From NCBI GenBank assembly GCA_017457955.1, contig JAFTGL010000011.1, forward strand, positions 31,231-95,230: a stretch of 64,000 nucleotides of DNA. The letters run 5' to 3'. The notes below the pieces were generated by a model that did not search any database, was not told the origin of the DNA, and was given only the letters and a program-made list of their open reading frames with translations. Of this stretch, positions 1 through 64,000 are shown in pieces. Origin of the DNA: Ruminococcus sp. (GTDB taxonomy: Bacteria > Bacillota > Clostridia > Oscillospirales > Acutalibacteraceae). Both the position numbers and the translations under genes were made by a program. How positions within the stretch are numbered: position 1 is the stretch's first letter; each line of letters begins with the position of its first letter.

Positions 1-384
1 ATCCAGCCCTCCCGCGATGACGAAAGCCTGACCGTCACCACCCTCGTGACAGGCGGCAGCGGCAGCTATGAATACTATTTTGAGCTGAGGAACCCAAAGG
101 AAACGGTCATACAGGATTACAGCTCCGACAACAGCTTCACCATCGACAAGGCGTATCTGCCCGGGTGGGCGGAGTATGAAGAGCTGAAACAGCGTGAAAA
201 CGAATATGTTTCGCAAAAGTTTGCAGAGGGAGCATACTGGGTCGAGATCCCGCATGAGTTCGAATATGACGCGGACAACTACGATCCCTACGACCTGATC
301 GTCAAGGTCAGGGACAGCGAGGGCAGCGAGACCTCCGAGACCGTACAGATCGCGCCGATCTATGACTTTGACTATATTGGATGA
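1..384 (+). CDS. C-terminal part of a secreted/surface protein with an Ig/PKD-like domain (5'-truncated by window edge)
   Basis: The reading frame is open from base 1 to a TGA at 382-384, so this is the 3' end of a longer gene; the GTG at 46 is internal and not a convincing start (no Shine-Dalgarno before it). The visible ~127 residues are acidic and rich in Tyr, Ser, Asp and Glu. Short alternating segments (SGSYEYYFEL, the ending DLIVKVRDSEGS) read like the last beta-sandwich repeat of an extracellular Ig/PKD/Big-type domain. No catalytic motif, membrane anchor or sorting signal is visible at the C-terminus. A strong rho-independent terminator follows at once, so this is the end of its transcript. 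Function unknown; the domain type is inferred from composition and strand pattern only. Confidence 0.6.
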   Translation: MQPSRDDESLTVTTLVTGGSGSYEYYFELRNPKETVIQDYSSDNSFTIDKAYLPGWAEYEELKQRENEYVSQKFAEGAYWVEIPHEFEYDADNYDPYDLIVKVRDSEGSETSETVQIAPIYDFDYIG

Positions 385-393
385 TAAATGTAC

Positions 394-430
394 AAAAGGC
401 TGCTGTGATACGAAATCACAGCAGCCTTTT
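394..430 (+). terminator. Rho-independent terminator after the partial surface-protein gene
   Basis: Perfect stem AAAAGGCTGCTGTGAT / ATCACAGCAGCCTTTT with a 5-nt loop, ending in a T-run, ten bases after the stop codon. The A-rich 5' side means it could also work in the opposite direction, towards genes read from the right. Confidence 0.9.
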
Positions 431-434
431 CTAA

Positions 435-708
435 GCCAGCCGAGAATAAATCCGAACACGCTGTAAATGGCAATATTTCGGCATTTTTCGGCTTATCAAT
501 CTTGGCAGGCGCCAGCCTGCCTGCACTTTCTGCACCGAAAACTGCTCGAAATCTTGCTGATTTTCAGTCCTTTGGAGTTTTGCCGGAGCAGATTTTTGTC
601 TGATTGCGGCAAAACCACAGCGAACCCTGACGGGTTCGCGAGGATTTTAACAAAGAGCAGGCGAAAATCTGCCCGTCAAAACCGGGTTCGGATTTGTTCT
701 CGGTTGGC
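435..708. repeat. 274-bp MITE-like foldback element with 23-bp imperfect terminal inverted repeats
   Basis: The ends 435-457 and 686-708 are inverted repeats matching at 21 of 23 positions (left end starts GCCAGCCGAGAATAAATCC). Inside are further stems: GGCAGGC/GCCTGCC at 504-521, GTTTTGCCG/CGGCAAAAC at 577-585 and 607-615, GCGAACCC/GGGTTCGC at 620-639, and GCAGATTTT/AAAATCTGC at 588-596 and 665-673. There is no coding capacity; the open frame across it crosses all these hairpins. The right end reaches the last base of the mntP stop codon (708-710). This fills the gene-free stretch 385-707. A non-autonomous mobile element or a structured RNA would both fit; no transposase is nearby. Confidence 0.6.
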
Positions 709-1283
709 TATGCAAAGAATATGTTTTTCACAAAGATCTCGATACCTATGGCGATCAGGATGATACCGCCCACCAGCTCGGCATGCTTAAAGATACTGCC
801 AAAGCTCCTGCCGATCCACAGCCCGAACAGGCAGATGATGAACGTCACCGCCGCGATAATGAGCGACGCGAGCAGTGCCATAGGCAGCTCATAGTCGGCG
901 ATGGTGAAGCCCACCGACAGAGCGTCGATCGCGGTCGCGATCCCCTGCAGCAGCAGGACGCCGACCGTCAGACGGCGGGTCTCATCATCCTCCCTGCCCC
1001 TGAGACACCCGACGATCATCTTGATCCCGATGTAGAGGAGCAGTCCGAGGGCAATATAAGGAATGAACTTTTCAATCACACCGAACCAGCCCACCACCGT
1101 GCGCACCAACAGCCACCCGACCATCGGCATGAGGAACTGGAAGAAGCTGTAAGTCCCCGCGACGGCAGTGCATTTCAGCGGGCGCATTTTCGGCTCGGCA
1201 AGCCCGTTCGCGATCGACACCGAGAAGGCGTCCATCGCCAGCCCTACGCCCAAAAGAATGGAATTGAAGAGAAATAACCACAT
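708..1283 (-). CDS. mntP: Manganese efflux pump MntP
   Basis: 191 residues, the usual MntP length. Six hydrophobic segments form two three-helix repeats. Each repeat carries the family's membrane-embedded acidic signature: GLAMDAFSVSIANG near residues 14-27 and ATAIDALSVGFTIADYE near 115-131. MntP exports Mn2+ across the cytoplasmic membrane. The ATG at 1283 has only a weak Shine-Dalgarno and lies 9 bp after the DUF1284 stop, so translation is probably coupled within a bioY-DUF1284-mntP operon. In many bacteria mntP is controlled by MntR or a yybP-ykoY Mn riboswitch; neither is visible here. The stop codon TAG overlaps by one base the end of the inverted-repeat element at 435-708. Confidence 0.92.
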   Translation of the reverse strand: MWLFLFNSILLGVGLAMDAFSVSIANGLAEPKMRPLKCTAVAGTYSFFQFLMPMVGWLLVRTVVGWFGVIEKFIPYIALGLLLYIGIKMIVGCLRGREDDETRRLTVGVLLLQGIATAIDALSVGFTIADYELPMALLASLIIAAVTFIICLFGLWIGRSFGSIFKHAELVGGIILIAIGIEIFVKNIFFA

Positions 1284-1292
1284 AGGATTCGC

Positions 1293-1667
1293 TCACTTTT
1301 TGCAGATCGTCAGCCATTGGCAGTCACGGCAGACCTCGGATAATTTGGAACACCCGATGATTCTATCATATGCGCGGGCGGATAATTCATTCCACCGCAG
1401 AGTGTCGCCGACGCTCAGCCCCAGGAGTGCAAGCGCTCTTTCGTCTATCGCCCGCACCTTATCGTCCGTCTCGCAAACGCCGCCGGCATTATGCGGGCAT
1501 TTCTCGCACAGCATGTCACAGCCGCTATGGAGCGTGACCGCGGGATCATCGCTTTGCAACACCCCGATGACCGCACTCATATGGCTGACAAAGGCTTCGC
1601 TGTAGCCCTTGCCCTCAAAAAACTGTATGCACAGCGCGTGGTGAGGACGCAGATAAATCTGACTCAA
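1293..1667 (-). CDS. DUF1284 family cysteine-rich protein
   Basis: 124 residues from a TTG start at 1667. The TTG overlaps the bioY stop as TTGA, a typical coupled start; the longer frame upstream is antisense-like low-complexity sequence inside bioY and is not part of the protein. It begins with the DUF1284 hallmark YLRPHHALCIQFFEGKGYS. It also has a cysteine group (SGCDMLCEKCPHN...GGVCE, residues about 54-70) and a C-terminal CRDCQWLTIC, eight cysteines in all, consistent with Fe-S or zinc binding. Biochemical function is not known to me. Position between a biotin importer and a manganese exporter suggests a metal or cofactor link, but that is only context. Confidence 0.82.
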   Translation of the reverse strand: MSQIYLRPHHALCIQFFEGKGYSEAFVSHMSAVIGVLQSDDPAVTLHSGCDMLCEKCPHNAGGVCETDDKVRAIDERALALLGLSVGDTLRWNELSARAYDRIIGCSKLSEVCRDCQWLTICKK

Positions 1668-2224
1668 AGGGCAACTATCTTTGACAGGCGGTTCGCGAGG
1701 ATCATCGCCAGCGCGATCTTCACGCCGTCGGGGATCAGGAACGGCACTACACACAGCATGAGCGATTCGCCGATGTGCATGCCCGTCACGATCATGAACC
1801 AGATCGTGCCGATCGCGTAGCATACGAGCACGCCGAGTATCATAGAAAGCGTCAAAGGGAGCGCCTTTCTCTGCCATTTATCCGCGGCGAGACCGATGAT
1901 CAGCGCGCAAGGAATGAAGCCGATGATATAGCCGCCGGTCGGACCCGCGAGGATACCCACGCCGCCGGACATCCCCGCGAACACGGGTACGCCTACGGCG
2001 CCCAACAATACATAGATGAACACGCTGAGCGTCCCGCGCTTCCAGCCAAGCATGGCGGCAGCCAGACAGACCGCGAAGGTCTGCAGGGTGATCGGCACCT
2101 CGCCGATGGGGATACTCAAGATGGAACACACCGCGATCAGCGCGGCGAACATCGCGGTAAAGACCAGATCCTTGACCGCGGTTTTTGAACGGTTTTGCTC
2201 TTTGTCATGGGAATTTGCTGACAT
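1664..2224 (-). CDS. bioY: Biotin transporter BioY (ECF substrate-binding component)
   Basis: 186 residues. BioY is the S component that binds biotin in the membrane and works with the shared EcfAA'T energising module, which is not in this window. Diagnostic segments are the N-terminal ALIAVCSILSIPIGEVPITLQTF, and GTLSVFIYVLLGAVGVPVF followed by the GPTGGYIIGF loop that contributes to the biotin site. Six membrane helices are predicted. The start chosen is ATG 2224 (MSANSHDKEQ) because GAGG lies 9 nt upstream; the frame runs 20 codons further but those overlap the promoter. It is the first gene of the bioY-DUF1284-mntP transcript. No biotin synthesis genes are present, so scavenging is likely. 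Confidence 0.93.
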   Translation of the reverse strand: MSANSHDKEQNRSKTAVKDLVFTAMFAALIAVCSILSIPIGEVPITLQTFAVCLAAAMLGWKRGTLSVFIYVLLGAVGVPVFAGMSGGVGILAGPTGGYIIGFIPCALIIGLAADKWQRKALPLTLSMILGVLVCYAIGTIWFMIVTGMHIGESLMLCVVPFLIPDGVKIALAMILANRLSKIVAL

Positions 2225-2255
2225 AAAAAATACCTCATTTCTCAATTTCAAATTG

Positions 2256-2284
2256 ATTATACTACCAACTGCCGAGCAAGTCAA
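2256..2284 (-). promoter_or_regulatory. Sigma-A promoter of the bioY operon, flanked by a hexamer inverted repeat
   Basis: On the minus strand TTGACT (2279-2284), 17 bp, TATAAT (2256-2261), 32 bp before the bioY ATG. AATTGA (2251-2256) and TCAATT (2281-2286) form an inverted repeat spanning the promoter; it could bind a repressor but does not match the usual BirA operator pattern. Confidence 0.8.
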
Positions 2285-2467
2285 TTATGAGGATTTTGAC
2301 TGAATTTGCTTGATTTTTGTGAATTATGAATAGAAAAGAATCCGAAAAATAGCCATATAGCGAATTGTCTTTTTTTGAAGCATATGTTATTATTAAATAT
2401 GTATAAAATTATCATAGAATCTTTAGATGTTTTTAACACTTTAACTAACGAAAGGAATTGGCACGGC

Positions 2468-4894
2468 ATGCGCGAGACCATCCATCTGAACAACGGCTGG
2501 GATTTCACCCCCGACTTTTCGGAATCCTTTTTAAACGGCGGCGGTGAAGCCGAAACCGTCCGTCTGCCGCACACCTGCGCGGTCACGCCGTTTCACTACT
2601 TTGATGAGAGCATCTATCAGATGGTCTGCGGCTACCGCAAACGTCTCGACCTGAGCGGCAGAGATGGGCGCAGAGCCTTTGTCGTGTTCGGCGCGGCGGC
2701 ACACTTTGCTAAGATCTACCTCGACGGCGTGCTGATCGGCGAACACAAGGGCGGCTACACCTCCTTTGAGATCGAGCTCATCACCGAGAACCCCTCTCCC
2801 CTATTATGCGTAGAACTCGATACCCGCGAGAGTCTCGATATCCCGCCCTTCGGTCACGTGATCGACTACATGACCTACGGCGGGCTTTACCGCGCGGTGC
2901 GGCTCGAATACCGCGCAGAAAGCTATATCAGCGACCTTTTCCCGAAGCCCCTTATCCCCGACAGCGTCCGCGTCACGCCGAAGATGAACAGGAAGCTGAT
3001 CGCGGGCATGACCTTCAAGGGCGTTATTGACTGCGATGCCGATGTGGTCGGCGGAGCGGACGGTATCCGTCTGTACCTGACCGAAAAGGGCAGTGAAGCG
3101 ATCCTCGCCGACAAGCTCTTTGCCCTTGATGAGCCCCTAAGGCTCACCGTACCCTCGGCACACCTGTGGGATACCGAAAGTCCCGTACTGTACGACCTGC
3201 ACGCTCAGCTGATAAAAGATAACAAGGTCACCGATACCTTAACAAGACGCGTCGGCTTCCGCAGGGCAGAATTCAAGACAGACGGCTTCTACCTCAACGG
3301 CAGGAAGCTCAAACTCCGCGGGCTGAACCGCCACCAGAGCTACCCCTACGTCGGCTATGCCATGCCGCGCAGTATGCAGCGTCTTGACGCGGATATCCTC
3401 AAAAGCGAGCTTGGCTGCAACGCCGTGCGCACCTCGCACTATCCCCAGTCGCACCACTTCATCGGACGGTGTGACGAACTGGGACTTCTCGTCTTTACCG
3501 AGATACCGGGATGGCAGAACATCGGCGGCGCAAGCTGGAAGGCTCAGGCGGTCGCGACCACCGCAGAGATGGTGCGCGAATACCGCAATCATCCCTCCAT
3601 CATCCTCTGGGGCGTACGTATCAACGAGAGCAAGGACGACCGCGACTTTTATATCAGAACAAACCAAGCTGCACATGATCTCGACCCCACCCGCCCGACC
3701 GGCGGTGTGCGGTGTCACAAAAAGAGCGAATTGCTGGAGGACATCTACACCTACAACGACTTCATCCATGACGGAAAGCAGGCGGGCTGTGAGCCGAAGA
3801 AAGCGGTCACTTCCGACATGACAAAGCCCTACCTGATCTCCGAGTACGGCGGACATATGTACCCGACTAAGGGCTTTGACGACGAGGAGCACCGCCTCGA
3901 GCACATGCTCCGTCATGCGCGGGTACTGGACACAGTAAGCTCCCACGACGATATCGCAGGCTCCTTCGGCTGGTGCTTCTTCGACTACAACACCCACAAG
4001 GAGTTCGGCGCGGGTGACAGGATCTGCTACCACGGCGTATGCGATATGTTCCGCAACAAAAAGCTCGCCGCCGACCTCTACGCGATACAGCAGGACGACA
4101 CCCCCATCCTGACGCTCAGCTCCTCCATGGACATCGGCGACCACCCCGCCTCCAACCGCGGACGCGTCTATATTCTCACCAACGCCGACTGCGTCCGTTT
4201 CTACAAAAACGACCGCTTCATCCGTGAGTACACCCACGCGGATTCCGAATTCAAACATATGAAAACCCCGCCGATCGAGATCACCGACTACATCGGCAGT
4301 CAGATAGAAGAAAACGAAAACTTCACCGAAAAGCAGGCGGCATACGTCAGGGATATCCTCAACGAGTCCACCCGCTTCGGGATGAACAACCTCTCGCTCG
4401 ACGCAAAGCGCAAGGCGGCGTGGCTGATGACGCGCTATGGCATGAGCTTCGACGACGCCTACGGACTTTACGGCAAGTACATCGGCAACTGGGGCGACGA
4501 CTCTGTCGTTTACCGCTTTGAGGCGGTCAAAAACGGCAAGGTCGTCAAAACGCTGAACGTCTCGCCCTTTGAGGAGCGTGTTCTTACGGCTCAGGCCGAC
4601 CATACAGAGCTGATCGAGGATAAAACCTACGACGTCGCGGCGGTGCGCATCCGCATGACCGACCAGAACGGCATCACCCTGCCCTACTATAACGGCGCGG
4701 TAAAGATGCAGCTCGACGGCGACGCGGAGCTGATTGCCGAAGACCCCGTGATCCTTCGAGGCGGCACAGGCGGCATCTATATCCGCACCAAGGGCAAAAA
4801 CGGCAAAGCAGCTTTGACCCTCAGCGCAGATGGCGCGGAGAGTCTTACGATCGGATTCACTATCACTATCAAGGAGGACAGCGATGGAAGATAA
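2468..4894 (+). CDS. Glycoside hydrolase family 2 enzyme (beta-galactosidase type)
   Basis: 808 residues from ATG 2468 (MRETIHLNNGW), preceded by AAAGGA; the 31 codons upstream lie in AT-rich promoter-like DNA. Order follows GH2: an N-terminal jelly-roll domain (about 1-160, RLPHTCAVTPFHYFDES), an Ig-like domain (about 165-275), then the TIM barrel. The acid/base is Glu387 in WGVRINES and the nucleophile Glu459 in YLISEYGGH. C-terminal Ig/Big-like domains follow, ending with a TKGKNGKAALTLSADG pattern. No signal peptide, so it is cytoplasmic and acts on imported oligosaccharides. It is the first gene of a four-gene operon and overlaps the next gene by 11 bp. GH2 also includes beta-glucuronidases and mannosidases; beta-galactoside is favoured because the operon ends in an alpha-galactosidase. 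Confidence 0.88.
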   Translation: MRETIHLNNGWDFTPDFSESFLNGGGEAETVRLPHTCAVTPFHYFDESIYQMVCGYRKRLDLSGRDGRRAFVVFGAAAHFAKIYLDGVLIGEHKGGYTSFEIELITENPSPLLCVELDTRESLDIPPFGHVIDYMTYGGLYRAVRLEYRAESYISDLFPKPLIPDSVRVTPKMNRKLIAGMTFKGVIDCDADVVGGADGIRLYLTEKGSEAILADKLFALDEPLRLTVPSAHLWDTESPVLYDLHAQLIKDNKVTDTLTRRVGFRRAEFKTDGFYLNGRKLKLRGLNRHQSYPYVGYAMPRSMQRLDADILKSELGCNAVRTSHYPQSHHFIGRCDELGLLVFTEIPGWQNIGGASWKAQAVATTAEMVREYRNHPSIILWGVRINESKDDRDFYIRTNQAAHDLDPTRPTGGVRCHKKSELLEDIYTYNDFIHDGKQAGCEPKKAVTSDMTKPYLISEYGGHMYPTKGFDDEEHRLEHMLRHARVLDTVSSHDDIAGSFGWCFFDYNTHKEFGAGDRICYHGVCDMFRNKKLAADLYAIQQDDTPILTLSSSMDIGDHPASNRGRVYILTNADCVRFYKNDRFIREYTHADSEFKHMKTPPIEITDYIGSQIEENENFTEKQAAYVRDILNESTRFGMNNLSLDAKRKAAWLMTRYGMSFDDAYGLYGKYIGNWGDDSVVYRFEAVKNGKVVKTLNVSPFEERVLTAQADHTELIEDKTYDVAAVRIRMTDQNGITLPYYNGAVKMQLDGDAELIAEDPVILRGGTGGIYIRTKGKNGKAALTLSADGAESLTIGFTITIKEDSDGR

Positions 4895-6350
4895 AAGCAA
4901 AATCATCTTCGGGAACCAAATCAGCGCGAAAGACTACAAAAGCGCGCTGAACTCGAAGAAAAAGTATCTGAAAAAATACGGCGACGACAGCAAAAAGGCG
5001 TACACAGCGAAGCTGGTCGAAAACGCCACGCTCAGCGATCCGCTCGGGGTGCTGGATATCCGCGTCGGCGAGGGCGGGGGCGATATCCCCTTCGATACCG
5101 AGAAGGGTATCATCGTCGGCAACATCCGCATGGGCTTCGGTCACTATCGTATCTCTATCGCGATGGCGAGTGCGGCTCACGCGCTGGGCTACACGCCCTA
5201 CTGGATGGACCTCAACTCCTACAAGGATACCACCTGCACCAAGGTCATCGGCGCGCAGAACGACTTGTACAGCCTCGGCTCCCGCCTGTCACAGAAAAGC
5301 AAGCTGTTCAACAAGATCGTATGGGAGCCGATGAACTATGAGGGCTTCAGACAATTAAGCTACAACGCCTCCGACCAGAAGAACGCCGAGCTGATGGCTC
5401 CCGTGTTCCACAGCGTTCCCAAGGACATCCCGCTGATCGGCACGCACGTCTGGCCGGCGCAGGCGGCTCTGCACGCAGGCATGAAGCACGTTGTCAACGC
5501 GATCCCCGACAACTGGCCGATGGCGCTGCACCTTGCCGAAGGCGCGACCCACACCATCCAGACCCACCAGAGCTACATGGGCTACCGTATCCTCAACGGC
5601 TTCCGCAAAAAAGCTGTCCTCAACCCCATGCCGGCGAAGGACTTGGTCTACACAGGTCACTATATCGACCACGAGCTGGTCGCGAATATCGAGAAGGACT
5701 GCGACGCGCGCTTAAAACGCAAGCAGGACGGCAAGCCGATGCGCTTTCTGCTCACCATCGGCGGCGCGGGCGCTCAGCGAGAGCTGTTCGCGGCGGTCAT
5801 CAAATACCTGCTCCCTGCCGTCAGGGAAAAGAAAGCCGCCCTCTATGTCAACGTCGGCGACTACAAGGCGGTTTGGGAAGAACTGGTAAAGGAGATCCCG
5901 GGACTTGCAGAGTTATCTACCACCCATTTCAACGACTGGTCTGACACGAACAGCTTTGCCGAAAACGCGATCATCGGCGACATCGAAGGCGTGCACGCCT
6001 TCTGGCATGAGAACATCTTCGAGGCGGTCTACTGCACCAACCTTCTGATGCGCTCGGCGGACGTACTGCTGACAAAGCCCTCTGAGCTCGCCTTCTACCC
6101 CATCCCGAAGCTGTTCCTCAAACGTATCGGCGGTCACGAAAAGTGGGGCGCGATCCACTCTGCCGAGATGGGCGACGGCACGCTCGAGTGCGAGGACATC
6201 CCGCACACCCTGCAGATGGTCAGCCTGTTCCTGAACGAAGAAGCGACCTTGAAATACATGTGCGACCGCATCAAAGCCAACAAGATCGCGAGTCTCTACG
6301 ACGGCGCGTACGAAGTCGTCAAGATCGCGATGGCAAAAAAGAATCAATAA
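4884..6350 (+). CDS. GT-B-fold-like protein of unknown function in a galactoside operon
   Basis: 488 residues from ATG 4884 with AAGGAGG 7 nt upstream, overlapping the GH2 end by 11 bp (translational coupling). I do not know a characterised homologue. The sequence has two Rossmann-like halves. An N-terminal glycine loop, IVGNIRMGFGHYRISIAMAS (about residues 74-93), recalls the G-x-G-H loop of MurG/MGDG-synthase glycosyltransferases. A second half begins with RFLLTIGGAGAQRELF (about 288-303) and later has SADVLLTKPSELAFYPIPK, the place where GT-B enzymes carry their donor-binding TKPGG-type loop. The Gly-Gly of that loop is replaced by Ser-Glu. No signal peptide or membrane helix. It sits between a hydrolase and a sugar symporter, so a role in processing the imported sugar or an acceptor is possible; no reaction can be assigned. 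Confidence 0.7.
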   Translation: MEDKSKIIFGNQISAKDYKSALNSKKKYLKKYGDDSKKAYTAKLVENATLSDPLGVLDIRVGEGGGDIPFDTEKGIIVGNIRMGFGHYRISIAMASAAHALGYTPYWMDLNSYKDTTCTKVIGAQNDLYSLGSRLSQKSKLFNKIVWEPMNYEGFRQLSYNASDQKNAELMAPVFHSVPKDIPLIGTHVWPAQAALHAGMKHVVNAIPDNWPMALHLAEGATHTIQTHQSYMGYRILNGFRKKAVLNPMPAKDLVYTGHYIDHELVANIEKDCDARLKRKQDGKPMRFLLTIGGAGAQRELFAAVIKYLLPAVREKKAALYVNVGDYKAVWEELVKEIPGLAELSTTHFNDWSDTNSFAENAIIGDIEGVHAFWHENIFEAVYCTNLLMRSADVLLTKPSELAFYPIPKLFLKRIGGHEKWGAIHSAEMGDGTLECEDIPHTLQMVSLFLNEEATLKYMCDRIKANKIASLYDGAYEVVKIAMAKKNQ

Positions 6351-6389
6351 TCGTTATAAATATCGATCCAAATCATCAGGGAGGAAATC

Positions 6390-7808
6390 ATGAAACGTTT
6401 ATCTAAAAGACAAATGCGTATCTTCGCGGTCGGTCAGCTCGGTTGGTCGACCCTCAGCGGTATCATCAGCGCGTGGTTCGTCACCTTCTATCTGCCCACA
6501 CAGGCGGATATCTCCGAGAACGGCGCGATCCAGTACATCACCCCCGGTCTGGTCATCGGCGGCTTTCTGACCGTCCTCGGTCTCATCACCGCGCTGTCCA
6601 GAGTCTTTGACGCGGTCACCGACCCGCTGATCGCGTCCATGTCCGACCGCAGTAAAAATCCGCGCGGCAGACGTATCCCCTTCATGCAGTACGCGGCGAT
6701 CCCGCTGTCCGTGGTCACCGTTCTCCTGTTCTGTGCTCCCGTCAACATGATCAGCGGCTGGAACATCGCGTGGATCTCGGTATTCATCGTGCTGTTCTAC
6801 CTGTTCATGACCATGTACTGCACCCCCTACAACGCCCTGATCTCCGAGTTCGGCAAAACGCAGGACGACCGCATGTACATCTCCACCGCGATCTCCCTGA
6901 CCTTCTTCGCGGGCACCATGCTCGCCTACACCCCGTTCGTATTCGCGGGCTTCCTCAGAGGCAGCGTGGGCTTCGCGTGGAGCTACCGTATCTGCTTCAT
7001 CGTGCTGGCAGTCATCTCTTGCATCTGCATGCTGATCCCCACCTTCGCTCTGAATGAAAAAGAGTTCGTCGACACCAAGCCCTCGAACGCCAATATGCTC
7101 AAGTCCTTAGGTGCGACCTTCAAGAACGGCAGCTTCCGCACCTTCGTCGGCTCCGATATCATGTACTGGGTGGGTCTGACCCTGTTCCAGACTGGTCTGC
7201 CGTTCTTCGTCAAGGTCTCTATGAACATCAGCGAAGCCTACACCATGTACTTCCTCGGCGGCATGACCATCCTGTCCGCTTGCTTCTATCCGATCGTCAG
7301 TAAACTGGTCAGAAAGTTCGGCAAGAAGAAGCTCGTCATCACGGGTTTCCTCGGCTTGGCGCTCGCCTATGTGATCGCGGCGCTGATCGGTATCCTCGGT
7401 ACGGTCGAGAACGGCAACGGCTCCATCCCCGGCATGGTATTCGGCGTGCTGATCTGCGTGATCGCGGCGTTCCCGATGGCGCTTCTGGGCATCATCCCGC
7501 AGTCTATCGTTGCGGACGTTGCGGAGGCTGACGGCTATGAGACAGGCGAGAACCGCGAGGGCATGTTCTTCGCAGCCCGTACCTTCGCCATGAAATTCGG
7601 TCAGTCGCTCGCGATGCTGGTATTCACCTCGCTTGCCATCATCGGCACTACCCAGAACCAGAGCAGCAACGACATCACCGCCTCCGTCACAGGCATGACC
7701 ATCGTCGGCTGGGTCGCGGTCGCGTTCTGCGTACTCGGCGCGGTCATCCTCAGCTTCTATAACGAGAAGAAGGTCATGTCCACCATCGAGAAGAATCACA
7801 AGAAATAA
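6390..7808 (+). CDS. GPH-family sugar:cation symporter (MelB-like MFS)
   Basis: 472 residues with about 12 membrane helices. The glycoside-pentoside-hexuronide signature is clear in SRVFDAVTDPLIASMSDRS followed by NPRGRRIPFM, where the acidic residues of helix II and the adjacent loop form the cation/sugar site in MelB. A good Shine-Dalgarno (GGGAGGAAATC) precedes ATG 6390, and the gene starts 39 bp after the preceding one and ends 15 bp before the GH36 gene. The family imports disaccharides or glycosides with H+ or Na+. Flanking beta- and alpha-galactosidase-type enzymes point to galacto-oligosaccharides or galactosyl glycosides as substrates (context inference). Confidence 0.88.
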   Translation: MKRLSKRQMRIFAVGQLGWSTLSGIISAWFVTFYLPTQADISENGAIQYITPGLVIGGFLTVLGLITALSRVFDAVTDPLIASMSDRSKNPRGRRIPFMQYAAIPLSVVTVLLFCAPVNMISGWNIAWISVFIVLFYLFMTMYCTPYNALISEFGKTQDDRMYISTAISLTFFAGTMLAYTPFVFAGFLRGSVGFAWSYRICFIVLAVISCICMLIPTFALNEKEFVDTKPSNANMLKSLGATFKNGSFRTFVGSDIMYWVGLTLFQTGLPFFVKVSMNISEAYTMYFLGGMTILSACFYPIVSKLVRKFGKKKLVITGFLGLALAYVIAALIGILGTVENGNGSIPGMVFGVLICVIAAFPMALLGIIPQSIVADVAEADGYETGENREGMFFAARTFAMKFGQSLAMLVFTSLAIIGTTQNQSSNDITASVTGMTIVGWVAVAFCVLGAVILSFYNEKKVMSTIEKNHKK

Positions 7809-7823
7809 TCAGGATGATAACCT

Positions 7824-10169
7824 ATGATCAAAAAACTCAGCGGCGAGCGGGAGAGCTTCCTCCTGCAGACCGATAATACCTCCTACGTGCTCGCGATCAC
7901 CGACACGAAGCATCCCGAGCACATTTATTACGGCGCGAAGATCGACGTCGACAGCGCGGATGATTTAAAAGCGATCCATGAAAAACGCGAATTCGAGCCC
8001 GGCAACTCCATCGTCTATAACAAGGATACCAAGCTCGCCCTCGAGGACATATGTCTCGAGATGTCGGGCTTGGGTCACGGCGATATCCGCGAGCCCTTCA
8101 TTGAGCTTGTCTATCCCGACGGTTCGCGCACGACCGATTTCCTCTATCAAAGTCATACGATCACGGATGAAAAGCCCGTTTTCACCGACCTGCCCGGCTC
8201 CTATGACGAGAGCGGCAAGGTCGAGCACCTGTGCCTGACCCTTTCTGACGGTGATCTTGTACTGGAGCTGCACTACTGCGTCTATCCCGAGTGCGACGTC
8301 ATCACCCGCTCGGCAAGGCTGATAAACAACGGCAACAAAGCTGTAAAGATCGAGCGCCTGCTCAGCACGCAGCTCGACATCCCCGATAAAGACTTCTGCG
8401 TGACGTCCTTCCACGGCGGCTGGGCAAGGGAAATGAACGCCTCCACCTACCCCGTCCTGTCGGGCAAGCACGTGATTGAATCGCGCACAGGAACCTCCTC
8501 TAACCGCGCGAATCCTTTCTTCATGCTGCACCGTCCGTCGACCACCGAGACCGCGGGCGAATGCTACGGCTTCAATCTCATCTACAGCGGCAACCACTAC
8601 GCCGCGATCGAGGTGACCCCCTACGGCAAGACCCGCGTCGCGCAGGGCGTCAATCCCTGCGGCTTTAGATGGATATTAAAGGGCGGCGACAGCTTTGAAG
8701 CCCCCGAGGCGATCATGACCTACAGCAGCAGAGGCTTTGGCGGTCAGAGTGAAAACATGCACCGCTTTATCAAGGCGCATATCCTGCGCGGCGAGTGGAA
8801 GGACAAGGCGCGTCCTGTTCTTCTCAATTCGTGGGAAGCGAGCTACTTCAACATCAGCGAACACAGTCTCGTCACCCTCGCGAAAGCGGGCAAGGAACTC
8901 GGGATCGAGCTGTTCGTCATGGACGACGGATGGTTCGGCGAGCGCAACGACGATACCCGCTCCTTAGGAGACTGGGACGTAAACCCTAAGAAGCTCCCCG
9001 GCGGACTGCGCCGTTTGGGGAGCAAAATCACCGCCCTCGGGCTGCAGTTCGGCATATGGGTCGAGCCGGAGATGTTCAACGTCAACTCCCGCCTGTATGA
9101 AGCCCATCCCGACTGGGCGATGGCAGTTCCCGGCAAGCGCCACAGCGAAGGGCGTAATCAGCGCATCCTCGACCTCTCTAATCCCGAGGTCGTCAGCTAT
9201 ATGACCGATAAGATGACCGAGGTCTTTTCCTCAGCGGATATCAGCTATATCAAATGGGATATGAACCGCATTTTCTCGGACGTTTTCTCTCCCTATCTGC
9301 CCGCTGAAAATCAGGGAGAGGTCGCCCACCGCTATGTCCTCGGACTGTACCGCATGATGGGTACGCTGTGCAAACGCTTCCCGCACATCCTCTTTGAGGG
9401 CTGTGCGGCAGGCGGCAACCGCTTTGACCTCGGCATCCTCTGCTACTTTCCGCAGATTTGGGGATCGGATAACACCGACGCGCTCAGCCGCGTCCATATC
9501 CAAGAGGGCTACAGCTTCGGCTATCCGCAGTGCTGTGTCGCGGCGCATGTTTCCGCCAGCCCGAACCACCAGACCCTACGCTCCACCCCGCTCGAAAGCC
9601 GCTTCAATATCGCCGCCTTCGGCGTACTGGGCTATGAGCTGAACGTCCGCGATATGGGTGCAGAGGAAAAGGAGCATGCCCGCCTGCAGATCGAACTCTA
9701 CAAGGCATGGCGCGAGGTACTGCAGTATGGCAGCTTTTACCGCCTGTCTGCCGACAACCTTCACACGTGGATGTGCGTCTCGGACGACAGAACGCAGGCG
9801 GTCGGAATGATCTTTCAGGAGCAAAGCGAAGCCAACACAGGCTCACAGCGGTTTTTCGCGCGGGGACTCGATCCCGAGCGCACCTACCGCTTCCGTAATA
9901 TCTCCGGCAAGGTCAACATTAAGCTGTTCGGCAGTCTCATCAACACCATGGCGCCGATCCATGTCAAACAGGACGGCGTACTGCACAACCTGATCGCACG
10001 CTTTTACAAAATGGGCGGCGAGACGGAGGACTGTACCGCGAAAGGATCTGTGCTGATGAACGCGGGCGTCGCGCTCAGCCAACCGTTCTCCGGCACAGGC
10101 TACAATGAGAATGTCCGCCTCTTCCCGGACTTCGCGTCACGGATGTATTTCTTCGAAGCGATCAAATAA
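7824..10169 (+). CDS. Alpha-galactosidase, glycoside hydrolase family 36
   Basis: 781 residues, slightly longer than typical bacterial GH36 enzymes (about 730-750). An N-terminal beta-supersandwich domain is followed by the barrel with LFVMDDGWFGERNDDTRSLG, the catalytic nucleophile Asp479 in YIKWDMNR, and acid/base Asp549 in IWGSDNTDA. The numbering is within one residue of that known for well-studied GH36 enzymes. The CAAGGNRFDLG loop contributes to galactose recognition. No signal peptide, so intracellular. It would release galactose from raffinose, melibiose or galactomannan fragments brought in by the upstream symporter. It is the last gene of the operon, closed by the stem-loop at 10186. 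Confidence 0.94.
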   Translation: MIKKLSGERESFLLQTDNTSYVLAITDTKHPEHIYYGAKIDVDSADDLKAIHEKREFEPGNSIVYNKDTKLALEDICLEMSGLGHGDIREPFIELVYPDGSRTTDFLYQSHTITDEKPVFTDLPGSYDESGKVEHLCLTLSDGDLVLELHYCVYPECDVITRSARLINNGNKAVKIERLLSTQLDIPDKDFCVTSFHGGWAREMNASTYPVLSGKHVIESRTGTSSNRANPFFMLHRPSTTETAGECYGFNLIYSGNHYAAIEVTPYGKTRVAQGVNPCGFRWILKGGDSFEAPEAIMTYSSRGFGGQSENMHRFIKAHILRGEWKDKARPVLLNSWEASYFNISEHSLVTLAKAGKELGIELFVMDDGWFGERNDDTRSLGDWDVNPKKLPGGLRRLGSKITALGLQFGIWVEPEMFNVNSRLYEAHPDWAMAVPGKRHSEGRNQRILDLSNPEVVSYMTDKMTEVFSSADISYIKWDMNRIFSDVFSPYLPAENQGEVAHRYVLGLYRMMGTLCKRFPHILFEGCAAGGNRFDLGILCYFPQIWGSDNTDALSRVHIQEGYSFGYPQCCVAAHVSASPNHQTLRSTPLESRFNIAAFGVLGYELNVRDMGAEEKEHARLQIELYKAWREVLQYGSFYRLSADNLHTWMCVSDDRTQAVGMIFQEQSEANTGSQRFFARGLDPERTYRFRNISGKVNIKLFGSLINTMAPIHVKQDGVLHNLIARFYKMGGETEDCTAKGSVLMNAGVALSQPFSGTGYNENVRLFPDFASRMYFFEAIK

Positions 10170-10185
10170 ACTATATATAGTAAAA

Positions 10186-10215
10186 GCCCGATTTCGGCAA
10201 GCGCTGAAATCGGGC
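10186..10215. terminator. Bidirectional terminator between convergent GH36 and SDR genes
   Basis: Stem GCCCGATTTC/GAAATCGGGC with a 10-nt loop. On the minus strand it is followed by TTTTACT, so it serves the SDR gene well; on the plus strand the T-tract is weaker (ATTGTTAT). Confidence 0.75.
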
Positions 10216-10230
10216 ATTGTTATGTAAAAA

Positions 10231-11082
10231 TCATTTCATTTTGTTGACGATGCGGGCAGTGAAATCTGATGTAAATATGCTTTTCATCAGCCTGTCATAG
10301 AAACCGTCGGGCAGGAGCGTATTCATCACGACCAAAGGCTTTGCGCCGAAGCCGAACAGGTATCGGGCGCGGGGCTTCTCTTTTTCAGCCGCAAGATACA
10401 CCTTTCTCGCGACCGTCATCGGGGTGGTCAGCAAGCGGTTATCCTCACTGTATACCTTACGGTACATCGCGGCGACCTTATCGCAGTCCGCTTCATAGCG
10501 CGAGTCTTTTCCCGCCTTTTCAAGGTGATCCGCCGCGATCCTGCCCCAAGAACTACATACGCCGCCCGGCTCGATCAGGACAACGTTGATACCGTAATCT
10601 ATCAGCTCCCGCCTGAGGGCGTCAGATAACGCCTCCAGCGCGTACTTTGTCGCGTGGTACCAGCCGCCGAGGTAAGTCCCCGCACGGCCCCCTGCCGAAC
10701 CGAGGTTGATGATCCTGCCGCCCTTCGGAATATGCGGCAGAGTCTTTTGGATCATCCGCACCGTGCCGTATACGTTGACGTCCATCTGCCGCTCAGCGTC
10801 CCTGATCGGGACGGTCTCGATGGGACCGTAAGCCCCGTAGCCTGCCGCGTTGATCAGCGCGTCGATGTGACCCTCGCGGGCAACGACCTCGCCGACGCAC
10901 GCTTCACAGCTCTTTTCGTCGGTGACGTCCAGATACAGCGGACAGACACCGCGGATCTTCAGCTCATTCAGCTTTTCTGTCCGTCTGGCGGCGGCGTAAA
11001 CACGCCAGCCCCTATACGCGAACAGCACCGCGCACGCTCTGCCGATTCCCGAGCTTGCGCCCGTGATCAGTACGACTTTCAT
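10231..11082 (-). CDS. Short-chain dehydrogenase/reductase
   Basis: 283 residues. Classical SDR: the nucleotide loop GASSGIG at residues 8-14, then INAAGYG (the NAG motif equivalent), and the catalytic Ser-Tyr-Lys as GSAGGRAGTYLGGWYHATKYALEAL with YHATK. It likely binds NADP(H), given the basic ARRTEK after the second strand. The start chosen is ATG 11082 because GGAGG lies 5 nt upstream; an adjacent ATG at 11085 is too close to it. Substrate cannot be predicted; relatives act on alcohols, sugars or lipids. It lies downstream of trpS but behind that gene's terminator, so expression may be partly by read-through. Confidence 0.88.
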   Translation of the reverse strand: MKVVLITGASSGIGRACAVLFAYRGWRVYAAARRTEKLNELKIRGVCPLYLDVTDEKSCEACVGEVVAREGHIDALINAAGYGAYGPIETVPIRDAERQMDVNVYGTVRMIQKTLPHIPKGGRIINLGSAGGRAGTYLGGWYHATKYALEALSDALRRELIDYGINVVLIEPGGVCSSWGRIAADHLEKAGKDSRYEADCDKVAAMYRKVYSEDNRLLTTPMTVARKVYLAAEKEKPRARYLFGFGAKPLVVMNTLLPDGFYDRLMKSIFTSDFTARIVNKMK

Positions 11083-11100
11083 CATTTCCTCCGTTAACGA

Positions 11101-11127
11101 AAAGAGGGATGACATTAGCATCCCTCC
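11101..11127 (-). terminator. Terminator of trpS
   Basis: Minus-strand stem GAGGGATG/CATCCCTC with a 7-nt loop and TTTTCG after it, 9 bases beyond the trpS stop. It lies immediately upstream of the SDR Shine-Dalgarno. Confidence 0.8.
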
Positions 11128-11135
11128 AAAAACTT

Positions 11136-12155
11136 TTATCTCTTCGGCAGGACGTAGCCGATTTTCTTCATCGCCTTTTCCACGGTGCGGTGGCTCAGAC
11201 GCTGTACGAACTCGAGCGACTTTGTATAGCACTCTTCCATGTACTTCTTGTCCTTGAGGTAGTCCTGATACCGCTTGCGGATAGGCGACAGCTCCGCAAC
11301 GACAGCCTCGCCGACGGCGGTCTTAAAGTCGCCGTAGCCCTTGCCGTCAAAGTCGTGCTCGATCTGCTCATAGCTGAGTCCCGTGACCGCGGAGTAGATG
11401 GACATGAGGTTGTTGATGCCGTCTTTGCCCTCGGCATAGCGCACCTTCATCTCGCTGTCGGTGACCGCACGCTTAAACTTCTTCATGATGACGTTGTCGT
11501 CGTCGGTGAGCAGGACATAGGCGTTCGCGTTCTCGTCGCTCTTGCTCATCTTGGCGGTCGGATTCTGCAGGCTCATGACGCGCGCGCCGTCCTTCGGGAT
11601 GAAGCCCTCTGGGACCGTGAACACGTTGCCGTAGATACCGTTGAAACGGTTGGCGATATCGCGGGTCAACTCAAGGTGCTGCATCTGATCCGCGCCGACG
11701 GGCACCTTGTCCGCCTGATAAAGCAGGATGTCGCCTGCCATCAGGCTGGGGTAGGTAAAGAGACCCGCGTTGATGTTGTCGGCATGCTTCGCGCTCTTGT
11801 CCTTGAACTGCGTCATTCTCGACAGCTCGCCGAACTGGGTGTAGCAGTCGAGGATCCAGCCCATCACCGCGTGATCGGGGTTGTGGCTCTGGATGAAGAA
11901 GGGCGCTTTCTCGACGTCAACGCCGCAGGCGAGGATCGCCGCGTACATGTCGATAACGTTCTTGCGGAACTGCGGGGGATCCTGACGCACCGTGATGGTG
12001 TGCAGGTCAGCCAGCGCGTAGATACAGTTATAGGTAGGATCCTCCTGCATTTTGACCCAGTTCCTGACAGCGCCGAGGTAGTTGCCTAAAGTGATAGCGC
12101 CGCTGGGCTGGATCGCGGAGAATACGATTTGCTTCTTTTCGGTTGTGTTTTCCAT
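11136..12155 (-). CDS. trpS: Tryptophanyl-tRNA synthetase
   Basis: 339 residues, normal for bacterial TrpRS. Class I synthetase motifs: the HIGH-equivalent TLGNY in IQPSGAITLGNYLGA (residues 14-28), the tryptophan-pocket segments AGDILLYQADKVPVGADQMQHLELTRDIA, and KMSKS within NPTAKMSKSDENA. It charges tRNA-Trp in the cytoplasm. ATG 12155 has AAGGA upstream, and the gene begins 12 bp after the aminotransferase stop, so the two are co-transcribed. No T-box leader is visible; control would come from the shared promoter at 13427. Confidence 0.97.
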   Translation of the reverse strand: MENTTEKKQIVFSAIQPSGAITLGNYLGAVRNWVKMQEDPTYNCIYALADLHTITVRQDPPQFRKNVIDMYAAILACGVDVEKAPFFIQSHNPDHAVMGWILDCYTQFGELSRMTQFKDKSAKHADNINAGLFTYPSLMAGDILLYQADKVPVGADQMQHLELTRDIANRFNGIYGNVFTVPEGFIPKDGARVMSLQNPTAKMSKSDENANAYVLLTDDDNVIMKKFKRAVTDSEMKVRYAEGKDGINNLMSIYSAVTGLSYEQIEHDFDGKGYGDFKTAVGEAVVAELSPIRKRYQDYLKDKKYMEECYTKSLEFVQRLSHRTVEKAMKKIGYVLPKR

Positions 12156-12167
12156 AGTATCTGTCCT

Positions 12168-13361
12168 TTATTTGATGATTTCCTTCGCCAGTCTGCCGAT
12201 CTCCTTGATACCCTCGGTCAGATCCTCGTCGGTCGGGGTGGAGAAGTTGATGCGGAAGCTGTGGCAGGGCAAGTCGCTGTCGGTGAGGAAGGCGTTGCCG
12301 GGCACGACGCAGACCTTGCGCTCGGTGAGGCGCTTGCAGAAGTCGAGCATATCGACGTTCTCGGGCAGGTCGCACCAGATGAACAAACCGCCTTCGATCT
12401 TATTGTAGCTGATACCGTTCGGCACGACGTACTCGTCGAGGAGCTGCATACACAGGTCAGCCTTGACGGTATAGAGCTTTCTGAGGTAATCGAGGTGACC
12501 CTCGTAATCGTACTTCGTCATGAACTCGTTGCAGAGCATCTGCGACCACATCGTGGTGTGGACGTCCTGACCCTGCTTGCAGATGATCATTTTCGCCATC
12601 GCCGCTTTATTTGCCATCATGAAGCCGACGCGGATACCGGGCGACACGACCTTGCTGAACGAACCCGAGTAGATGACGATACCGTCCTCATCAAAGCTCT
12701 TGATCGCGGGCACGTCCTCGCCGTAGTATCTCAGGTCTCCGTAGGGATTGTCCTCGATGATCAGACAGTCATGCGCTTTTGCCAGTTCATACAGGCGCTT
12801 TCTCTTGCCGAGCGACATAGTTACGCCCGAAGGGTTCTGGAAGTTCGGGATGGTGTAGATCATCTTGGCGCGGGGATTTGCGTCGAGCACCTTTTCCAGC
12901 TCCTCCATGTTCATGCCGTCAGGCTCCACGGGCACGCCGACAAGCTCGGTGTTGTAGCTGCGGAAGGTGTTCAGAGCGCCGACAAAGCTGGGCGCTTCGC
13001 ACACCAGCACGTCGCCCTCGTTGAGGAAGCTCTTCGCGGCAATATCCATCACCTGCTGTGCACCTGAGACGATGATCAGCTCGTCGCTGTCGCTGCCGAT
13101 ATGATGCTTTTCTTTGAGATAGCTTTTCAGGGTGTCGCGCAGGGGCGCGTAGCCCTCGCTGACGCCGTACTGCAAAACGCCGATGGGGTTGTCACGGAGC
13201 AGCCTTGCGGAGATCTCGCTGATCGCCGCGACAGGAAACGCGTCGGGAGCGGGATTGCCCGCGGAGAGAGAGATGACCTCGGGGTCGGAAGCGCTCTTTA
13301 AAATCTCGCGGATGGCGTTCGGTTTGAGCGCCAGCACACGGTCGGAAAATCTGTAATCCAT
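12168..13361 (-). CDS. PLP-dependent aminotransferase, 2-aminoadipate/MocR-related class I fold
   Basis: 397 residues from ATG 13361 (MDYRFSDRVLALKPNAI); an upstream GTG at 13370 is possible but poorly placed. Fold-type I features: SLSAGNPAPDAFP at the N-terminus, YGVSEGYAPLRDTL, TIPNFQNPSGVTMS, EDNPYGDLRYYG, and the PLP lysine in SGSFSKVVSPGIRVGF; the C-terminal arginine is in HSFRINFSTP. This pattern is that of the LysN/KAT II-like group and of the catalytic half of MocR regulators, but no DNA-binding domain is present. Substrate is probably an aromatic or dicarboxylic amino acid; linkage to trpS makes aromatic plausible. The leader has a perfect palindrome at 13379-13405. Confidence 0.88.
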   Translation of the reverse strand: MDYRFSDRVLALKPNAIREILKSASDPEVISLSAGNPAPDAFPVAAISEISARLLRDNPIGVLQYGVSEGYAPLRDTLKSYLKEKHHIGSDSDELIIVSGAQQVMDIAAKSFLNEGDVLVCEAPSFVGALNTFRSYNTELVGVPVEPDGMNMEELEKVLDANPRAKMIYTIPNFQNPSGVTMSLGKRKRLYELAKAHDCLIIEDNPYGDLRYYGEDVPAIKSFDEDGIVIYSGSFSKVVSPGIRVGFMMANKAAMAKMIICKQGQDVHTTMWSQMLCNEFMTKYDYEGHLDYLRKLYTVKADLCMQLLDEYVVPNGISYNKIEGGLFIWCDLPENVDMLDFCKRLTERKVCVVPGNAFLTDSDLPCHSFRINFSTPTDEDLTEGIKEIGRLAKEIIK

Positions 13362-13378
13362 TGATATCACACTTTCTT

Positions 13379-13405
13379 ATACTGGTTTTTACTGAAAACC
13401 AGTAT
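13379..13405. promoter_or_regulatory. Perfect 11-bp inverted repeat in the aminotransferase leader (operator or RNA stem)
   Basis: ATACTGGTTTT (13379-13389), 5-nt spacer, AAAACCAGTAT (13395-13405). It falls between the predicted transcription start near 13420 and the ATG at 13361. It lacks a T-tract, so it is not a terminator; a downstream roadblock operator or a leader hairpin fits. Confidence 0.6.
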
Positions 13406-13426
13406 TGTAAAATAAAACCGTATAAT

Positions 13427-13455
13427 ATGATAGCATAAGTTGGCCGTTTGTGCAA
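13427..13455 (-). promoter_or_regulatory. Sigma-A promoter for aminotransferase-trpS
   Basis: Minus strand TTGCAC (13450-13455), 17 bp, TATCAT (13427-13432). This and the divergent promoter at 13602 occupy the gene-free stretch 13362-13727; the centre (13460-13600) is AT-rich and otherwise featureless to me. Confidence 0.65.
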
Positions 13456-13601
13456 GAAAATCGGCAAATTTCTGTATATCTGTACTGTAAGATCGTTCAG
13501 TTATCGCCAATATCATCACGATTCTTTTCGTATTTCACACCGAAAAAGCCCAAAATAACGGAATATTCTTTTGATTTTATCATATTTTAGCGATTTTTCG
13601 G

Positions 13602-13630
13602 TTGTATCTGAGCGATTTTTGTAGTATAAT
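13602..13630 (+). promoter_or_regulatory. Sigma-A promoter for the DHHW lipoprotein gene
   Basis: TTGTAT, 17 bp, TATAAT (13625-13630). The ~90-nt leader contains two small stems (CGATCA/TGATCG and GAACCG/CGGTTC) before the Shine-Dalgarno. Confidence 0.75.
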
Positions 13631-13727
13631 AGTAAGGTATATAAAGCGCGCCGATCAGATAACGGTGATCGTATTTGACCGGCATTTTCCGAACCGAAGC
13701 ATGCGGTTCACCGAATTGGAGGAAAAA

Positions 13728-14837
13728 ATGAAAAAGCCATATCAGGCTCCGCGGCACGGTATCGCGATCCTGTGTCTGCTGCTGTCAGCAGTCACGGCGC
13801 TGTCCCTTACCGCGTGTAAAAAGATGGTCGACGCAGAGAAAAGCGCGACAGAAGAAGCTGCTCCTGTCGTTCAGCAGGAGCCGGAAACGACCGCTCTCTC
13901 AACCGACCCGCTGCAGTTCGATACCCCGAACATCCCCGACGACGGCACCTCAGAGGGTTACTTCTCCGACGTAGACTCGGGCGTGTACATCTACAAGGGC
14001 ATGACGCTGGAGCTTTCCGGCGCGAGCGACAGCGCCGCTCAGGACTACTCCTCGGCGATCTCTGAATTCAAGAGCGCCTGCCCCGACGTCACCGTCTACA
14101 ACATGGTCATCCCGACCCACACCGAATACGCCCTGCCGCAGCGTATCATCGACAGCGGCGTAACCACCTCGTCACAATCACAAAACATCAAGACGGTTTA
14201 CAGCAGCTACACGGCTGATGTGAAACCAATCAACTGCTACAACACGCTCTCCGAGCACATCGGCGAGTATATCTACTTCAACACCGACCACCACTGGACG
14301 GGACTGGGCGCGTACTACGCGTATCAGGCGTTCTGTGAGCAGACCGGTCAGACGGCTTTGGATGTCAGCGCGTGCACGGAGCACAAGATCGAGGGCTTTG
14401 AAGGCTCGTTCTTCGATACGGGCAGCGACCTTACCCCCGACACCGTGTCCTACTGGACGCTCCCCTACGAGACCCGCGCCACCTGCACGGTCGAGTCGGG
14501 CGACGAGCCCTACGACACCGATATCTTTATCGAAGGCCTTGAAGGCGTCAACGCCTACATCACCTTTATCGGCGGCGACTCAGCGCTCTTTGTCGAGTAC
14601 AACGACAATCTCAACAGCGGCAAAAAGCTTGCTGTCATCAAAGAGAGCTACGGCAACGCCTTTGTACCGTGGCTGACCAACAACTACGACGAGGTCCACG
14701 TCATCGACTCCCGCTACTTCACGGGCAGCTTGAAGGACTATCTGTCAAAGAACGGTATCACTGAGATACTGTTCATGAACAACATCATGTCGGCAAACAA
14801 TCCCTTCATGGTCGACGGGATCAGAGAAATTTTCTAA
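13728..14837 (+). CDS. DHHW (AlgJ/AlgX-like) family lipoprotein
   Basis: 369 residues from ATG 13728 with GGAGGAAAAA upstream. The N-terminus is a lipoprotein signal (hydrophobic ILCLLLSAVTALSLTAC, lipidated Cys30), so the protein is anchored outside the membrane. A Thr/Glu-rich linker precedes an SGNH-hydrolase-like domain with Asp187-His188-His189-Trp190 in YFNTDHHWTGLGAYYAY, the family's name-giving catalytic motif, and a late KESYGNAFVPWL segment. DHHW proteins act with MBOAT proteins to O-acetylate extracellular polysaccharides; the MBOAT gene lies 3.4 kb away on the other strand. The gene is followed 17 bp later by a Nudix hydrolase. A second, membrane-anchored DHHW paralogue is at 17005-18135. 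Confidence 0.88.
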   Translation: MKKPYQAPRHGIAILCLLLSAVTALSLTACKKMVDAEKSATEEAAPVVQQEPETTALSTDPLQFDTPNIPDDGTSEGYFSDVDSGVYIYKGMTLELSGASDSAAQDYSSAISEFKSACPDVTVYNMVIPTHTEYALPQRIIDSGVTTSSQSQNIKTVYSSYTADVKPINCYNTLSEHIGEYIYFNTDHHWTGLGAYYAYQAFCEQTGQTALDVSACTEHKIEGFEGSFFDTGSDLTPDTVSYWTLPYETRATCTVESGDEPYDTDIFIEGLEGVNAYITFIGGDSALFVEYNDNLNSGKKLAVIKESYGNAFVPWLTNNYDEVHVIDSRYFTGSLKDYLSKNGITEILFMNNIMSANNPFMVDGIREIF

Positions 14838-14854
14838 GAAGGAGGTGAGACGGA

Positions 14855-15544
14855 ATGATAGCAAAGAAGGTCAGAGTCAACGTATACGGTATGCTGGCGG
14901 ACGGTCTGTACTCCGGCTACGCGAACGGCGAAGGCATCAAAAACAAAAGCGCGTATATCATCTCTAAAAAGCCGCTGCGTGACTGTATGTTCGGTGTTGT
15001 CATCGCCGTCGCAGCCTTCAAAAATGCGGGCGAAAAGCTCATCATCGCTCCCGAGGGCGAGATCTACTACGAGCCCGCTATCCGCGAAAAGCTCAGCCGC
15101 CTGCACAACGCCGAGATCGAGAGCCTTTCCTGCTTATACGAAAAGAGCTGCGGCGCCATCGTCATCCACAAGAGCGGCGACCGCTGCAAGATCCTTCTCG
15201 TCCGCAACCATAACGGACGCAACTACAGCTTCCCCAAGGGTCACGTCGAACAGGGCGAGACCGAGGAGGAGACCGCCATCCGCGAGGTCAAGGAGGAAAC
15301 GGGGCTGGATATCACCATCATCCCCTCGTTCCGCGAGGTCGCGGACTACTGCCCCTTCGGCAAGATCCGCAAGCGCGTGGTGTTTTTCATGGCGCAGACC
15401 ATGAGCGATAAGGTACATATCCAGGAGGAAGAGATCGACTCCTACATCTGGGTCGACCTGAACGAAGCTCATAACCGCTGTACCTACGACAACGACCTGC
15501 GCGTCATCCGCAAAGCGCGGGAAAATATACATAAGCTGAAATAG
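14855..15544 (+). CDS. Nudix hydrolase with an unassigned N-terminal domain
   Basis: 229 residues. The Nudix box occupies residues 129-151 (GHVEQGETEEETAIREVKEE then TGL), matching G-x5-E-x7-REUxEExGU exactly, so metal-dependent hydrolysis of a nucleoside diphosphate-linked substrate is expected. The first ~95 residues are not Nudix; they include a Cys and an APEGEIYYEPAIREKLSRL stretch, and I do not recognise them. AAGGAGGTGAG precedes ATG 14855. It shares a transcript with the DHHW lipoprotein (17 bp gap), then two stem-loops follow. Substrate unknown; Ap4A- or sugar-nucleotide-type substrates are both possible. Confidence 0.88.
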   Translation: MIAKKVRVNVYGMLADGLYSGYANGEGIKNKSAYIISKKPLRDCMFGVVIAVAAFKNAGEKLIIAPEGEIYYEPAIREKLSRLHNAEIESLSCLYEKSCGAIVIHKSGDRCKILLVRNHNGRNYSFPKGHVEQGETEEETAIREVKEETGLDITIIPSFREVADYCPFGKIRKRVVFFMAQTMSDKVHIQEEEIDSYIWVDLNEAHNRCTYDNDLRVIRKARENIHKLK

Positions 15545-15558
15545 TCTGGATACTTTCC

Positions 15559-15583
15559 GCTGCAAAGCCCAAGGATTTGCAGC
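15559..15583 (+). other. Stem-loop after the Nudix gene
   Basis: GCTGCAAA (15559-15566) and TTTGCAGC (15576-15583) pair, followed by TTT. It may assist the stronger terminator at 15606. Confidence 0.45.
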
Positions 15584-15605
15584 TTTGACTGAAACCCAAT
15601 GCAGT

Positions 15606-15648
15606 AACGACAATGCTCCTGACAAAAAGTCGGGGGCATTGTCGTTTT
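15606..15648 (+). terminator. Rho-independent terminator of the DHHW-Nudix transcript
   Basis: AACGACAATGC (15606-15616) pairs with GCATTGTCGTT (15636-15646), with an inner CCTGAC/GTCGGG stem and TT after it. The loop GACAAAAAGTC resembles inner hairpins of the elements at 435-708 and 48178-48351. Confidence 0.85.
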
Positions 15649-15650
15649 GG

Positions 15651-15672
15651 GTGACAGGAGTAATCCTGTCAC
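15651..15672. other. Second perfect stem-loop
   Basis: GTGACAGGA/TCCTGTCAC with a 4-nt loop, three bases after the terminator. No T-tract. The rest of the gene-free stretch 15545-15902 holds the promoter of the BlaI-type gene. Confidence 0.6.
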
Positions 15673-15773
15673 CCTGCCTTGTGTCGATCGTGTTATTCAT
15701 TTATTTGGCATATTCCATGAATTTTGTCAATCATTTTTATTTTCTATAAAAGCAAAAAAGTAGCTGAAATCAG

Positions 15774-15802
15774 TTGACTTCATGCGAAAGCTGTATTATA
15801 AT
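15774..15802 (+). promoter_or_regulatory. Strong sigma-A promoter of the BlaI-type regulator gene
   Basis: TTGACT, 17 bp, TATAAT (15797-15802). The leader is about 93 nt. No obvious BlaI-type TACA-n-TGTA operator dyad was found on it. Confidence 0.85.
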
Positions 15803-15902
15803 AGCGATAATGATATACCTTAGTAAGCGTTACATAAATATACAGTCCGTGCATTTTCATCTATGACTATCCACGAACCGTATTCTAATAAGGGAGCTGG
15901 AA

Positions 15903-16280
15903 ATGGTTCTGACTAAAAGCGAAAAGCAAATCATGAATCTGTTATGGAGCGTAGACCGTCCCCTGTCCTGTTCAGAGATCGTCGAGATGTCTGACGACAA
16001 GACATGGAAGGACAGCTATGTCCATTCTCTGATAAAATCCCTGATGAAGAAGGGCGTCGTAGAGATCGAATCGTTTGAGCTGATCTCGCGCAGTTACGCG
16101 CGTAAATTTTCACCGAAGCTGAGCAAAGAGGCGTTCCTCATCCGCGAGTATCTGGCGGAAAACCCCGAGAACAGTATGCTCAAGCTGTTTCAGACATACG
16201 CCGACTCCTCGGATGACGCGCAGGAGATGAAGGACATCGAAGCCGTCATAAAAAAGTGGAAGAAAGCCCACGCTGAATAA
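15903..16280 (+). CDS. BlaI/MecI/CopY-family transcriptional repressor
   Basis: 125 residues, the normal length. A winged helix covers residues 1-75 (LTKSEKQIMNLLWSVDRPLSCSEIVEM and a recognition segment WKDSYVHSLIKSLMKKGVVEI); the C-terminal 45 residues form the dimerisation part ending in VIKKWKKAHAE. Classic members repress beta-lactamase or copper genes and are inactivated by a BlaR1-type sensor protease; no such gene is adjacent. GGGAG precedes ATG 15903. The nearest downstream gene is rubrerythrin, so it may regulate oxidative-stress functions, but that is only position. Copper-sensing CopY would have CxCx4CxC at the end, which is absent. Confidence 0.85.
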   Translation: MVLTKSEKQIMNLLWSVDRPLSCSEIVEMSDDKTWKDSYVHSLIKSLMKKGVVEIESFELISRSYARKFSPKLSKEAFLIREYLAENPENSMLKLFQTYADSSDDAQEMKDIEAVIKKWKKAHAE

Positions 16281-16311
16281 AGACAATTCCTTATCATTTT
16301 TCATGTTGTTT

Positions 16312-16360
16312 TACCAAATGCCGGTTAAAAGCTGAGGAGGCTTTTGACTGGCATTTGGTA
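16312..16360. other. Long near-perfect hairpin between the repressor and rubrerythrin genes
   Basis: Arms 16312-16332 and 16340-16360 pair over 21 positions (outer TACCAAATGCC/GGCATTTGGTA, inner GTTAAAAGC/GCTTTTGAC with G-U pairs). The 7-nt loop TGAGGAG contains a Shine-Dalgarno-like core. No T-run follows, so it is not a standard terminator. It may be an operator, an RNA-stability element or a small repeat. Confidence 0.55.
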
Positions 16361-16405
16361 TATTCCCGCGTCATTTGCCCATGATAAAGGAAAAGGAGAA
16401 TGATG

Positions 16406-16945
16406 ATGGAAAACAAATACGCGGGTACAAAAACCGAACAGAACCTCAACGCGGCTCTCAGCGCGGAGTCAACAGCCAGAAGCAAATACACCTTCTATGC
16501 CGCGAAGGCAAAGGAAGAAGGCTTCGAGCAGATCGCGGCGCTCTTTTTGAAAACTGCCGAAAATGAAAAAGAACACGCCGAAATATGGTTCAAAGAACTG
16601 GGAGGGATCGGCAGCACCGCAGAAAATCTCGGCGCAGCGGCAGACGGCGAAAACTACGAATGGACGGATATGTATGAAGGATATGCCAAGACAGCCGAGG
16701 AAGAAGGCTTTACTGAGCTTGCGGAAAAATTCCGTCTGGTCGCCGCGATAGAAAAGACGCATGAGGAGCGCTACCGCGCGCTGCTCAACAACGTGCAGAC
16801 CGCTCAGGTCTTTGAGAGAAGCGAGATCAAGATGTGGGAGTGCCGCAACTGCGGTCATATCGTTGTCGGCACCAATGCACCCGATACCTGCCCCGTATGC
16901 AGTCACCCGCAAAGCTACTTTGAGCTTCGCGCGGAAAACTACTGA
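16406..16945 (+). CDS. rbr: Rubrerythrin
   Basis: 179 residues. The N-terminal ferritin-like four-helix bundle holds a diiron site ([37 protein letters not shown]). The C-terminal rubredoxin domain has [10 protein letters not shown] and CPVCSHP ligating one iron. It reduces hydrogen peroxide in the cytoplasm of anaerobes using NAD(P)H-derived electrons. Three consecutive ATGs occur at 16400, 16403 and 16406; the GGAG at 16395-16398 is best spaced (7 nt) for the third. It has its own terminator at 16963. It is likely induced by oxygen; a PerR box was not recognised. Confidence 0.96.
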
Positions 16946-16962
16946 TACAACACCCTATCAAA

Positions 16963-16995
16963 AAAGAGCTGTCAGTGCGACAGCTCTTTCGTTTA
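16963..16995 (+). terminator. Terminator of rubrerythrin
   Basis: AAAGAGCTGTC/GACAGCTCTTT with a 5-nt loop, then CGTTTATT. The A-rich left side means it may also stop the convergent DHHW gene. Confidence 0.88.
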
Positions 16996-17004
16996 TTGAT
17001 CTAT

Positions 17005-18135
17005 TTATCCGATACGCCCGACGTTGGTATCGGTCGCTAAATTGTCGATGGAATACAGCACCAGCACCTGATCGATCCCCTCGCTCTCGATCAGCTGAGA
17101 TACAGGGCTGACGTAATAGCGGAAGTCGACCATGATGATCTCGCTGTAGTGGTCGGCGAGGAACGGCACTAGCGAGTGGGCAAAGCTGTCCTTGATGACC
17201 AGCAGTTTTTTGTCAGAGTCGGCGTCCTGATTTGTGATCACGGTGTAGGGATGGTTGCCGTCGAGGTAGACGGGATACTTGTCGTCCTCTTCAAGGTGGG
17301 TATAATAGAACATATCCTGCTGCTCGGAGGTCTCGTCGCCCTCGGTGACGGCAGTGGTCACGACGGCGTCATTCGCGGGATTATCCCAGATCTCAAGCGT
17401 ATCGGACGGGTTCATCCAGAAGCCCGAGGACGAGTAGGTCGTGCCGTAAAAATCGGGATATGAGGTGATCTCATAATCACTCTGTGTAAGCGGCGTATAG
17501 CCAAGCGTTTCGCCCAGCGCCTTATAGGCGGTATACGCGCCATAAGCCGTCCAGTGGTGGTCGGTCTTGTAGTAGATCTGATTGCCGTCGGCGTATTCAT
17601 CCTTGAAGGTGTCGCGGATATCCACGAACGCCGCGGAGGACAATGTCTCCTTCATCTCGGAGAACATTTCATCGTCACGGTATTCGCCGTGGACGGCAGG
17701 CAGGATGTCGGAGCAGATGTAGCCCGTGGAGGGAGCGATCAGGACGGTGGTGTCGACGGGACAGCTCTCGGCAAACTCTTCGATATAGCCGACGTTGCGC
17801 ATGAGGTTCGACATGTCCTCGGGATCGTTAACGAGGTAATCGTCGGTGCACTTGTAGATTCCCGTCGAGCCGTTGTTGCCGATACAGTAGTTATAATAGG
17901 CGGATAGGCCGACCCAGAAGTTGCGCCCCGCGGTCTGATCGGAAAGGAACTTCTCGAAATCGTCGCCGAAGTCGCCCGACATCAGGCTTTGGAAGCTGAA
18001 CGCGGGAGCCTGCTGGAGATAGCGCTTCTCAGAGGAGGAGTATTCTTTTTTGGGCAGGATGATGAACAGCGCCATCATCACGACGATGAACAGCACGAAC
18101 ACGATCGCGGGTAAACATTTGTATACCTTTTTCAA
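17005..18135 (-). CDS. DHHW family protein (AlgJ-like), membrane anchored
   Basis: 376 residues. The start is TTG 18135, with GGGAGG 7 nt before it; no ATG/GTG fits better. One N-terminal membrane helix (AIVFVLFIVVMMALFIILP) puts the rest outside the cell. The catalytic motif is Asp192-His193-His194-Trp195 in YYKTDHHWTAYGAY, with a later KDSFAHSLVPFLADHY carrying the SGNH-type serine region. It is transcribed just after the MBOAT gene, a standard pairing in which the MBOAT protein moves acetyl groups across the membrane and the DHHW protein places them on a polysaccharide. A TAGGAATTA-type repeat separates the two genes (148 bp), so operon status is likely but not certain. Confidence 0.9.
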   Translation of the reverse strand: MKKVYKCLPAIVFVLFIVVMMALFIILPKKEYSSSEKRYLQQAPAFSFQSLMSGDFGDDFEKFLSDQTAGRNFWVGLSAYYNYCIGNNGSTGIYKCTDDYLVNDPEDMSNLMRNVGYIEEFAESCPVDTTVLIAPSTGYICSDILPAVHGEYRDDEMFSEMKETLSSAAFVDIRDTFKDEYADGNQIYYKTDHHWTAYGAYTAYKALGETLGYTPLTQSDYEITSYPDFYGTTYSSSGFWMNPSDTLEIWDNPANDAVVTTAVTEGDETSEQQDMFYYTHLEEDDKYPVYLDGNHPYTVITNQDADSDKKLLVIKDSFAHSLVPFLADHYSEIIMVDFRYYVSPVSQLIESEGIDQVLVLYSIDNLATDTNVGRIG

Positions 18136-18155
18136 GAAAAATCCTCCCTTCTGAC

Positions 18156-18285
18156 AATTAGGAATTAGAAGTTAGGAATTAGGAATTAGGAATTAATGTA
18201 ATGTAGCATATGTAACTTTTACAAATGGGTGTGGGCAACGCCCACCATCAACTCCTCATTCCTCATTTCTAAATCCTCATTATTT
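18156..18285. repeat. TAGGAATTA-type palindromic repeat, copy A
   Basis: The left arm (18156-18195) has tandem TAGGAATTA units. The right arm (18249-18285) is built of TCCTCATT units that pair with it using G-U wobbles. A central stem GTGGGC/GCCCAC lies at 18231-18245. It lies between the MBOAT and DHHW genes. Confidence 0.7.
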
Positions 18286-19681
18286 AAAATCTGAAGTACA
18301 AGAACGGATTATAGCTCTGCGAAACAAGCAGGGCGGTGGAAATGCCCAGCACCACGATACAGAACGCGGTTTTGAGGGCAGGAGCCGCCTTGGTATTCTC
18401 TATCTTGCGGTAAAGCTTGGTCATCACGGGCGTAGAAGCGAATGCCGCCACCAGCAGCATCGGCAGATAGGACAGCGCCAGCGCACCCGCGTCCGCGGAG
18501 ATCACCGTACCGCCGAAGCCGAACATCGATGTGATGAAAGCGCCCATCTGACCGAGGTCGCTGAAGTAGAACAGCACCCAGCCGAAGATGATGAAAAACA
18601 GCGCGTAGATATGCTGAACAAAGGCAGGCGCCTTATCGAGCCACTTCTTGAGCACGAATTTTTCGAGCACCAGCAGAACGCCGAAGTACAGACCCCAGAA
18701 GATGAAGTTGAAGTCCGCGCCGTGCCAGAAGCCTGTCAAAAACCAGACGATCAGCAGGTTCAGCATTTGTCTTGCCATGCCCTTGCGGTTGCCGCCCAAC
18801 GGGATATACATATACTCCCTAAACCACGTGCCCAGCGAGATATGCCATCTGCGCCAGAACTCGGTGATACTTTTGGAGATATAGGGATAGTTGAAATTTT
18901 TGAGGAACTCAAAGCCGAACATGTTGCCCAGTCCGCACGCCATATCGGAGTAGCCCGAGAAGTCGAAATAGATCTGGAAGGTGTAGGCGATGATCCCGAC
19001 CCATGAGCCCAGCCAGCCGTTGGGCATATCATTTTGCAGGAGCTTGTCCCACAGCGCACCCATCTGGTTGGCAATCAGCACCTTTTTCGCAAGACCTACG
19101 CAGAAGATACATACGCCCTTGGTAAAGTCGTCGAGGGTCTCTCGGCGGTGATTGAGCTGATAGGCGACGTCCTTATAGCGGACGATCGGTCCCGCGATCA
19201 GCTGAGGGAACAGCGATACATAGGTGCCGAAGGTGATGATGTTCTTCTGCACGGGAGCATCGCCGCGGTAGACGTCGATCGAGTAGGACATCGTCTGGAA
19301 GGTGTAGAAGCTGATGCCGATCGGCAGGGGGATCTTCAGGGCGGGGATGTTCAAAAACGGCAGATAATTCAGCGTTTCGGTCAGGAAGCCCGCGTACTTG
19401 AAGAAGCCCAAAAGGCTCAGATTGATGATGACCGACGCGACAACAAAGCGCTTTGCCTTGCGCTTGTCGGTCTCGCGGTATTTATTGATGAACCAGCCGC
19501 AGGTGTAATCCACGATGGTCGAGAAGATCATCAAGGTGACGAAGACCGGCTCGCCCCAGCCGTAGAAAACGAGGTTCACGATGAAGAGCAGCAGATTGCG
19601 CCACTTGCGCGGGCAGATGTAGTACAGTATCAGCACGACAGGCAGATACATGAATAAGAATAATAACGATGAAAATACCAT
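18284..19681 (-). CDS. MBOAT family O-acyltransferase (AlgI/DltB-like)
   Basis: 465 residues with about 11 membrane helices. Two conserved histidines are visible: His280 in EFWRRWHISLGTWFREYMY and His320 in WFLTGFWHGADFNFI, the hallmark of AlgI-type proteins. The protein uses a cytoplasmic acyl donor (probably acetyl-CoA) and passes the acyl group through the membrane to a partner acetylating a surface polymer; here the partner is a DHHW protein. ATG 19681 has GGAGG 6 nt upstream. DltB is a relative, but dltA/C/D are absent and the partner type favours polysaccharide O-acetylation. Flanked on both sides by related palindromic repeats. Confidence 0.93.
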   Translation of the reverse strand: MVFSSLLFLFMYLPVVLILYYICPRKWRNLLLFIVNLVFYGWGEPVFVTLMIFSTIVDYTCGWFINKYRETDKRKAKRFVVASVIINLSLLGFFKYAGFLTETLNYLPFLNIPALKIPLPIGISFYTFQTMSYSIDVYRGDAPVQKNIITFGTYVSLFPQLIAGPIVRYKDVAYQLNHRRETLDDFTKGVCIFCVGLAKKVLIANQMGALWDKLLQNDMPNGWLGSWVGIIAYTFQIYFDFSGYSDMACGLGNMFGFEFLKNFNYPYISKSITEFWRRWHISLGTWFREYMYIPLGGNRKGMARQMLNLLIVWFLTGFWHGADFNFIFWGLYFGVLLVLEKFVLKKWLDKAPAFVQHIYALFFIIFGWVLFYFSDLGQMGAFITSMFGFGGTVISADAGALALSYLPMLLVAAFASTPVMTKLYRKIENTKAAPALKTAFCIVVLGISTALLVSQSYNPFLYFRF

Positions 19682-19700
19682 GGTGAACCTCCCTTCGATG

Positions 19701-19845
19701 AATTAGGAATTAGAAATTAGGAATTGAGGGCGGGCGATGCCCGCACCTGTTCTATATACAAGATTGAAACGCTTCATTTTCATGATATAGGAATACAAAA
19801 GCCGAAGGCTTTCCCATAATTCCTCATTCCTCATTCCTAATTAAA
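19701..19845. repeat. TAGGAATTA-type palindromic repeat, copy B
   Basis: The left arm from 19701 reads AATTAGGAATTAGAAATTAG; the right arm 19816-19845 reads ATAATTCCTCATTCCTCATT then CCTAATTAA. A CGGGC/GCCCG stem follows the left arm. The right end contains the stop codon (19841-19843) of the neighbouring zinc-ribbon gene. Confidence 0.7.
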
Positions 19846-20251
19846 ACAAAATGTTCTTCGTAAAGTCCTGACCGCACCTCGGGCAGTGGATATGCTGCAC
19901 TCCCGTGCGCTTCTTAAGCCTTAACTGCGCCTTGCAGTGGGGACAGCGCAAATAGCGATGGGTCTTGAAATCCCGCACCTTCATATACTGACGCTTGAAG
20001 AAATCCGCCACGGCGGTATAGATGCTGACGAAGCGGTTATTCTCGTACAGACGCTTGGTGATGTTGGTCGACAGCGAGCGGAAGATCGCCAGCGCGCCGA
20101 GCAGCAGGATAATGACCATCAGAAACGGACTGCGAACAAAGAGATTGATCAGGTACAGCACTGCCGCCAAAATCCAGATCAGCGTATTCAGTTTATCGTG
20201 TCCGTATCTGCCCTGCATGAATTCGGCAGCCTTTTTCAGAAAATTACGCAA
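19841..20251 (-). CDS. Small membrane protein with C-terminal zinc ribbon
   Basis: 136 residues from a TTG start at 20251 with GAGGTG upstream. Two membrane helices (TLIWILAAVLYLINLF and FLMVIILLLGALAIF, about residues 22-60) are followed by a basic segment. A zinc ribbon comes last: CPHC at about 103-106 and CPRC about 20 residues later. Cytoplasmic placement of the ribbon is likely. I do not recognise a named family with known function. The stop codon lies within the end of repeat copy B, so the last residues (KNILF) abut the element. Confidence 0.78.
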   Translation of the reverse strand: MRNFLKKAAEFMQGRYGHDKLNTLIWILAAVLYLINLFVRSPFLMVIILLLGALAIFRSLSTNITKRLYENNRFVSIYTAVADFFKRQYMKVRDFKTHRYLRCPHCKAQLRLKKRTGVQHIHCPRCGQDFTKNILF

Positions 20252-20369
20252 GATATCACCTCGTCGTTGAGAGTGCGTGGAGTCCTTGAATTGACGGATG
20301 TTTATATCACTTAACTTTTATATTACCATATGAAACCGTGCTTTTCAAGAAAATAATTCCTATGGACTA

Positions 20370-20398
20370 TTGAAGTTTCACGAAAGAAAGGGTATACT
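20370..20398 (+). promoter_or_regulatory. Sigma-A promoter for the ClC gene
   Basis: TTGAAG, 17 bp, TATACT (20393-20398). Repeat copy C lies between it and the start codon, inside the leader. Confidence 0.65.
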
Positions 20399-20418
20399 TT
20401 TAGGCAGATTGACAAAAC

Positions 20419-20508
20419 AGTTAGTAGTTAGAAGTGAGGAGTGAGGAGTTTATATGAACCTGAGTGTTGTCCGAAACTCCTAACTCCTAACTGCTAACTC
20501 CTCACTAT
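20419..20508. repeat. TAGGAATTA-related palindromic repeat, copy C
   Basis: Left arm 20419-20451 (GTTAGTAGTTAGAAGTGAGG, then AGTGAGGAGTTT) and right arm 20474-20508 (AAACTCCTAACTCCTAACTG, then CTAACTCCTCACTATC) form a long stem with G-U pairs. It is shorter and more diverged than A and B, and would fold in the 5' leader of the ClC mRNA, 17 nt before its ATG. Confidence 0.65.
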
Positions 20509-20525
20509 CACCAAAGGTGACTCTT

Positions 20526-21794
20526 ATGGACAAATTCAAATCCACCCTTCGCCATGACGCTTCAAGGGTAAAACAATATATCATCTCATTTTTCAAATGG
20601 ACGCTGATCGCTCTGGTGACGGGAGCGCTGGGCGGCGCGATCGGCGCGGGCTTCCGCTATGCCATCAGCTACGTGACCGATATCCGTCACATGAATCCGT
20701 GGCTGTGTTATCTGCTGCCGCTGGGCGGCGTGATCATCGCCTTTTTGTACCGTGTGACGCAGCTCAGCGGTCATGCCGACACCAACCTGATCATCAACTC
20801 GGTGCGCACCGATGAAAAGGTGCCGATTCTGCTCGCGCCCGTGATCTTCGTCTCCACCGTCGTCACCCACCTCTTCGGCGGCTCAGCGGGCAGAGAGGGC
20901 GCGGCGTTACAGCTGGGCGGCTGTATCGGCAGTTTCATCGGCAGAGTCGCGCGCCTGAACGAAAAGGACATGCCCATCGCCGTGATGTGCGGCATGAGCG
21001 GACTGTTCTCCGCACTGTTCGGCACCCCGCTGACGGCGACAGTGTTCGCGATGGAGGTCATCTCGGTCGGTATCATCTACTACAGCGCCTTCCTGCCGTG
21101 TATCGTCGCGGCGCTGACGGCGTACGGTATCACTCAGCTCTGCGGACTGGACCCCGCGGCATACATCCTGTGGGAGATCCCGAAGCTCAGCGTGCTCAAC
21201 ATCCTCGCGGTCGCGGTCATCGGTATCGCGGCGGCTGTCATGAGCATTGTTTTCTGCGTCTCGCTCGAAAAAACGCACGCGTGTGTGGCAAAATTCTTCC
21301 GCAACGAGTACCTGCGCACCGCTGTCGGCGGCACGGCGATCACGCTTCTGACCCTGCTGATCGGCACACGCTACAACGGTATCGGCGGCGAAGTCATCGC
21401 AGCGGCTGTCGAAAACGGCAGCGCTCTGCCCTACGACTTCATCCTCAAAATGCTGTTCACCGTCATCACCATCGGCTTCGGCTTCAAGGGCGGCGAGATC
21501 ATCCCGACCTTCTTCATCGGTGCGACGCTGGGCGCGACGATCGCCCCGCTGTTGGGACTTCCTGCGTCCTTCGGCGCGGCGATCGGACTGGTGGCGCTGT
21601 TCTGCGCGGTGGTCAACTGCCCCATCGCTTCGATCATTCTCTCGATCGAGCTCTTCGACAGCAAGGGGATCATCTTCTTTGCCGTGGCACTATGCGTCAG
21701 CTACATGCTCTCGGGCTACTACAGTCTCTACTCGGGTCAGAAGATCATGTACTCAAAACGCAGAGCGAGATTCATCAACAGAAACGCGAAATAA
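20526..21794 (+). CDS. ClC-family anion channel/antiporter, divergent
   Basis: 422 residues from ATG 20526 (AAAGGTGA upstream); about 10-12 membrane helices. The gating-glutamate loop is preserved as GGSAGREGAALQLGG with Glu124, where classic members have GREGP. The first selectivity element, GSGIP in Cl-/H+ exchangers, aligns with SGHADTNLI (GHADT at 82-86), so the serine-glycine-isoleucine-proline filter is missing. The KGGEIIPTFFIGATLGA segment later in the protein matches the ClC GG-x-F-x-P-x-x-x-x-G region. Anion specificity therefore cannot be assumed. No CBS domains. A terminator follows. Confidence 0.88.
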   Translation: MDKFKSTLRHDASRVKQYIISFFKWTLIALVTGALGGAIGAGFRYAISYVTDIRHMNPWLCYLLPLGGVIIAFLYRVTQLSGHADTNLIINSVRTDEKVPILLAPVIFVSTVVTHLFGGSAGREGAALQLGGCIGSFIGRVARLNEKDMPIAVMCGMSGLFSALFGTPLTATVFAMEVISVGIIYYSAFLPCIVAALTAYGITQLCGLDPAAYILWEIPKLSVLNILAVAVIGIAAAVMSIVFCVSLEKTHACVAKFFRNEYLRTAVGGTAITLLTLLIGTRYNGIGGEVIAAAVENGSALPYDFILKMLFTVITIGFGFKGGEIIPTFFIGATLGATIAPLLGLPASFGAAIGLVALFCAVVNCPIASIILSIELFDSKGIIFFAVALCVSYMLSGYYSLYSGQKIMYSKRRARFINRNAK

Positions 21795-21830
21795 AACGGC
21801 AAACACAATTTGAGATTGCCGTTAATTTTA
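21795..21830 (+). terminator. Terminator of the ClC gene
   Basis: AACGGCAA/TTGCCGTT with a 13-nt loop, then AATTTTA; starts at the base after the stop codon. Confidence 0.75.
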
Positions 21831-21859
21831 GATAGATAAATCAGAATTTAGGGTGGATT

Positions 21860-22279
21860 ATGGATTATAAAAAGATTGCAGAATTTATCAGTAAACAAAA
21901 AGTTGCTTTTATCTGTTCTGTCGATGAAGACGGTTTTCCGAATGTAAAAGCAATGCTTAAACCCAGAAAAATTGATGGGTTACATCAGTTTTATTTTTCA
22001 ACAAACACTTCTTCAATGAGAGTAAAACAGTATATGAATAATCCCAATGCCTGTATTTACTTCTACCATAAAGGCTTGATTAAGTACGCGGGTGTTATGT
22101 TGAAAGGCAAAATGGAAGTGTTGACCGACCAAAAAACAAAAGATATGATTTGGCGCAAAGGAGACACTTTGTTTTATAAGGGCGGTGTTACTGATCCCGA
22201 CTACTGTGTTTTGAAGTTTAATGCCGTCAGCGGAAGATTCTATTGCGATTTGAAAACGGAAAGTTTTGCAATTGAGTAA
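21860..22279 (+). CDS. Pyridoxamine 5'-phosphate oxidase-like flavin-binding protein
   Basis: 139 residues. The split-barrel pattern is present: KVAFICSVDEDGFPNVKAML, FYFSTNTSSMRVKQYMNNPN, ACIYFYHKGLIKYAGVMLKG, and the end LKFNAVSGRFYCDLKTESF. Small members bind FMN or F420 or serve as general-stress proteins; no specific reaction can be given. The gene is strikingly AT-rich in codon choice (AAA, TTT, ATT dominate) compared with the GC-rich genes on both sides, which suggests recent acquisition. A weak GGGTGG lies before ATG 21860; transcription may need its own promoter, not recognised. Confidence 0.88.
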   Translation: MDYKKIAEFISKQKVAFICSVDEDGFPNVKAMLKPRKIDGLHQFYFSTNTSSMRVKQYMNNPNACIYFYHKGLIKYAGVMLKGKMEVLTDQKTKDMIWRKGDTLFYKGGVTDPDYCVLKFNAVSGRFYCDLKTESFAIE

Positions 22280-22314
22280 TACAAATTCTGATTTTTGTGA
22301 GTAAATACCCGCAA

Positions 22315-22351
22315 CAAAACGCCCCGAAGCAACCGTCAGTTGCTTCGGGGC
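22315..22351 (-). terminator. Terminator of mgtE
   Basis: 13-bp perfect stem GCCCCGAAGCAAC/GTTGCTTCGGGGC with a 5-nt loop; on the minus strand GTTTTGTTG follows. Confidence 0.9.
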
Positions 22352-22380
22352 TGAATTGTTATTTGGTTTTCTGCGCTGTA

Positions 22381-23760
22381 CTACAAATGCAGCAGCGCTG
22401 TCGCGATCTGGAAATAAACGAACAGGGAGATCGCGTCGACGATCGTCGTGATGAACGGCGACGCCATGACCGCGGGGTCAAAGCCGATCTGCTTGGCGAT
22501 CATCGGCAGGGTACAGCCGACGAGCTTGGCGATGAAGATGGTGACGATCATCGTCAGGCACACCACCAGCGCGACCATCAGGGTGATCCCCTCGTTGTGG
22601 AGCACGAGGCGGTCAAAGAGCATGATCTTCGCAAAGTTCGCGGCGGCAAGCGTCACGCCGCACAACAGCGATACCCGTGCCTCTTTGAAAATGACCTTGA
22701 AGATGTCCTTGAACTCGATCTCGCCCAGTGACAACGCACGGATGACGGTAACGCTCGCCTGGGAGCCGGAATTACCGCCGGTATCCATCAGCATGGGGAT
22801 GAACGCCGAGAGCACCAGAGAGCCTGCCAAAGCGTCCTCAAAGCCAGTGATGATCATGCCCGTGAAGGTCGCGGAGATCATCAGGATCAGCAGCCACGGG
22901 ATACGCGCGATGAAGGTCTCGAACACGCCGATACGGTCGTAGGGCTTCTCGGTGTTCGGGGTGATAGCCGCCATCTTCTGGATATCCTCGGTAGCCTCTT
23001 CTTCCATGACGTCGATCGCGTCGTCGACGGTGACGATACCGACCAGACGGTTCTCTTTATCGACGACCGGCAGGGCGAGGAAATTATACTTGTTGAACAT
23101 CTGGGCGACGACTTCCTGGTCGTCGAGGGTGTTGACCGAGATGACGTTGGTCTCCATGATGTTCTCGATGACCTCGTCATCCTCAGAGAGCAGCAGGGTC
23201 TTGATGGTGACGATACCGATTAGGGTGGAGGAGCCGTCCGACACGTAGCAGGTATAGATCGTCTCCTTGTCGATACCGGTGCGGCGGATGCGCTTGATCG
23301 CTTCCTCCGCCGTCATCTTGGGTCTGAGGATGACGCACTCGGTCGTCATGATGGAGCCGGCGCTGTCCTCAGGGTACTTCAGTATTTCGTTGATTTCTTT
23401 TCTTGTTTCGGGATCAGCCTGACGGAGAATTCTTTTGACCACGTTCGCGGGCATTTCTTCGATCAGGTCGACTGCGTCATCGACATACAGCTCGTCGATG
23501 ATCTCTTTCAGCTCTGTATCCGAAAAGCCGTGGATCAAAAGCTCCTGCGTATCCTCGTCCATCTCGACGAAGGCGTCGGCAGCCGTCTCCTTCGGCAAAA
23601 GCCGGAACAGCAAAGCTGTTTTCTCACTCTGCAGATCCTCAAAAACCGCCGCGATATCGACGGGGTTCATGGTATTGAGAATGTCGCGCAGAGTGGAATA
23701 GCGCTTGTTCTCGAGAAGGGTCTGGATCGTCTCGAACAAGCTCACCGTATTCCTTTCCAT
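22381..23760 (-). CDS. mgtE: Magnesium transporter MgtE
   Basis: 459 residues, standard length. An N-terminal superhelical domain (about 15-125) and two CBS domains (about 130-255; SIMTTECVILRPKMTAEEAI and IMETNVISVNTLDDQEVV) sense Mg2+ in the cytoplasm. Five membrane helices follow (about 280-459), with the signature MDTGGNSGSQASVT and the pore aspartate in ITTIVDAISLFVYF. It imports Mg2+ as a gated channel. ATG 23760 has GGAGG 8 nt upstream. The mRNA begins about 245 nt upstream, so expression is probably controlled through the leader. Confidence 0.97.
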   Translation of the reverse strand: MERNTVSLFETIQTLLENKRYSTLRDILNTMNPVDIAAVFEDLQSEKTALLFRLLPKETAADAFVEMDEDTQELLIHGFSDTELKEIIDELYVDDAVDLIEEMPANVVKRILRQADPETRKEINEILKYPEDSAGSIMTTECVILRPKMTAEEAIKRIRRTGIDKETIYTCYVSDGSSTLIGIVTIKTLLLSEDDEVIENIMETNVISVNTLDDQEVVAQMFNKYNFLALPVVDKENRLVGIVTVDDAIDVMEEEATEDIQKMAAITPNTEKPYDRIGVFETFIARIPWLLILMISATFTGMIITGFEDALAGSLVLSAFIPMLMDTGGNSGSQASVTVIRALSLGEIEFKDIFKVIFKEARVSLLCGVTLAAANFAKIMLFDRLVLHNEGITLMVALVVCLTMIVTIFIAKLVGCTLPMIAKQIGFDPAVMASPFITTIVDAISLFVYFQIATALLHL

Positions 23761-24005
23761 AAAAATAACCTCCTAAACAGCCTCGGCACGCAAATGCATC
23801 GCCAAAGCCGCGCAACCTATGGGTGTGGGAGCGGGGAGGCACTGAGGAAGGTTTTATAATAATGAACAGGCAAGATGAACGCCTGCAGCGTCACCTTGGC
23901 ACGTATCATTACACCGTCGCCCTCCGGCAGCGCCGCTCGTACTTCCAGCGTCCATATTCTCGCCTCTTTCTTTTCATAGATTCTGTCGGCACACACACCG
24001 ACAGT
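23761..24005 (-). promoter_or_regulatory. Long structured 5' leader of mgtE, candidate Mg2+-responsive RNA
   Basis: About 245 nt between the predicted start near 24005 and the ATG. It opens with a 7-bp hairpin (CTGTCGG/CCGACAG, 23983-24004). Near the end, AACCTTCCT (23845-23853, read on the minus strand) and the CCTCCCC at 23832-23838 can each pair with the Shine-Dalgarno AGGAGGTT (23767-23774), which suggests translational control. I could not match it to the M-box consensus; a few stretches are loosely similar. Together with the two divergent promoters this accounts for the gene-free stretch 23761-24141. Confidence 0.55.
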
Positions 24006-24011
24006 ACTATT

Positions 24012-24040
24012 ATTGTACTCTCCCGCGCCAAAGAAGTCAA
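24012..24040 (-). promoter_or_regulatory. Sigma-A promoter of mgtE
   Basis: Minus strand TTGACT (24035-24040), 17 bp, TACAAT (24012-24017). Confidence 0.85.
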
Positions 24041-24073
24041 TCAAAATATCGCCGAAATTTATATAATATTTAT

Positions 24074-24102
24074 CTTGATTTTATGGGAATGATACTCTAT
24101 AA
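24074..24102 (+). promoter_or_regulatory. Sigma-A promoter for the membrane-protein gene at 24142
   Basis: TTGATT, 17 bp, TATAAT (24097-24102), diverging from the mgtE promoter 33 bp away. Confidence 0.82.
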
Positions 24103-24141
24103 TTATATCTGCTGAAAAATTCTGCTTATACGGAGTAAAGC

Positions 24142-24687
24142 ATGAACGATAAACTTGAAAAAACGCTCAAAGAGCTTTTGCCATATATCATCATCACAGG
24201 TATCATCTATCTCCTGCTGCCGCTGTTCATGAGCGGGGGCGAGAGCGCCGCGACCTACATCATCCAGCTCGGCGTCTTTCCGCTGACCGCCCTCGGCTGC
24301 GGCGTTTTTTATAAGAATACAAAGCACAAAAACAACCTGTGGCTCTGTGCTGTTGCTCCTGTATTCTACGCGCTGACCGCACTTTTATACGGCATGTGGC
24401 GCTCGTCGTGGTACACGGTGCTCATCTATCTTGTCGCCTATGCCCTGTGCGGCTACCTCGGATTGCTGCTGGGCGACGTGCTAAGCTTCGGCAAGGGCAG
24501 GGATACGGTGAAGAAATTTACCGAAAAAACCTCTCAGCGTGCCCGCAGGGTGAACGTGGAAGAGGAAGCACAGCCCACTGAAGAATTCAAGGCGCAGGAC
24601 CCCGAAGAGGATATGAGTCTCGACATCTCCACTACCGATGACGACATCGAAGCGATCCTCAACGATATCCACAACCGCAAATCATAA
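24142..24687 (+). CDS. Small four-helix membrane protein with acidic cytoplasmic tail
   Basis: 181 residues. Four hydrophobic segments lie within residues 13-118 (YIIITGIIYLLLPLFM, YIIQLGVFPLTALGCGVFY, NLWLCAVAPVFYALTALLYG, WYTVLIYLVAYALCGYLGLLLG). A basic stretch and a strongly acidic tail follow (EEEAQPTEEFKAQDPEED...DDDIEAILNDI). No enzyme motif. GGAG precedes ATG 24142; own promoter and terminator make it a single-gene unit. Divergent from mgtE, with closely spaced promoters, so co-regulation with magnesium supply is possible. Family not recognised. Confidence 0.75.
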   Translation: MNDKLEKTLKELLPYIIITGIIYLLLPLFMSGGESAATYIIQLGVFPLTALGCGVFYKNTKHKNNLWLCAVAPVFYALTALLYGMWRSSWYTVLIYLVAYALCGYLGLLLGDVLSFGKGRDTVKKFTEKTSQRARRVNVEEEAQPTEEFKAQDPEEDMSLDISTTDDDIEAILNDIHNRKS

Positions 24688-24693
24688 GATTAA

Positions 24694-24717
24694 GGCTCCC
24701 GCAAGGGAGCTTTTGTT
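24694..24717 (+). terminator. Terminator of the 24142 gene
   Basis: GCTCCC/GGGAGC with a GCAA tetraloop and TTTTGTTG. Confidence 0.85.
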
Positions 24718-24781
24718 GATATTGTATGGTTTTCGGTCCCGTTTTTTTACAAATAATCATCATCTTCTTTTCCGCGGATTA

Positions 24782-24811
24782 TTGACACGTTTCACGGGTA
24801 TCATATATAAT
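24782..24811 (+). promoter_or_regulatory. Sigma-A promoter of the PAP2 gene
   Basis: Consensus TTGACA, 18 bp, TATAAT (24806-24811), 33 bp before ATG 24845. Confidence 0.82.
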
Positions 24812-24844
24812 AAATGTGTAATAATCCTTTTTTCGGAGCGAAAT

Positions 24845-25384
24845 ATGTTTGAAAAACTGCGCCGGATCGACACCCGCGTCGTCGAGCGGATGTCCGGCAT
24901 CCATCGCCCCGTGCTGGATAAGGTAATGGTGCTGTTCACCTACGCGGGAACAGGCGCGCTGATCTGGTGGGTGCTGTACGTCGCGCCCCTGCTGATCACA
25001 AAGCACTTCCGCGTCGGCATCATCCTGACCACGACACTGGGCGTCAACTATCTTCTCGGCGAGATCATCATCAAAAAGAGCGTCGGCAGAGATCGTCCCT
25101 CGACGCAGATCACGGACGAGGATATGAAGATCCGCAAACCGAAGGATCACTCCTTCCCCTCGGGTCACAGTGCGTCATCCTTCTGCGCGTTCACGGTGCT
25201 GTTCTGGACCTGTCCGTTCTGGATGTGGCTTCCCGCGCTGACGCTGGCGTCCACTATCGCGTTCTCGCGCATGTATCTGCGCGTGCACTACTTCACCGAC
25301 GTCATGGGCGGCGTCATGCTCGGCGTCCTCGACGGCAGTCTGGTGACCTTCATCTTTCAATTTTTTCTGTTCCAGCCCGCCTGA
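24845..25384 (+). CDS. PAP2-family membrane phosphatase
   Basis: 179 residues from ATG 24845 with GGAG upstream. The three phosphatase motifs are complete: KKSVGRDRPS (78-86), FPSGHSAS with catalytic His108, and SRMYLRVHYFTDV with His148 and Asp152. About five membrane helices surround an externally facing active site. Such enzymes dephosphorylate lipid phosphates, often undecaprenyl pyrophosphate (BacA-unrelated UppP activity) or phosphatidylglycerol phosphate; the exact substrate cannot be told. The promoter lies just upstream and a strong terminator follows. Confidence 0.92.
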   Translation: MFEKLRRIDTRVVERMSGIHRPVLDKVMVLFTYAGTGALIWWVLYVAPLLITKHFRVGIILTTTLGVNYLLGEIIIKKSVGRDRPSTQITDEDMKIRKPKDHSFPSGHSASSFCAFTVLFWTCPFWMWLPALTLASTIAFSRMYLRVHYFTDVMGGVMLGVLDGSLVTFIFQFFLFQPA

Positions 25385-25397
25385 ACAAAATAATCCT

Positions 25398-25429
25398 TCA
25401 CCCTGTACTGCGGTACGGGGTGATTTTTT
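25398..25429 (+). terminator. Terminator of the PAP2 gene
   Basis: TCACCCTGTAC/GTACGGGGTGA stem, 4-nt loop, six Ts. Confidence 0.9.
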
Positions 25430-25613
25430 CTGCGATTTTTCTTTATTTTTTCTGTTTGGCGATTGACACGGGGGATATTACGAAATGTATAAAAATTTTT
25501 CTTTTTTTCATCAAAAGAAGATAGGATAATTCTGTTAAAAAAATTATGGAAAAGTGGAACAACTTCAAAATCCTGCAAAAAATTCGGTGATTATGGGTCA
25601 TATGAAGCGTGAG

Positions 25614-25643
25614 TTATTCCACTTATCCACAGAGTTATCAACA
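25614..25643 (+). promoter_or_regulatory. DnaA-box-like pair in AT-rich gene-free DNA
   Basis: A perfect DnaA box TTATCCACA at 25623-25631 and a close variant TTATCAACA at 25635-25643, 12 bp apart in the same orientation, with a looser TTATTCCAC at 25614. The surrounding gene-free stretch 25385-25792 is strongly AT-rich (poly-A/T runs at 25436-25550 and 25650-25715). dnaA/dnaN are not in the window. Nothing else was recognised in this stretch. Confidence 0.5.
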
Positions 25644-25792
25644 TTTTTATTGAAAAATACGAATAATACAAAGAGTATAATTTCCTAAAAATAATTATTT
25701 TTTGAAAATATAACGCCTTTCTTCCTCCCGCTTCGGGCATAGCGTACAAGGAGCTGTTCATATAATCCCTATAGAATGAAAGGGGATCATCC

Positions 25793-26347
25793 ATGAACAA
25801 AAAAGCTGTCGCCGTATCGGAGGCAGTCGGGTGCGTCGTCATCTATGCCGCCGCGGTCGGTCTGCACTTCGTCTATCCGCTGTTCGGCGGGGCGCTGAGC
25901 ATCCTGTTCGGCGCGGTAAACGAGAGCGTATGGGAACACGCGAAGATCTTTTCGGCGGCGTATGTCGGCTGGTCGGTCTTACAGCTGAGCTGGCTGAGGG
26001 TGCGCTTCCGGCAATACCTTGTTGCGAAATGCATCGGGCTGTACGTGCTGATGGGGCTGATCATCGGCGTCTTTTACGCCTACACCGCCGTCACGGGTGA
26101 GAACATTCCCTGTGTGGACATCTTTTCCTCAGCCGTCTCGGTGATAGCGGTGCAGGCGCTGACGTACTTTCTCGAAACCGCCGACAACCGCCTCGGGGAG
26201 TACTTCTCCCCTGCCGTCATGCTGATCCTGCTGTACTATCTGATGTTCTTCTCGTTCACCATCTTTCCGCCGAAGGTCGGGCTGTTCCGCGACCCCGTCA
26301 GCGGCGGGTATGGGGTCATTGAAAAAATCGTCGGAAAAGAGGGCTAA
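25793..26347 (+). CDS. DUF6512-type membrane protein
   Basis: 184 residues with about six membrane helices. The N-terminal part LHFVYPLFGGALSILFGAVNESVWEHAKIFSAAYVGW has the conserved N-E-S-V-W-E-H stretch I associate with DUF6512 proteins of unknown function. AAAGGGGATC precedes ATG 25793. The last helix is followed by FPPKVGLFRDPVSGGYG. No catalytic residues beyond the NESVWEH acidic/His cluster, which could bind metal. It is followed by rlmB but with a 118-bp gap. Confidence 0.78.
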   Translation: MNKKAVAVSEAVGCVVIYAAAVGLHFVYPLFGGALSILFGAVNESVWEHAKIFSAAYVGWSVLQLSWLRVRFRQYLVAKCIGLYVLMGLIIGVFYAYTAVTGENIPCVDIFSSAVSVIAVQALTYFLETADNRLGEYFSPAVMLILLYYLMFFSFTIFPPKVGLFRDPVSGGYGVIEKIVGKEG

Positions 26348-26465
26348 AAAACCTCGTCAAATTTCGCTTTATTTCTGTCTAAGAAGCATAGCGGCATACT
26401 ACATATGGTATACTGTAAGAGTATATAATGGATTATTATGTGTGTGGCAGAGAAAAGGCAAGGCT

Positions 26466-27221
26466 ATGACAGACAACAAAAACGACAGATACAGAGATGA
26501 CGAGCTCCTGATCGGGCGCAACCCGATCACCGAAGCGCTTTCCTCAGGACGTTCGGTCATCAAAGTGATGATCGCCAAGGGCAATACCTCGGGCGCGGCG
26601 GTGGAGATCGCCGCCAAAGCGAAGAAGGCAGGCGTGCCGGTGCAGGAGGTCGAGCGCAAAAAGCTCGATTACATGACAGGAGGCGCGGCGCATCAGGGCG
26701 TCGCAGCGCTGTGCGCGGTGAAGGAATACGCCTCGGTGGAGGACATCCTCGCCCTTGCCGAGGAGCGGCAGGAAGCTCCGTTCATCATCATCCTCGACGA
26801 GATCGAGGATCCGCACAACCTCGGCGCGATCATCCGCTCGGCAGAGTGCGCGGGCGCCCACGGCGTCATCATCAAGAAACGCCGCTCGGCAGGGCTGACC
26901 TACACCGCCTACAAAGCCTCGGCAGGCGCGCTTGAGTACGTTCCCGTCGCGCGTGTCACGAACATTGCCGATACCATCGACGACCTGAAAGCACGCAACA
27001 TCTGGGTCTACGGCGCGGATATGGACGGAGAGGAGTACTGCAAAACCGATTTCAGCGGCGGGGCAGCTCTGGTCATCGGCAACGAGGGCAAGGGTATCTC
27101 ACGCCTCGTACGCGAGAAATGCGACGTCATCGTATCGCTGCCGCTCAAAGGCAGGATCAATTCTCTCAACGCCTCGGTCGCCGCGGGAATACTGATGTAT
27201 AAGGTCGCGGAGAAGCGATAG
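26466..27221 (+). CDS. rlmB: 23S rRNA 2'-O-methyltransferase, RlmB/SpoU (TrmH) family
   Basis: 251 residues from ATG 26466. A short N-terminal substrate-binding domain (IGRNPITEALSSGRSVIKVMI) precedes the SPOUT knot with its three motifs: DEIEDPHNLGAIIRSAECAG, ALVIGNEGKGISR, and LPLKGRINSLNASVAAGILMY. RlmB methylates G2251 of 23S rRNA from SAM; other TrmH-like rRNA/tRNA methylases share these motifs, so the exact target is inferred from overall length and the N-terminal domain. The stop codon TAG is followed at once by CCAAAGGGAGCCTTAAG, which resembles the end of the repeat at 43102-43203. Confidence 0.9.
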   Translation: MTDNKNDRYRDDELLIGRNPITEALSSGRSVIKVMIAKGNTSGAAVEIAAKAKKAGVPVQEVERKKLDYMTGGAAHQGVAALCAVKEYASVEDILALAEERQEAPFIIILDEIEDPHNLGAIIRSAECAGAHGVIIKKRRSAGLTYTAYKASAGALEYVPVARVTNIADTIDDLKARNIWVYGADMDGEEYCKTDFSGGAALVIGNEGKGISRLVREKCDVIVSLPLKGRINSLNASVAAGILMYKVAEKR

Positions 27222-27238
27222 CCAAAGGGAGCCTTAAG
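27222..27238. repeat. Isolated end of the CCAAAGGGAGCC repeat family
   Basis: CCAAAGGGAGCCTTAAG matches the right terminal repeat of the element at 43102-43203 at 16 of 17 positions. It starts at the base after the rlmB stop codon. No partner arm is seen nearby. Confidence 0.45.
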
Positions 27239-27254
27239 AAAGGAGATGAAAAAC

Positions 27255-29951
27255 ATGAGCATATTCCGCAGGGACAAGCATAAGGAGCAGGAAAAGCCCG
27301 CAGAGGCGGCACAATCGCTCGCTCTTGAAGCTGTACCCGAGACAGAGCCCGAAGAATTCACCGATATCAGCGACGCGGCATACGACTCATCACGATCTCT
27401 CGACAACAAGATGGAGGAAATCTACTCCACAAGAGATAAACAGGTCAAGTTCAAGCGCATGCAGCCGCTCGAAGCGGAAGCCGCCGCCAAGCGCAAGGAA
27501 GCCGCCAAGGACGACCTCATCCGCGGCAAGCTGGAGTTCAGCGCCGCAACCGACGACGAAACGCCCGAGGTCAAGCTCGAAGCGGAGCTCGACCCCAACG
27601 CCGTCGTCGCCGACGAGATCATCGAGGACATCGTCGACGTCAAGAAGCTGCGCAACATCTATGTACAGGACATCGACGACATCGACGTCAGCCTTGACCC
27701 GATGGAGAGCCTTAACGAATATGAAAAGCGAGCCAACGACATGGCGCGTCATAACGCGCGCGCCGTGCAGACGGAGCCCGAGGAACCTTACGTTCCCTCA
27801 GGTGATACCGTAGTCGCGAAGGTGCCCGTGTATCAGCACGAGGGCAGCGTGGACAAGCTCTACCTCAAGGCGGGACGCTTTACCGACGTGGTCGAGAACG
27901 AGTACGACGAGTACCTCAAATCCACCGACCCCACCATCTCCAAAAACTACCATACGACGAAGCCCCTGATCAAGCCCCATCAAAGCCTGCTCTACACGCT
28001 CAGTCAGGTCGCCCAGCGGCACAGGAATGAGTCCGCCCAGAAGCAGAAGAGCAAGGAGATCATGCGGGACAACTTTGACGAGGAACCGCAGAAGGAAGAG
28101 CCCGTCGTCAAACAGCCGAAGAGAAAGAAACGCTCCCGCGTCGGGAAATTCTTCCGCGTCTTGGGAGCGGTCATCACCTCGAGCGTCACCTCGCCCTCCG
28201 AGGACGAGCAGGAGCGCGCGATGGACTATAACAGCCGCGAGGACGAGATGTACATATCCGAAAAGACCCGCGGCAACATTAAACGTCAGGCGATCAGCCT
28301 CTCGCTGTACGCGCTGATCGCGGTCGCCATGCTGGGGCTTGTGATCTGGGAAGGCGTCGCGGGAGCGGCAACGGTAGAAGCGAACGGCCCCGCAACCGCG
28401 TTCACCTACTGCGCGCTGAACCTGATCCTCACCGCCGCGCTGGGACTTGTCGCCCGCCACAACGTGATCGACGGGTTGAAGCCCCTCATGCACTTCAAGT
28501 TCAACAGCAACACCGTGATCGCGCTGGCGTACATCGCCTGCGCCTTACAGAGCCTTGTCTCGGTATTCACCGGCACGTCCTTTGTCGGCGGCGATCACCA
28601 TCTGTACAGCTTCATCGTCGCGTTCGCGCTGATCCTCAGCACCACGGGACGCCTGCTGATGGCAGTACGCGTGCAGAGCAACCTGAGTTTTATCAGCGAG
28701 CGTTCTCCCGCCTACGCGGCAAAGATCTATAATGACGAGGAAACCGCCCGCCGCTTAGTCAGCGGCACCACCACCTCGCGCGGAGTGGTCGCTTACCAGC
28801 ACGTGACGAGCTTCCTCTCCGACTTTCTGAAAATCTCCTACGCACCCGATCCCAGCGAGGAGCTGACCGGCAAGATGGCGCCCATCGCCATCATCAGCTC
28901 GCTGGTCGTCACCATCCTGTACGCCTTCATCTTCAAGAGCGTGCAGGGCGCGGTATCGGCGCTGGCAGTCATGCTGTGTATCGGTATCCCCTTCACCGGC
29001 ATGCTGGCAGGCAACCTGCCGCTGCTGATCTTCAGCCGCCGCATGCTCAAGGAGGATGCGATGGTCGCGGGTTATCCCTCGGTGCGTCAGTTCTGCGACA
29101 CCTCCGCGGTCATGATGAGCGCGGCTGACCTCTTCCCCGCGGGCTGCGTCACGATTGAAGAGCTCCTGCCCTTACAGCAGTACCGCGTCAACGAAAGCCT
29201 TTTGATGGCGACGGCGGTACTCAGGGAGGGCAACTCCCCCATCGCCCCCGCCTTTGACGAGCTGGTGATGGAGAACAACGGCGTGCTGCCCTCGGTCGAG
29301 AGCGTCATGTACGAGGACAAAAGCGGGCTGGTTGGCTGGATCGGCGGCGAACGCGTGCTGATCGGCAACATGAAGCTGATGAACCGCTACCACATCACCA
29401 TCCCGATGGACGTATCCCCCCGCCGCAAGAACGAAAAGGGTGCGGACATCACCTATATCGCGATCTCGGGTCAGGCGGTCGCCATCCTCGCGCTGAAATA
29501 TACCGCGAACAAGATCGCCAAGGATCAGATTGGGCGTGCCGAGAGAAGCGGACTGGCTCTCGTGGTCAGCACCACCGACGCAAACATCACCGCGGAGCTG
29601 ATCGCCGACCGCTACGGCGTATTCTTCCGCTCGGTCAAGGTCACCGCCCCGGGCTACTCCAACGTTATCGACGAAGCGATCACCAAGGTGGAAGAGACCT
29701 CCCGCGCCTATTTAGCGACCCGCGGACGGATCGGTTCGCTGGCGCGTGCCATCGGCGGGTGTATCGGGCTCAAATCCAACATCAGCCTCGGCATCGTCAT
29801 CGAGATCTTCGGCACCCTGCTGGGGATCCTGCTGAGTGCGACGCTCGCGCTGTACGCCTCGGTCGCGCGGCTCTCTATCGTGGAGCTGATGATCTACATC
29901 GGCTTCTGGGTAGGAGCGACGATCATCGCGGAGCTGATCAAGAGACCGTAA
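27255..29951 (+). CDS. Degenerate P-type-ATPase-like membrane protein (pseudo-ATPase)
   Basis: 898 residues from ATG 27255 (GGAG 9 nt upstream; ATG 27246 abuts the Shine-Dalgarno). Residues 1-340 are charged, acidic and probably disordered, ending in KRKKRSRVGKFF. The rest follows heavy-metal P1B ATPases: four helices, a pair with CIGIPFTGMLAGNLPLLIF where the CPC helix should be, a P/N-like region, and two final helices. The phosphorylation site DKTGTLT is replaced by DTSAVMM (Asp615). The TGES actuator motif is absent, the TGD-type motif reads STTDAN, and GDGxNDxP is missing. Remnants such as LIGNMKLMNRYHI and ITYIAISGQAVAILALKY keep the N/P-domain pattern. It cannot be expected to hydrolyse ATP. 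It lies between rlmB (33 bp) and rpe (40 bp). Function unknown. Confidence 0.72.
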   Translation: MSIFRRDKHKEQEKPAEAAQSLALEAVPETEPEEFTDISDAAYDSSRSLDNKMEEIYSTRDKQVKFKRMQPLEAEAAAKRKEAAKDDLIRGKLEFSAATDDETPEVKLEAELDPNAVVADEIIEDIVDVKKLRNIYVQDIDDIDVSLDPMESLNEYEKRANDMARHNARAVQTEPEEPYVPSGDTVVAKVPVYQHEGSVDKLYLKAGRFTDVVENEYDEYLKSTDPTISKNYHTTKPLIKPHQSLLYTLSQVAQRHRNESAQKQKSKEIMRDNFDEEPQKEEPVVKQPKRKKRSRVGKFFRVLGAVITSSVTSPSEDEQERAMDYNSREDEMYISEKTRGNIKRQAISLSLYALIAVAMLGLVIWEGVAGAATVEANGPATAFTYCALNLILTAALGLVARHNVIDGLKPLMHFKFNSNTVIALAYIACALQSLVSVFTGTSFVGGDHHLYSFIVAFALILSTTGRLLMAVRVQSNLSFISERSPAYAAKIYNDEETARRLVSGTTTSRGVVAYQHVTSFLSDFLKISYAPDPSEELTGKMAPIAIISSLVVTILYAFIFKSVQGAVSALAVMLCIGIPFTGMLAGNLPLLIFSRRMLKEDAMVAGYPSVRQFCDTSAVMMSAADLFPAGCVTIEELLPLQQYRVNESLLMATAVLREGNSPIAPAFDELVMENNGVLPSVESVMYEDKSGLVGWIGGERVLIGNMKLMNRYHITIPMDVSPRRKNEKGADITYIAISGQAVAILALKYTANKIAKDQIGRAERSGLALVVSTTDANITAELIADRYGVFFRSVKVTAPGYSNVIDEAITKVEETSRAYLATRGRIGSLARAIGGCIGLKSNISLGIVIEIFGTLLGILLSATLALYASVARLSIVELMIYIGFWVGATIIAELIKRP

Positions 29952-29991
29952 AATCGGTCAACAATCAAGAATCATTAGGAGAAAAATTATT

Positions 29992-30642
29992 ATGCTGATA
30001 GCACCATCCCTCTTATCCTGTGACTTTTCCATTTTCCGTGACGAGATCATCCGCGCCGACAAGGCGGGAGCCGATCTTATGCACCTCGACGTGATGGACG
30101 GGCACTTCGTCCCGAACCTGACCTTCGGCGCGCCTGTCATCAAAAAGCTGAGAAACGCCACCGAAAAGCCCTTTGACGTTCACCTGATGATCTCAGAGCC
30201 GCACCGCTACATCGGCGACTTCGCCGACGCGGGCGCCGATATCATCTCGTTCCATACCGAGTCTGACAGCGACATCGGCGAGACCCTGAGCCTGATCGAA
30301 GAGCGCGGCGTCAAGCCCGCTTTAGCCATTAAACCAGGCACCTCTCCCGACGTCGTCCTGCCGTATCTTGACAGGCTGTACATGGTGCTGGTCATGACCG
30401 TGGAGCCCGGCTTCGGCGGTCAGAGCTTCATGCCCGACATGATGGAAAAGGTCACGTTCCTGAGAAAAGAGATCGAAGAAAGAGGACTCGACACCCTGAT
30501 CGAAGTCGACGGCGGTATCGCGAAGAGCACCATCGCCACAGCCGCGAAAGCGGGCGTAGATATCTGCGTCGCGGGCACGGCGGTATTCGGCGAGCCCGAC
30601 GCAAAGGAAGCGATCGACACGCTCAAATCTCTTTGTGAATAA
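29992..30642 (+). CDS. rpe: Ribulose-phosphate 3-epimerase
   Basis: 216 residues, normal length. TIM-barrel signature: IAPSLLSCDF, the metal-binding HLDVMDGHFVPNLTFG, DVHLMISEPHRYI, MTVEPGFGGQSFMP, and EVDGGIAKSTI. It interconverts ribulose 5-phosphate and xylulose 5-phosphate in the cytosol (pentose phosphate pathway). TTAGGAG lies before ATG 29992. It ends the rlmB-pseudo-ATPase-rpe gene string and has a strong terminator. Confidence 0.97.
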   Translation: MLIAPSLLSCDFSIFRDEIIRADKAGADLMHLDVMDGHFVPNLTFGAPVIKKLRNATEKPFDVHLMISEPHRYIGDFADAGADIISFHTESDSDIGETLSLIEERGVKPALAIKPGTSPDVVLPYLDRLYMVLVMTVEPGFGGQSFMPDMMEKVTFLRKEIEERGLDTLIEVDGGIAKSTIATAAKAGVDICVAGTAVFGEPDAKEAIDTLKSLCE

Positions 30643-30666
30643 AATCATTTATAACAGACATAATAA

Positions 30667-30697
30667 AAGCAGGAGCACAGCGCTCCTGCTTATTTTT
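30667..30697 (+). terminator. Terminator of rpe (usable from both sides)
   Basis: AAGCAGGAGC/GCTCCTGCTT with a 5-nt loop, then ATTTTT; AATAAAA on the other flank would serve the convergent lipoprotein gene. Confidence 0.9.
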
Positions 30698-30710
30698 ATA
30701 CCAATATTGA

Positions 30711-31352
30711 TTATTTTGTCGAGATCAAGTTGCCGTCGCCGTCGTACTTCTGCTCGGTGAAGGTGCCGTCGTCGTTGTCGGTGTAGGTGATATAGGATTC
30801 CACCTCGCCGTTCGCGTCATAAACGGTCATCTTGATCAGCTGATCCTCGTCATCATACTCATAGGAACGCCAGCTGAGCAGATTATCGCTGCCGTCGTAT
30901 TTGTACACCGCGGACTCCGCACCGAAGTCGGTGTACTCGGTGGTGATGACAGAGGTCGTCTCGCCCTTGGAATTCAGATCGGTGCGCTTGGTGACAAGCC
31001 CCTCGGCAGTCTTTTCGTACAGCGTCTGACCGGTGACCTCACCGTTCGCGTTGTACATGATATCCTTGATCGAGTTGCCGTTCTCGTCATACTCATAGCC
31101 GATCGAACTGACTGGCTTGCCGGTCGCATCGTAGGTATAGTTGCGGATGACGCGGTTTTCGTCGTCATACTCGTTCTTATAGTAGCTGGTCGGGGAACCG
31201 TCCTCATTCACGCTGAACGGCGTCAGGTCGTCGGACACGGAGGATACGGCTTCGGTCGCGGTATCGGCTTCCGGCTTTTTCTGACAGGCAGAGAGAGACA
31301 GGACGGATACAGCGAGGATGATGACCAGCAGTAAAGATACAGTTCGTTTCAT
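30711..31352 (-). CDS. Lipoprotein with YD/RHS-like repeats
   Basis: 213 residues from ATG 31352 (AGGAG 7 nt upstream). Lipoprotein signal: SLLLVIILAVSVLSLSAC with the lipidated Cys near residue 23. The body is made of about six repeats of the type Y-(D/N)-x-x-G-(x)n, such as YEYDENGNSIKDIMYNANGE, reminiscent of YD/RHS or MORN-like antiparallel beta repeats of surface proteins. No catalytic motif. It has its own sigma-A promoter. Likely a cell-surface binding protein; ligand unknown. Confidence 0.82.
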   Translation of the reverse strand: MKRTVSLLLVIILAVSVLSLSACQKKPEADTATEAVSSVSDDLTPFSVNEDGSPTSYYKNEYDDENRVIRNYTYDATGKPVSSIGYEYDENGNSIKDIMYNANGEVTGQTLYEKTAEGLVTKRTDLNSKGETTSVITTEYTDFGAESAVYKYDGSDNLLSWRSYEYDDEDQLIKMTVYDANGEVESYITYTDNDDGTFTEQKYDGDGNLISTK

Positions 31353-31388
31353 AATACTTCTCCTAATTGCGGAATACATAATGTAGTT

Positions 31389-31417
31389 ATTATAGCAATT
31401 ATTCTCGGTTAAGTCAA
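31389..31417 (-). promoter_or_regulatory. Sigma-A promoter for the YD-repeat lipoprotein
   Basis: Minus strand TTGACT (31412-31417), 17 bp, TATAAT (31389-31394). Confidence 0.88.
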
Positions 31418-31439
31418 CCGTGAATCAGGAGGGGTCAGG

Positions 31440-32552
31440 ATGGTACTGAATACGGAGAAGAAAATACTGCTGAGGTATCCGATCACAGGGTTCCCGCATA
31501 GGTCAGAGCTGTGTCAGATCGACGCGGGAGAGGATTTTTTGCCCGCGATCTATACGGCTTTCAGCGGCACGACGGCGCGGACAGCCGCGGTGCTGAGCAT
31601 GAGCGCGGAGGATGAAAAGCTCCTGCGGCAGAACCTCGAAAACCTCGGCTATACGGACATCATGACGATCGCGTTCACGCATACCGACCGCGGCAAGATC
31701 GGCATGTGTATCGGCAGTCGCGTCAAAGACAATCTGCTGCAGATCGCCGTCGTCCTGCGCGGAACGACAGGCGACGAGTGGTACTCAAACTTCGACATCG
31801 GCTACTCTGCAGAGCACAGCGGCTTTGCGAGGGCGGCTGACTTTGCGGAGCTGAAACTCGGAGACTATGTTTTCACCCACGCCATCGGCAGAGACCCCGT
31901 CTTTTTCATCACGGGCTACAGCCGCGGCGGGGCTGTGGCGAATATCCTCGCAAAACGCCTGTGCGACCGCTACGGGCTAGAACAGGTCTGCGCCTACACC
32001 TTCGCCTCTCCCGCGACCACCATCAGCCGCCGCACCAACCGCTACAGCACGATCTTCAACCTTGTCAGAGACGAGGATTTCTTCACCCGCGTCCCGCTCA
32101 CAGGCTGGGGCTACACCCGCTACGGCAAGTCGCTTTCCATGTCAGACGCGGGCGACATGACCGCCCGCTTCAAGGAGCTGACGGGCAAGGAATACATCGG
32201 CTTCACTCGGCAGGCGGCTGTGGACAATTTCCTGCATGCGGCAATGAACCTTGCGCCCAACGTCCACGCCTACTACGAACGACGCAGGCAGGTCGGCGAC
32301 AAACGGCTGAGCCTGTACGAGTTCATGCGCGCGGTCGCGGACATGCTCAGCGAGAACATGGACGAAGCCGCCGCGGACGTCTTTCTCAGCGCGATGGTGT
32401 CGGAGTACACCGACCTCATCAGCTTTCTCTCCAGCGGAGCGGATCTCTACGAGCTGATCGGCTCAGCGGGCGGAGTGCCGAAGTGCAGTGTCGCGGACAG
32501 CCACTGCCCTGCCGCTTATATGGCGGCGCTGGATGTTTTTCTCCAGAAGTAG
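31440..32552 (+). CDS. Class-3-lipase-like alpha/beta hydrolase
   Basis: 370 residues. The nucleophile elbow is GYSRGG with Ser161 in FFITGYSRGGAVANILAKR, and the fold continues AYTFASPATT and FNLVRDEDFFTRVPL (probable catalytic Asp region), the order found in fungal-type class 3 lipases and the Mbeg1-like group. No signal peptide, so cytoplasmic. GGAGGGG lies before ATG 31440. Substrate unknown; esters of lipids or of carbohydrate adducts are possible. The last 90 bp overlap the convergent MecA-like gene. Confidence 0.85.
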   Translation: MVLNTEKKILLRYPITGFPHRSELCQIDAGEDFLPAIYTAFSGTTARTAAVLSMSAEDEKLLRQNLENLGYTDIMTIAFTHTDRGKIGMCIGSRVKDNLLQIAVVLRGTTGDEWYSNFDIGYSAEHSGFARAADFAELKLGDYVFTHAIGRDPVFFITGYSRGGAVANILAKRLCDRYGLEQVCAYTFASPATTISRRTNRYSTIFNLVRDEDFFTRVPLTGWGYTRYGKSLSMSDAGDMTARFKELTGKEYIGFTRQAAVDNFLHAAMNLAPNVHAYYERRRQVGDKRLSLYEFMRAVADMLSENMDEAAADVFLSAMVSEYTDLISFLSSGADLYELIGSAGGVPKCSVADSHCPAAYMAALDVFLQK

Positions 32553-33035
32553 TTTTCCGAATTCCGCTATCCGTGCGGCGGCGGTACTGCTGAGCATATG
32601 CAGATCGCCGAACTCCGAGAGCTTCAAAACAACGCTGTCAGAAGCGGCGGGATCGGGCAGGAGCACATAGTTCCCCTCATAGCGGTAGAGCCGATAGCCG
32701 CAACTAAGCCCCCGTATACAGTCAAGCATATCGTCGGCACAGCGGAACACGCACGCGGCGAGTCTTTCGGTACGCTTGACGCGGTAGACCCTGCGCCGCG
32801 CCGCGTGGACGGAGATAATCAAGAGACACCCTGCGGGCGAGGGCAGGGCTTCGATCAGATAGCTCTTGCCGCGGTGGTCGAGACCGCAGACCTCGCCGAC
32901 GTGGTACAAAAGATTTTTCAAGCCCTTCTCGACGTTTTGAACCGCGTTATCCTCCCAGCTCAGCGCATACTGCCGCATATCCTCATTTTGCAGGGACACC
33001 AGTATCGTTCCCCTGTCAAGCATTTCTATCGTCAT
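32463..33035 (-). CDS. MecA-like adaptor protein
   Basis: 190 residues from ATG 33035 (GGGGTG upstream). The N-terminal part (MTIEMLDRGTILVSLQNEDM) and especially the C-terminal part (FRCADDMLDCIRG...LYRYEGNYVLLPD...LKLSEFGDLH) follow the MecA adaptor pattern. MecA delivers substrates such as ComK to the ClpCP protease in Firmicutes and affects competence and sporulation. It is shorter than B. subtilis MecA (about 218), and the acidic linker is reduced. The last ~30 residues are basic and overlap the convergent lipase gene by 90 bp; that tail may be an extension by loss of an earlier stop. Confidence 0.72.
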   Translation of the reverse strand: MTIEMLDRGTILVSLQNEDMRQYALSWEDNAVQNVEKGLKNLLYHVGEVCGLDHRGKSYLIEALPSPAGCLLIISVHAARRRVYRVKRTERLAACVFRCADDMLDCIRGLSCGYRLYRYEGNYVLLPDPAASDSVVLKLSEFGDLHMLSSTAAARIAEFGKLLLEKNIQRRHISGRAVAVRDTALRHSAR

Positions 33036-33169
33036 ACGCACACCCCATATCTACTCTTATGATACATGCTCTCCCAAAACGCTTCAAGAGGGAAACGCCG
33101 GATGGAAGAAGTTGGCTTTTGTATCCTATGAGGGCAATCATAAAGCGTGCATTTTATTTTGAAAATACA

Positions 33170-33198
33170 TTGACAGGTTCTGTCGCATATTGTAAAAT
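33170..33198 (+). promoter_or_regulatory. Sigma-A promoter of the GH13 gene
   Basis: TTGACA, 17 bp, TAAAAT (33193-33198), about 31 bp before ATG 33230. No cre-like operator was recognised with confidence. Confidence 0.82.
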
Positions 33199-33229
33199 TT
33201 TGGTAATACATATTTTAGGAGTGATCGGC

Positions 33230-34783
33230 ATGAGTACAGCTTGGCTGAAAAACGCGGTGTTTTATGAAATCTATCCCCAGAGCTTCTGCGATACCAACGC
33301 GGACGGTATCGGAGATCTGCAGGGTATCACCTGCAAGCTCGATTATATCAAAACCTTAGGCTGCAACGCCCTGTGGCTGAACCCCATCTATGACTCGCCC
33401 TTCATGGACGCGGGCTACGACGTGCGCGACTACAAGAAGATCGCGCCGCGCTACGGCACGATGGAGGACTTTGAGCACCTGCTCAATGAAGCGCACAAGC
33501 GCGACATCAAAATCTTACTTGACCTCGTGCCCGGTCACACCAGCGACACGCACGAGTGGTTTCAGCAGGCAAAGACGGGCTACCCCAGCGCCTACGACGA
33601 CCGCTATATCTTCACCAAGTGCGTGTGGGACGCTCCGCCCGAATACCGCCTGATGTGCGGTATCTGCGAGCGCGACGGCAACTATCTGGTCAACTACTTC
33701 TCATCCCAGCCCGCCTTAAATTACGGCTTCTATGAGATCACCTGCCCCGAGTGGCAGTTGTCGTCGGATTCGCCCGAGGCGCGGCAGACGGTGGAGGCCT
33801 TAAAGGACATCATGCGCTTCTGGCTGGACAAGGGGATCGACGGCTTCCGCGTAGACATGGCGGATTCTCTGGTGAAAAACGACGACGAGAAGATCGCCAC
33901 GGCAAAGATCTGGCGCAATGTGCGCGAGATGATGGACAGCAGCTACCCCGACGCGGTGCTGGTGAGTGAGTGGAGCAACCCCCAGCGCTCCATCGTGAAT
34001 TCGGGCTTTCACGCCGACTTCTATCTCGACCATCAGGGCAACGGCTACAACGCCCTCTTCCGCAAAAAGACCGCCGACGGCGATAACCTGAGCTTCTTTG
34101 CCGACCACGCTCACGGCGACATCGAGGAGTTCCTCGTCGAATATATCCCGCAGTATGAGTGCTCAAAGGACAAGGGCTACATCAGCTTCATCACCAACAA
34201 CCACGACATGCCCCGCGCGACCTTCTACATGAGCGACGAGATCATCAAGCTGAGCCACGCCTTCATCATGACCATGCCCGGCGTGCCGTTCGTCTACTAC
34301 GGCGACGAGATCGGCATGCGCTACCGCACCGACCTTGTCTCTAAGGAAGGCGGCTTCTCGCGCACAGGCTCGCGCACGCCCATGCAGTGGAGCAATGAGA
34401 AGAACAAGGGCTTCTCCGACGCGGATGAGGACATGCTCTACCTTCCCGTCGACAACAGCCTCGGCGCGCCGACTGTCGAGGATCAGCAGGGCAAAGAGGG
34501 CAGTATCTATGAGAACCTCAAAGCCCTGATCGCGCTGAGAAAAGCAAATCCCGAGCTGATGAACGACAGCTCCTTTGAGGTCGTCTACGAACAGACGAAG
34601 GCATATCCCTTCGTCTACCGCCGCGGGAGCTTCACCGCCTTTGTCAACCCCTCCGACGACGACAAGACCATCGACTATCGCCTCAACGGCGCTGAGATCA
34701 TCTACAACCTCGGCAGCTATAGAGCGGATGATGATACCGTCACGGTCAAGGCAAGGAGCTTCTTGCTGATCAGGCACAAGTAA
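33230..34783 (+). CDS. Glycoside hydrolase family 13 alpha-glucosidase
   Basis: 517 residues from ATG 33230 (AGGAG upstream). GH13 regions in order: AVFYEIYPQSFCDTNADGIGDL, ILLDLVPGHTSDTHEWF, GFRVDMADS with nucleophile Asp209, VSEWSNPQ with acid/base Glu247, and FITNNHDMPR with transition-state-stabilising Asp326. The start WLKNAVFYEIYPQSF and the full-length barrel fit oligo-1,6-glucosidase/alpha-glucosidase or sucrose-hydrolase subfamilies rather than alpha-amylase. No signal peptide: it acts on imported alpha-glucosides. Followed 21 bp later by an acetyltransferase. Confidence 0.92.
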   Translation: MSTAWLKNAVFYEIYPQSFCDTNADGIGDLQGITCKLDYIKTLGCNALWLNPIYDSPFMDAGYDVRDYKKIAPRYGTMEDFEHLLNEAHKRDIKILLDLVPGHTSDTHEWFQQAKTGYPSAYDDRYIFTKCVWDAPPEYRLMCGICERDGNYLVNYFSSQPALNYGFYEITCPEWQLSSDSPEARQTVEALKDIMRFWLDKGIDGFRVDMADSLVKNDDEKIATAKIWRNVREMMDSSYPDAVLVSEWSNPQRSIVNSGFHADFYLDHQGNGYNALFRKKTADGDNLSFFADHAHGDIEEFLVEYIPQYECSKDKGYISFITNNHDMPRATFYMSDEIIKLSHAFIMTMPGVPFVYYGDEIGMRYRTDLVSKEGGFSRTGSRTPMQWSNEKNKGFSDADEDMLYLPVDNSLGAPTVEDQQGKEGSIYENLKALIALRKANPELMNDSSFEVVYEQTKAYPFVYRRGSFTAFVNPSDDDKTIDYRLNGAEIIYNLGSYRADDDTVTVKARSFLLIRHK

Positions 34784-34804
34784 AATGAGAAGAAGGCTAT
34801 CAAT

Positions 34805-35350
34805 ATGAATCACTTAGGAACCGTAACGCTGGAGACCGAACGCCTGCTCCTGCGGCGTTTTCAGCTCGACGACGCGCAGGCGGCATACCGTAACTGGATG
34901 TCGCGTGAGACTGTCACACGCTATATGACGTGGCAGCCTTACACGAGCCTTGACGACGTCGAAGGCTACATAAAATATGTGATCGAAAGCTATCAAAAAG
35001 AAGACACTTATTACTGGGTGATCGAAGATAAAGAAAGCGGTCAGGCGATAGGCTCCATTAGCGTGATATGGCTGAATGAAGCCGTCTGTTCAGCCGAGGT
35101 GGGCTACTGCCTAAGTGACCTTTACTGGGGCAAAGGGATCATGCCCGAAGCCCTCGGCGCAGTCATCCGCTTTCTGTTTGACAAGGTCGGGGTGAACCGT
35201 ATCCAAGCAACCCACGACCCGAAGAATCCGAACTCGGGCAGAGTGATGGAGAAGTGCGGCATGCAATATGAGGGAACGCTCCGTCAGGCAGGCAGAAACA
35301 ATCAGGGTATCTGCGACGAGGTGATCAGAGCGATACTCAGAGAAGAATAA
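34805..35350 (+). CDS. GNAT-family N-acetyltransferase (RimJ/RimL type)
   Basis: 181 residues. Starts with the RimJ/L pattern LETERLLLRRFQLDDAQAAYRNWM; acetyl-CoA binding is by EVGYCLSDLYWGKGIMPEAL and the IQATHDPKNPNSGRVMEKCGM segment. Cytoplasmic. These enzymes acetylate protein N-termini, amino acids, polyamines or antibiotics; no substrate is deducible. Same transcript as the GH13 gene; terminator follows. Confidence 0.92.
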   Translation: MNHLGTVTLETERLLLRRFQLDDAQAAYRNWMSRETVTRYMTWQPYTSLDDVEGYIKYVIESYQKEDTYYWVIEDKESGQAIGSISVIWLNEAVCSAEVGYCLSDLYWGKGIMPEALGAVIRFLFDKVGVNRIQATHDPKNPNSGRVMEKCGMQYEGTLRQAGRNNQGICDEVIRAILREE

Positions 35351-35369
35351 ACATTATAAAGATACAGAA

Positions 35370-35397
35370 AAGCCTTCCTCAGCGGAAGGCTTCTTTT
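35370..35397 (+). terminator. Terminator of the GH13-GNAT transcript
   Basis: AAGCCTTCC/GGAAGGCTT with a 5-nt loop, then CTTTTG. The following 150 bp to 35550 show no gene or clear signal. Confidence 0.88.
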
Positions 35398-35550
35398 GTT
35401 CTGTTAACCTGATTTTCAATAAAAAGTACGATTGAAAAAAGTTGACCGTACATCAAAAAAGCCAGTGTTTATACGGGTTTGTACAATCGGATAATAAAAG
35501 CGCTCACTCCTTGAAACTAATTCGGCAATCAACTGAGACTCCGTTCTCCG

Positions 35551-37884
35551 TTAAACGTTTTCCACCACCTTCATCGCGATGGCGGTGATATCGTCGTCGT
35601 GGTCGTTCATCCTGCGGCGTCGGGCTTCTTCCACGATGTGCGCGGCAAAGTCCTCGGCACTTTCCTCGCCCCACGACCCGATCAGCTTTTCGAGCCACTC
35701 AGGCGCGCCGATCAGCGCTCCGTCCGAGACCATCACGATGCGGTCGTCCTCGCTGAGCACCACGTCCTCGCCGATCAGCCGCGCTTCGTTCAAGATCCCC
35801 AGCGGCAGAGAGGGCAATTCTTTTTTCAGCAGTCTGCCCGAGCGCATGATATAGGTCGTGCAGGCGCCCGCCTTCATCAGCTCTGCTCTGCCCGTGAAGC
35901 GGTTGAAGCTGACCATGTCAAGGGTCGCGAGCGACTCTTCCTCGCTCTTGATCATCAGCGACGCGTTCACCACCGAGACACAGCAGCTGTAGCTCAGCCC
36001 CGCCTTACAGAGCTTGGTCATAATGTTCACCGCCATGTTCGCGTCTACGGCAGCCCTGCCGCCCGTGCCCATGCCGTCCGAGATCATCGCGGTCATCCTG
36101 CCCCAGCCGTTGTCGAAGTAGTTCAGACAGTCCCCGCATAACTCGCCGTTGTCACACACATGCTGTGCCGAGCCGATCTCGAGGTCATAGAGGGGCAGTT
36201 CGCTGAGCACCGCCCGCGCGCGGTCGCCCTCAAAGCTGAGGACCGGCGGCTCAAACACCCGACCGCAGGCACGGCTGACTTCGTCGCGCAAAAGCGATTC
36301 GGACACAGCCGTCTTGTACCCCACGACGATCTCCAGCTCCACGGTCATCCCGCCGACCCCGCTCTTGCGGCAGGAGCAGTCCGCCACCGTCAGCCCCGTC
36401 GCCGACAGCGCCTCGATCACCCGCTCGGCACAGCCTTCGTCATAGCCGTCGATCCGCCCGAATTCGTCCGACAGATCGCTCAGGATATCGCTCAGCCCCG
36501 CGAACTGCCCCGCTACCACACTCCGTACCTGCGTGATCCTGCGCCGTGCCGCTTCGAGCGAAAGGTACTCGCGGTAGCCGCGGTTGATACTGTGCGCAAG
36601 CTCCGAGGTCTTGCAGCAGCGCTTGAGGAAATTGTCCGTGATGTCCGCTTCTTTCACAAAGCCCCGCTCCTTGAGGATGGGCGTCAGGCGGCGGAAGTCG
36701 TCAGCCGTCAGCTCCTTTTCCTTCTCGTGACAGTACGCGCGCAGTCCGCAGCTTTGGCAGGTGTAGTCAGCCGCGCGTCGGTAGACCCAGTCGGCGTTCG
36801 GCTCATAGAGTCTAGAGAGCCTGTCCGACACGGCGTTGACGCACGAGCTTACGTTGTCGAGCGCCTTGGAGCAATGAGAGAGCCGCATGGTCACGTTGCG
36901 CCTGATCGCTTCTTCGGATGTACGCATGCTGTCGTCGCTGAACACGGCAGAAAGAAAGTTGCCGAAGTCCTTCGGGATCAGCAGGAAGATCCCCGCGGCG
37001 ACCGCCGTCTCGATCGCGACTGAAATCACTAAGGAGCGGTCGGGTGAAGCGAAAGCGAACATGGTGTTGCTGACCAATGCCGCGAAGATCACGGCGACCT
37101 TGCCCATCGGCGCGAAGAGTCCCCCTGTCAGCCCCGACAGCGCGTAGCCTGCCGAGAGGAAGAGCAGGTCGCTGTCTGACAGCGCGAACACCACGCCCGT
37201 CGCGATCCCCGCGATACTGCCGCCCTTGACCATGCCGTACCGCGCGAACAACAGTACCAACAGCACCGCGAGGCACCTGCCGACCGAGACCGAAGCGATC
37301 TGCACCCCCGACAAGGACAAGAGCAGGATACATCCCGTCATGGAAAGACAGGAAAGCTCCTGCTGAGAGAAGCCCGAAAGCGCGCGCCTTGACTGGAACA
37401 GCAGAGCGGTACGGCTCATGAAGTAGGCTCCCGCCGCGGCGATCATGCCCTCGATCAGACATTCGTACACCTCAGATATCTCGCTCTTTGCCGAGAAGGT
37501 CAACGCGATCCCTGTCGCGAAGATCGGGATGAACGCAACACACGGGGCAAAGAAGCGGCTGTCGGAGAGCCTTTTGATCTCATTCAGCACCCAGCGGATC
37601 GCCCCGATGGAGATAACCACCGCGATATAGCGAAAGGATGACAGCGGGGATGAAAACAGATAGCTCAGCGCCGCGCCCATCATCCCCGCGGGCATATAGG
37701 TGAACGGCACCGCCGCCGTCAGCGAAGCGCCGAACGGGCTCATCTCGCCCAGAGTCGCACCCCTCGCGACCGCTCCGCCCGCAATAAAGCAGACAATATG
37801 AAGGGCGACTTCCCGCGCAACCATGCGCGCATGGTCGCGGGTCGACCGACGGACGCGCCCGTGAATAGCTTGTACAACAGACAT
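35551..37884 (-). CDS. spoIIE: Stage II sporulation protein E (PP2C-type phosphatase)
   Basis: 777 residues, the length of clostridial/bacillar SpoIIE. The N-terminal third has about ten membrane helices (MSPFGASLTAAVPFTYMPAG at the start of region I). A central regulatory region carries the cysteine motif CQSCGLRAYCHEKEKE, and the C-terminal PP2C domain has AMISDGMGTGGRAA and HDDDITAIAMKVV with metal-binding aspartates. At the asymmetric septum it dephosphorylates SpoIIAA to free sigma-F. Its presence is strong evidence for sporulation ability. The start has AAGGGGAT upstream, itself preceded by a 10-bp hairpin (37899-37921). Likely Spo0A-dependent, but I could not identify a convincing 0A box. 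Confidence 0.96.
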   Translation of the reverse strand: MSVVQAIHGRVRRSTRDHARMVAREVALHIVCFIAGGAVARGATLGEMSPFGASLTAAVPFTYMPAGMMGAALSYLFSSPLSSFRYIAVVISIGAIRWVLNEIKRLSDSRFFAPCVAFIPIFATGIALTFSAKSEISEVYECLIEGMIAAAGAYFMSRTALLFQSRRALSGFSQQELSCLSMTGCILLLSLSGVQIASVSVGRCLAVLLVLLFARYGMVKGGSIAGIATGVVFALSDSDLLFLSAGYALSGLTGGLFAPMGKVAVIFAALVSNTMFAFASPDRSLVISVAIETAVAAGIFLLIPKDFGNFLSAVFSDDSMRTSEEAIRRNVTMRLSHCSKALDNVSSCVNAVSDRLSRLYEPNADWVYRRAADYTCQSCGLRAYCHEKEKELTADDFRRLTPILKERGFVKEADITDNFLKRCCKTSELAHSINRGYREYLSLEAARRRITQVRSVVAGQFAGLSDILSDLSDEFGRIDGYDEGCAERVIEALSATGLTVADCSCRKSGVGGMTVELEIVVGYKTAVSESLLRDEVSRACGRVFEPPVLSFEGDRARAVLSELPLYDLEIGSAQHVCDNGELCGDCLNYFDNGWGRMTAMISDGMGTGGRAAVDANMAVNIMTKLCKAGLSYSCCVSVVNASLMIKSEEESLATLDMVSFNRFTGRAELMKAGACTTYIMRSGRLLKKELPSLPLGILNEARLIGEDVVLSEDDRIVMVSDGALIGAPEWLEKLIGSWGEESAEDFAAHIVEEARRRRMNDHDDDITAIAMKVVENV

Positions 37885-37898
37885 AACAACATCCCCTT

Positions 37899-37921
37899 CG
37901 GCATACCGCCGCGGTATGCCG
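37899..37921. promoter_or_regulatory. Perfect hairpin just upstream of the spoIIE ribosome-binding site
   Basis: CGGCATACCG and CGGTATGCCG pair with a 3-nt loop, ending about 15 nt before the start codon. No T-tract. It could be an operator or a leader stem that influences translation. Confidence 0.55.
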
Positions 37922-38106
37922 CATATGATTGATGTTACCAGTATATCGCGTAACCGCCCGCCGTTTTGTCGGTGCGTGGATGGGATTTTCGGTAACCTTT
38001 TAAGGTATTTCGTAAGACGCGATTCTCAAATCGGGGGAATTGCAAAACGCCGTTGACTTTTGCAAACAGGCTCGCCGAATGTGTATGCACAACACGTACC
38101 AGCACG

Positions 38107-38137
38107 GAAAAAGGCTTCCCCCGTCGGGAGAAGCCTT
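38107..38137 (-). terminator. Terminator of the ECF sigma/anti-sigma-like pair
   Basis: AAGGCTTC/GAAGCCTT stem with inner CCC/GGG, followed on the minus strand by TTTTTCC. Confidence 0.88.
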
Positions 38138-38143
38138 GATCTC

Positions 38144-39388
38144 TTATGATTCGCCGATATCCGCGTCGATCAGTCTCAGCGCGGTTGGCACGCCGTCCTC
38201 ATACACGACCCTATAACATGCGATACGGTCATAGAAGGTCAGCCAGATATACCTGCCGTCAGCGTACAGAAGACCGAACGGTTCCTCGGGCGCGTTCCAT
38301 TTCAGCTCAAATTCTTCACCGTCGTTGATACGCACGGCTTTGATGATCTGCACATCCCTTTCGTCGCCGTACCACTGCTCATAGGTGAAATAGAAATCCT
38401 CGCCGCCGTGTATGCCGCCGCCCATGATACCCGTACTCACGGTCTGCTGTGTGCCGTCGGGTCGGACGATCAGAAAACGGCTTGCGTTATGACTGACGAT
38501 GCGGTCGCGACCGATGGCGAAAACAAGGCTGTCGCCCAGCGTACCCACGTCATACGGCACAACGTAGTCTTCCGTCAGCCTTTTGCCGTTTTCGGTCAGA
38601 TAGTAGGCGCAGTCAAACCAATCGCTGCCCTCTGCCAAAACCAGCTCCAACGTCCTGTCACCGACGGTATAGGTCAGCCTTGGCGCAAAGGCGGGCGTTC
38701 GGTTGTACAGCGCGTCCAGCGCCTCGTCCTCATAGAGTCCCATTTCATCCCTCGGAAGCGCGTCAAACTCCTCCTGCGTGATGTTCTCCTCAATGACCGT
38801 CGCCTTGCGCTCGCCCGTGATACCGTCGATGATGATGATTTCGCTGTGGTAACCGTCGCCGCTGACCTCATAGTACACGTCCACCGCGATATCGTTCGCG
38901 CCTGCGGGGTACATGAACGGCATGCTCACCTTCTCTTCATAACGATAGAGCTTTTCGCTTGCCGTTTCGCCATGTCGGATACGGTAGATCCAATCGCCTT
39001 TGGTGTAGTAAAAGCCGTAGTCGTTCGCCGTGAAGGTATACCACGTATTGCGCATGCGGTCTTTCAGGCTGCCTCGCGTCAGACGGACGGAGTCTTCGTA
39101 GGGCGTGTAGCGGAAGAAGCCGTCGCCGGGCTCTTCATAGTAGAAGTATCCGCCCGCGGCGATCCCGTCGGAGGCGTAGTTACAGCTGCCGTGCGCTCCG
39201 ATCCCCTCATACAGCACCGGACCGAACTGCAGTAAAATGCCGACGATCACGATCACGCACGCGGCAATCAGGGAAGTGCGCGTCCATCTTTTTCTTCTTC
39301 TAACCTTGCCGACACGCTGATCAACCTCTTTCAAATAGTCATCCTGCGCTTCGCCGATCACATTCAGCAGTAATTCTGTCGTTGTCAC
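38144..39388 (-). CDS. Membrane-anchored anti-sigma-like protein with extracytoplasmic beta domain
   Basis: 414 residues from GTG 39388, which overlaps the sigma-factor stop as GTGA and has AAGGAGG 7 nt upstream; an ATG at 39394 sits too close to that site. A short cytoplasmic segment (~35 residues, basic RVGKVRRRKRWTR) precedes one membrane helix (SLIAACVIVIVGILLQF). A ~350-residue outer part follows with repeated Tyr/Trp/Gly-rich blades (GGYFYYEEPGDGFFRYT, DYGFYYTKGDWIYRI, DGRYIWLTFYDRI), suggesting a beta-propeller. Order and coupling to the sigma gene indicate an anti-sigma/sensor role; no zinc-binding ZAS motif is seen. Confidence 0.7.
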   Translation of the reverse strand: MTTTELLLNVIGEAQDDYLKEVDQRVGKVRRRKRWTRTSLIAACVIVIVGILLQFGPVLYEGIGAHGSCNYASDGIAAGGYFYYEEPGDGFFRYTPYEDSVRLTRGSLKDRMRNTWYTFTANDYGFYYTKGDWIYRIRHGETASEKLYRYEEKVSMPFMYPAGANDIAVDVYYEVSGDGYHSEIIIIDGITGERKATVIEENITQEEFDALPRDEMGLYEDEALDALYNRTPAFAPRLTYTVGDRTLELVLAEGSDWFDCAYYLTENGKRLTEDYVVPYDVGTLGDSLVFAIGRDRIVSHNASRFLIVRPDGTQQTVSTGIMGGGIHGGEDFYFTYEQWYGDERDVQIIKAVRINDGEEFELKWNAPEEPFGLLYADGRYIWLTFYDRIACYRVVYEDGVPTALRLIDADIGES

Positions 39389-39942
39389 AGCCATCCCTCC
39401 TTTTCGAGGAGTTCGCGCAGGCTGTCGCGGGTGCGCTTGAGGGTCATCTTGACCTTGCTTTGGGAAAAGCCCAGTTTCCGCGCCGTCTCGGAGACCGTGG
39501 CAAGATACCAGTACCGCATGAGGAAAATCATGCGCTGCTCGCTTGTCAGCCCTGTGAGAAAGCCTTGTATCACTTTTACCAGCTCCTGCCGCTGCACTTC
39601 ATCATAGGGGCTTTCACGGTCGGGCAGTACCTCGGACAGCTCGTCGAGCGCGACGTCCGCTTCGCCGCTGTAGCGCTTTTCGGCACGCAGATAGCGGAAT
39701 CTTTTCAGCGACAGATTGCGCGTGATCCTGCCCAGATATGTGCGCAGTACTGCGGGCTTTTGCGGCGGCATGGAGTTCCACGCGCCGACGTAGGTGTCGC
39801 TGACGCACTCCTCCGCGTCCTGGAATGTGCTGAGGATATTGACCGCGACGGTATACAGGTAGGAATCATATTTTTCCTTCGTATGCGTGAGAGCACGCTC
39901 ATCCCGCGCCCAGTACAGCGCAACGATCTCTTTATCTTCCAT
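39385..39942 (-). CDS. ECF-type RNA polymerase sigma factor
   Basis: 185 residues. Sigma-2 region: YLYTVAVNILSTFQDAEECVSDTYVGAWN with the conserved AEE-V-DT. Sigma-4 region: LTSEQRMIFLMRYWYLATVSETARKLGFSQSKVKMTLKRTRDSLRELL, a clear helix-turn-helix. AGGTGAT precedes ATG 39942. It directs RNA polymerase to stress or envelope genes and is probably held inactive by the membrane protein encoded immediately after it. A TATAAT-like -10 lies at 39991-39996 right after the argF terminator. Confidence 0.93.
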   Translation of the reverse strand: MEDKEIVALYWARDERALTHTKEKYDSYLYTVAVNILSTFQDAEECVSDTYVGAWNSMPPQKPAVLRTYLGRITRNLSLKRFRYLRAEKRYSGEADVALDELSEVLPDRESPYDEVQRQELVKVIQGFLTGLTSEQRMIFLMRYWYLATVSETARKLGFSQSKVKMTLKRTRDSLRELLEKEGWL

Positions 39943-40011
39943 GTCATCACCTCTCTACCCATATACTACCGTTTTATCGCTTTCGGTCACATTATAGCAG
40001 GAAAAAGCGTA

Positions 40012-40046
40012 AAAGAAAAGCTGTCTTACCGAAGTAAAACAGCTTT
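40012..40046 (-). terminator. Terminator of the arginine cluster (after argF)
   Basis: AAAGCTGT (40018-40025) and ACAGCTTT (40039-40046) with inner TTAC/GTAA and a 3-nt loop; minus strand continues TTCTTTTACG. Confidence 0.85.
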
Positions 40047-40059
40047 GGTACATAATGAT

Positions 40060-41046
40060 TTATCCCAGCGTTGCGGCGATGACCGCCTTGATGGTGTGCA
40101 TGCGGTTCTCCGCTTCGTCAAAGACGATGGAACGCTCGCTCTCGAACACCTCGTCGGTGACCTCCATGCAGTCGATACCGAACTTGTCATGGATCTGTTT
40201 ACCGATGGTGGTGTTGAGGTCATGGAACGCGGGCAGGCAGTGCATGAAGCGGCACTGTGATCCCGCGTTGTCCATCAGCGCGGTGTTCACCTGATAGGGG
40301 CTGAGGTCTCGGATACGCTCCTCCCAGACCTCGTCGGGCTCGCCCATAGAAACCCATACGTCGGTGTAGATGACGTCGGCATTCTTGGTCGCGGTCATCG
40401 GGTCCTCGATGAATTCGAGCACAGCTCCCGTCTCTTTCGCGATCGCCTGACACTGTTCGACCAGCTCGGCGTTCGGGAAATACTTCTTCGGCGCACAGGC
40501 GACAAAGTGCATGCCCATCTTCGCACAGCCGACCATCAGGGAGTTGCCCATGTTATAGCGCGCGTCGCCCATGTAGACGAGCTTCTTGCCTTTCAGGTCA
40601 CCGAAGTGCTCGCGGATGGTGAGGAAGTCTGCCAAAATCTGGGTGGGGTGAAATTCGTTGGTCAGTCCGTTGTAGACGGGTACGCCCGCGAATTTGGCAA
40701 GTTCCTCAACGATCGTCTGACCGTAGCCGCGGTACTCAATCGCGTCGTACATCCTGCCCAGTACCCGCGCGGTGTCGGCGATAGATTCCTTCTTGCCGAT
40801 CTGGGAGCCTGAGGGGTCGAGGTAGGTCGGGTGCATGCCGAGATCGGCAGCCGCTACCTCAAAGGCACAGCGCGTGCGGGTAGAGGTCTTTTCAAAGATC
40901 AGGGCAATGCTCTTGCCCTCGCAGATGCGGTGGGGAGTCCCCGCCTTTTTCTTCGCTTTCAGCTCGGCGGCAAGATCTAATAATCCCGCGATCTCGTCGG
41001 GCGTGAAGTCCAGCAGTTTTAAGAAATGTTTGTTTTTCAGGTTCAT
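40060..41046 (-). CDS. argF: Ornithine carbamoyltransferase
   Basis: 328 residues. Carbamoyl-phosphate loop FEKTSTRTR, ornithine-domain HPTQILADF, and the catalytic HCLPAFHD loop are all intact. It makes citrulline from ornithine and carbamoyl phosphate. ATG 41046 has GAGGTG upstream. It could also be catabolic ArcB, but location at the end of a full biosynthetic cluster favours ArgF. No carAB in the window. Confidence 0.96.
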
Positions 41047-41060
41047 CAATTACACCTCTT

Positions 41061-42215
41061 TTATCCTAACGCTTCGATGATTTTGTCTACCGCTTCTTTC
41101 AGTAAGTCCATCGGGATGTTCAGCGGGGGAAGTAATCTTAATTTCTCTTTCGCACTCAGGCAGAGAACGCCGTTCTCGATACAGGCGGCAAGAACTTCGG
41201 AAACAGGCTTCTTCGTCTTTATGCCGATCATCAGACCCAATCCGCTGACCTCAAAGCCTGCGGCGGTCAATCTTTCTTTGATATACTTTCCCTTTTCGGT
41301 GATTTCTGCCAAAAACGCCTCGTCCATGCGGTTCAGCACCGAGATCGCCGCAGCCGCGCAGACGGGATTGCCGCCGAAGGTGGAGCCGTGGTCGCCGTAG
41401 GACAGGACGTCCGCGACCTTCTCGCTCATCAGCGTCGCGCCCATCGGGAGTCCTGCCGCGAGTCCCTTTGCGGTGGAGACCACGTCGGGCTGTACGCCGA
41501 AGTGCATGTACGAATAGAGCTTGCCCGTCCTTCCGTTGCCGGTCTGGACCTCGTCGACCATAAAGATGATATCGTTCTCTTTGCAGACGGCTTCGACCGC
41601 CTTGACGTACTCGGGAGATAAAGCGTTCACGCCGCCTTCGCCCTGTACGGTCTCGATCAGGATACCCGCGACCTTATGCTCGGCGACGAGCTTCCTGAGT
41701 CCTTCGATATCGTTCGGCTCGGCGTAGAGGAAACCCTCGGTCAGCGGGGTGAATTTCTCGTGGAACGCCGCCTGACCTGTCGCGGCAAGGGTCGTGAGCG
41801 TCCTGCCGTGGAAACTTTTGTTGAGCGTAATGATGTTGTAATACTCCGCGCCCTTGTGCTCAGAAGCATATTTGCGCGCGACCTTCACGGCGCACTCGTT
41901 CGCTTCCGCGCCTGAATTGCTGAAAAAAACCTTGCTCATGCCCGTGCGGGTGCAGAGGATCTCCGCCAGCTCCGCGCAGGGAGCGGTGTAATAGAGATTG
42001 GATGTGTGCTGTAAAAGCTTCGCCTGATTGGTGACCGCCTCAGCCCAGACGGGATCGGCATAGCCGAAGGCGTTGACCCCGATACCCGAGGTCATGTCGA
42101 TATAGCGCTTGCCGTTGTCGTCGTAGCAAATGCTACCCTCGCCCGCGGCGATAGCGATATCGAAGCGTTTGTATGTATGCGCGATAAAGCGCTCGTCGGT
42201 AGTTTTGATACTCAT
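41061..42215 (-). CDS. argD: Acetylornithine aminotransferase
   Basis: 384 residues, fold-type I PLP enzyme: FSNSGAEANECAVKVARKYA, KSFHGRTLTTLAATGQ, MVDEVQTGNGRTGKLYSY, and the PLP lysine in STAKGLAAGLPMGA. It transaminates N-acetylglutamate semialdehyde. It lies 11 bp after argB and 14 bp before argF on the same transcript. As in many bacteria it may double as succinyldiaminopimelate aminotransferase. Confidence 0.95.
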   Translation of the reverse strand: MSIKTTDERFIAHTYKRFDIAIAAGEGSICYDDNGKRYIDMTSGIGVNAFGYADPVWAEAVTNQAKLLQHTSNLYYTAPCAELAEILCTRTGMSKVFFSNSGAEANECAVKVARKYASEHKGAEYYNIITLNKSFHGRTLTTLAATGQAAFHEKFTPLTEGFLYAEPNDIEGLRKLVAEHKVAGILIETVQGEGGVNALSPEYVKAVEAVCKENDIIFMVDEVQTGNGRTGKLYSYMHFGVQPDVVSTAKGLAAGLPMGATLMSEKVADVLSYGDHGSTFGGNPVCAAAAISVLNRMDEAFLAEITEKGKYIKERLTAAGFEVSGLGLMIGIKTKKPVSEVLAACIENGVLCLSAKEKLRLLPPLNIPMDLLKEAVDKIIEALG

Positions 42216-42226
42216 GTGATATTCCT

Positions 42227-43093
42227 TTACTTTTCGTCAGCTAATACCATCGTGCCCGCGCCTTCGTCGGTCATCAGCTCCATCAAAATGGAGTGCGGCA
42301 CTCTGCCGTCCATGATGATGACCTTCTGTACGCCCTTGTAGATGGCTTCGATACAACAGCCGACCTTCGGGATCATGCCGCCCGAGATAATGCCGTCGCG
42401 GTAAAGCGTCTGCGCCTCGGATACGGTGATTTGGGGGATCAGGCTGTCGGGGTCATCTTTATCCTTTAAGATGCCCGCGATGTCGGTCATCATGATCAGA
42501 CGTTCCGCTTTGATCGCGCCCGCGATATACGCCGCGGCAGTGTCGCCGTTGATGTTGTAGGCATTGCCGTCCTTGTCACAGCCGATGGTGGACACGACGG
42601 GGATATAGCCCTTCTCCAGCAGATCCATGATCGGCTCGGGTCGGATCTTTGTAACGCTGCCGACGTAGCCTAAACGTTCGTCCTTCATCTCGGCTTCGAT
42701 CAGTCTGCCGTCCATGCCCGAGATACCCATGGCTCTGCCGCCCTTGGACTCGATCAGGTTGACGAGGGTCTTGTTGACCTTGCCCGACAGCACCATCTGG
42801 ACAATGTCGACGGTCTCTTTATCGGTGACGCGCAAGCCGTCCACGAACTGCGGCTCTTTGCCGAGCTTCTCCATCATGTCGTTGATGTCGGGACCGCCGC
42901 CGTGCACCAGCACGACCTTGACGCCGATCAGCCACAAGAGAACGATATCCTGCATAACCTGCTGTTTTAACTCTTCGTTAATCATGGCGTTGCCGCCGTA
43001 TTTCACGACGACGATCTTGCCGTTGTACTTTTTGATGTAAGGCAGTGCGGCGCACAGCACCTCTGCCCTGTCAGCGTTCGATAAGTTTTTCAT
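42227..43093 (-). CDS. argB: Acetylglutamate kinase
   Basis: 288 residues. Amino-acid-kinase motifs: VVVKYGGNAM (catalytic Lys), VLVHGGGPDIN, and NINGDTAAAYIAGAIKAERLIMMTDIAGIL. The N-terminal ~20 residues (LSNADRAEVLCAALPYI) form the helix seen in hexameric, arginine-inhibited enzymes, so feedback inhibition by arginine is likely. The Shine-Dalgarno of this gene (AGGAGGAC) lies at the edge of a 102-bp repeat separating it from argJ. Confidence 0.96.
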   Translation of the reverse strand: MKNLSNADRAEVLCAALPYIKKYNGKIVVVKYGGNAMINEELKQQVMQDIVLLWLIGVKVVLVHGGGPDINDMMEKLGKEPQFVDGLRVTDKETVDIVQMVLSGKVNKTLVNLIESKGGRAMGISGMDGRLIEAEMKDERLGYVGSVTKIRPEPIMDLLEKGYIPVVSTIGCDKDGNAYNINGDTAAAYIAGAIKAERLIMMTDIAGILKDKDDPDSLIPQITVSEAQTLYRDGIISGGMIPKVGCCIEAIYKGVQKVIIMDGRVPHSILMELMTDEGAGTMVLADEK

Positions 43094-43101
43094 AGTGTCC
43101 T

Positions 43102-43203
43102 CCTTAGCCTTCCTTTGGTAAAGAAAGGTTGGTCGCTACGCTCCATTTATACAATCCCTCACCCGCTCACGCGGGAGCTCCCTTTACCAAAGGGAGCCTT
43201 AGG
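43102..43203. repeat. 102-bp inverted-repeat element between argJ and argB
   Basis: Ends 43102-43123 and 43182-43203 are inverted repeats with 19 of 22 matches (core CCTTTGGTAAAG/CTTTACCAAAGG). An inner CCCGC/GCGGG stem lies at 43163-43175. It includes the argJ stop codon (43199-43201). I recall similar CCAAAGGGAGC...GAGGGATTG repeats as common in clostridial genomes. It would form a stable hairpin in the arg mRNA. Confidence 0.7.
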
Positions 43204-44413
43204 TGCGATAGTCACCGTTGATCTTGACGTAATCGTAGGTCAGATCACAGCCCCACGCGGTGGAGCTATACTCGCCGTCGTTCAGAGCGACTAAAATCTC
43301 GATCTCCTTCTCGAGCAGGATGACCTTTGCGATCTCTTCGCTGAATGCGACACCCGCGCCGTCCTTGCAGACGAGGATCTCTCCCTTATCGCTCTTAAAG
43401 CTGACGTCGATCTTATCGACGTCCACGGGAGCGCCCGAGTAGCCGATCGCGCAGAGTACGCGTCCCCAGTTCGCGTCAGCGCCGAACATCGCCGCTTTCA
43501 AAAGGCTGGAGCAGATGACGGACTTCGCGACGGTTTTCGCGATCGTGAGCGTCTTTGCGCCGCTGACCTTACATTCGAGCAGCTTGGTAGCGCCCTCGCC
43601 GTCGCCCGCGATCATGCGGCATAAGGCGACGGTCACTGTGTTCAGCGCCTGCATGAAGATGTTGAAATCTTCGCCCTCGGCGGCGATCCCGGCGTTGCCC
43701 GCCATGCCGTTCGCGAGAACGGTCACCATGTCGTTGGTGGAAGTGTCGCCGTCAATCGAGATCATGTTGAAGGTGTTTTGGATATCGCCCGACAGCGCCT
43801 TTTGGAGCAGTTCGGGGCTGATAGCGGCGTCAGTGGTGATGAACACCAGCATGGTCGCCATGTTCGGGTGGATCATGCCGCTGCCCTTGGCGATACCGCC
43901 GATACGGCAGGTCTTGCCGCCGCATTCAAATTCTACCGCGACTTCTTTCGCGATCGTATCGGTCGTCATGATACCCAAAGCCGCCTCGTGACTGCCGTCC
44001 CCGCTGAGTCCCGCGACCAGCTCGTCCATGCCGTTCCGGATCGGTTCAAGGCTCAGGGGCTGACCGATAACGCCCGTAGACGCGACGACCACGTCGGACG
44101 CGTCGATACCGAGCTTATCGGATACCAATGCCGCCATGCCCTCGGCGATCTCGATACCGTCGGCGTTGCAGGTGTTGGCGTTGCCGGAGTTGCAGATGAT
44201 CGCCTGCGCCTTACCGTCGGCGATATGCGCCTTGGTCACGGTCAGGGGAGCGCCCTTGACGAGGTTCGTGGTATAGACCGCCGCAGCCGAAGCGGGTGTC
44301 TCGCTGACGATCAGCGAGAGGTCGTTTTTCGATGTATTTCTGCGGATGCCGCAGTGGATGCCCGAAGCCTTGAAGCCCTGAGCCGCGGTCACGCCGCCGT
44401 TGATGATTTTCAT
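43199..44413 (-). CDS. argJ: Bifunctional glutamate N-acetyltransferase/ornithine acetyltransferase
   Basis: 404 residues from ATG 44413 (AGGAG upstream; seven extra codons before it lack support). The self-cleavage site is intact: KGSGMIHPNMATMLVFITTDA, with Thr of MATML as the new N-terminal nucleophile of the beta subunit. GSTNDMV-like DGDTSTNDMVTVLANG and the oxyanion residues in VVVASTGVIGQPL are present. It transfers acetyl from N-acetylornithine to glutamate, closing the acetyl cycle, and may also acetylate from acetyl-CoA, which would explain the lack of argA. The stop codon lies inside the repeat at 43102-43203. Confidence 0.96.
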   Translation of the reverse strand: MKIINGGVTAAQGFKASGIHCGIRRNTSKNDLSLIVSETPASAAAVYTTNLVKGAPLTVTKAHIADGKAQAIICNSGNANTCNADGIEIAEGMAALVSDKLGIDASDVVVASTGVIGQPLSLEPIRNGMDELVAGLSGDGSHEAALGIMTTDTIAKEVAVEFECGGKTCRIGGIAKGSGMIHPNMATMLVFITTDAAISPELLQKALSGDIQNTFNMISIDGDTSTNDMVTVLANGMAGNAGIAAEGEDFNIFMQALNTVTVALCRMIAGDGEGATKLLECKVSGAKTLTIAKTVAKSVICSSLLKAAMFGADANWGRVLCAIGYSGAPVDVDKIDVSFKSDKGEILVCKDGAGVAFSEEIAKVILLEKEIEILVALNDGEYSSTAWGCDLTYDYVKINGDYRT

Positions 44414-44434
44414 ATGCCTTCTCCTAAATACCAA

Positions 44435-45367
44435 TTATACGATCAAGCCTGTGCTTTCATCCAGTCCCAACCGAATATTCATGTTCTGGATCGCCGCGCC
44501 CGACGCGCCCTTACCGAGGTTGTCAAAGCGCGAGATCAGGGTGATGCGGTCGTCGTTTCCGAACGCCGCAACGGTCATATCGTCGCGCCCGCTGAAGGAC
44601 GCCGCGCTGATGAAGCCGCCCTCGGTGCTGTCGTCATAGCGGATCAGCCCGTTTTTGTAATAGTCCTTGTAGGCGGTTTTGATATCTTCCAGCGAAGCGG
44701 ATAATCCCCCGTGCGCGGGGTCACGCGTGACCGTCACGCTGACTTCCATGCCGCTGTAGTAAGAAGCGACGATAGGGCAGAACACAGGCTCTTTCACAAG
44801 CCCGCAGAGCTTTTTCATCTCGGGCAGGTGCTTGTGCGCCTGACTCAGTGCGTAGATACGCGGCGCATTTAACAGCGGATCGCGTTCCTCAGCCTCATAC
44901 TCGGCGATCATCTTCTTGCCGCCGCCGGAATAACCCGTCAGCGAAAAGCAGGACAGCGCGCTGTCATTTTTGATGATCCCTGACTCAACGAGGGGGCGGA
45001 CTAACGCGATAAAGCCGCTTGCGTGACAGCCGGGGTTCGCGATACGGGTCGCTGTTTTGATCTCCTCGCGCAGTCCCGTCAGCTCGGGCATGCCGTAAGT
45101 CCAGCCGTCCGCTGTACGGTGAGCGGTCGAGGTGTCGATCACGACGGTCTTGGGATTCTCTATCAAAGATACCGCTTCTATCGCCGCCTGATCGGGCAGG
45201 CAAAGGAAGCTGATATCGCTGTTGTTGAGCATTTCGGCACGCGCCGCGGGGTCTTTGCGGAGTTCTTCGGGCAGGATCATCAGCTCGATGTCCTTGCGCT
45301 CGCTGAGTCTCTCACGAATTCTCAGCCCCGTTGTGCCGGCGCTGCCGTCTATAAAAATCTTAGCCAT
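44435..45367 (-). CDS. argC: N-acetyl-gamma-glutamyl-phosphate reductase, type 2
   Basis: 310 residues, the shorter type-2 ArgC form. NADP loop FIDGSAGTTGLRIRERL at the N-terminus, catalytic cysteine in IANPGCHASGFIAL, and SLTGYSGGGKKMIAEYE. It reduces N-acetylglutamyl phosphate to the semialdehyde. Its start overlaps the argH end by 8 bp, and it is 21 bp before argJ. Confidence 0.95.
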   Translation of the reverse strand: MAKIFIDGSAGTTGLRIRERLSERKDIELMILPEELRKDPAARAEMLNNSDISFLCLPDQAAIEAVSLIENPKTVVIDTSTAHRTADGWTYGMPELTGLREEIKTATRIANPGCHASGFIALVRPLVESGIIKNDSALSCFSLTGYSGGGKKMIAEYEAEERDPLLNAPRIYALSQAHKHLPEMKKLCGLVKEPVFCPIVASYYSGMEVSVTVTRDPAHGGLSASLEDIKTAYKDYYKNGLIRYDDSTEGGFISAASFSGRDDMTVAAFGNDDRITLISRFDNLGKGASGAAIQNMNIRLGLDESTGLIV

Positions 45368-46736
45368 TCAATTTCTCTCTCACATACTTGATTTGGTGTT
45401 CGATCGACTGCACCGAAGTGCCGCCGACGGAGTTGCGCTTGTTGACGCAGGTGAAAAGGTCGATGTCCTCGTACACATCCTGCTCGAACAGGTCGGAATA
45501 CTCCTTATATTTTTCAAGGGGCAGGGTCTCCAGCACTTCGCCGCTTTCGATACAATGGGCAACGATGGAGCCCGAGATCTTATACGCCGTGCGGAACGGC
45601 ATGCCCTTCTTAGTCAGGTAATCGGCGAGGTCGGTCGCGTTGATAAAGCCGCGCTGCGCCGCCTTCTTCATGTTCTCGGTCTTGACCTTCATGGTCTCGA
45701 TCATGCCGATGAAGATTTGCACGGACATTGAGGCGGTGTCGACGGCGTCGAATACGCCTTCCTTATCCTCCTGCATATCCTTGTTGTAGGCGAGGGGCAG
45801 ACCCTTGAGCACCGTCAAAGCGCCCATCAGATCGCCGTAGACGCGTCCCGTCTTGCCGCGCACCAGCTCCGCCATGTCGGAGTTCTTCTTCTGGGGCATG
45901 ATGGACGAGCCTGTCGTGTAGGCGTCGGAAAGCTCCATAAAGCCGAATTCCCAGCTTGACCAGAGGATGATCTCCTCAGAGAGTCTTGACAGGTGCATCA
46001 TCAGGATGGAGATATCGGACAGCAGCTCGATCACATAGTCGCGGTCGGAGACGCCGTCGAGGGAGTTCATCGCGATCCCGTCAAAGCCCAGCTGTTCCGC
46101 TTCAAAATAACGGTCGGTGTCGTAGGTGGTACCCGCGAGGGCACAGCAGCCGATGGGCGAGATGTTCATGCGGCGTTTGCAGTCAGCCATACGGTCAACG
46201 TCGCGCAAGAGCATCATGGCGTAGGCGAGCAGATGGTGACCGAACATGATCGGCTGAGCACGCTGCAGATGGGTGTAGCCGGGCATGATCGCCTCTTTGT
46301 ACTCCCCCGCCTTGTCGGTCAGGGCGGCGATCAGCTTTTTTGTGTCCGCGGTCAGGTCCTCGACACGGTTCATCAGGTACATCCTAAGATCAAGCGCAAC
46401 TTGATCGTTGCGTGAACGTGCGGTATGGAGCTTTTTGCCGACGTCGCCGACGCGCTTTGTCAGCTCTTCCTCGACAAACATATGGATGTCCTCGGCGTTC
46501 ATGTCGATCGCGAGCTTTCCCGTGGAAATGTCCTCCAATATCTGTGCGAGCTCGTCGCACAGGATATCGGCTTCTCGCCGCTCGATGATGCCCTGCTTTG
46601 CGAGCATTTGCGCGTGCGCGATAGAGCCGGTGATATCCTCTTTATACATACGGCTGTCAAAGCCGATGGAGCTGTTAAATTCGTCAGCTAATTTGCTGGT
46701 GTCTCCGGCGGTGCGTCCCGCCCACATTTTTGCCAT
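45360..46736 (-). CDS. argH: Argininosuccinate lyase
   Basis: 458 residues from ATG 46736 (AAAGGAAG upstream; the longer frame runs back into argG's 3' end in another register and is not used). Fumarase/aspartase superfamily signature GSSIMPQKKNSDMAEL and the N-terminal KMWAGRTAGDTSKLADEFNSSIGFD. It splits argininosuccinate to arginine and fumarate, the last step of the pathway. A stem-loop (46764-46787) lies between argG and argH. Confidence 0.96.
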   Translation of the reverse strand: MAKMWAGRTAGDTSKLADEFNSSIGFDSRMYKEDITGSIAHAQMLAKQGIIERREADILCDELAQILEDISTGKLAIDMNAEDIHMFVEEELTKRVGDVGKKLHTARSRNDQVALDLRMYLMNRVEDLTADTKKLIAALTDKAGEYKEAIMPGYTHLQRAQPIMFGHHLLAYAMMLLRDVDRMADCKRRMNISPIGCCALAGTTYDTDRYFEAEQLGFDGIAMNSLDGVSDRDYVIELLSDISILMMHLSRLSEEIILWSSWEFGFMELSDAYTTGSSIMPQKKNSDMAELVRGKTGRVYGDLMGALTVLKGLPLAYNKDMQEDKEGVFDAVDTASMSVQIFIGMIETMKVKTENMKKAAQRGFINATDLADYLTKKGMPFRTAYKISGSIVAHCIESGEVLETLPLEKYKEYSDLFEQDVYEDIDLFTCVNKRNSVGGTSVQSIEHQIKYVREKLNG

Positions 46737-46763
46737 ATTTTTTCTTCCTTTATATATGCCGTG

Positions 46764-46787
46764 TGGGTCGGAGCTTCCCCCGACCCA
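46764..46787. other. Stem-loop in the argG-argH gap
   Basis: TGGGTCGG/CCGACCCA with an 8-nt loop and no T-run. It may stabilise or process the upstream argG mRNA segment and so adjust the ratio of the two messages. Confidence 0.6.
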
Positions 46788-46806
46788 TAAACGTTTCTTA
46801 TCAATT

Positions 46807-48039
46807 TTATTTGCTGTTCTTCTCGTCAACGACCGCCTGGACCTTGATCGGCAGACCGTAGAGATTGATGAAGCCCGCGGAATCGGTCTGGTCGTAGTCG
46901 GACTCACCGAAGGTCGCAATCTCCTCGCTGTAGAGGCTGTAGGGGCTGTCGACGCCCGCCTTGATAATGTTGCCCTTGTAGAGCTTCAATTTCACGTAGC
47001 CGGTGACCTTCTCCTGCGTCTTGTCGACGAAGGCGGAAAGCGCCTCACGCAGCGGAGTGAACCACTGACCGTTGTAGACAAGCTCCGCGAAGGTGATGGA
47101 CAGTCTCTGCTTCTCGTGCATAGTCATCTTATCGAGGCAGATGGACTCGAGCGCCTCATGCGCCTTGTAGAGGATGGTGCCGCCGGGGGTCTCATACACG
47201 CCGCGGCACTTCATGCCGACGAGACGGTTCTCGACGATGTCGATGATACCGATACCGTTCTTGCCGCCGAGTTCATTCAGCTTTAAGATGATATTCTTCG
47301 CGGACATCTTCTCGCCGTCGATGGCTACGGGAGTGCCCTGCTCAAATTCGATGGTAACGTAGGTCGGCTCATCGGGGGCGTCGATCGGGGAAACGCCCAT
47401 CTCGAGGAAACCGGGCTTCTCATACGTCGGCTCGTTGTTGGTATCTTCAAGGTCGAGACCTTCGTGGCTCAAATGCCAGAGGTTCTTGTCCTTAGAGTAG
47501 TTGGTCTCACGGTTGATCTTGAGGGGGATGTTGTGCGCTTCGGCGTACTCGATCTCCTCGTCACGGGACTTGATATCCCAGATACGCCACGGAGCGATGA
47601 TGGGCATGTTGGGCGCGAAGTGCTTGATGGCAAGCTCAAAACGAACCTGATCGTTGCCCTTACCGGTACAGCCGTGGCAAATGGCGTCGGCGCCTTCCTT
47701 GATCGCGATCTCGACGAGACCCTTCGCGATGCAGGGACGCGCGGTAGAGGTACCGAGCAGATAATCTTCATAGACAGCGCCCGCCTTCATGGTCGGGATG
47801 ATGAAATCGTCAACGTATTCTTCGGTCTGGTCGAGGACGTAGAGCTTAGAAGCGCCCGTCTTGATTGCCTTCTCCTCCAAGCCCTCCAGCTCGTCAGCCT
47901 GACCGACGTTGCCGGATACCGCGATGACCTCGCAGTTGTTGTAGTTCTCTTTGAGCCACGGGATGATGATGGATGTGTCCAAACCGCCCGAGTAAGCGAG
48001 GACGACCTTCTTGATGTTTTCCTTATTGATAGCCTGCAT
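46807..48039 (-). CDS. argG: Argininosuccinate synthase
   Basis: 410 residues. The ATP pyrophosphatase loop [17 protein letters not shown] is at residues 15-31, and [15 protein letters not shown] and the [23 protein letters not shown]-type segment follow. It joins citrulline and aspartate. First gene of argGHCJBDF: GGAGGT precedes ATG 48039, and a consensus promoter with overlapping palindromes lies upstream, making it the control point for the whole cluster. Confidence 0.97.
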
Positions 48040-48052
48040 GATAATACCTCCG

Positions 48053-48145
48053 AATGAATATGCATTAATTTTTGAAGTTTATGCATTTATTATACACGTT
48101 CTTGCATATTTGTCAAGATTTATTTGCATATTTTTGCAAGTTCAT
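48053..48145. promoter_or_regulatory. Cluster of ARG-box-like AT-rich palindromes at the argG promoter
   Basis: Palindromic units: TGAATATGCATTAA (48055-48068), TTTATGCATTTAT (48078-48090), CTTGCATATTTGTCAAG (48101-48117), TTGCATATTTTTGCAA (48124-48139) and TTCATGAATT (48141-48150). They resemble the TGAATAATTATTCA-type ARG box bound by ArgR/AhrC, and two overlap the -10 and -35. Repression by an ArgR encoded elsewhere is inferred. Confidence 0.6.
48089..48116 (-). promoter_or_regulatory. Sigma-A promoter of the arg cluster
   Basis: Minus strand TTGACA (48111-48116), 16 bp, TATAAT (48089-48094), 50 bp before the argG ATG. Confidence 0.88.
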
Positions 48146-48177
48146 GAATTTTCTGTCATCCTTGACAAATTCCGTAG

Positions 48178-48351
48178 AGTAAGTACTGATAAAATTGGTT
48201 AAATAAATTGCGCCGCCAGATTTTTTGTCAGGCTGTTCAAACAATCAGTTCGCATACTTCCGTATGGGGACTGATTTTTGGACAGGATAGCGGAAAATAT
48301 GCAAGCAAGTTGCTTAACCAGCCGTCAGGCGTAATTTTGTCAGTACTTACT
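48178..48351. repeat. 174-bp foldback element with 19-bp terminal inverted repeats
   Basis: AGTAAGTACTGATAAAATT (48178-48196) pairs with 48333-48351 at 18 of 19 positions. The stem continues inward through GGTTAA...TTGC (48198-48211) with GCAA...TTAACC (about 48304-48320). A central hairpin AATCAGT/ACTGATT (48243-48276), with an inner CATAC/GTATG and a T-run, looks like a terminator on the plus strand. No coding potential. With the arg promoter and the 48467 promoter this accounts for the gene-free stretch 48040-48544. Confidence 0.65.
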
Positions 48352-48466
48352 TAACATTATAACGAAGTTTTAGTCATTTATCAAGCCAAAGAATCGGCAT
48401 AAAACCCGCATAAATATAGGTATTATGACTATGTCAAAGCTGTAATCTCTATCGGTTGTGGCTTTG

Positions 48467-48496
48467 TTGACAAAGAGCGGGCATATATGGTATGAT
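48467..48496 (+). promoter_or_regulatory. Sigma-A promoter of the TagF-like gene
   Basis: TTGACA, 18 bp, TATGAT (48491-48496), about 48 bp before ATG 48545. Confidence 0.75.
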
Positions 48497-48544
48497 ATAT
48501 ATTTGAAAAAGCATGTAATGCTTTCATGCGAAAGGGGTATGAAA

Positions 48545-51259
48545 ATGTCCGTCTGTGTGATCGTTCCTTATATGGAATCCTCAGATTTTATCCTGAAAAC
48601 CGCCGATTCCGTCAAGAATCAGAAAAAGGTGAATACCGCCGGGATCGGACTGCTGGTCGCCGACGCAAGCTGTGAGCAGAACGCCGCGCAGAAGCTGTCC
48701 GCTTACAGCAACGTCAAGGTCGTCGCCTGTCCCGACGCGAAGAACGAAGCCGAAGCCTACAACGCCGCGCTCAAAGACCTCAGCGCCGACTACGCGATCG
48801 CGGCGCGTCCGGGCGACGTGTTCGGCAGTCACTACTTCATGAACGCGTTAAAGGCGGTCGGCAATAAGAAAAGCTATGCCTTCGCCGCGCCGGTACGCTT
48901 CTGTATCAATCCCGTCTACACCCGCTACAAATACATCAACCGCACCAACGTCCCGCAAAAGTATCTGAACACCGTCGCGGATATCCGTGTCAATCCGAGC
49001 TTGTTGCAGATGGAGCTGGACGGCAACATCATCAACAGCGAGGTGCTCAAGAAGTATTCCGCCGATACAACGCTCAAATATGAGTACTTCCACGATATCA
49101 TGATCCGCCTGCAGAAGGATCACCCGACCTACTACGCGATGGGAGAAGCGAACTTCAACACCTTCATGCCGCTGAGCGACGACTCGGCGTACTTTGTTCC
49201 GTCCAACGACGTCAGCTGGTACCGCGAGTCTGTCGAGAGCTTCCTGCTCCCGCTCGCTAAGCGCTATCAAAACGCCGACGGCACCCTTCCCTATTTCATC
49301 CAGTTCTACCTGATGTACGCGGTCTCGGCAAGGTTCCTCGCGAACATGAACAACCGCAACAAGCGCAATATGAGCACCGAGGAGCTCGACAGCTTCTTTG
49401 ACGCGTGCAAAAAGGTACTGGGCCTGCTCGACGACACCATCATCCTCAACGCGGGCAAGTACAAGGCGCTCGGCTACAGCGAAGAAGCCGCCGAGATGTT
49501 CTACATGCTCAAATATGATCAGACCCTCTACACCATGCCCCAGCACCTGAGCGAAGGCAACGAGGACGTCGCGCTCGATGTGAATGACGTCGTCGTCGCC
49601 CGTATGCAGGGCCAGAGAGTCGGTCTGCATGTGCTGGATTACTGCGACGGCAAGCTGCTGCTCGACGGCTCCTTCCGTCAGGTATTCAACCTCAACAATA
49701 TCGAACTCTACGCGGTATGGAACGGCGAGCGCATTGACCTTGTCGACAACGACCGCTACTCGCTGACCAAATACTTCGGCATCAGCGCTTACAAAAAATT
49801 CACCTTCCGTCTGGAGTTGCCCATCGACGACAGCAGAGCGAAGCAGAAGCTGAGCTTCTTCGCGCAGTACAAGAACACCCGCGTGCCGCTGCAGTACTCC
49901 TACCTGCACCACTGGGCGAAGTTCGCGGGCTCTCCCGCGGGCGGCTACTGGCGCTTCAACAAATACATGGCGACCATCGCCGACAACCGCGACATCATCA
50001 TCGAGCGCGCCTCAGCGGGCAAGACCTTCAAGCGTGAGCTGATGTACCTGCCGCGCGTATTCATGGAGAGCAAGCGCGTTTTCATCACCCGCGTACAGTA
50101 CTGGCTGACGCGTCCGTTCTACAAGAACAAGCGTATCTGGCTGATGTACGACAAGCTCTACAAGGGCGGCGACAGCTGTGAGTACCTCTACCGCTTCTGC
50201 AAAGGCAAGCGCGACGGCGTCACCCGCTACTACATCATCGACAAGAACACCTCCGACTACCGCAACATGAAGAAGGACGGCCTTCACCCCGTCAAAACAG
50301 GCTCTTTGAAGCACAAGATGGCGTTCCTCAACGCGGATATCACGCTGATCACCAACTCCCAGACCTTCCCCTTCAACGGCTACAGTCTGGACAGATCCCG
50401 CTTCATCCGCGACCTGTGCAACTTCCCGACTATGTGCCTGCAGCACGGACTGTCGGTGCAGAAGTGCGCGATGGCGCAGCAGCGCATCATCGACAACACC
50501 CGCATGTACTTCATCGCGTCGAAGTATGAGGAAAAGAACTTGAACGGTCACGTCTACGGCTACAAGGATACGGGTATCCTCAAAATGACCGGTATCGGAC
50601 GCTATGACGGACTCATCAACAACGACCAGAAGCAGATCCTCATCACCCCGACGTGGCGCATGTACAACGCCATGCCCGTCACCACCAGCGAGGGCGAACA
50701 GCGCTCCTATAACCCCGACTTCAAGAACACGGTCTACTACCGTATCTATAACGACCTCATCAACAATGAGAAGCTGATCGAGACCGCCAAGCGCACCGGC
50801 TACGCCATCAAGTACCTGCTCCACCCGATCCTTTCGGCACAGGTGAACGACTACACCCCCGACCCGTACGTCGAGGTCATTTCCTCGGTCGGCGACATGA
50901 GCTACGAGAAGATCCTCACCGAGTCGAGCCTGATGGTCACCGACTACTCGGGCGTACAGTTCGACTTTGCGTACATGAAAAAGCCTCTCGTCTACTTCCA
51001 CCCCGACGAGCTGCCCGCTCACTATGACGACGGCGGCTTCTTCTACGACACGATGGGCTTCGGCGAGATCTGCACCACCTCGGCTCAGCTGGTCGACACC
51101 CTCTGCGCCTACATGGAAAGCGGCTGTCAGATGAAGCCCGAGTACATCGCGAGGGTAGACGACTTTTATCACTATGACGACCACAACAACTGTCAGAGGA
51201 TCTATGACGAGATCATGAAATTCCAACAGCAGGTCGACAGGGACAAGCTCAGAAAATAA
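48545..51259 (+). CDS. TagF-like CDP-glycerol:polyglycerophosphate transferase with N-terminal GT2-like domain
   Basis: 904 residues from ATG 48545 (AAAGGGG well spaced; ATG 48539 is too close). Residues 1-230 resemble a family-2 glycosyltransferase (VCVIVPYMESSDFILKTADS, LLVADASCEQ), but the DXD position reads RPGD, so activity is doubtful. The C-terminal ~370 residues are the CDP-glycerol glycerophosphotransferase domain: WLMYDKLYKGGDSCEYLYRF, TMCLQHGLSVQK with the catalytic-type His near 635, and VTDYSGVQFDFAYMKKPLVYF near 797-817. It would add glycerol- or ribitol-phosphate units to a membrane-associated teichoic-acid-like polymer. No membrane helix is present; it binds the membrane peripherally. 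Confidence 0.85.
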   Translation: MSVCVIVPYMESSDFILKTADSVKNQKKVNTAGIGLLVADASCEQNAAQKLSAYSNVKVVACPDAKNEAEAYNAALKDLSADYAIAARPGDVFGSHYFMNALKAVGNKKSYAFAAPVRFCINPVYTRYKYINRTNVPQKYLNTVADIRVNPSLLQMELDGNIINSEVLKKYSADTTLKYEYFHDIMIRLQKDHPTYYAMGEANFNTFMPLSDDSAYFVPSNDVSWYRESVESFLLPLAKRYQNADGTLPYFIQFYLMYAVSARFLANMNNRNKRNMSTEELDSFFDACKKVLGLLDDTIILNAGKYKALGYSEEAAEMFYMLKYDQTLYTMPQHLSEGNEDVALDVNDVVVARMQGQRVGLHVLDYCDGKLLLDGSFRQVFNLNNIELYAVWNGERIDLVDNDRYSLTKYFGISAYKKFTFRLELPIDDSRAKQKLSFFAQYKNTRVPLQYSYLHHWAKFAGSPAGGYWRFNKYMATIADNRDIIIERASAGKTFKRELMYLPRVFMESKRVFITRVQYWLTRPFYKNKRIWLMYDKLYKGGDSCEYLYRFCKGKRDGVTRYYIIDKNTSDYRNMKKDGLHPVKTGSLKHKMAFLNADITLITNSQTFPFNGYSLDRSRFIRDLCNFPTMCLQHGLSVQKCAMAQQRIIDNTRMYFIASKYEEKNLNGHVYGYKDTGILKMTGIGRYDGLINNDQKQILITPTWRMYNAMPVTTSEGEQRSYNPDFKNTVYYRIYNDLINNEKLIETAKRTGYAIKYLLHPILSAQVNDYTPDPYVEVISSVGDMSYEKILTESSLMVTDYSGVQFDFAYMKKPLVYFHPDELPAHYDDGGFFYDTMGFGEICTTSAQLVDTLCAYMESGCQMKPEYIARVDDFYHYDDHNNCQRIYDEIMKFQQQVDRDKLRK

Positions 51260-51272
51260 TATTTGATAAAGC

Positions 51273-51300
51273 GAAGCGCTCCGAAAGGGGCGCTTTCTTG
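51273..51300 (+). terminator. Terminator of the TagF-like gene
   Basis: GAAGCGCTCC pairs with GGGGCGCTTT (one G-U), GAAA loop, followed by CTTG. Confidence 0.75.
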
Positions 51301-51387
51301 TTGCATATCAAAACCTTTTATACTAAGATAAAAATGTTGAAACCAAAATCGTATCTGATGTGTGTATTAAGTGAAGGGGGGAACATC

Positions 51388-51882
51388 ATGGGCAAGCACC
51401 ACGGCGCGCTGTACGCGGGACTGAGCTACGAAGAAACAGTGCGCAAGTATGCCCAAAACGTTTCCTCTGCCTGCGTGATGCGGCTGCAAAACTGGGCTGA
51501 CGCCGAGGATTGCTTCCAAAACACCTTCTTGAAGCTGTATCAGAAATCCCCCGAATTCAACGACGAGAGCCACCTCAAGGCGTGGCTGCTGCGGGTCGCG
51601 ATCAACGAGTGCAAGAACTACATCCGCGACAACCGCAGACAGCTCCCCTTGGACAGCGTGATCGAAAAACCTGCCCCTTCCGCCGAGGACGACGTCGATC
51701 TCTCCTGGGCGCTGATGAAACTGGAGGACGACTATCGCGAGGTCGTCTACCTGTACTATGTCGAGCGCATGAGGGTCAAAGAGATCAGCGCTGTCCTCGG
51801 TAAAAACCCCAACACGGTCAAGACCATGCTGCACCGCGGCAGAGAAAAGCTCAAGAAGATCTACGGAGGTGACGGCAGATGA
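51388..51882 (+). CDS. ECF-type RNA polymerase sigma factor (second)
   Basis: 164 residues from ATG 51388 (GGGGG upstream). Sigma-2: CVMRLQNWADAEDCFQNTFLKLYQ; sigma-4: LEDDYREVVYLYYVERMRVKEISAVLGKNPNTVKTMLHRGREKL. Its TGA overlaps the ATG of the next gene, a membrane protein, the usual layout of an ECF sigma with its anti-sigma factor. A GAAACC...CGTAT pair in the leader (51339-51355) hints at self-recognition, but the spacing is too short to be convincing. Confidence 0.93.
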   Translation: MGKHHGALYAGLSYEETVRKYAQNVSSACVMRLQNWADAEDCFQNTFLKLYQKSPEFNDESHLKAWLLRVAINECKNYIRDNRRQLPLDSVIEKPAPSAEDDVDLSWALMKLEDDYREVVYLYYVERMRVKEISAVLGKNPNTVKTMLHRGREKLKKIYGGDGR

Positions 51883-52919
51883 AAAAAGCAAATTTTGATA
51901 CGCTGAAAAATCTCCCTGTCCCCGAGAGCTGGATCGAGAACGCTCTCTTGATCCCCGGGCAGGAGAAAAAGAAAGCCGCAGTCATCCCGTTTTGGCGCAG
52001 AAAGGGCGCGATTGCCCTCGCGGCGAGTCTGGTGCTGGTCAGCGTGCTGAGCGTCATCCTGTTCTCACAGATCGACACGAAGCCGCCGCTGAAAACAAAA
52101 TCCACGGCAACCGAAAGCGTCTCGCCCACCGAAGTCATTGGCGACAGCACCACAGATCCAACCCCCGAGGAAGCAACAGAGCCGAAAACCGTTATCGACA
52201 GGGTAAAGGACGTCATCGACTCGATCTTCCATACACCGACCGAAACACAGGGCTCAGGCAGTACAAATCCGACGACCGCTTCCGATCACAAAAAGAATAC
52301 CCCGACCGAGCCGCAGGCGCAAAGCCCGACGGCAAAGCCGGGAACGAGACCGACAGAAAGCGCAAAGCCGAGCGAAGTCCTCAGCCCGACGCAGGGCGAA
52401 AAGGCGACAGAAACGCCCGTCTACCCCACCGCGCCGCAAAGAGAGACCGAGGAGCCGTCCCCGACCGAAGATTGCTTCGATCCGACCTACGCGCCCGACC
52501 GCACAGAGCCTGCATGGGAAGAGCCTACCTATGCTCCCGATCACACGGGACCGGCACAAGACCCAAACACGCCGACAGAACCAAATGTCAGACCTACTAT
52601 TGATCCAAACTATGTACCTGAAACAGTTTCGCCGACTTTCTACACAACGATACAAAGATCAATCCCTGCCAGCTGGATACCCCAAGGGAGTGTATTGTAT
52701 ATCAAGTTGGAAGATTCTAAGGGAGAACTGATAGGTGATTCTAATCTGTATTCCGATCAACATCTGCTTCCGATTTTAGGACAAAAAGATAATCAAGTTG
52801 AATTCTCTTATACACCGAATACGTATGGAATCATAACAAAGAATGACAAATATCGCTATACCATCTACAACCAGTATGGGATAACAGTTTTTCACGCCTA
52901 CCAAACCTTAAAACCGTAA
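51879..52919 (+). CDS. Membrane-anchored anti-sigma-like protein with Thr/Pro-rich stalk
   Basis: 346 residues; ATGA overlap with the sigma gene, GGAGGTGA upstream. Cytoplasmic segment of ~44 residues (KNLPVPESWIENALLIP), one membrane helix (AIALAASLVLVSVLSVILF), then a ~180-residue Thr/Pro/Glu-rich stalk (PTE, PTA and SPT units) and a C-terminal ~90-residue beta-type domain (IPASWIPQGSVLYIKLEDSK...YRYTIYNQYGITVFHAYQTL). From about 52590 the DNA becomes clearly AT-richer, so the outer domain may be a later addition. Role inferred from gene order: it holds the ECF sigma at the membrane and senses an envelope signal. Confidence 0.75.
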   Translation: MKKANFDTLKNLPVPESWIENALLIPGQEKKKAAVIPFWRRKGAIALAASLVLVSVLSVILFSQIDTKPPLKTKSTATESVSPTEVIGDSTTDPTPEEATEPKTVIDRVKDVIDSIFHTPTETQGSGSTNPTTASDHKKNTPTEPQAQSPTAKPGTRPTESAKPSEVLSPTQGEKATETPVYPTAPQRETEEPSPTEDCFDPTYAPDRTEPAWEEPTYAPDHTGPAQDPNTPTEPNVRPTIDPNYVPETVSPTFYTTIQRSIPASWIPQGSVLYIKLEDSKGELIGDSNLYSDQHLLPILGQKDNQVEFSYTPNTYGIITKNDKYRYTIYNQYGITVFHAYQTLKP

Positions 52920-52931
52920 TAGACAATTTGA

Positions 52932-53001
52932 CAGAAGGGGAATCGTGCATATGCTTTTGAGAAGAAGTATATGTATGACTCCCTTTTTCTGCGCCTTTTT
53001 T
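52932..53001 (+). terminator. Long imperfect terminator hairpin after the anti-sigma-like gene
   Basis: CAGAAGGGGA... on the left and ...TCCCTTTTTCTG on the right pair across a ~30-bp interrupted stem (inner GCATAT/GTATATG), followed by GCGCCTTTTTT. Confidence 0.65.
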
Positions 53002-53024
53002 AAAGAAAAGTGAGTGTTTTTAAC

Positions 53025-54740
53025 ATGAAAAATCATTCTGTCGGGCGTACGCCGCAGGGGATGTTTCTCCTGATGCGGCGTCACCCGTATCTTTTGACGA
53101 TCCTGCTGTGTGCCTTGCTGCTGCCCTTCGGCTTTGCCGACAGAGCGAAGCTGACGACCGCAAGCTACATATACCTCGGTATCACGCTGTCCGTCCTGTT
53201 TGCCGCCGCGGTGTTCTTCTTCCGCTTGGGTCTGAATCTGAAAGAAAATCTGCTTTTGTGCGGTATCTTCACGGCGGGCGTGACCGCCGCGATGCTGACC
53301 GTCGGCTGTGTCGCGGACAGAACGACCGCCATCGCCGTGATCGCGCTGATCGCCGCCGTCGGCGCGGCAGTGTTCATACGGCGGTTTTCTACGCTTGATT
53401 TCAGGAAGATCATCACGCTGATGCTCCTGCTTGGGATCGCGATACGCTTCGTCTATGTGCTGTATACCGGCTCGGGCGACCGTCAGCACGACGTGGGCTT
53501 CTTCAACCACACGTGGGGTCATGCCAATTACATCGAATACTGGTACAGCAACGGCTTGAAGTTGCCCGACTTTGACGTCAGGAGCATCTGGCAGTACTAT
53601 CACCCGCCATTCCACCACCTCTTGATGGCGCTGCTGCTGCGGGCGCTGACCACGCTGGGCGTCGAGTATCTGACGGCATGCGAGGCGCTGCAAATACTGC
53701 CGATGCTGTACTCCTCGCTGGCGATGATTGTCTGCTATCGCATTTTTCGCATGATAGGTCTGAGGGATAACCCGCTGATCGCGGCGACGGCGATCGTGTG
53801 CTTTCACCCGACCTTCATCCTTTTCGGCGGCGCGTTCAACAACGATATGCTGCTTATGCTGATGGTGATGAGCGCGGTGATGTGGGGGCTGAGGTGGTAC
53901 CGCGAGCCGACGATGAAGCACATCATCCCCCTTTCTTTGTGTATCGGACTCGGTATGATGACAAAGCTCTCGGGCTGGATGGTCGCGCCCTCGGTGGCGC
54001 TCCTGTTTTTGGTCGTCCTGATACGCAACATCAAAAAGCCGCTGAGATATATCGGGCAATATGTGGTTTTCGGCGTCATCTGCGTACCGCTCGGGATATG
54101 GTGGCAGGTGCGGAATCTGATCAAATTCAACGTTCCGCTGACCTTTGTGCCCATACTGAGCACAAATGACCCGATCTACTCGGGCAACCTCAGCCTGAGC
54201 GAACGTCTCCTGAATTTCGGCGGACAGCAGTTTTCCTACGTCTACGACGCGTACACCGCCTACGGCGCGCCGTATAACGAGTTCAACCCCACCTATGGGC
54301 TGTTCAAGACGGCGATCTTCGACGAAGGTACCAACAGTATTACGGCAGAGCATTTTCCGCAGATCACGGTGACCGCTCCGATTTTGTACTGGATTTCGGT
54401 CGTGCTGTTCCTGACGTGCTTTATCTGCTTTATCCGCATGATGATAAAGAAAAGCAGATATTTGGACGGCATGGAGCGCGTGTATTTCGCGGGGATCATG
54501 GCAGTACACCTGATAAGCTACTATCTGTTCTGCTTCGCCTATCCCTTCACCTGTACGATGAACATCCGCTACTGCATGCCCGTTATCCCCCTGTGCGCGA
54601 TGGGCTTGGCGCTCGCCCTGCAAAGCGCGGGAAACAGCAAAAAGGTAGTGTGGTTCAAAAGGAGCATGTACATACTCAGCGGCGTATTCTGCGCGATGAG
54701 CTATCTGGTCTATACGCAGATCGGCATGACGGTCGCATAA
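53025..54740 (+). CDS. GT39/ArnT-like integral-membrane glycosyltransferase
   Basis: 571 residues from ATG 53025 (GTG 53010 is the alternative; neither has a strong Shine-Dalgarno). About 12 membrane helices. The first outer loop has the acidic/His pattern GSGDRQHDVGFFNHTWGHANYI and IWQYYHPPFHHLLMALLLR, corresponding to the D-x-x..Y..PP loop of lipid-linked-sugar-dependent GT-C enzymes (protein O-mannosyl/ArnT type). It would transfer a sugar from a polyprenyl carrier to an extracellular acceptor, plausibly the polymer made by neighbouring genes or the Thr/Pro-rich stalk encoded just upstream (inference). Confidence 0.78.
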   Translation: MKNHSVGRTPQGMFLLMRRHPYLLTILLCALLLPFGFADRAKLTTASYIYLGITLSVLFAAAVFFFRLGLNLKENLLLCGIFTAGVTAAMLTVGCVADRTTAIAVIALIAAVGAAVFIRRFSTLDFRKIITLMLLLGIAIRFVYVLYTGSGDRQHDVGFFNHTWGHANYIEYWYSNGLKLPDFDVRSIWQYYHPPFHHLLMALLLRALTTLGVEYLTACEALQILPMLYSSLAMIVCYRIFRMIGLRDNPLIAATAIVCFHPTFILFGGAFNNDMLLMLMVMSAVMWGLRWYREPTMKHIIPLSLCIGLGMMTKLSGWMVAPSVALLFLVVLIRNIKKPLRYIGQYVVFGVICVPLGIWWQVRNLIKFNVPLTFVPILSTNDPIYSGNLSLSERLLNFGGQQFSYVYDAYTAYGAPYNEFNPTYGLFKTAIFDEGTNSITAEHFPQITVTAPILYWISVVLFLTCFICFIRMMIKKSRYLDGMERVYFAGIMAVHLISYYLFCFAYPFTCTMNIRYCMPVIPLCAMGLALALQSAGNSKKVVWFKRSMYILSGVFCAMSYLVYTQIGMTVA

Positions 54741-54741
54741 G

Positions 54742-54768
54742 AAAAAGCACCCGCAAGGGTGCTTTTTT
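54742..54768 (+). terminator. Terminator of the GT39-like gene
   Basis: AAAAAGCACCC/GGGTGCTTTTTT with a GCAA loop; symmetrical enough to act in both directions for the convergent gene. Confidence 0.92.
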
Positions 54769-54780
54769 GCGTTTCTTCGA

Positions 54781-54999
54781 TCACGGAAAAGTCCATTCTC
54801 CGTTTTGGTAGTCTTTATAGCAATCGGAACAAACCGTCGTATCGACCGTGCCGACCATGATGTAGTGCGGGGTATCAAACTTTGTCCGATGACAGTGATC
54901 GCAGTAGAGCATCTCCTTCACCGAACAGGCGGAAAAGCAGAGCAGCAGGATCAAAGACAGGAGCAGTATCTGTAAGACAAAACGAATCTTCTTGTACAT
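54781..54999 (-). CDS. Small lipoprotein with a four-cysteine zinc-finger-like motif
   Basis: 72 residues. The lipoprotein signal FVLQILLLSLILLLCFSAC ends at Cys25. The mature ~47 residues contain CDHC and, ~20 residues on, CSDC, a treble-clef/zinc-ribbon spacing that is unusual outside the cell. AAAGGAA precedes ATG 54999. It lies 20 bp after the XRE-type membrane regulator gene and is probably co-transcribed with it. Function not known; metal or redox sensing is possible. Confidence 0.75.
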   Translation of the reverse strand: MYKKIRFVLQILLLSLILLLCFSACSVKEMLYCDHCHRTKFDTPHYIMVGTVDTTVCSDCYKDYQNGEWTFP

Positions 55000-55019
55000 G
55001 ATATATTCCTTTCGGCGAT

Positions 55020-56075
55020 TCAGTAACCTCTCGGAAAACAGCGTATGCCGTACTTCGCAAGAATATTATGAACGGTATTTGTCTCGGCATCAGACAGCGT
55101 AAAGAACAGCATGCCGTATTTCACGGTACCGCAGCTGTCTAACCCGGGCAGGAAGGTCGCTGCACCCACGCGGATCGCAAGAGAATCTTTGTCAAAGCCG
55201 CAGGCGGGATTGTCGAAATACAGCTCCTTGCCGCTGAAAATGCCGCTGATCTGCTCCACGTCCTCTTCGGAAAGCCGGCAGGTATTTCCGTTACTGTCCA
55301 CCTCTACCTGAGCGCGGATCGGTATACGTACCGCAGAGAAAAAGAATACAGCTAAGCCGATCAGCAGAAGGACGGCGACCGCGATCCAAACCTTTTTATG
55401 CTTCATCCGATCCCTCCTCGAACTTCTCTGATAAACCAAAAACAGGATCACGGCAAGGAGCAATACGATCACTGCCGTCCAGATATCAGGCATGAACAGA
55501 CTGCACACGCGGTAGATAAAGGACAGCGGGAAGGGCGTCAGCACCAGAATCAACAGCCATGTGCGGTTGTGCGTCAGGCGGAAGATCTCGTCCTCGTCAT
55601 ACGCAAGGCTCAGGCGCGTCACGCCCGTCGCGTACAGCAGACCCGATACCACGGAAGCGCCGAGCGACGTCACGGCAAACAGTATCTCCCAGTGGGTATA
55701 GAACAGGGTCGGGAACGCCCAGACGCAGTAGACCTCGTTCAGCGTCCCCAAGAGTGCCGCGAAGATCGCGCAGAACAGCGAGATGGTGAACAAAATGCGG
55801 TAGATGTTATATAAGTTTTTGCGGTCTGCGACCTCGGTCACCTTCACCTCTGGGACGGGACGCTCGGCACGCTCGCCCCTGAGCAGCTCGTCGACGGTGA
55901 TATCCAGCGCGTCGGCAAGCTGAGGCAGGATGGAAACGTCAGGCAGTCCGTCGCCGTTCTCCCACTTCGATACCGTGCGGTTGCTCACGCCGAGCTTTTC
56001 GCCCAGCGCGGCTTGGGTCAGGTCTTTTTCTTTTCTCAGCCGCGCGATGAACGCGCCTGTCTTTTGATTGTCCAT
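55020..56075 (-). CDS. XRE-family regulator with membrane-embedded C-terminal part
   Basis: 351 residues. The Cro/C1 helix-turn-helix covers residues 8-64 (LRKEKDLTQAALGEKLGVSNRTVSKWENGDGLPDV). After a linker come about six membrane helices (NIYRILFTISLFCAIFAALLG onward, residues 90-255). A final ~90-residue outer domain begins VRIPIRAQVEVDSNGNTCRL. Membrane-bound one-component regulators of this type sense envelope or bilayer conditions. AAGGAG precedes ATG 56075. It sits between two lipoprotein genes on the same strand, probable partners or targets. Confidence 0.85.
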   Translation of the reverse strand: MDNQKTGAFIARLRKEKDLTQAALGEKLGVSNRTVSKWENGDGLPDVSILPQLADALDITVDELLRGERAERPVPEVKVTEVADRKNLYNIYRILFTISLFCAIFAALLGTLNEVYCVWAFPTLFYTHWEILFAVTSLGASVVSGLLYATGVTRLSLAYDEDEIFRLTHNRTWLLILVLTPFPLSFIYRVCSLFMPDIWTAVIVLLLAVILFLVYQRSSRRDRMKHKKVWIAVAVLLLIGLAVFFFSAVRIPIRAQVEVDSNGNTCRLSEEDVEQISGIFSGKELYFDNPACGFDKDSLAIRVGAATFLPGLDSCGTVKYGMLFFTLSDAETNTVHNILAKYGIRCFPRGY

Positions 56076-56084
56076 AATTTCTCC

Positions 56085-56528
56085 TTATCCGTAACCGTGA
56101 TCGACGTGCCGCCATGTGCCGCCTTTGTCGCGCACGAGTATCCATTTCCAGTACTCGTATGTCGTGTCTACCGCAAGGGTGTTCTCAACATCATATTCCG
56201 CGGCAGGGCTGACGTAAAAAGCAGAATACAGGATGATGGCTTCGTCCGCGTCATACATCTCTGGCAAGCTCTCGAATTCATTGGTGTCGTCGGTATAGCA
56301 CTCTGTCATCAACTCGTCACCCGCATATTGGATGGACAGCAGAGAGCAATGATCCCAGTCCTGCGCAAAATCGCTCTTGATGACCTCGATCGCGGCGCGG
56401 ATATCCTCCTGCGTATACAGCTGTGAGGGGACGTCGATGACTTGGACACGCGACACATCCCCGCAGGCACACAGCGACAGGATCAGAACGATACAAATGA
56501 ACAGCGCGGAGATTCTTTTGACGGTCAT
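56085..56528 (-). CDS. Small lipoprotein of unknown function
   Basis: 147 residues from ATG 56528 (GAGGTG upstream). Signal ISALFICIVLILSLCAC with lipidation at the second Cys. The mature part is acidic and contains TQEDIRAAIEVIKSDFAQDWDHCSLLSIQYAGDEL and a C-terminal YEYWKWILVRDKGGTWRHVDHGYG, like the DUF4829/NTF2-type small lipoproteins of Firmicutes. Ten bp before the XRE regulator gene, so the three genes 54781-56528 likely form one operon. Not further assignable. Confidence 0.8.
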   Translation of the reverse strand: MTVKRISALFICIVLILSLCACGDVSRVQVIDVPSQLYTQEDIRAAIEVIKSDFAQDWDHCSLLSIQYAGDELMTECYTDDTNEFESLPEMYDADEAIILYSAFYVSPAAEYDVENTLAVDTTYEYWKWILVRDKGGTWRHVDHGYG

Positions 56529-56559
56529 GAGCTTCACCTCTCTTTGACAAAAGTATAAC

Positions 56560-56590
56560 ACAAAAGCCGGTTCCTGTTCAAGGAACCGGC
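56560..56590 (-). terminator. Terminator of the DUF1015 gene
   Basis: GCCGGTTCC/GGAACCGGC with a 7-nt loop; on the minus strand TTTTGTG follows. Confidence 0.85.
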
Positions 56591-56616
56591 GAAAGAATCT
56601 GTCTACGCAGCGTGGA

Positions 56617-57807
56617 TTATTTGATTTTTCTCGCTTCGATGTAGTAGCGCTTGTCCCTCGCGTGACCCATCGAGAAGGTCTTGCGCGGCAGGGAGCCGTC
56701 CGCGGTGATGGCGGGGAACAGCTCGTCCTTGCCCATGCCCTCGAAGATGAAGCCCAGAGTGCCTTCCTGCTTACAGAGGTTCTCGACGACTTCCTCGCCG
56801 TGGATGTAGTCGATCTTCACCTCGGGATGATCCTTCATGTAGAGGTCGATGTAGCCCTGCAGAGTGCCGACAGGGAGCTTCGCGGTGGACTTGACCTCCA
56901 GCTCGCCGTCCGCCTCGGGGGTGATACAGCGATAGGTATGGCGGATGCCGGTGCCGTGGGCGTCGGTGTAAGCGGAGAACTTCTCGATGAAGTCCTCGGC
57001 GTCGACGTTGAACATCACGCGGTAGATCGGCTCGAACTCGATCGACTCGTCATGGATATTGACCACCTCGACCAGCGCATAGCGCGCGAGGGGATTTTTG
57101 CTTTGGTTATAACACTCCTTCGCGGTGGCGAGGCTGTGGTTGCCGTCGCCGACGGCGAACAGGAGCTTGTCGTCCTTGTCGGCGATCAGCGCTTCCAGAG
57201 CGTCCTGCACCTGCGCGATCGCTTCATCTGACAGGAAATAACCGTCGATATGACCGCCGTCCTTCATCAGCTCAAAGCCGTATGCCTGCTTGAAGCCGTC
57301 CTTCTTTCCGCTCAGCGGCTCGATCACGGAGCGGGAGGGGTCGTCGATCAGGAGCAGGATATGCGGCATTTCGAGGGAAGCGTCCTTGCGGATCTGCACG
57401 CGTGGAGGGATACGCTCGAGAACGGTCGCTTCAGTGGCACGGATCGCGGAGGTCGCGCCCTTGCGGTAGTCGTAATCCTCCAGATCGATCAGTCCGACGA
57501 CACCCTTGCGGATCGTATTGTTGGACTCGCGCTCGACATAGATCATGCTGTTCTCATAGAGATCGAACACATCGCCGTCGAGGTACTTCTGCATGTTGTC
57601 GTTGATAGCGGCGATCCGCGCGCTGTTGTCATCGCTGAGATAGATCTCGGGCAGGATGATGTGCAGAGCGGAAGGCGCGGAGCCGACGATGGATTTGACG
57701 TCGTGCCAGTAATCGGGCTCGCTGGTGTACTGGTCGCACGCAACGATCGACCATTTTTCAAAATCTTTCTTCGGCAAAAGGATATCGGCAGGGTTAAAGT
57801 GTTTCAT
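56617..57807 (-). CDS. DUF1015 family protein
   Basis: 396 residues from ATG 57807 (AGGAG 7 nt upstream; the 55 codons further upstream lie in the promoter region). Family features: the N-terminal FNPADILLPKKDFEKWSIVACDQYTSEPDYW, YVERESN, the LLIDDPSRSVIEPL segment, and the conserved GDGNHSLATAKECYNQ near the middle, followed by ALVEVVNIHDESIEFEPIYRV. Cytoplasmic; no reaction is known to me, though the GDGNHS loop looks like an active-site element. Transcribed alone from a divergent promoter shared with the HAD gene. Confidence 0.9.
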   Translation of the reverse strand: MKHFNPADILLPKKDFEKWSIVACDQYTSEPDYWHDVKSIVGSAPSALHIILPEIYLSDDNSARIAAINDNMQKYLDGDVFDLYENSMIYVERESNNTIRKGVVGLIDLEDYDYRKGATSAIRATEATVLERIPPRVQIRKDASLEMPHILLLIDDPSRSVIEPLSGKKDGFKQAYGFELMKDGGHIDGYFLSDEAIAQVQDALEALIADKDDKLLFAVGDGNHSLATAKECYNQSKNPLARYALVEVVNIHDESIEFEPIYRVMFNVDAEDFIEKFSAYTDAHGTGIRHTYRCITPEADGELEVKSTAKLPVGTLQGYIDLYMKDHPEVKIDYIHGEEVVENLCKQEGTLGFIFEGMGKDELFPAITADGSLPRKTFSMGHARDKRYYIEARKIK

Positions 57808-57853
57808 AAAATCACTCCTGATGATGGGCGCGTAAGGCGTCTTTGATGAAAAC

Positions 57854-57882
57854 AGCATATCACGAAACGGGAAGTTTGACAA
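57854..57882 (-). promoter_or_regulatory. Promoter of the DUF1015 gene
   Basis: Minus strand TTGTCA (57877-57882), 17 bp, TATGCT (57854-57859). Confidence 0.65.
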
Positions 57883-57888
57883 TAAGTA

Positions 57889-57917
57889 TTGTGAAATTTC
57901 GTGAAAGGTGCTAATAT
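57889..57917 (+). promoter_or_regulatory. Promoter of the HAD gene
   Basis: TTGTGA, 17 bp, TAATAT (57912-57917). It is 7 bp from the divergent -35, so the two genes may be controlled together. Only 17 nt of leader remain before the ATG. Confidence 0.55.
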
Positions 57918-57934
57918 ATAAACCGGTGAGGACA

Positions 57935-58648
57935 ATGAGTAAGTACAAGTTGATAATGAGCGACCTCGACAATACCCTGCTGCCTATCTACACCCAGGAA
58001 AGATTCGTCGAAATCTGGTTCCGTGATATCACGGCGAAGTTCCGCGCCTACGGTCTCGATCCCGCGCAAGCCGCCAACGGTGTGAATCAGGGCGTCCGCG
58101 CGATGTTATATAATGAAAGCGGCAGAAAAAACATTGACGTCTTTTATGAAGAGGTCGAGAAGATCAGCGGCTATACGCGTGAGCAGATCGAACCGCCGAC
58201 CCTCGATTACTACACCTCGACCTTCGAAAACGTCTATGAGATCACCCTGCCGAACCCTTATGCCGTCAGGATCGCGGGGCTGATGCGTGAAAAAGCGGAA
58301 CATGCCGTCGTCGCGACTATGCCTGTCTTTTCGCCCGAGGCGGTGGAAATGCGCATGAAATGGGTCGGTCTGACGCCCGATATGTTCGACCACATCACGA
58401 CCATGAACACCAGCTGTTACTGTAAGCCCAATCCCCTGTATTTTCAGGAGATCCTCGACCGCTATGGCGTAAAGCCCGTAGAAGCGCTGATGATCGGCAA
58501 CGATGTGCGCGAGGACATGCAGCCGTGCAAAAAGCTCGGGATAGATACCTTCCTTGTCACCGATCACATCATCACCCATAACCTTCCGTATGACGAATAC
58601 AGGCAGGGCAGATATGAAGATCTGGTAGCATTTTTAGAAGCATTATAA
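57935..58648 (+). CDS. HAD-superfamily hydrolase
   Basis: 237 residues from ATG 57935 (GAGG upstream). HAD motifs: I, MSDLDNTLLP (nucleophile Asp10, Asp12); II, VVATMPVF (Thr); III, CKPNPLYFQEIL (Lys); IV, LMIGNDVREDMQPCKKLGIDTFLV. The cap is a helical C1 insertion between motifs I and II. Probably a small-molecule phosphatase; YjjG-like nucleotidases share the arrangement but the substrate is open. Single-gene transcript with a strong terminator. Confidence 0.9.
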   Translation: MSKYKLIMSDLDNTLLPIYTQERFVEIWFRDITAKFRAYGLDPAQAANGVNQGVRAMLYNESGRKNIDVFYEEVEKISGYTREQIEPPTLDYYTSTFENVYEITLPNPYAVRIAGLMREKAEHAVVATMPVFSPEAVEMRMKWVGLTPDMFDHITTMNTSCYCKPNPLYFQEILDRYGVKPVEALMIGNDVREDMQPCKKLGIDTFLVTDHIITHNLPYDEYRQGRYEDLVAFLEAL

Positions 58649-58656
58649 AAGTTTAA

Positions 58657-58694
58657 AGCAGCGACCTGACACGGAAATGTCAGGTCGCTTTTTT
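58657..58694 (+). terminator. Terminator of the HAD gene
   Basis: GCGACCTGACA/TGTCAGGTCGC with a 6-nt loop and a TTTTTT run. Confidence 0.93.
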
Positions 58695-58695
58695 G

Positions 58696-59271
58696 TTATA
58701 GGTTGCGCAGGGTCTCGATACTGGTTTCAAACTCGTCGGGGTTTTCGATATAATCGAGCGCTTTGCCGATATCGTCGGTGACGAAGAACAGGGTAAAGTT
58801 CTTTTCGTTCAAAAACTTCGCTTCGACCGACTTCTGCATCATCGCGATCATCGGATCGTAGTAGCCGTCGATATTAAGAATGACGATGGGCTTGCGGTGC
58901 CGCCCGAGCTGTTTGAGGGTGAGGATCTCGAAGAATTCCTCAAACGTGCCGATCCCGCCCGGAGAGACGATGAACGCGTCGCTCATATCCTCCATCTTCT
59001 GCTTGCGCTCGCGCATGGTGTCGGTGTAAATATACTCGTCACACAGCGGGTACAAAATACCATCCACGTTGAAAAAGCTCGGCTGGATACCGGTGATGTG
59101 ACCGCCGCCGTCATGGACGCCGCGTGCGACGGAACCCATCATGCCGTGGTCTCCCCCGCCGAAAATCAGGCTGTGACCGCGCAGAGCAAGCTGACAGCCC
59201 AGCGCGTGACCCGCCTCTTTGAACGGCTCGGCGATATCCTTGGACGCCGCGCCGTATACACAAATTATCAT
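58696..59271 (-). CDS. LOG family protein (TIGR00730, cytokinin riboside 5'-phosphate phosphoribohydrolase-like)
   Basis: 191 residues. Rossmann-type start VYGAASKDI, LIFGGGDHGMMGSVARG, the characteristic TMRERKQKMEDMSDAFIVSP and the PGGIGTFEEFFE motif with the catalytic Arg and Glu. LOG enzymes cleave the N-glycosidic bond of nucleoside 5'-monophosphates (AMP or N6-modified AMP), releasing ribose 5-phosphate. GAGGT precedes ATG 59271. It follows the ABC exporter genes 38 bp downstream and may be read with them. Confidence 0.92.
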   Translation of the reverse strand: MIICVYGAASKDIAEPFKEAGHALGCQLALRGHSLIFGGGDHGMMGSVARGVHDGGGHITGIQPSFFNVDGILYPLCDEYIYTDTMRERKQKMEDMSDAFIVSPGGIGTFEEFFEILTLKQLGRHRKPIVILNIDGYYDPMIAMMQKSVEAKFLNEKNFTLFFVTDDIGKALDYIENPDEFETSIETLRNL

Positions 59272-59309
59272 TGAAAATTACCTCTTATCATAATCATGCC
59301 GCAACCCGC

Positions 59310-61190
59310 TCAGGCGCTCTGCTCAAACTGGCTGTTGTACAGATCGGCGTAGAAGCCGCCCTCGGCGAGAAGCTCTTCGTGCGTGCCCGAGCCGATGATG
59401 TCGCCGTCCTTGAGGACGAGGATCAGGTCGGAATTCTTGATGGTCGACAGACGGTGGGCGATGACAAACGACGTTCTGCCCTCGGTAAGTCCATCCATCG
59501 CCTTTTGAATAATGCGCTCGGTACGGGTATCGACGGAGGAAGTCGCTTCGTCGAGGATCAGCAGCGGCGCGTTTTCGATCATCGCGCGGGCGATGGTGAG
59601 CTGCTGCTTCTGACCTGCCGACAGACTTGCTTTGTCGTCAAGCACCGTGTCGTAACCCTTGGGCAGGGTATGGATGAAGTGGTGGATGCCCACAGCCCTG
59701 GTCGCGCGCTCGAGTTGTTCGTCAGTAACGCCCTCTTTGCTGTAGACAAGGTTCTCGCGCACCGTGCCCTCAAAGAGCCACGTGTCCTGCAAAACCATGC
59801 AGAACAGGTCGTGAACGTTCTCTCGGGTGAGCTCGTCGATCGGTACGCCGTCGATATAGATGCGTCCTGAGTTGAGCTCATAGAAGCGCATGAGCAGGTT
59901 GACGATGGTCGTCTTGCCCGCGCCGGTGGGACCGACGATCGCGACCTTCTGACCCGCTTTGATGTCAACGGAAAAATCCTTGATGATGGTGCGGTCGGGA
60001 TTGTAGCCAAAGCGCACATGATCGAAGCGCACGTCGCCCCTGACGGTGTCGAGGGTACGGGTCTTTTTGCTCTCGTCAGCGAGTTCTTCCTCATCGAGAT
60101 ACTCAAAGACGCGCTCCGCCGCGGCGGCGGTACTCTGCATACTCGAAAAGCTCTGGGCGAGCTGCTGGAGCGGCTGGGTGAACAGGCGGACGTAGATCGT
60201 GAACTCGATGATGACGCCGTAGGTGATGATCTCATCCTTTACGAGAATCGCACCGACGAGGAATACGGCGACAAAGCCGAGGTTGCCGATGAAGGTCATC
60301 AGCGGCTGCATGACGCCCGAGAGGGTGGTGGACTTGAAGGCGCTGTCGCGCAGGTGGCGGTTGATGCGGCTGAATTCCTCTTTGCTGTCCTTTTCATAAT
60401 TATACGCCTTGACGATGTTGTGTCCGGCGTAGATCTCCTCCACATGACCGTTGATCGCGCCGAGGTGACGCTGCTGACGGTTGAAGTGGAGCTGAGAGCG
60501 CTTCATGATGACGGACATGAGGATGAAGCCGATCAGCGAAGCGCCGATCGCGGTGAAGGCGAGAATATAGTTGGTAATGAACATCATCAAAACGGAGCCT
60601 AAGAACAGCGCGATCGAGGTGATCAGCTGAGCGATAGAGAGGTTCAGCGTGCGTTCGATGGTGTCGATATCGTTGGTGATACGGCTGAGGATATCGCCGA
60701 AGGGGGTCGCGTCAAAATATCTGAGCGGCATGCGGTTGGTCTTTGCCGTGATATCCGTACGCATGCGGTTGGAGATCGTCGGGGCGACGGTCGCCATGAT
60801 GAAGTGCTGGGTAAAGTTCATCACCCAGCTGATACCGTAGAGGATCAGCAGGAAGGTACAGGTGGCAGTCACCGCGCTAAGGTCGATGGAGCCTGTGATA
60901 CCCTGTGTGATCAGGTCGGTGATCTTCTGGATCTGCTTGGGACCGATCAGGGAGATGATCGTGCCGATAACGGCGCAGGTCATCGCGACGATCGTCGCGG
61001 GCATCTGGGGCTTTGCGTAGGAGATCATCCGCTTCCACGCGCCGCCGAAGTTATCGGACTTTTCGGTAACGACGCCGCGCGGACCGCCCATTCCTTTTCT
61101 TGCCTGAGGGCGCTTGCTGTCAACGCCGATCAGGGCTTCGCGTTCCTTGCGGATATATTTCTTCTCGGGGGAGGTATTTGTCTCAGACAT
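59310..61190 (-). CDS. ABC exporter subunit (fused permease/ATPase), consensus catalytic site
   Basis: 626 residues: a basic N-terminal extension of ~45, six membrane helices (about 50-345), and a nucleotide-binding domain. Walker A GPTGAGKTT, signature SLSAGQKQQ, Walker B LLILDEATSSVD with the catalytic Glu, and the switch His in AHRLST. It forms a heterodimer with the product of the gene just upstream (8-bp overlap). Heterodimeric exporters of this type carry drugs, peptides or lipids outwards. GGAGG lies before ATG 61190. Confidence 0.93.
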   Translation of the reverse strand: MSETNTSPEKKYIRKEREALIGVDSKRPQARKGMGGPRGVVTEKSDNFGGAWKRMISYAKPQMPATIVAMTCAVIGTIISLIGPKQIQKITDLITQGITGSIDLSAVTATCTFLLILYGISWVMNFTQHFIMATVAPTISNRMRTDITAKTNRMPLRYFDATPFGDILSRITNDIDTIERTLNLSIAQLITSIALFLGSVLMMFITNYILAFTAIGASLIGFILMSVIMKRSQLHFNRQQRHLGAINGHVEEIYAGHNIVKAYNYEKDSKEEFSRINRHLRDSAFKSTTLSGVMQPLMTFIGNLGFVAVFLVGAILVKDEIITYGVIIEFTIYVRLFTQPLQQLAQSFSSMQSTAAAAERVFEYLDEEELADESKKTRTLDTVRGDVRFDHVRFGYNPDRTIIKDFSVDIKAGQKVAIVGPTGAGKTTIVNLLMRFYELNSGRIYIDGVPIDELTRENVHDLFCMVLQDTWLFEGTVRENLVYSKEGVTDEQLERATRAVGIHHFIHTLPKGYDTVLDDKASLSAGQKQQLTIARAMIENAPLLILDEATSSVDTRTERIIQKAMDGLTEGRTSFVIAHRLSTIKNSDLILVLKDGDIIGSGTHEELLAEGGFYADLYNSQFEQSA

Positions 61191-62943
61191 TGTTCAATTC
61201 CTCCTCTCCGAGCTGTGACAAACCGATCTCGTGATAGATCTTGCAGGTTTTCAGCAGTTCTTTATGCTTGCCGATCGCGGCGATCCTGCCCTCGTCGAGG
61301 ACGATGATCTGGTCGGCGTCCTTAATAGTGCCGATACGCTGGGCGACGATGATGTTGGTGGTGCCAGCGGTTTCTTTCTTCAAAGTATCGCGCAGGATGC
61401 GGTCGGTCTTGTAGTCAAGAGCGGAGAAGCTGTCGTCAAAGATCAGCACCTCGGGATTGCGGCAGACGGCACGCGCAATACATAAACGCTGCTTCTGACC
61501 GCCGCTGAGGTTCGAGCCGCCCTGTGCGACAGGGTGCTCATAGCCCTCGGGGTAGTTTTCGACGACGTCCTTCGCCTGCGCGATCGTGACGGCGCGGGCG
61601 ACGTCTTCCTGCGTATAGCCCTCGGTGCCGTTACTGCCCATGGCGACGTTGGTGTTGACCGTACCTGAGAACAGCACGGCTCTCTGCGGGATATAGCCGA
61701 GCTTGTTATGCAGCTGCTCGAGGGTGTATTCCTTGACATTCACACCGTCGACCAGCACCTCGCCCTCGGTCGCGTCATAAAAGCGCGGGATGAGGTTGAT
61801 CATCGTAGACTTGCCGCAGCCGGTAGAGCCGATGATGGCGACGGTCTCGCCCTTATGGGCGGTGAAGCTGATGTCCTTGAGGACATAGCCCGCGGCGTCG
61901 GGATACTTGAAGCTGACATTGCGGAACTCGATCTCGCCCGTCTTATCGGTATGATCGACGCCCTTGCCGTCCACGATAGACGACTTGGTGTCGATGACCT
62001 CGTTGATACGCTTGGCGGCAACGATAGAACGCGGCCCCATAATGAAGATCATGTTCAGCATCATGAACGCCATAATGACCATCAGCGCGTACTGTGAAAA
62101 GACGGTCATGTCGAGGAACAGATCCGCCTTGCCCTCAAGCGGCGCGCCGTCTATCAGATAGGCGCCGATCCAGTAGACGATCAGGCTCAGCCCGTTCATG
62201 ATCAACATCATGGACGGCATCATCAGCGACATGATACGGTGGGCTTTCATATTGTTTTGGGTGATGTCCGTGTTCGCCTGTTCGAACTTGTTCTTCTGGT
62301 AATCCTCCGCGTTGTAGGCGCGGACGACACGGATACCGGTGAGGTTCTCGCGGGTGATGCGGTTGATGTTGTCGGTCAGGACCTGGATACGCTGGAACAG
62401 CGGGTGCGCGAACAGGAAACAGATGGCGAGGACGATAATGACCAGCACGACGGCGACGCCTGCGGAGATCGTCCACTCAGCGCTTTTATCGGCGATCTTG
62501 GTGATCGCCAGAACCGCCATCAGCGGCGCGCGGACAATGACCATCAGACCGAACACGATGATGGTCTGCACCTGCGTGATATCGTTGGTAGAGCGGGTGA
62601 TCAGGGATGCGGTGGAAAAGCGGTTGATCTCCGCCATGGAAAAGCCCTCGACCGCGTCATAGAGCTTCGCGCGGACGTTGAAGGAGTAGTTCGCGGCGAG
62701 GAAGCCCGAGATCACCGTGACCAGTACGCTGACGACGAGACTCGCCAGCGCGCAGAGCAGCATCTTGCCGCCTGCCCACAGCAGGTCGGATATCTCGGAG
62801 CCTGGCACGATCAGCAGCTCGGTGATGTCCTTCATGTAGGCGGGCATCAGCAGCTCCAGATAAACCGACAGCGCGATCAGCACCACCGCGCCCGCGGTAG
62901 CGACCCAGTCGCGCTTTGTGAAATGCTTCATAATCGATATCAT
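61183..62943 (-). CDS. ABC exporter subunit (fused permease/ATPase), with altered Walker B
   Basis: 586 residues: six membrane helices, then the ATPase with Walker A GSTGCGKST and signature NLSGGQKQR. The Walker B reads VLIFDDSFSALD, with Asp in place of the catalytic Glu, and the switch position is AQRIGT with Gln instead of His. This is the non-hydrolysing half of an asymmetric exporter (as in TM287/288-type pairs); the partner gene carries the consensus residues, and the two subunits' signature motifs complement each other. GGAGGTGG precedes ATG 62943. First gene of the pair. Confidence 0.93.
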   Translation of the reverse strand: MISIMKHFTKRDWVATAGAVVLIALSVYLELLMPAYMKDITELLIVPGSEISDLLWAGGKMLLCALASLVVSVLVTVISGFLAANYSFNVRAKLYDAVEGFSMAEINRFSTASLITRSTNDITQVQTIIVFGLMVIVRAPLMAVLAITKIADKSAEWTISAGVAVVLVIIVLAICFLFAHPLFQRIQVLTDNINRITRENLTGIRVVRAYNAEDYQKNKFEQANTDITQNNMKAHRIMSLMMPSMMLIMNGLSLIVYWIGAYLIDGAPLEGKADLFLDMTVFSQYALMVIMAFMMLNMIFIMGPRSIVAAKRINEVIDTKSSIVDGKGVDHTDKTGEIEFRNVSFKYPDAAGYVLKDISFTAHKGETVAIIGSTGCGKSTMINLIPRFYDATEGEVLVDGVNVKEYTLEQLHNKLGYIPQRAVLFSGTVNTNVAMGSNGTEGYTQEDVARAVTIAQAKDVVENYPEGYEHPVAQGGSNLSGGQKQRLCIARAVCRNPEVLIFDDSFSALDYKTDRILRDTLKKETAGTTNIIVAQRIGTIKDADQIIVLDEGRIAAIGKHKELLKTCKIYHEIGLSQLGEEELNNV

Positions 62944-63045
62944 AAATCCACCTCCGGAAATGGTAATACCGATCCTTGCTAAAGGTTTTTACTAAGAATC
63001 CGTATCAATAGCGCTCTCCCTCGGGAAAGCCGATTATTTAGAATA

Positions 63046-63074
63046 ATTTTACCATAGATGTACAGCGGTTTCAA
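63046..63074 (-). promoter_or_regulatory. Sigma-A promoter of the ABC exporter operon
   Basis: Minus strand TTGAAA (63069-63074), 17 bp, TAAAAT (63046-63051), leaving a ~95-nt leader. Gene-free stretch 62944-63301 otherwise contains only the divergent hppA promoter. Confidence 0.78.
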
Positions 63075-63201
63075 CACCTTCGCGACTGAAATTTTCTCAA
63101 ACGGACAGAGTGACCGCCGCTCCTGTGAAGAGTTTAACAAAATACACGAAAAAAACGAAAAAAACAGCGGATATTACGGCACTTTCAAGTATGTGTTTTT
63201 C

Positions 63202-63230
63202 TTGACTATTATGCTTTAATGTAGTAAAAT
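63202..63230 (+). promoter_or_regulatory. Sigma-A promoter of hppA
   Basis: TTGACT, 17 bp, TAAAAT (63225-63230), about 65 bp before the start transcript-to-ATG interval. Confidence 0.8.
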
Positions 63231-63301
63231 TAGGGTTACGTTAACTGAGCCTTTCCGCATTTTGAGGGTTTGGCTTAGTAGAGAAAGGAGACGTAGAATA
63301 T

Positions 63302-64000
63302 ATGGATATTTATCTTGTGATCGCTATCTTCGTCGGCGCGATCCTGGCTCTGGTATTCGCCCTTATCATGGCGAAACGCGTGCTGGGCTTTGACGAAGGT
63401 ACAGACAGGATGAAGAAAATTTCCGCTTCCATCCGTTCCGGCGCGAACGCGTACTTAAAGAGACAGTACACCATCGTACTCATCTTCTTTGTCGTGATGT
63501 TCGTGATCCTCGGAGCGATGGCGCTCTTCGGGCTGCTGACCCCGTATGTACCCTTCGCCTTTGTGACAGGCGGCTTCTTCTCGGGTCTGTCGGGCTTTGT
63601 CGGCATGAAGATCGCTACAGCGGCGAACGCTCGCACCGCGAACGCCTGCCGCACCGGACTGAACAAGGGTCTGAGAGTCGCATTCTCGGCGGGCTCCGTC
63701 ATGGGCTTCACCGTCGTAGGTCTGGGACTTCTCGATATCTCGATCTGGTTCACTCTGTTAAAGTATGTATTCAACCTTGACGCATCCGGCATCACCTCCG
63801 CGATGCTGACCTTCGGTATGGGCGCGTCCTCTATGGCGCTGTTTGTCCGTGTTGGCGGCGGTATATTTACCAAGGCGGCTGACGTCTGCGCCGACCTCGT
63901 CGGCAAGGTCGAGGCTGGTATTCCCGAGGACAATCCCATCAACCCCGCTGTTATAGACGATAACGTAGGCGACAACGTCGGCGACGTCGCGGGGATGGTC
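63302..64000 (+). CDS. hppA: Membrane-bound ion-pumping pyrophosphatase, N-terminal part (truncated by window edge)
   Basis: The frame from ATG 63302 (AAAGGAG upstream) is open to the end: 233 residues of a protein normally ~670-700. Five to six membrane helices are visible, and the catalytic first PPi/Mg2+ motif appears near the end as GGGIFTKAADVCADLVGKVE then AGIPEDNPINPAVIDDNVGD and NVGDVAGM. The enzyme couples PPi hydrolysis to H+ or Na+ export. The usual GADLVGK reads CADLVGK here (Gly to Cys). Na+ versus H+ specificity and K+ dependence need the missing C-terminal two thirds. Confidence 0.95.
   Translation, partial: MDIYLVIAIFVGAILALVFALIMAKRVLGFDEGTDRMKKISASIRSGANAYLKRQYTIVLIFFVVMFVILGAMALFGLLTPYVPFAFVTGGFFSGLSGFVGMKIATAANARTANACRTGLNKGLRVAFSAGSVMGFTVVGLGLLDISIWFTLLKYVFNLDASGITSAMLTFGMGASSMALFVRVGGGIFTKAADVCADLVGKVEAGIPEDNPINPAVIDDNVGDNVGDVAGMV

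Follow-up and report, generated by a model that had tools for sequence, protein, structure and literature searches.

On the forward strand of the window, a 64,000-nucleotide stretch of a contig from Ruminococcus sp., an open reading frame with the outline of a heavy-metal P1B ATPase and without its catalytic motifs lies between rlmB and rpe (Table 1). Both flanking genes were identified with NCBIfam equivalog models scoring above their cut-offs. Residues of the window protein are numbered from the ATG at 27246, and the ATG at 27255 has a better-spaced Shine-Dalgarno sequence (AAAGGAG). The initial annotation described an intact frame of 898 codons with normal codon use, and both descriptions hold: the frame is unbroken from 27255 (901 residues if counted from 27246), and its relative synonymous codon usage correlates with that of four neighboring genes at 0.95, as against 0.21 and 0.01 for the two other frames. 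At 25793-26347 the window also encodes a small membrane protein with the sequence NESVWEH, whose cluster is present in 7 loci.

Table 1. Genes, domains and motif positions at the rlmB-rpe locus (coordinates are those of the window).
Feature	Coordinates	Strand	Remarks
rlmB, 23S rRNA (guanosine(2251)-2'-O)-methyltransferase	26466..27221	+	TIGR00186, 253.9 bits (cut-off 160.15); 24 nt upstream
Pseudo-P1B-ATPase gene	27246..29951	+	901 codons from 27246; likelier start 27255, giving 898 aa
N-terminal region, residues 1-340	27246..28265	+	Mildly acidic; probably disordered (from composition); 0 Cys; median dN/dS 0.178 (residues 1-300)
Hydrophobic segments 1-4, residues 349-471	28290..28658	+	Align with first four P1B ATPase membrane segments
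A domain remnant, residues 477-544	28674..28877	+	TGES-bearing core deleted; median dN/dS 0.061, most constrained region tested
CPC position, I581-P582-F583	28986..28994	+	Both Cys lost, Pro kept
DKTGTLT position, S625-A-A-D-L-F-P631	29118..29138	+	Family motif xxx[DE][LI][FY]P
SEHP position (N domain), G662-N-S-P665	29229..29240	+	From alignment
GxG position (N domain), K692-S-G694	29319..29327	+	From alignment
TGD position, T776-T-D778	29571..29579	+	D in 33/35 order-level and 78/79 named rows
GDGxNDxP deletion site, residues 816/817	29691..29696	+	From hhalign alignment
M5 position of CopA Tyr-Asn, I852-E853	29799..29804	+	From alignment
rpe, ribulose-phosphate 3-epimerase	29992..30642	+	TIGR01163, 266.7 bits (cut-off 212.6); 40 nt downstream

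The protein has eight hydrophobic segments (residues 349-367, 385-403, 423-441, 453-471, 540-558, 561-579, 846-864 and 867-885) that fall as 4+2+2, which is the membrane layout of P1B ATPases and agrees with the layout first proposed for it. The profile search suggested in the initial annotation upheld the P1B relationship, with hhalign aligning the protein to four genuine P1B ATPases at 99.7% (E 1.2e-25, 570 columns), and a wider family profile (115 rows, 95 used) at 99.9% (E 8.4e-36, 516 columns). Among NCBIfam models the window protein matched CopA at E 1e-11 and ATPase-IB_hvy at E 3.9e-11, both scores being far below the models' cut-offs, and a sequence search of the PDB returned the CopA structure 3rfu at E 1.3e-11, or at E 1.1e-17 with a 68-row profile. 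Pfam had no significant match to the window protein, nor to its core of 603 residues, and at E <= 0.01 its models PF00702 and PF03303 were touched by three and one, respectively, of 68 aligned family members. Judged by these profile alignments, homology to P1B ATPases is shared across the membrane, N and P domains, that is, over almost the whole core. In front of this core lies an N-terminal region that is as long as first described, 340 residues, but only mildly acidic, since 72 D/E against 54 K/R leave a net charge of -18.

The state of the catalytic motifs was scored over 35 order-level and 79 named rows of aligned relatives, the named loci being the best 80 of 245 found and belonging mostly to Ruminococcus, Oscillospiraceae, Clostridiales or Clostridia assemblies; two rows were dropped, L031 for a TGA-broken ORF of <500 aa and L111 for truncation. 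A separate family alignment comprised the window protein and 67 of the 80 named loci. In L031 (G057:C38:4815-6485, from a 1.4 Mb genome) a single in-frame TGA interrupts the family gene, for which an error in sequencing, gene decay or an altered genetic code could account, and in L041 (6221-8448) the family gene is split across two overlapping frames in that assembly.

The phosphorylation motif DKTGT is replaced in all of these relatives, mostly by a motif of the form [DE][LI][FY]P: position 628 is D or E in 30/35 order-level and 75/79 named rows, position 630 is F or Y in 32/35 and 79/79, and position 631 is P in 28/35 and 79/79. The lysine of DKTGT is found in none of the 35 order-level or 79 named rows, and the string itself in 0/66 aligned family ORFs and 0/80 named ORFs. 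The initial annotation was thus right that DKTGT is lost, but it read DTSAV (618-622) as the equivalent residues, a candidate that we rejected because four alignments place it upstream and align SAADLFP (625-631) instead; accordingly, it is [DE][LI][FY]P that is conserved in the place of DKTGTLT, and not the proposed DTSA. The other losses follow the first description more closely. TGES falls within an alignment deletion together with its surroundings, and as a string it occurs once in each set (1/66 and 1/80 ORFs), the two places being residue 15 and the N domain, never the A-domain position. GDGxNDxP is likewise gone in an alignment deletion, with the string GDGxND in 0/66 and 1/80 ORFs, the single case lying in an N-terminal tail. 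The helix that had been read as CIGIP has indeed lost both cysteines of CPC, although the aligned triplet is the overlapping IPF, and the site that had been read as STTDAN in place of TGD reads TTD, so that its T and D are still there.

These positions bear on two alternative readings in which the old machinery would still serve. In one, the family members are active P-type ATPases with an unusual mechanism that works through the retained aspartates, as might be suggested by an aspartate at the nucleophile position in 12/35 order-level and 35/79 named rows and by the nearly invariant D778; however, the window protein has serine at the nucleophile position, the lysine beside it is lost throughout, and both TGES and GDGxND are deleted, making this reading very improbable. 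The nucleophile-position aspartate of some members, and the first glycine of GxG, present in 13/35 order-level rows (the last glycine is present in 34/35 and 79/79), nevertheless count against the pseudoenzyme reading favored below. In the other, the protein is a metal (copper) sensor, or a channel through which metal passes along the old pathway passively and with no need of ATP. The retained membrane layout and M4 proline (P582 in 25/35 order-level and 79/79 named rows) would fit such a role, but the window protein has neither CPC cysteine, lacks the Tyr-Asn pair that has a copper role in M5 of CopA, and contains no cysteine within residues 1-340, while cysteine occurs at position 581 in only 2/35 and at position 582 in 2/35 order-level rows, and we consider this reading improbable.

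The family extends across the order, which we take to be Oscillospirales. Of 245 genomes from the order, 226 match at E <= 1e-6, some of the weak matches possibly being true P1Bs: in 27 of these genomes the best E is >1e-12, near the range of P1B-like matches (down to 5e-11), which leaves about 199 that can be trusted by score alone. Within the genus, an ortholog of at least 38% identity is present in 34 of 36 genomes, the window's own included, and a search of relatives gave matches at E <= 0.001 in 58 of 59 genomes, the top match in G021 and in G031 being P1B-like, at 19-20% identity. At the level of the class, 15 of 291 genomes match at E <= 1e-20, of which 12 (again including the window's own) belong to the order; in the remaining three the match is a true P1B ATPase in which DKTGT, TGES and GDGxND are all present; no genome of the order was among the no-match genomes listed in that search.

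Eleven genomes in which the single-protein search had found no ortholog (nine of the 19 misses in the order, and G021 and G031) were examined through their rlmB loci. An RlmB ortholog (46-53% identity) was found in five, and in four of these the next gene is family-like and without DKTGT, scoring 302, 262, 249 and 174.5 bits with the family HMM; since this HMM also gives true CopAs 53-183 bits, the last of these genes is separable from CopA not by score but only by its missing DKTGT. The fifth locus is cut by the contig end, but the reading frame that follows rlmB there has the N-terminal motif described below. Neither rlmB nor the pseudo-ATPase was found in the other six genomes, and because the two genes adjoin, an assembly gap could explain the absence of both. 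In a maximum-likelihood tree, 41 family members form one clade against five true ATPases (100/99), and in a second, 16 members form one clade against 23 CopAs (100/100).

Purifying selection acts along the whole chain. For 14 genes of close relatives (91 pairs, of which 75 were usable for the A-domain remnant), median dN/dS was 0.236 over the first four membrane segments, 0.199 over the P/N head and 0.181 over residues 301-901, with the values for the N-terminal region and the A-domain remnant given in Table 1. The loss of catalytic motifs would be expected of a decaying pseudogene, a reading against which order-wide retention and regional medians of 0.06 to 0.24 both speak, so that we find it scarcely credible, in keeping with the initial annotation, which had taken the gene to be kept by selection. 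The spread of the pseudo-ATPase through the order, its place next to rlmB and the purifying selection on it are all shown by the data.

The initial annotation had singled out the rlmB-rpe neighborhood as something to be tested for conservation, and the two sides differ. On the upstream side, rlmB directly precedes the pseudo-ATPase gene on the same strand in 36/36 order-level loci (31 by blast cluster and five from the ORF list), and it lies upstream on the same strand in 30/30 genus loci and in 77/80 named loci, where the three exceptions have <1 kb of upstream sequence; by tblastn, rlmB lay upstream in 31/31 order-level loci, while at the other five the window protein itself found no match. 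On the downstream side, rpe is the neighbor in 30/30 genus and 79/80 named loci but in only 1/31 order-level loci, and we rejected it as a conserved partner because the adjacency is confined to the genus. Downstream genes on the same strand vary widely across the order-level loci, and in 5/36 loci the next 700 nt contain no ORF on that strand.

The near-universal adjacency to rlmB raises the possibility that the protein is linked in function to RlmB and anchors ribosomes or the translation machinery at the membrane. Translation-related genes lie downstream in 11/36 order-level loci (a raw count, uncorrected for background), comprising seven EF-G-like genes (L031, L039, L042, L046, L050, L064 and L066; three assigned by Pfam EFG domains and four by blast cluster), two YebC/TACO1 genes, one release factor and one Era-like gene, the last encoding a ribosome-binding GTPase with a KH domain. 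Against this, the remaining downstream genes are diverse or, in the five loci noted above, missing, housekeeping genes often adjoin by chance, and co-transcription need not imply joint function. We regard such an anchor as unlikely, if the least so of the alternatives considered here.

To ask what else can stand behind rlmB, the adjoining DNA was read in 39 genomes outside the order, out of 91 with an RlmB match and with L378 dropped beforehand as a duplicate of L364; the 98 nt flank of L358 was uninformative, which leaves 38 informative loci. Five other flanks measured 1.2 to 2.6 kb, and the remainder were about 3.7 kb long. Three of the 38 (L346, L354 and L371) have an intact copA in the same slot, and all three belong to family f43, being the only f43 genomes sampled. 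These CopAs, from another family of the same class, are homologous to the window protein and lie on the same strand as rlmB, 17-22 nt after the rlmB match, but they retain CPC, TGES, DKTGT, SEHP, TGD and GDGIND as well as an N-terminal MxCxxC. None of the other 35 informative loci has a downstream ORF matching the family HMM at 1e-3. Because an intact copA occupies the same slot in these three loci outside the order, the pseudo-ATPase probably descends in place from an rlmB-copA pair. In the protein tree the pseudo-ATPase clade does not stand beside the rlmB-linked CopAs, a placement that is nonetheless not rejected (p-AU 0.104); the RlmB tree does not discriminate either (p-AU 0.324), and the rlmB-linked CopAs are not singled out by HMM scores.

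The N-terminus varies within the family. About half of the order-level members carry an FSLDDILAE-like motif ([FY]S[LIV]DDILxE-like) near the start of the chain, which is absent from the window protein itself. Scored within the first 90 residues and with expectations taken from shuffles, the loose form of the motif occurs in 17/35 order-level rows (0.12 expected) and 26/80 named rows (0.23 expected), and the strict form in 10/35 order-level rows (0.0 expected) and 0/80 named rows. At the DNA level, 32 of 117 genomes contained a total of 34 matches to the strict pattern, and a reversed-pattern control had 0; of 30 such loci that were read, 18 are in our reading members of the pseudo-ATPase family, 10 are internal or unrelated, and two are cut, leaving their membership undecided. 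A second DNA pattern gave 10 matches in 197 genomes and one in the control. Two members of family f10 (L038 and L069) have no long N-terminal region, and the long tail is therefore not required everywhere.

Related motifs were seen in other arrangements, and at a terminus of two other membrane proteins. Two tandem copies of such a motif occur in each of the family members at L247 and L248. At L252 (the same gene as L212), an ABC-2 permease (PF01061) on the minus strand begins with SDKFSIDDILAEIG and has a tail of about 190 residues that resembles many pseudo-ATPase N-termini, and at L249 an LspA-like protein has a long tail ending in EYSLEDILAEFRDI. Both are single cases: the motif was found in 0/50 other LspA ORFs from genomes with a match in the LspA search. 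It was also found in none of 30 LCP loci, a weak test in that some of the chosen ORFs look wrong-strand. The tails of the pseudo-ATPases and the extensions of RlmB were compared for a pairing of charges, and none was seen in general.

Retention across most sampled genomes of the order, beside rlmB and under selection, points to a new job for the protein. The explanation that we favor, and to which we would give about an even chance, is that it is a pseudoenzyme derived from a CopA-type ATPase that serves as a non-cycling membrane scaffold or adaptor. The ancestor would have been a CopA-type copper ATPase, encoded beside rlmB, that probably lost its activity in place; its membrane core and N domain survive, as does most of its P domain. 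The window protein has lost, by substitution or deletion, the positions that serve phosphorylation, dephosphorylation, ATP contact and copper ligation, and no pumping cycle is expected of it; that the protein should not pump is our reading of these losses, which are themselves evident from the sequence. In this reading the P/N head, now degenerate, would act with the long tail to bring a cytosolic partner to the membrane. Alternatively, the protein could be a regulatory subunit that pairs with and tunes the cell's true CopA-like pump, for which candidates are at hand: the window's genome has two true P-type ATPases, and 17 of 17 further P1B-like loci from genomes of the order contain an ORF with DKTGT and CPx. 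No linkage to true pumps was seen, however, and we know of no P1B ATPases that act as hetero-oligomers, so that we rate a regulatory subunit as unlikely too, placing it after the ribosome anchor and before the metal sensor or channel.

P-type ATPases are among the best-studied pumps, and to our knowledge no order-wide pseudoenzyme of this superfamily has been known before. The open-licence literature yielded no widely conserved dead bacterial lineage and no report of pseudo-P-type ATPases, of rlmB with a P-type ATPase, or of Oscillospirales CopA, and a review describes no such catalytically dead family in those of its sections that were available (PMC10654040). Taken together, the findings can be drawn into a broader proposal, which in our judgment is as apt to stand as to fall: a P-type pseudo-ATPase, one of the core proteins of the whole order, evolved at its present site from a copper pump linked to rlmB and came to serve universally as a scaffold in the membrane, its active site carrying a new motif and its N-terminus often a docking tail. 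If a fold is retained throughout an order without catalysis, its cytoplasmic head and its membrane core would have to serve some other purpose, one that can be tested through rlmB, the conserved partner gene.

Among known systems, the CopA-type copper-exporting P1B ATPases (PDB 3rfu; NCBIfam PRK10671) share with the window protein the eight membrane segments, the N domain, most of the P domain, the M4 proline, and the T and D of TGD. The window protein differs from them in the loss or deletion of CPC, DKTGT, TGES, SEHP, GxG and GDGxND and in a long cysteine-free N-terminus where CopA has its metal-binding domain, and the pseudo-ATPase family differs in its new [DE][LI][FY]P motif. A second comparison is offered by the human P-type-like protein TMEM94, which is presumably the same protein as ERMA. 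For TMEM94 it is reported that TGES is absent and that neither ATP binding at D417 nor a catalytic cycle was seen in detergent (PMC12134183); ERMA is described in another report as an ER Mg ATPase (PMC13322241), so that the status of TMEM94 is disputed. TMEM94 is the nearest precedent that we found, P-type-like and without TGES in the same way as the window protein, but eukaryotic and with ten helices.
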